Source: Candidatus Latescibacterota bacterium (lineage in GTDB: Bacteria; JAAXHH01; JACQVL01). From it: a DNA stretch of 10,418 nt. The position numbers were made by a program, and so were the translations under genes. The stretch covers positions 1 to 10,418 of the forward strand of contig JACQVL010000139.1 of the NCBI GenBank assembly GCA_016209865.1, read 5' to 3'. Under the pieces are notes generated by a model. That model ran no database searches and had not been told where the DNA came from. It worked only from the letters and a program-made list of their open reading frames with translations. Each line of letters opens with the position of its first letter. Within the stretch, counting starts at the first letter, position 1. Positions 1-10,418 of the stretch are shown here, in pieces.

Positions 1-426
1 ACCCTGGCGACGGGCGAGGCCTCCCCCGTCCTGAGTGACCGGTTTGCCGCCCTGCGAACGTGTCTGGATGCCGCCATCAGCATCATGCGGCCCGGGGTCA
101 AGGCGTCGGCCGTTCAGGCTCCGATGCAGGCGACGCTCAAGGCGTACGGCCTCACCGGCTCGTTCCCGCACGGGCATGGGGTGGGACTGGAAGTCCGCGA
201 CTACCCCATCATCGTCCCGGATAACGGGCTGCGCATCCGGGATGACTGCATCGATGTGCCGTCCGACCTGACGCTCGAAGCGGACATGGTGATCAACCTG
301 GAAGCCCCGCTGTTCATGCCGGGCGTCGGGTCGCTCCACATCGAGCAGTCGTTCGTCATCACGTCGAACGGCTGCCGGCCGCTCGTTTCGCAAGACCGGG
401 GAAGGATAGTGACAAGTGACGAGTGA
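1..426 (+). CDS. M24 family metallopeptidase (Xaa-Pro aminopeptidase/dipeptidase type), 3' part
   Basis: This is the C-terminal 141 residues of a pita-bread-fold M24 peptidase; the frame is open from base 1, so the start lies outside the window. Family members use two metal ions to cleave X-Pro bonds or related substrates in the cytoplasm. The sequence shows the metal-binding signature HGHGVGLEVRD at about residues 57-67 of the visible part, then MVINLEAP (Glu ligand) and HIEQSFVIT (second Glu ligand). The two Asp ligands and the N-terminal domain would lie upstream. The last codons (VTSDE and the TGA stop) are encoded by tandem AGTGACR heptamers, so the C-terminal tail probably comes from the repeat and is not conserved protein. 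The next gene begins within about 12 bases. M24 proteins include creatinase and methionine aminopeptidase relatives, so the exact substrate is open; family assignment is firm. Confidence 0.88.
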   Translation, partial: TLATGEASPVLSDRFAALRTCLDAAISIMRPGVKASAVQAPMQATLKAYGLTGSFPHGHGVGLEVRDYPIIVPDNGLRIRDDCIDVPSDLTLEADMVINLEAPLFMPGVGSLHIEQSFVITSNGCRPLVSQDRGRIVTSDE

Positions 427-435
427 CGAGTGACG
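408..435 (+). repeat. Tandem heptamer array AGTGACR x4
   Basis: Four contiguous 7-base units follow one another in phase: AGTGACA, then AGTGACG three times. The array covers the last codons and TGA stop (424-426) of the M24 gene and reaches to within 4 bases of the ATG (439) of the transporter gene. The same unit recurs at 2406-2440, and an isolated match (GTGACGAGTGA) lies over the stop of the gene ending at 9063. Function is unknown. Confidence 0.85.
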
Positions 436-438
436 AGA

Positions 439-1347
439 ATGGATGTTTCATTCCGCAATCGACCTTACCAGTCCCATCCTGCGCTCTCCGGCCTGCGCGC
501 GACGATGATGGGTATCGTGGTGAACACGCTCTTGGCCGGCACGAAGGCCATCGCGGGAATCCTCGGCCATTCCCACGCCCTGATCGCGGACGCCATCGAG
601 TCCACGGCGGACATCATCGGCTCGCTCATCGTGCTCAGCGGCCTCAAGATCGCGGCACTCCCGCCCGACGTGGATCACCCGTACGGGCATGGCAAGGCTG
701 AACCGCTCACCGCGCTCGTCGTCGCCCTCACCCTCGGCGTGGCCGCCGTGAGCATCGCCATCCAGAGCATCCGAGGAATCCTCGTCCCCCATCAGGCTCC
801 CGCGCCGTTTACCCTCGTCGTCCTGGTCGTCGTGGTGGCGATCAAAGAGGGGCTGTTCCGTGTCGTCTCCCGTGTGAGCGAGTCGATCGCGAGCACCGCC
901 CTCAAGACAGACGCCTGGCATCATCGGAGTGACGCGATCACGTCGGCCGCGGCGTTCCTGGGGATCTCCATCGCTCTCATCGGCGGGCGGGGGTACGAGA
1001 GCGCGGACGACTGGGCGGCGCTGTTCGCGTCGTTCATCATCGCCTATAATGCCTACCGGCTGCTCCGTCCGGCGGTCTCGGAGGTGATGGATGCCGCTCC
1101 GCCAGCGAGTGTCGAGATGTCCGTCCGGAGCGTGGCCAGCGCGGTTGATGAGGTGACCGGGCTGGAGAAATGCCTGATCCGCAAAGTCGGGGTGGAGTAC
1201 TATGTTGACCTGCACGTGCTCGTGGACGGGAATATCTCCGTCCGTCACGGCCATGAGGTGGCCCACCGGGTGAAGGACGCCATCCGCGCCGCGCACCCGC
1301 AGGTGACTGATGTGATGGTGCATGTTGAGCCAGCAGAGGCGGGATGA
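439..1347 (+). CDS. Cation diffusion facilitator (CDF) family divalent metal transporter
   Basis: This is a 302-residue inner-membrane transporter of the CDF family, which exports Zn2+, Fe2+, Mn2+ or similar ions in exchange for protons. Hydrophobic segments fall at about residues 20-42, 45-70, 91-115, 124-143, 166-184 and 190-208, followed by a soluble C-terminal domain (about 215-302) typical of CDF dimers. Transport-site motifs are visible: DAIESTAD in TM2 (E54 and D58) and WHHRSD in TM5 (H161 and D165). The loop motif DxxHPYGHGKAE at about 77-88 is strongly conserved in the family. E54 sits where Asp or His is usual, which may affect ion choice. The ATG at 439 was chosen; a GTG at 430, inside the heptamer repeat, would add three residues. 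Neither has a good Shine-Dalgarno sequence. The metal cannot be named from sequence. Confidence 0.92.
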   Translation: MDVSFRNRPYQSHPALSGLRATMMGIVVNTLLAGTKAIAGILGHSHALIADAIESTADIIGSLIVLSGLKIAALPPDVDHPYGHGKAEPLTALVVALTLGVAAVSIAIQSIRGILVPHQAPAPFTLVVLVVVVAIKEGLFRVVSRVSESIASTALKTDAWHHRSDAITSAAAFLGISIALIGGRGYESADDWAALFASFIIAYNAYRLLRPAVSEVMDAAPPASVEMSVRSVASAVDEVTGLEKCLIRKVGVEYYVDLHVLVDGNISVRHGHEVAHRVKDAIRAAHPQVTDVMVHVEPAEAG

Positions 1348-1357
1348 TCCAGCGAAG

Positions 1358-1362
1358 AGGAG
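1358..1362 (+). promoter_or_regulatory. Ribosome binding site deciding the MDR gene start
   Basis: AGGAG lies 4 bases before the ATG at 1367. It supports that start over the in-frame ATG at 1322, which would overlap the transporter gene and add 15 residues lacking family similarity. Confidence 0.7.
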
Positions 1363-1366
1363 AGCC

Positions 1367-2386
1367 ATGAAAACACAACAACTGATCGTCGTCGAGCCGG
1401 GACGGATCGAGCTGCAGGAGCACGACCTGGATGAAACGCTGAAACCGAACGAGGCACTCGTGCGGGGGGAATACTCCGTCGTCAGCGCGGGCACGGAAGG
1501 GGCCGGGTTCACTGGACTGGAGAAGGAGGCGCCGTTCTTCGGGGATCGGGTGCAGTACCCCAGACGAACCGGCTACGGCCATTTGGGTGAGGTGCTCGCC
1601 GTCGGGTCGGACGTGACGATGTGCCAGGCCGGGGATCGGGTGTTGAGCTTCTCAAACCACGCCTCGGTCGTGAAAGCGGATGCCGTGCGGATGGCGCTGC
1701 CCATCCCGAAGGACACGGACGGGAAACGCCTCGTCTTCGCCCGGATGGCCGGGGTGAGCATCAGCGCGGTCCGGTCGTCGACCGTCCAGCCGGGGGACAC
1801 GGTGCTGGTCATCGGCATGGGGCTGGTCGGGAATTTCGCGGCGCAGTTCTTCCAGATGGCCGGCGCGGACGTGATGGCGACTGACCTGTCGGAGTTCCGG
1901 CTGCAGAAAGCGCGAGCGTGCGGGATCGGGCGAACCGTGAACGCGGGGACGGCCGACCTCCAGGCGGCGGTGATGGACTGGACGGCGGGCAAGGGGGCGC
2001 ACGTCGTGGTGGAAGCCATCGGGAACAGCCAGGTGATCAATGAAGCGGTGATGCTCGCGCGCCAGTACGGCGAAGTCATCCTGCTGGGCAGTCCCCGTGC
2101 GCGCGTGACGTTGGACGTGACGCCCATGCTGCTCCGTATCCATCTCTACGCCATCCGGATGATCGGCTCCTTAGAGTGGCGCTGGCCGATGCATGAGACG
2201 GATCGGGTCAGGTCTCTCATCGACAACTACCGGCAGATCGTCAGATGGATCGCGGACGGCCGGATCATCGTCGAGCCGTTGTTGACCCACCTGGCCTCGC
2301 CAGCCGACTGCCAGGCGATCTATGATGGACTGACGCAGAACCGGGAGGAGTACCTGGGGGCGGTGTTTGATTGGGGGAGGGTGTAG
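1367..2386 (+). CDS. Medium-chain dehydrogenase/reductase (zinc-type alcohol dehydrogenase superfamily) without the zinc ligands
   Basis: This 339-residue protein has the MDR layout: an N-terminal GroES-like domain (about 1-120), a Rossmann domain (about 140-275) and a C-terminal return to the catalytic fold. The nucleotide loop is V-I-G-M-G-L-V-G at 148-155 (GxGxxG), and D173 at the end of the second strand favours NAD+ over NADP+. Where zinc enzymes have CGTD, this protein has SAGTE (40-44). Where they have GHE, it has GYG (69-71). The four-Cys structural zinc lobe is also absent. The sequence therefore predicts a zinc-independent oxidoreductase, akin to the 'SAGTE'-type dehydrogenases often found near sugar-processing genes. 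The gene starts 19 bases after the transporter gene with a good ribosome site, so co-transcription is likely. Substrate unknown; a polyol, sugar or sugar-derived alcohol is plausible by context only. Confidence 0.88.
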   Translation: MKTQQLIVVEPGRIELQEHDLDETLKPNEALVRGEYSVVSAGTEGAGFTGLEKEAPFFGDRVQYPRRTGYGHLGEVLAVGSDVTMCQAGDRVLSFSNHASVVKADAVRMALPIPKDTDGKRLVFARMAGVSISAVRSSTVQPGDTVLVIGMGLVGNFAAQFFQMAGADVMATDLSEFRLQKARACGIGRTVNAGTADLQAAVMDWTAGKGAHVVVEAIGNSQVINEAVMLARQYGEVILLGSPRARVTLDVTPMLLRIHLYAIRMIGSLEWRWPMHETDRVRSLIDNYRQIVRWIADGRIIVEPLLTHLASPADCQAIYDGLTQNREEYLGAVFDWGRV

Positions 2387-2405
2387 GAGCGGGGACGGTA
2401 AAAAT

Positions 2406-2440
2406 AGTGACGAGTGACAAGTGACGAGTGACAAGTGACG
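2406..2440 (+). repeat. Tandem heptamer array AGTGACR x5
   Basis: Five contiguous in-phase units alternate AGTGACG and AGTGACA. They begin 19 bases after the MDR stop codon. The unit matches the array at 408-435, and the leading context (GGGGA.GG followed by ATAGTGAC) is also similar at the two sites, so the copied segment may be slightly longer than the heptamers. Confidence 0.87.
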
Positions 2441-2461
2441 AGAAAAATCCATCTTGGTTTT

Positions 2462-2489
2462 CACCGACCACCGATCACCGACCACCGAT
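2462..2489 (+). repeat. Tandem heptamer array CACCGAY x4
   Basis: Four contiguous units alternate CACCGAC and CACCGAT. They lie 21 bases after the AGTGACR array and just before the ribosome binding site of the CBM9-like gene. The unit sequence differs from its neighbour but the 7-base period is the same. Together the two arrays fill most of the 121-base gap between genes; no promoter is obvious there. Confidence 0.85.
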
Positions 2490-2493
2490 TGAG

Positions 2494-2500
2494 AAAGGAG
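2494..2500 (+). promoter_or_regulatory. Ribosome binding site supporting the GTG start at 2508
   Basis: AAAGGAG lies 7 bases upstream of GTG 2508. No in-frame ATG lies close to it, so the site decides the non-ATG start. Confidence 0.75.
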
Positions 2501-2507
2501 CCGCATC

Positions 2508-3326
2508 GTGCAGAAATTGTCCGAGGAACACCTGGAACGCATCAAGAAAGAGCCGCCGGACGACGTGGTGAAGATCCTGCGCGCCATCGAGACGATCACA
2601 CCGAAGCAGTACGTGTGCTACCGCGCGTGCGGGCCAATCACGATCGACGGTCGTTTAGATGAGCCGTCGTGGAAGAAAGCGCCGTGGACCGACCTGTTCG
2701 TCCACATCGATGACCCGAACAAGATCCCCTACCTGGCCACGCGGGCGAAGATGCTCTGGGACGACCAGTATTTCTACGTGGCCGCTGACCTGGAAGACCC
2801 CGACTGCTGGGGCGTCCTCACCCAGCGGGACGTGCCGGTGCCCGACCCGGACTTCGAGGTCTTCATCGACCCCGACGGGGACGCGCTCAACTACATGGAG
2901 ATGGAGATCAACGTCCTGAACGCGGTCTGGGACCTGTTGCTCGAGCATCCCTACCACCGCTGGACGCCGCCGCCCGGCTGGAACCCCACCGCCTGGGTCT
3001 GGAAAGGTATCAAGTCAGCGACGCAGGTGGACGGGACGCTGAACGCGCCGTGGATCGTGGATCAGGGATGGACGGTCGAGATCGCGTTCGACTGGGAGAG
3101 CATGGCCCCACAGTGCATCGGGATCAGTTGCCCGCCGAAGGACGGGGATCAGTGGCGGGTCAACATGTCGCGGGTACAGCGCAATCGAGAAGGGACGCTG
3201 ACCGACTGCGACTGGGTCTGGTCGTGTCAGGGCATCTACAACATGCACGTCCCCGAGATGTACGGCTGCGTCCAGTTCTCGGAGAAGATCGTGGGCACCG
3301 GCACTGATGAATTTATAGAACGGTAG
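2508..3326 (+). CDS. CBM9-like (DOMON-fold) carbohydrate-binding protein, no signal peptide
   Basis: The 272-residue product resembles family 9 carbohydrate-binding modules that form whole proteins. After an N-terminal lead of about 45 residues come the usual elements: ITIDGRLDEPSWKKAPW (about 45-61), ATRAKMLWDDQYFYVAADLED (the strand pair with DD and Y/V/A pattern), DFEVFIDPDGD followed by YMEMEINVLNAVWDLLL, the WTVEIAFDW strand and a C-terminal MHVPEMYGCVQFS. Such modules bind sugar ends in a tryptophan-lined cleft, and this protein is very rich in Trp. There is no signal peptide or membrane segment, so it is predicted to be cytoplasmic, which is unusual for a binding module; the start is GTG with a good ribosome site. 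Catalytic activity is not evident. It may bind or chaperone a sugar or glycan used by the neighbouring enzymes, but that is inference. Confidence 0.82.
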   Translation: MQKLSEEHLERIKKEPPDDVVKILRAIETITPKQYVCYRACGPITIDGRLDEPSWKKAPWTDLFVHIDDPNKIPYLATRAKMLWDDQYFYVAADLEDPDCWGVLTQRDVPVPDPDFEVFIDPDGDALNYMEMEINVLNAVWDLLLEHPYHRWTPPPGWNPTAWVWKGIKSATQVDGTLNAPWIVDQGWTVEIAFDWESMAPQCIGISCPPKDGDQWRVNMSRVQRNREGTLTDCDWVWSCQGIYNMHVPEMYGCVQFSEKIVGTGTDEFIER

Positions 3327-3347
3327 GGGCGCCCCGTCGGGTCGCCC
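3327..3347 (+). other. GC-rich hairpin in the 5' leader of the Ldh2-like gene
   Basis: GGGCG at 3327-3331 pairs with CGCCC at 3343-3347, and CCC at 3333-3335 pairs with GGG at 3339-3341, around a GTC loop with one C-T mismatch. The stem begins at the base after the CBM9-like stop codon and ends 5 bases before the AGGAGG ribosome site (3353-3358) of the next gene. No T-tract follows, so it is not a standard intrinsic terminator. It could be an mRNA-stabilising stem, a processing site or a copy of a dispersed palindromic repeat. Confidence 0.6.
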
Positions 3348-3363
3348 TCAACAGGAGGCCCTC

Positions 3364-4344
3364 ATGAACGTTCCGCCTGCCGAGGCAATCCGCGTTCCCG
3401 TTGACCAGCTCCGCGTCCTCAGCGTCGCCCTCTTTCTCAAGGCCGGCGTCTCCGACGGAGATGCCCGCCTGATCACCGACCTGCTCATCGATACCGACCT
3501 GCGTGGGGTGCTGAGTCACGGGACTCGCACGATCGGCAACTACGTTCGCGCCTTCTTAGAGGGCCGTCTGAACCCAACGCCTCACGTCAGCGTCGTCCGG
3601 GACGAACCCACCACGGCAGTCGTGGACGGGGACGGCGGGCTGGGCCATCCCGCCGCGACGCGGGCGACCGAGTTCGCGATCGCGAAAGCTAAGACGATCG
3701 GGGTGGGAGCCGTGATCGCCCGCAACCACGGCCACTTCGGCAGCGCGGGGAAATACACCCGTATGGCGATCCGCCAGGACTGCGCCGGGTTTTGCGTCTC
3801 CGGCCATACGATGGAAGGATTTCCGAAAGACGGCAGTTACTGGAACCCCTTCGGCAACCCGCCGATGAGTTTCGCGTTTCCCGCTGGCACGGAGGCCCCG
3901 ATGATCCTGGATATGGGGACTTCGTGGTTCGACGACAAAGATTTTGCGTCGTTCTTCGCGCAGACTCCAGCCGCCTTCTTCAAGAGCATCGGCCTGGTCG
4001 CGGTCGCCAACCTGATGGCCGGGATGATGGCGGGGATGATGACCTCTGAGTTTCGTGCAGAAAACCGGCGGTATGAGTCGGCCATGTTCGGGACGTTCAT
4101 CTGTGTGCTGGATATCGGACGGTTTGTGCCCGTCGAGGCGTTTAAGGCCGAGGTCGACCGGATGATGCGGGAGGTTCATACCCTCCCCTCGTTTCCGGGG
4201 TACAGCCGGTATGACCTCCCGGGCGGGCTGGAGTGGGACCGCGAACATGCGTGGATCACCGAGGGCATCCCGTTAGGCCGCGATCATCAGCGCGAGCTGG
4301 AGGAGATCGCAGATCAGGTGAGCGTGCCCGTGCCGTGGCGGTAA
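3364..4344 (+). CDS. Malate/L-lactate dehydrogenase (Ldh2) family oxidoreductase, divergent
   Basis: This 326-residue protein belongs to the Ldh2 fold, whose members use NAD(P)H to interconvert 2-hydroxy acids and 2-oxo acids (malate, ureidoglycolate, 2,3-diketo-L-gulonate and others). Family landmarks are DTDLRGVLSHGTRTIGNY (H52), VDGDGGLGHPAA, the catalytic segment RNHGHFGSAGKYTRMA (H124 matches the catalytic His of NHFG), NPFGNPPMSFAFPAG and DMGTS (183-187, usually DMATS). After DMGTS the family normally has a long segment ending in GGHKGYGL; here it is much shorter and reads PAAFFKSIGLV (202-212), keeping only the Lys and Gly. The C-terminal part (FVPVEAFKAEVDRMM, then LPGG.EWD) is typical again. 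Start ATG 3364 has AGGAGG 5 bases upstream. Substrate unknown; a sugar-acid or hydroxy acid from the nearby pathway is plausible. Confidence 0.88.
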   Translation: MNVPPAEAIRVPVDQLRVLSVALFLKAGVSDGDARLITDLLIDTDLRGVLSHGTRTIGNYVRAFLEGRLNPTPHVSVVRDEPTTAVVDGDGGLGHPAATRATEFAIAKAKTIGVGAVIARNHGHFGSAGKYTRMAIRQDCAGFCVSGHTMEGFPKDGSYWNPFGNPPMSFAFPAGTEAPMILDMGTSWFDDKDFASFFAQTPAAFFKSIGLVAVANLMAGMMAGMMTSEFRAENRRYESAMFGTFICVLDIGRFVPVEAFKAEVDRMMREVHTLPSFPGYSRYDLPGGLEWDREHAWITEGIPLGRDHQRELEEIADQVSVPVPWR

Positions 4345-4354
4345 TGGAGTCATC

Positions 4355-4420
4355 ATGCATCGACTGTTCGAGGGGAGGAACGGTGCGGTCTCTACAGAAA
4401 CACTGGCAGAGGAGGGCTAA
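4355..4420 (+). CDS. Possible small ORF (21 residues) before the rhamnosidase gene
   Basis: An ATG at 4355 with GGAG 5 bases upstream opens a 21-codon frame (MHRLFEGRNG...TLAEEG) that stops with TAA at 4418-4420, 6 bases before the rhamnosidase ATG; the AGGAGG of the rhamnosidase lies inside its last codons. It could be a short coupled leader, a gene remnant, or chance. I recognise no family. A second short frame begins at ATG 4344, overlapping the Ldh2-like stop, and runs into the rhamnosidase gene; it is even less convincing. Confidence 0.2.
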   Translation: MHRLFEGRNGAVSTETLAEEG

Positions 4421-4426
4421 TCCGTC

Positions 4427-7171
4427 ATGGCACGCATCAGACCGACGCGCCTGCGCTGTGAATACGTAGTCGATCCGCTGGGAATCGACGCCCGCCCGCC
4501 CCGGTTAAGTTGGGAACTGACACCCATCAACCCGGCCACACGGGGCGAACGGCAGACCGCCTACCACATCCTCGCCGCCTCAAGCCCTGAGACGCTGACG
4601 GCCAATCAAGGCGACCTGTGGGACTCGGGCAGGGTCGAGTCCGACCAGTCGATCCACGTCGTCTACGCGGGCGCTCCTCTGCGGTCGACACAACGCGTCT
4701 GGTGGAAGGTGCGGGTATGGGACCGGTCGGGGCGCGCGTCCGCCTGGAGCCGGCCCGGCCGGTGGAGCATGGGACTGCTTGAATCGACCGACTGGCGGGC
4801 GCAGTGGATCGGCGCGCGTGTCGAGCTTGTTGAACCTGACGACCTCGCTCCCCTGCCCGTGACGATGCTCAGGACGTCGTTCGACTTGCCCGCGAGAGTC
4901 AGGCGCGCAACCGTCTACGTGACCGCCTTGGGGGTGTATGAGCTGCGCATCAACGGCCAGCGGGTCGGCGACCATCTCCTCGCCCCAGAATGGACCGACT
5001 ACCACGCCCGCGTCCAGTACCAGACGTACGACGTGACGGCACAGCTCCACAAAGGGGAGAACGCGATCGGCGCGCTCTTAGGCGATGGGTGGTACGCCGG
5101 ACGGCTGGGGATGTCGGACAAGATCATCAACCGGCTGCGCGGCGTCTACGGTCGCAGGACGTCTCTCCTGCTGCAACTCGACATCGAACTGGCCGGTGGA
5201 GGGCGTCAGGCGGTCGTGACCGACGGCTCGTGGCAGGCAACGCGCGAAGGACCGATCCGAAGCTCGGACATCTTAGACGGCGAAGTCTACGACGCGCGCC
5301 GGGAGATGCCCGGCTGGGACTGGCCAGGGTTCGACGACACGCGATGGCAGCCGGTCGAGATCATGGACGGATGCCGGGCGGCGCTGGTCGCCCAGCCGAA
5401 TGAGCCGATCCGCGTGATCGAAGAGGTCAAGCCCGTCGCCCTCACCGAGCCGCAGCCGGGAGTGTATGTCTTCGACCTCGGCCAGAACATCGTCGGATGG
5501 GTGCGCCTGCGCCTGCGGGGCCGAGCCGGGACGACGGCCGTCCTCTCCCACGCGGAGATGCTGAACGACGACGGGACGCTCTACACCGCCAACCTGCGCG
5601 GCGCGCCGCAGGTCGACCGGTGCACTCTGCGCGGCGGCGGGGTGGAGGTGTTCGAGCCGCGCTTCACCTACCACGGGTTCCGGTACGTGGCAGTCACCGG
5701 CCTGTTACGCAAACCAACCCTTACCGCTCTGACCGGCCGCGTGTTCAATTCCTCCTCCCCTGAAGTCGGGACGTTCACCTGCTCCAGTCCGATGCTCACC
5801 CGGCTGTGGACAAACATCCTCTGGGCGCAGCGGGCCAACCTGATGAGCGTGCCGACCGACTGTCCCCAGCGCGACGAGCGGTTGGGCTGGATGGGGGATA
5901 TCCAGGCGTTCGCGCAGACGGCCATCTTTAACATGGATATGGCGGGGTTCTTCACCAAATGGGTGCCCGACGTCCGCGACGCCCAGGCGGATGACGGCCG
6001 GTACGCTGATTTCTCCCCCAACCCGTACGGCCGGAACGAACGATTTACCGGGGTGCCGGCCTGGGGGGACGCTGGCACGGTCGTCCCGTGGCGCGCGTAC
6101 ACCAATTACGGGGACACCCGCCTGCTCGACGCCCACCTCGACTCCGCGAAGCGATGGGTGGAGTACATCCGCGCCAACAACCCCGACCTGATCTGGCGGA
6201 ACGGGCGGGGTAACGATTACAACGACTGGCTGAACGGGGACACGATCGTCCAGGAGGGATGGCCGAAGACCGGCGGGGCGGTCCCGAAAGAGGTACTGGC
6301 CACCGCGTTCTTCGCCCATTCCACCGGACTCGTCGCCAAGATGGCCGCTGTCTTGGGCCGGCCGGACGATGCGAGACACTACACCGAGCTATTCGAGGCG
6401 ATCAAGGCCGCTTTCAACCGGGAGTTCGTCAGCCCGGACGGCCGGATCACCGGTCACACCCAGGCGGGGTACGCGCTCGCTCTCGATTTCGACTTGCTGC
6501 CAGACGCCCTGCGCCCGGCCGCCGCCCGGCGGATGGTCGAGGGCATCGCCGCCTACCAGCACCATATCTCGACCGGCATCCAGACGACACACCGGATGAT
6601 GCTCGAACTCACCCGCAACGGGTTCAACGACGTCGCGTATGACCTGGCCAACACCCGGACGTTTCCGTCATGGGGGTACACGATCGACAACGGGGCGACG
6701 ACGATATGGGAGCGGTGGGACGGCTACGTCAAAGGACGCGGGTTCCAGGACCCTGGGATGAACTCGTTCAACCACTGGGCGCTGGGCGCGGTGGGCGAGT
6801 GGCTCATTCGCGTGGTCGCTGGCATCAACCCGGACGAGCGCCAGACCGCCTTCAAGCGTTTCACCCTGCGCCCCCGTCCCGGCGGCGGACTGACCCACGC
6901 GAAGGCGGAGTACCGGTCGATCCGCGGTCCGATCACGTGCGGCTGGCGACTCGACGACCACGTCCTCACGCTGGACGTCACCATTCCCCCTAACGCGACC
7001 GCGACCGTCTACATACCGACTTCGGGCGGTGCTCAGATCACCGAGAGCGGCAGGCCTGTGTCAGACGCGCCGGGCGTGACATTCCTCCGTGAAGAGGACG
7101 GCGCAGCGGTCTTCGAGGTGGTATCGGGACAGTACCGGTTCATCGCACATCGACAAGGAGAATCCTCATGA
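4427..7171 (+). CDS. GH78 alpha-L-rhamnosidase
   Basis: The 914-residue enzyme hydrolyses terminal alpha-L-rhamnose from glycosides, rhamnogalacturonan fragments or other rhamnosylated glycans. The N-terminus has the classical family start (LRCEYVVDPLGID, RPPRLSWEL, then ESDQSIHVVYAG and WWKVRVWD), a fibronectin-like domain of about 120 residues. Beta domains follow to about residue 430, then the (alpha/alpha)6 barrel (about 445-800) and a C-terminal beta domain. The catalytic motif PTDCPQRDERLGWMGD carries E484, the likely general acid, and D491. GHTQAGYALAL lies at about 676-686, and TIWERWD carries E762, the likely general base. Length is normal for the family. There is no signal peptide, so it should act in the cytoplasm on imported oligosaccharides. 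AGAGGAGGG lies about 10 bases before ATG 4427. The stop overlaps the next start (ATGA), showing translational coupling to the GH127-like gene. Confidence 0.96.
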   Translation: MARIRPTRLRCEYVVDPLGIDARPPRLSWELTPINPATRGERQTAYHILAASSPETLTANQGDLWDSGRVESDQSIHVVYAGAPLRSTQRVWWKVRVWDRSGRASAWSRPGRWSMGLLESTDWRAQWIGARVELVEPDDLAPLPVTMLRTSFDLPARVRRATVYVTALGVYELRINGQRVGDHLLAPEWTDYHARVQYQTYDVTAQLHKGENAIGALLGDGWYAGRLGMSDKIINRLRGVYGRRTSLLLQLDIELAGGGRQAVVTDGSWQATREGPIRSSDILDGEVYDARREMPGWDWPGFDDTRWQPVEIMDGCRAALVAQPNEPIRVIEEVKPVALTEPQPGVYVFDLGQNIVGWVRLRLRGRAGTTAVLSHAEMLNDDGTLYTANLRGAPQVDRCTLRGGGVEVFEPRFTYHGFRYVAVTGLLRKPTLTALTGRVFNSSSPEVGTFTCSSPMLTRLWTNILWAQRANLMSVPTDCPQRDERLGWMGDIQAFAQTAIFNMDMAGFFTKWVPDVRDAQADDGRYADFSPNPYGRNERFTGVPAWGDAGTVVPWRAYTNYGDTRLLDAHLDSAKRWVEYIRANNPDLIWRNGRGNDYNDWLNGDTIVQEGWPKTGGAVPKEVLATAFFAHSTGLVAKMAAVLGRPDDARHYTELFEAIKAAFNREFVSPDGRITGHTQAGYALALDFDLLPDALRPAAARRMVEGIAAYQHHISTGIQTTHRMMLELTRNGFNDVAYDLANTRTFPSWGYTIDNGATTIWERWDGYVKGRGFQDPGMNSFNHWALGAVGEWLIRVVAGINPDERQTAFKRFTLRPRPGGGLTHAKAEYRSIRGPITCGWRLDDHVLTLDVTIPPNATATVYIPTSGGAQITESGRPVSDAPGVTFLREEDGAAVFEVVSGQYRFIAHRQGESS

Positions 7172-9063
7172 GCGCCCCGACGATGCCCGTCCCCAATCGT
7201 GCTCCGCTCACTGCCACTGCGTTCATCCCGCTTCCCTTAGGCGCGGTCCGGCCGGCCGGCTGGCTGGCCAATCAGCTCCACATCCAGCGTGACGGGCTGA
7301 CCGGACGCCTCCCGGACATCTGGCCGGACTACACCGGCAGCCGGAGCGGCTGGCTGGGCGGGCCGGGAGAGGATTGGGAATGCGGGCCGTATTATTGTGA
7401 CGGCGCGTTGCCCCTGGCCTATCTCTTGCAGGATGCCTCGCTGACCGCCCACGTCAACCGGTTCGTCGACTGGACGCTGCGGAGCCAGCAGCCGAACGGG
7501 AACTTCGGGCCGAAGACGAACAACGATTGGTGGCCCCGGATGGTCATGCTCAAGGTACTGACGCAGTACCAGGAGGTCACCGGGGACGAGCGCGTCGTGC
7601 CGTTCATGCTCCGGTACTGTGCCTACCAGCAGAGGGGACTGAACGAGCGGCCGCTGTCGGACTGGGGCCAGGCGCGGGCGGCTGACAACCTCCTGAGCCT
7701 CTATTGGCTCTACAACCGGACGGGAGAACGATTCCTCCTCGACCTGGCGCGGACGATGTTCGAGCAGGGGTTGGACTGGACGGATCAGCTCAGCGAGCAT
7801 TTCATGTACGCGAACATCACCGCGTTCGAGAGGTTCACCCATCAGACGCATGTCGTCAACATCGCCATGGGGGTGAAGAACCCCGGCGTGTGGTGGCAGC
7901 AGTCCCACGACGACCGGCACCGGAGAGCTTCCCTGCAGGGCATCCGGGACGTGCTGAAGCACAACGGCGTGGTGCAGGGCATCTGGACTGGGGACGAGCA
8001 CATCATCGGGAACAGTCCGTCACAGGGCACCGAATTGTGTGCGGTCGTCGAGTTCATGTTCAGCCTGGAAGAGTTGGTGAGCATCTTCGGCGAGCCGTGG
8101 CTCGGCGATCAGTTGGAACGTGTCGCGTACAACGCCCTGCCCGCCGCCATCATGCCCGACTGGTTGGGGCATCAGTACGACCAGCAGGCGAACCAGGTGC
8201 TCTGCTCGATCGCTAAGCGCGACTGGTCGAACAACGGGGATGTGTCCAACATCTTCAGCTACGGCCAGACGTTCCGCTGCTGTGCCGCCAACATGCACCA
8301 GGGTTGGCCGAAGTTCGCTCAGCGGCTCTGGATGGGGACGCCGGACGGCGGGCTGGCGGCGTTGGCGTACGCGCCGTGTCAGGTGACGGCCGTGGTGACG
8401 AGCGGGACGATGGTCACGATCACCGAGGAAACCGAATACCCGTTCTCCGACACCATCCGTTTCGTCGTGCGGACGGGACAGCCGGTAACTTTTCCACTCC
8501 GGCTCCGCGTCCCTGGCTGGTGCGATGCGGCGTCCGTCGAGGCCGGCGGCAAGCGGCACACGGATCTCACGGCAGGGACGTTCTACACGATCACCAGTCA
8601 ATGGCAGGACGGGGATGTCGTCACGCTCCGCCTTCCGATGGAGGTGAAGCTGTCCCGCTGGTACCACAACACCGTCGGCGTGGAACGCGGGGCGCTCGTC
8701 TACGGGCTGAAGATCGGCCAGCGCATCCAGAACGCCCGCCATCTCGAACCCATCCCCGAACGGGAGGTGTTCCCAACCACCCTCTGGAATTACGGCCTCA
8801 TCGTGGATCAAGAGGCTGTCCAGCAATCCTTCATCGTCGTCGAGGACGGGGTATCGTACCAGCCGTTCGACCCCGACGCGGCCCCTGTCCGTCTCCTGGC
8901 CCGCGCCAAACGGGTTCCGTCATGGGGGCTGTGGCACAACTCTGCCGCGCCTCCGCCGGAAAGCCCGGTGCGGTCGGATGAGCCGGAGGAACAGGTGACG
9001 CTCATCCCGTACGGCTGCACGAACCTGCGGATTGCGGAGTTTCCGGAAATCGGTGACGAGTGA
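7168..9063 (+). CDS. GH127/DUF1680 family glycoside hydrolase, probable beta-L-arabinofuranosidase
   Basis: This 631-residue protein belongs to the DUF1680 group that includes cysteine-dependent beta-L-arabinofuranosidases (GH127 and relatives such as GH146). Known enzymes bind zinc through Glu, Cys and a Cys-Cys pair, with one Cys as nucleophile. Here TELC gives E289 and C291, and FRCCAAN gives C371 and C372; the 81-residue spacing between C291 and C372 is close to that in the characterised bifidobacterial enzyme as I recall it. E277 (GDEH) is a candidate acid/base, though its spacing to E289 is shorter than expected. An (alpha/alpha)6 barrel spans about 40-400, with beta-sandwich domains after it (PLRLRVPGWC, VERGALVYGL). 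No signal peptide is present, so it is cytoplasmic like its partner. AAGGAG lies at 7155-7160; the start overlaps the rhamnosidase stop. The related activity could differ, because DUF1680 holds several specificities. Confidence 0.9.
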   Translation: MSAPTMPVPNRAPLTATAFIPLPLGAVRPAGWLANQLHIQRDGLTGRLPDIWPDYTGSRSGWLGGPGEDWECGPYYCDGALPLAYLLQDASLTAHVNRFVDWTLRSQQPNGNFGPKTNNDWWPRMVMLKVLTQYQEVTGDERVVPFMLRYCAYQQRGLNERPLSDWGQARAADNLLSLYWLYNRTGERFLLDLARTMFEQGLDWTDQLSEHFMYANITAFERFTHQTHVVNIAMGVKNPGVWWQQSHDDRHRRASLQGIRDVLKHNGVVQGIWTGDEHIIGNSPSQGTELCAVVEFMFSLEELVSIFGEPWLGDQLERVAYNALPAAIMPDWLGHQYDQQANQVLCSIAKRDWSNNGDVSNIFSYGQTFRCCAANMHQGWPKFAQRLWMGTPDGGLAALAYAPCQVTAVVTSGTMVTITEETEYPFSDTIRFVVRTGQPVTFPLRLRVPGWCDAASVEAGGKRHTDLTAGTFYTITSQWQDGDVVTLRLPMEVKLSRWYHNTVGVERGALVYGLKIGQRIQNARHLEPIPEREVFPTTLWNYGLIVDQEAVQQSFIVVEDGVSYQPFDPDAAPVRLLARAKRVPSWGLWHNSAAPPPESPVRSDEPEEQVTLIPYGCTNLRIAEFPEIGDE

Positions 9064-9069
9064 AGGAGG
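9063..9069 (+). promoter_or_regulatory. Ribosome binding site supporting the TTG start at 9076
   Basis: AAGGAGG ends 6 bases before TTG 9076. Translation from this TTG gives exactly the expected SDR N-terminus (residue 12 begins the TGxxxGxG motif), so the rare start codon is well supported. The site begins at the last base of the preceding stop codon. Confidence 0.75.
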
Positions 9070-9075
9070 GACCGA

Positions 9076-9825
9076 TTGAGCGCATTACAGGGACGCGTCG
9101 CCTGGGTGACAGGCGCAGGAACGGGGATAGGCCGGGGGATCGCCCTGGGCCTGGCTCATGCAGGAGCCGATCTGGTGTTAACCGGACGCAGACAAGAATT
9201 GCTGGAGGAGGTGGCGAACCTCGTCCGCGGCGCGGGACGGCAGGCGCGTGTGGCTGCCGTTGACGTGACCGACCGGGCCGGGATCGCGTGTGCGGTGGAC
9301 GAGACGACCCGGCGGTTCGGAGACATCCATCTGCTGGTCAACAACGCCGGGGTCAATACCATGCGGAGAACCGCGACCGAGATGACGCCGGAGGACTGGG
9401 ACTCGGTGGTCGCGGTCAACCTGACCGGCGCGTTCAACTGCTTCAGGGCGGTCTATCCGCAGATGCGGGAACGCGGGGACGGTCTGATCATCAACATCGC
9501 CTCGATGTCGGGGAAACAGACCTCCCTGCTAGGCGGCGCGGCCTACTGCGCCTCCAAGCACGGGATGGTCTCCCTCACCCACTCGATCAACCTGGAAGCC
9601 GCCGGTCATGGCATCCGGGCCTGCGCCATCTGTCCGGGCGAGGTCGATACCCCCATCCTGGCCATCCGCCCTGAGCCCGTGTCAGCGAAACGGCAATCGC
9701 TGATGCTCCAGCCGGAAGATATCGCCGCCGCGGTCGTCTTCGTGGCCAGTCTGCCGCCCCGCGTGGCCATCCCCGAGCTCTGGATCCTGCCGACCTATCA
9801 GGTGTCCGGCCAGCCGTTACCATAA
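9076..9825 (+). CDS. Short-chain dehydrogenase/reductase (SDR), classical type
   Basis: The 249-residue product is a classical SDR, a soluble Rossmann-fold oxidoreductase acting on hydroxyl or keto groups of sugars, steroids, fatty acids or similar. The cofactor loop TGAGTGIG is at 12-19, NNAG at 89-92, and the catalytic tetrad is N115, S143, Y157 and K161 (YCASK). After the second strand the sequence reads TGRR (36-39) with no acidic residue, which favours NADP(H). CPGEVDTPI at about 197-205 is the usual substrate-loop motif. Length is normal. It starts with TTG 12 bases after the GH127-like gene and shares its ribosome-site context, so it is likely in the same operon. By context it might oxidise L-rhamnose or L-arabinose released by the hydrolases, or an intermediate; SDR sequence alone does not show the substrate. 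Confidence 0.94.
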   Translation: MSALQGRVAWVTGAGTGIGRGIALGLAHAGADLVLTGRRQELLEEVANLVRGAGRQARVAAVDVTDRAGIACAVDETTRRFGDIHLLVNNAGVNTMRRTATEMTPEDWDSVVAVNLTGAFNCFRAVYPQMRERGDGLIINIASMSGKQTSLLGGAAYCASKHGMVSLTHSINLEAAGHGIRACAICPGEVDTPILAIRPEPVSAKRQSLMLQPEDIAAAVVFVASLPPRVAIPELWILPTYQVSGQPLP

Positions 9826-9900
9826 GGACGAAACAGCAAGGACGAAGGACGAAACAGCAAGGACGAAGAACAAAGGGCGAAGGACGAAACAGCAAGGGAA
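9824..9900 (+). repeat. Heptamer array AAGGACG / AAACAGC, 11 units
   Basis: Eleven contiguous 7-base units run in phase from the last two bases of the SDR stop codon. Six are exact copies of AAGGACG (at 9824, 9838, 9845, 9859 and 9880) or close variants (AAGGGCG, AAGGGAA, AAGAACA), and three are AAACAGC (9831, 9852, 9887). Exact count: five AAGGACG, three AAACAGC, three variants. AAACAGC always follows an AAGGACG, suggesting duplication of 14- or 21-base blocks. All bases are outside coding sequence except the stop overlap. Confidence 0.88.
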
Positions 9901-9964
9901 GCTATAGTTTTTCAGCAAATATATCTTTTTCGTCCTTCATACTTCGTCCTTCGTCCTTGTTTTT
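9837..9964. terminator. Possible bidirectional terminator between convergent genes
   Basis: Bases 9837-9853 (CAAGGACGAAGGACGAA) are perfectly complementary to 9943-9959, a 17-bp stem, and five T follow at 9960-9964. A second, inner pairing joins 9879-9889 with 9928-9938 (11 bp). The outer loop is long (89 bases), unlike a normal intrinsic terminator, so the role is uncertain. The position, between the ends of two converging genes, fits termination on both strands. The 30 bases at 9901-9930 in the loop are about three-quarters A+T. Confidence 0.45.
9931..9958 (-). repeat. Inverted heptamer array, 4 units of AAGGACG read on the minus strand
   Basis: On the + strand the units read CGTCCTT, CATACTT, CGTCCTT, CGTCCTT, all in phase; on the minus strand this is AAGGACG twice, AAGTATG, then AAGGACG. 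It is the same family as the direct array at 9824-9900 in the opposite orientation. It begins a few bases beyond the stop codon of the minus-strand gene. Confidence 0.85.
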
Positions 9965-9965
9965 C

Positions 9966-10418
9966 CTAAAACGCATCAAACTGATGCGGACCGTCCGGGA
10001 ACCAGACGCTGTCGACGAGGAAGGATAGTCCCTGCCCCAGCACGTAGCCCACCAGGATGCCGCCAAACAATGGCTGCACCTTCCGGTAGAGTCGCCCCCC
10101 ACCGATGCGCAGCAGGATCACCTGAATCAGCCAGGCTAAAAAAATGGGGAACACGGCGGCCACCGTCGGACCCGACGCCACGACGACCAGGCCGATGGGG
10201 TGGAGTGGCCACCAATAGAAGAAATACCGCCCGGCGCTCAGCAGGAGCAACAACACAACCCCGGACAGGAGGAACGTGATCTCCAACTGACTGACACGGG
10301 TCGCGTTGTTGATCCACTGGATGATCAGGTCATAGAACCCGACACCCAGCCCGCCGGGGTCGGTCCTGAGGTTGCGTGCGCCGAACGTATAGCCCGCCAC
10401 GATGATGTAGAGGAGGGC
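9966..10418 (-). CDS. Multi-pass membrane protein, DUF6785-like, C-terminal part
   Basis: The minus-strand frame is open to the right edge, so this is the last 150 residues of a longer protein whose start is outside the window. A GTG at 10398-10400 is an internal Val codon, because the frame continues upstream with ALLYII. Hydrophobic segments are visible at the edge (ALLYIIVAGY), at LEITFLLSGVVLLLLLSAG, at HPIGLVVVASG through FPIFLAWLIQVILL, and at FGGILVGYVLGQGLSFLV. The order WWPLHPIG, FxAWLIxxxxLRxGGxRLYRxxxPLFGGxLxG is what I recall from the C-terminal region of DUF6785/DUF6784 membrane proteins, common in Armatimonadota, Poribacteria and relatives. Their function is not known. The gene converges on the SDR gene and is therefore a separate transcription unit. 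The assignment rests on memory of the motif pattern. Confidence 0.65.
   Translation of the reverse strand, partial: ALLYIIVAGYTFGARNLRTDPGGLGVGFYDLIIQWINNATRVSQLEITFLLSGVVLLLLLSAGRYFFYWWPLHPIGLVVVASGPTVAAVFPIFLAWLIQVILLRIGGGRLYRKVQPLFGGILVGYVLGQGLSFLVDSVWFPDGPHQFDAF

Follow-up and report, generated by a model that had tools for sequence, protein, structure and literature searches.

Two heptamer arrays of different sequence, AGTGACR and CACCGAY, stand side by side in one 121-nt intergenic gap. Are they independent neighbors or parts of one element, and what accounts for their common period? The window analyzed here, meaning the whole stretch of 10,418 nt, is one entire contig (C84) of a source genome of 3.75 Mb that is 83% complete and assembled in 356 contigs. 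Tandem Repeats Finder recovers both of the arrays that a preliminary description of the window had placed in this gap (Table 1): AGTGACG in 5.3 copies at 2406-2442 and, within the tract 2461-2489, CACCGAC in 3.9 copies at 2462-2488, each with 100% matches when taken as a 14-mer (AGTGACGAGTGACA for the first). Both tracts do mix two variants of their unit (G/A and C/T), as that description had said; the strict alternation that it also saw is not general, since only 1 of 77 AGTGACR arrays has the last-base pattern GAGAG. The distance between the two tracts is about 18-21 nt. No dRS3-like palindrome lies within 2406-2489, though one is present in this position at other loci, and no Rfam match to a known RNA family was found anywhere in the window.

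Table 1. Heptamer tracts of the window and the features that adjoin them (positions in the window).
Feature	Position	Strand	Remarks
Unpaired AGTGACR x4 array	408-437	+	Overlaps the 3' end of a peptidase M24 ORF, whose TGA stop (424-426) lies within the array
Zinc-type alcohol dehydrogenase gene	1322/1367-2386	+	Upstream neighbor of the gap 2387-2507
Intergenic gap	2387-2507	+	121 nt, from the zinc-type alcohol dehydrogenase gene to the CBM9-like gene; contains the hybrid heptamer element
GGACGGTAAAAAT	2393-2405	+	Probable decayed outer-left TCGGTG arm plus spacer, as suggested by 22 TCGGTG/GGTCAGT-AGTGAC junctions
AGTGACR x5, putative inner-left G-rich arm	2406-2442	+	Begins 19 nt past the stop codon
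Spacer AAAAATCCATCTTGGTTT	2443-2460	+	Between the AGTGACR and CACCGAY tracts
CACCGAY x4 (RTCGGTG on the minus strand), putative outer-right arm	2461-2489	-	GTG start 19 nt beyond
CBM9-like gene	2508-3326	+	GTG start at 2508; downstream neighbor of the gap 2387-2507
AAGGACG-type left arm	9824-9897	+	Merges with the TAA stop of a short-chain dehydrogenase gene
TTCGTCC right arm	9929-9958	-	Same hairpin as 9824-9897; T5 follows; stop of the convergent gene 7 nt away

Seven is the favored period in this genome, to a degree that excludes chance. Period statistics were taken from a 341-kb part of it, mostly picked by contig number and including the window's own contig. At a tandem score of at least 14, this part holds 33 tracts of period 7, against 1 in a Markov control, and 0, 2, 1, 0, 0, 0, and 0 tracts of periods 6, 8, 9, 10, 11, 12, and 13, respectively; period 14, a multiple of 7, has 4. 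The expectation that period 7 is special and extends beyond the two tracts thus holds, with hundreds of such tracts genome-wide.

Structure and placement were studied in a sample of 0.89 Mb of the source genome, partly chosen for repeat matches, in which genes were called with a codon model made for this analysis. The sample contains 218 heptamer arrays, mostly intergenic and of two to five units. The main families are AGTGACR and GATTTTR, which are the most numerous, together with TCGGTGR (= CACCGAY), CAGGGGT, AAGGACG, CGGGGTW, AGTGGTC, GGCAGTR, and GCGGATT. The AGTGACR dimer AGTGACRAGTGACR occurs 564 times (288 + 276) in the 3.75 Mb, and the reversed pattern never. Last-base patterns of the 77 AGTGACR arrays are mostly GAG (17), GG (15), GAGG (7), and GCGG (7), and these arrays have common flanks, AAAA.C on the 5' side and AGTAAAA on the 3' side. 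The shared unit patterns (GAG, GAGG, and GCGG) and flanks indicate that the AGTGACR arrays are dispersed copies. The preliminary description had taken unlike sequences of one period to suggest a mechanism that counts seven bases, and not the copying of one element. That the period is kept and the sequence is not applies between families, where many unrelated units share the period here and in other phyla; the denial of copying fails within the AGTGACR family.

No sequence rule was found to unite the units. Aligned by EM, 156 distinct units reached 3.82 bits, against 3.42 +/- 0.10 after shuffling, and showed an amino/keto bias only, too weak for a recognition motif. A stop-codon cassette, in which period 7 would bring TGA into all frames, fits AGTGACR and was rejected because AAGGACG, GATTGCG, and CCCGAAC have no stop. 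About 15 arrays lie inside called genes (L049, L064, L067, L070, and L032), some with two families together; they are either insertions or calling errors.

We find that the arrays form inverted pairs of one geometry. An ungapped search for inverted arms, in which pairs were counted when they overlapped heptamer arrays, yields 59 pairs in the 0.89 Mb; their arms measure 18-40 nt, and the median length of their loops is 78 nt. The G-rich arm is 5' in all 59, across ten unit families, and loops are frequently single-copy while the arms are conserved. An inverted partner of the same unit accompanies 24 of 138 arrays (null mean 4.4, maximum 14); same-unit direct partners number 2, against 4.1 expected. 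For two-thirds of these arrays (92 of 138), no complementary stretch as long as 10 nt was detected up to 250 nt away.

Placement relative to genes is equally constrained. Arm edges cluster about -30 to +10 nt from the stop codon and lie mostly 11-34 nt from the next start, typically about 15 nt ahead of it. The element therefore occupies the gap from the stop codon to the ribosome-binding region that follows. Of the 148 arrays in tandem gaps, 84 fall within 25 nt of a stop, and the purine-rich strand is the coding strand in 64 of these 84 (P = 2e-6). Arrays are depleted between divergent genes, where 18 were counted and 46 would be expected (P = 2e-6). At the outer edges, at least five T in eight positions are found in 29% of cases, against a background of 12%. 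A strong U-tract is absent from 71% of right arms, so these hairpins are probably not canonical intrinsic terminators. RNA-level selection through tolerance of G-U pairs was considered and found no significant support, as G-U and A-C mismatches on the coding strand stand at 37:25 (P = 0.16).

Families are also nested in a consistent order. Neighbor counts over the 0.89 Mb place TCGGTG outside AGTGAC, which it precedes 18 times and follows once. AGTGAC is followed by a dRS3-like core 33 + 9 times, by its own inverted partner 14 times, and directly by inverted TCGGTG, as in the window, 7 times. The full form, seen elsewhere, reads TCGGTG - GGTNAAAATC - AGTGAC - core - mirrored arms. The dRS3-like palindrome TCATTCCCGCGNNNGCGGGAATCC has 126 exact copies genome-wide (e.g., L058:2983-3006 and L063:6178-6201) and lies in some hairpin loops. 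A second dispersed palindrome (GAGCGAAGCGAAGAATCC ... CTTCGCTGCGCTCAGGGTGACA) occurs in AGTGACR hairpin loops at L283:7781-7891 and L085:4515-4600. Mobility driven by a RAYT was set aside, there being no Y1_Tnp gene and no PF01797 match in the 83%-complete source genome.

This order bears on the window's own pair, which had been described as two different arrays side by side. The recurrence of AGTGAC followed by CACCGA argues for arms of a nested hairpin and against independent arrays that merely adjoin. The pair 2406/2461 is a hybrid of two units and not a same-unit inverted pair such as 9824/9929. From the sequence, its members are probably what is left of a nested hairpin, namely an inner-left and an outer-right arm whose partners were lost. 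GGACGGTAAAAAT, directly before the AGTGAC array, resembles the genome consensus GGTCGGT.AAAATC by sequence comparison. On the coding strand, the predicted fold of the gap 2387-2507 does not surpass that of shuffled sequence (z = +0.06), and on the opposite strand it does so weakly (z = -2.0); the poor coding-strand fold is consistent with a degenerate element. A T5 run after the right arm is absent at 2406-2489 and present at 9824-9958.

The window has three further heptamer tracts (408-437, 9824-9897, and 9929-9958). The array at 408-437 extends into the first possible start (430) of a cation-efflux gene. The AAGGACG/CGTCCTT hairpin at 9824-9966, which exactly occupies a convergent gap, has a predicted energy of -58.5 kcal/mol (z = -8.9 on the plus strand, about equal on the other). 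Between 4427 and 9063, genes for an alpha-L-rhamnosidase and a GH127 beta-L-arabinofuranosidase are adjacent and near oxidoreductases, resembling an ordinary plant-glycan utilization cluster.

Heptamer hairpins of this kind are spread across phyla. A scan for AGTGACR x4 returned at least 118 stretches, from Acidobacteria, Chloroflexi, Bacteroidetes, Nitrospirae, Verrucomicrobia, Gammaproteobacteria, Cyanobacteria, and others. Among the matches listed, 27 genomes carry 7 to 981 AGTGACR dimer matches each; in the 58 same-order database relatives searched beside the source genome, there are 0. Loci from other phyla, again among the matches listed, comprise 96 inverted pairs, placed in the same way as those of the source genome, and in 85 of them the G-rich arm is 5'; because the loci were found through AGTGACR, that unit dominates these pairs. 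Dozens of other heptamer units are also present at the listed loci, and with AGTGACR removed these loci hold 60 tracts of period 7 versus 10 of period 8.

Since the same-order relatives lack the AGTGACR dimer, orthologous gaps were compared in three congeneric Pyrinomonadaceae (Acidobacteria): BP17 (G059), BP15 (G060), and G086. We compared 43 orthologous gaps of 15-600 nt in BP17, counting hairpins with arms of at least 16 nt. BP17 and G086 both have a hairpin in 9 gaps, only one of them does in 2 and 3, and neither does in 29 (P = 2e-5). The association persists when divergent gaps are left out and a length of at least 60 nt is required in both genomes (counts of 9, 1, 3, and 11; P = 0.003), and 0 of 82 shuffled gaps have a hairpin. 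Most of the 9 shared gaps differ in unit (e.g., AGTGACR versus GTGAATCG, and GCAGTAA versus ACGATGA). A GGGGAAR heptamer hairpin at L324:8359-8503 corresponds to an octamer-type ATTGATTC in the orthologous G086 gap (L328), which suggests that the period itself can change at one orthologous gap.

Turnover is also visible over shorter distances. BP15 and BP17, which are 94% identical, show arm differences of 7 nt in their GTTTCAA and GGGGAAR hairpins, and the loop of the GTTTCAA hairpin has been replaced. An 88-nt GGTGAAT hairpin in BP17 faces a 32-nt plain gap in G086, and hairpin copies of 84-90 bp with about 85-93% identity are scattered genome-wide in Pyrinomonadaceae. The comparisons of BP17, BP15, and G086 thus show that copy number shifts in sevens and that units are replaced, while the hairpin tends to persist. 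This turnover was seen in Acidobacteria; by analogy of architecture, it may carry over to the source genome.

The element in the window is one among several hundred hairpin-like repeats just past stop codons in the source genome. Given the observed period, pairing, polarity, placement, nesting, and cross-phylum spread, and the unit replacement observed at orthologous gaps in Acidobacteria, we read the tracts, with a probability of roughly 0.6 for this reading as a whole, as arms of a unit-agnostic class of hairpin at gene 3' ends that probably acts in transcript ending. We infer the transcript-ending role, as we do how the elements spread and how the hybrid arose. Each arm consists of about 18-40 nt, or ~3-5 tandem heptamers, G-rich on the 5' side, with a unit word that varies by family and a period, polarity, and placement that stay constant. 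Elements follow stop codons directly and halt shortly ahead of the next ribosome-binding region, filling tandem and convergent gaps, and shells of different families nest in fixed order, often round a dRS3-like palindrome. Arms may change in 7-nt steps by slippage, loops may turn over, and families may replace each other at one gap. The most likely role would be that of a stem-loop at transcript 3' ends, in termination or end protection, with mobile or copied arms converging there. Such a stem-loop is favored by the placement, the depletion from promoter gaps, the moderate T enrichment at outer edges, and a report on Xanthomonas transcripts (PMC4692102). Counting against the reading are the scarcity of strong U-tracts, the lack of a significant G-U bias, the many arrays with no partner arm detected, and the poor fold of the window's own pair.

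The strongest rival, which is compatible with most of the anatomy, holds that these are selfish or neutral palindromes, MITE- or REP-like, that insert anywhere and are spared by purifying selection at sites between stop codon and ribosome-binding site, with no part in ending transcripts. We consider it a possible explanation, short of a probable one. Copies within a family do share unit patterns and flanks, the 84-90-bp hairpin copies of Pyrinomonadaceae are scattered, the 88-nt GGTGAAT hairpin of BP17 has a near-empty counterpart in the 32-nt gap of G086, and tight gaps allow few positions. The shared occupancy of orthologous gaps could likewise mean only that those gaps tolerate insertions. 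On the other hand, neither a Y1_Tnp (RAYT) gene in the 83%-complete genome nor a target duplication or dedicated transposase was found, and loops are often single-copy where arms are conserved. That different families share orthologous gaps is also unexpected under random insertion, unless the class of site is itself conserved. Polymerase slippage, in which the replicative polymerase favors a step of ~7 nt and arrays arise as independent mutational by-products, would explain the 7-nt differences between congeners. In many bacteria no repeat class is commoner than heptamers, and a polymerase contact length has been proposed as the reason (Mrazek 2007, as relayed in PMC4679880 and PMC4692102). 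Inverted pairing, uniform polarity, placement at stops, fixed nesting, and short fixed array lengths are not predicted by slippage, which is therefore unlikely as a complete account and plausible as the source of copy-number change.

On another reading, a regulatory protein recognizes seven-base steps and binds the tracts in tandem, in translational or transcriptional control, as suggested for TAACTGA in Beggiatoaceae, where translational control has been argued from start-proximal arrays (MacGregor 2015; PMC4679880). Arrays without partners speak for it. With at least 10 units in one architecture in one genome, equally many specificities would be needed; moreover, placement is stop-proximal, not start-proximal, and the hairpin is kept while units are swapped. 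We regard this reading as very improbable. Still less credit is due to G-quadruplex or i-motif elements of the kind proposed for Xanthomonas GGGAATC, even though the Xanthomonas and Nostoc repeats are placed identically and form inverted pairs too, and the CAGGGGT and CGGGGTW families have G-tracts. AGTGACR, GATTTTR, AAGGACG, and TCGGTGR (= CACCGAY) have the same architecture without GGG. The units themselves thus rule out quadruplexes as a general explanation, which could still suit the G-tract families. Since most families are without G-tracts, the shared feature is the stem-loop, and the elements here resemble quadruplex repeats in how they work without being such repeats.

Neither the transcript-end stem-loop nor the selfish-element reading accounts for the number seven. 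A bolder proposal, which we hold to be speculative and rather doubtful, is that selection or dedicated copying keeps a long period-7 hairpin, its 5' arm G-rich, at certain gene ends in many phyla. The word would be replaceable; what is conserved as "sequence" would be period and polarity, imposed by some machine that makes or recognizes steps of seven bases.

For decades, heptamer repeats have been described with no function assigned, and each description has dealt with a single group and at most a few units. In Cyanobacteria, short tandemly repeated repetitive (STRR) heptanucleotides form short tandem arrays with several units per genome. The link to them made in the preliminary description is apt as to array type, a likeness to AGTGACR and CACCGAY drawn by description only, but the closest precedent is GGGAATC/GGGGAYT of Xanthomonas and Nostoc (PMC4692102). 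TAACTGA direct repeats of Beggiatoaceae, Cyanobacteria, and Bacteroidetes (MacGregor 2015; PMC4679880) are likewise intergenic heptamer arrays, patchy over phyla, with 7-nt length differences in close strains. They differ in lying mostly just 5' of start codons and in being unpaired in the best-studied genome; the units here are others, and 84 of the 148 tandem-gap arrays are stop-proximal.

REP/BIME palindromes of the GTAG and CGTC classes, for which roles in termination and mRNA stability have been proposed (PMC3733652), are also high-copy and intergenic. Here, in contrast, we see tandem heptamers and long loops, with no RAYT gene found in the 83%-complete genome. Neisserial NIMEs are intergenic mosaics of the dRS3 palindrome ATTCCC(N8)GGGAAT and other repeats (PMC3898611). 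TCATTCCCGCGNNNGCGGGAATCC resembles this palindrome and has the same arms; in the CGCGNNNGC form, the spacer between ATTCCC and GGGAAT is 7, so the core is probably dRS3-like and not an exact dRS3. The flanking repeats also differ, being inverted heptamer arrays here and not RS elements.

The closest precedent was described by Rehm et al. (2015; PMC4692102), who reported the heptamer repeats GGGAATC in Xanthomonas and GGGGA(C/T)T in Nostoc and read them as G-quadruplexes; in Xanthomonas, transcripts often start or end at such repeats. The likeness is extensive: heptamers in about four units, often paired as convergent inverted arrays, lie near stops when on the coding strand and near starts when on the non-coding strand, are rare in divergent gaps and in genes, and are found in the same gaps of related species with variable sequence. 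Those genomes have one G-tract unit type each, whereas here there are ten families, mostly without G-tracts, in another lineage, with fixed nesting round dRS3-like palindromes and with unit replacement between Acidobacteria. This speaks against quadruplex formation as a general explanation of heptamer repeats. Ten unit families share one hairpin geometry in one genome, and the unit is swapped at the same gap between congeneric Acidobacteria. The question thus shifts from what word is bound to what holds a period-7 stem-loop at gene ends.
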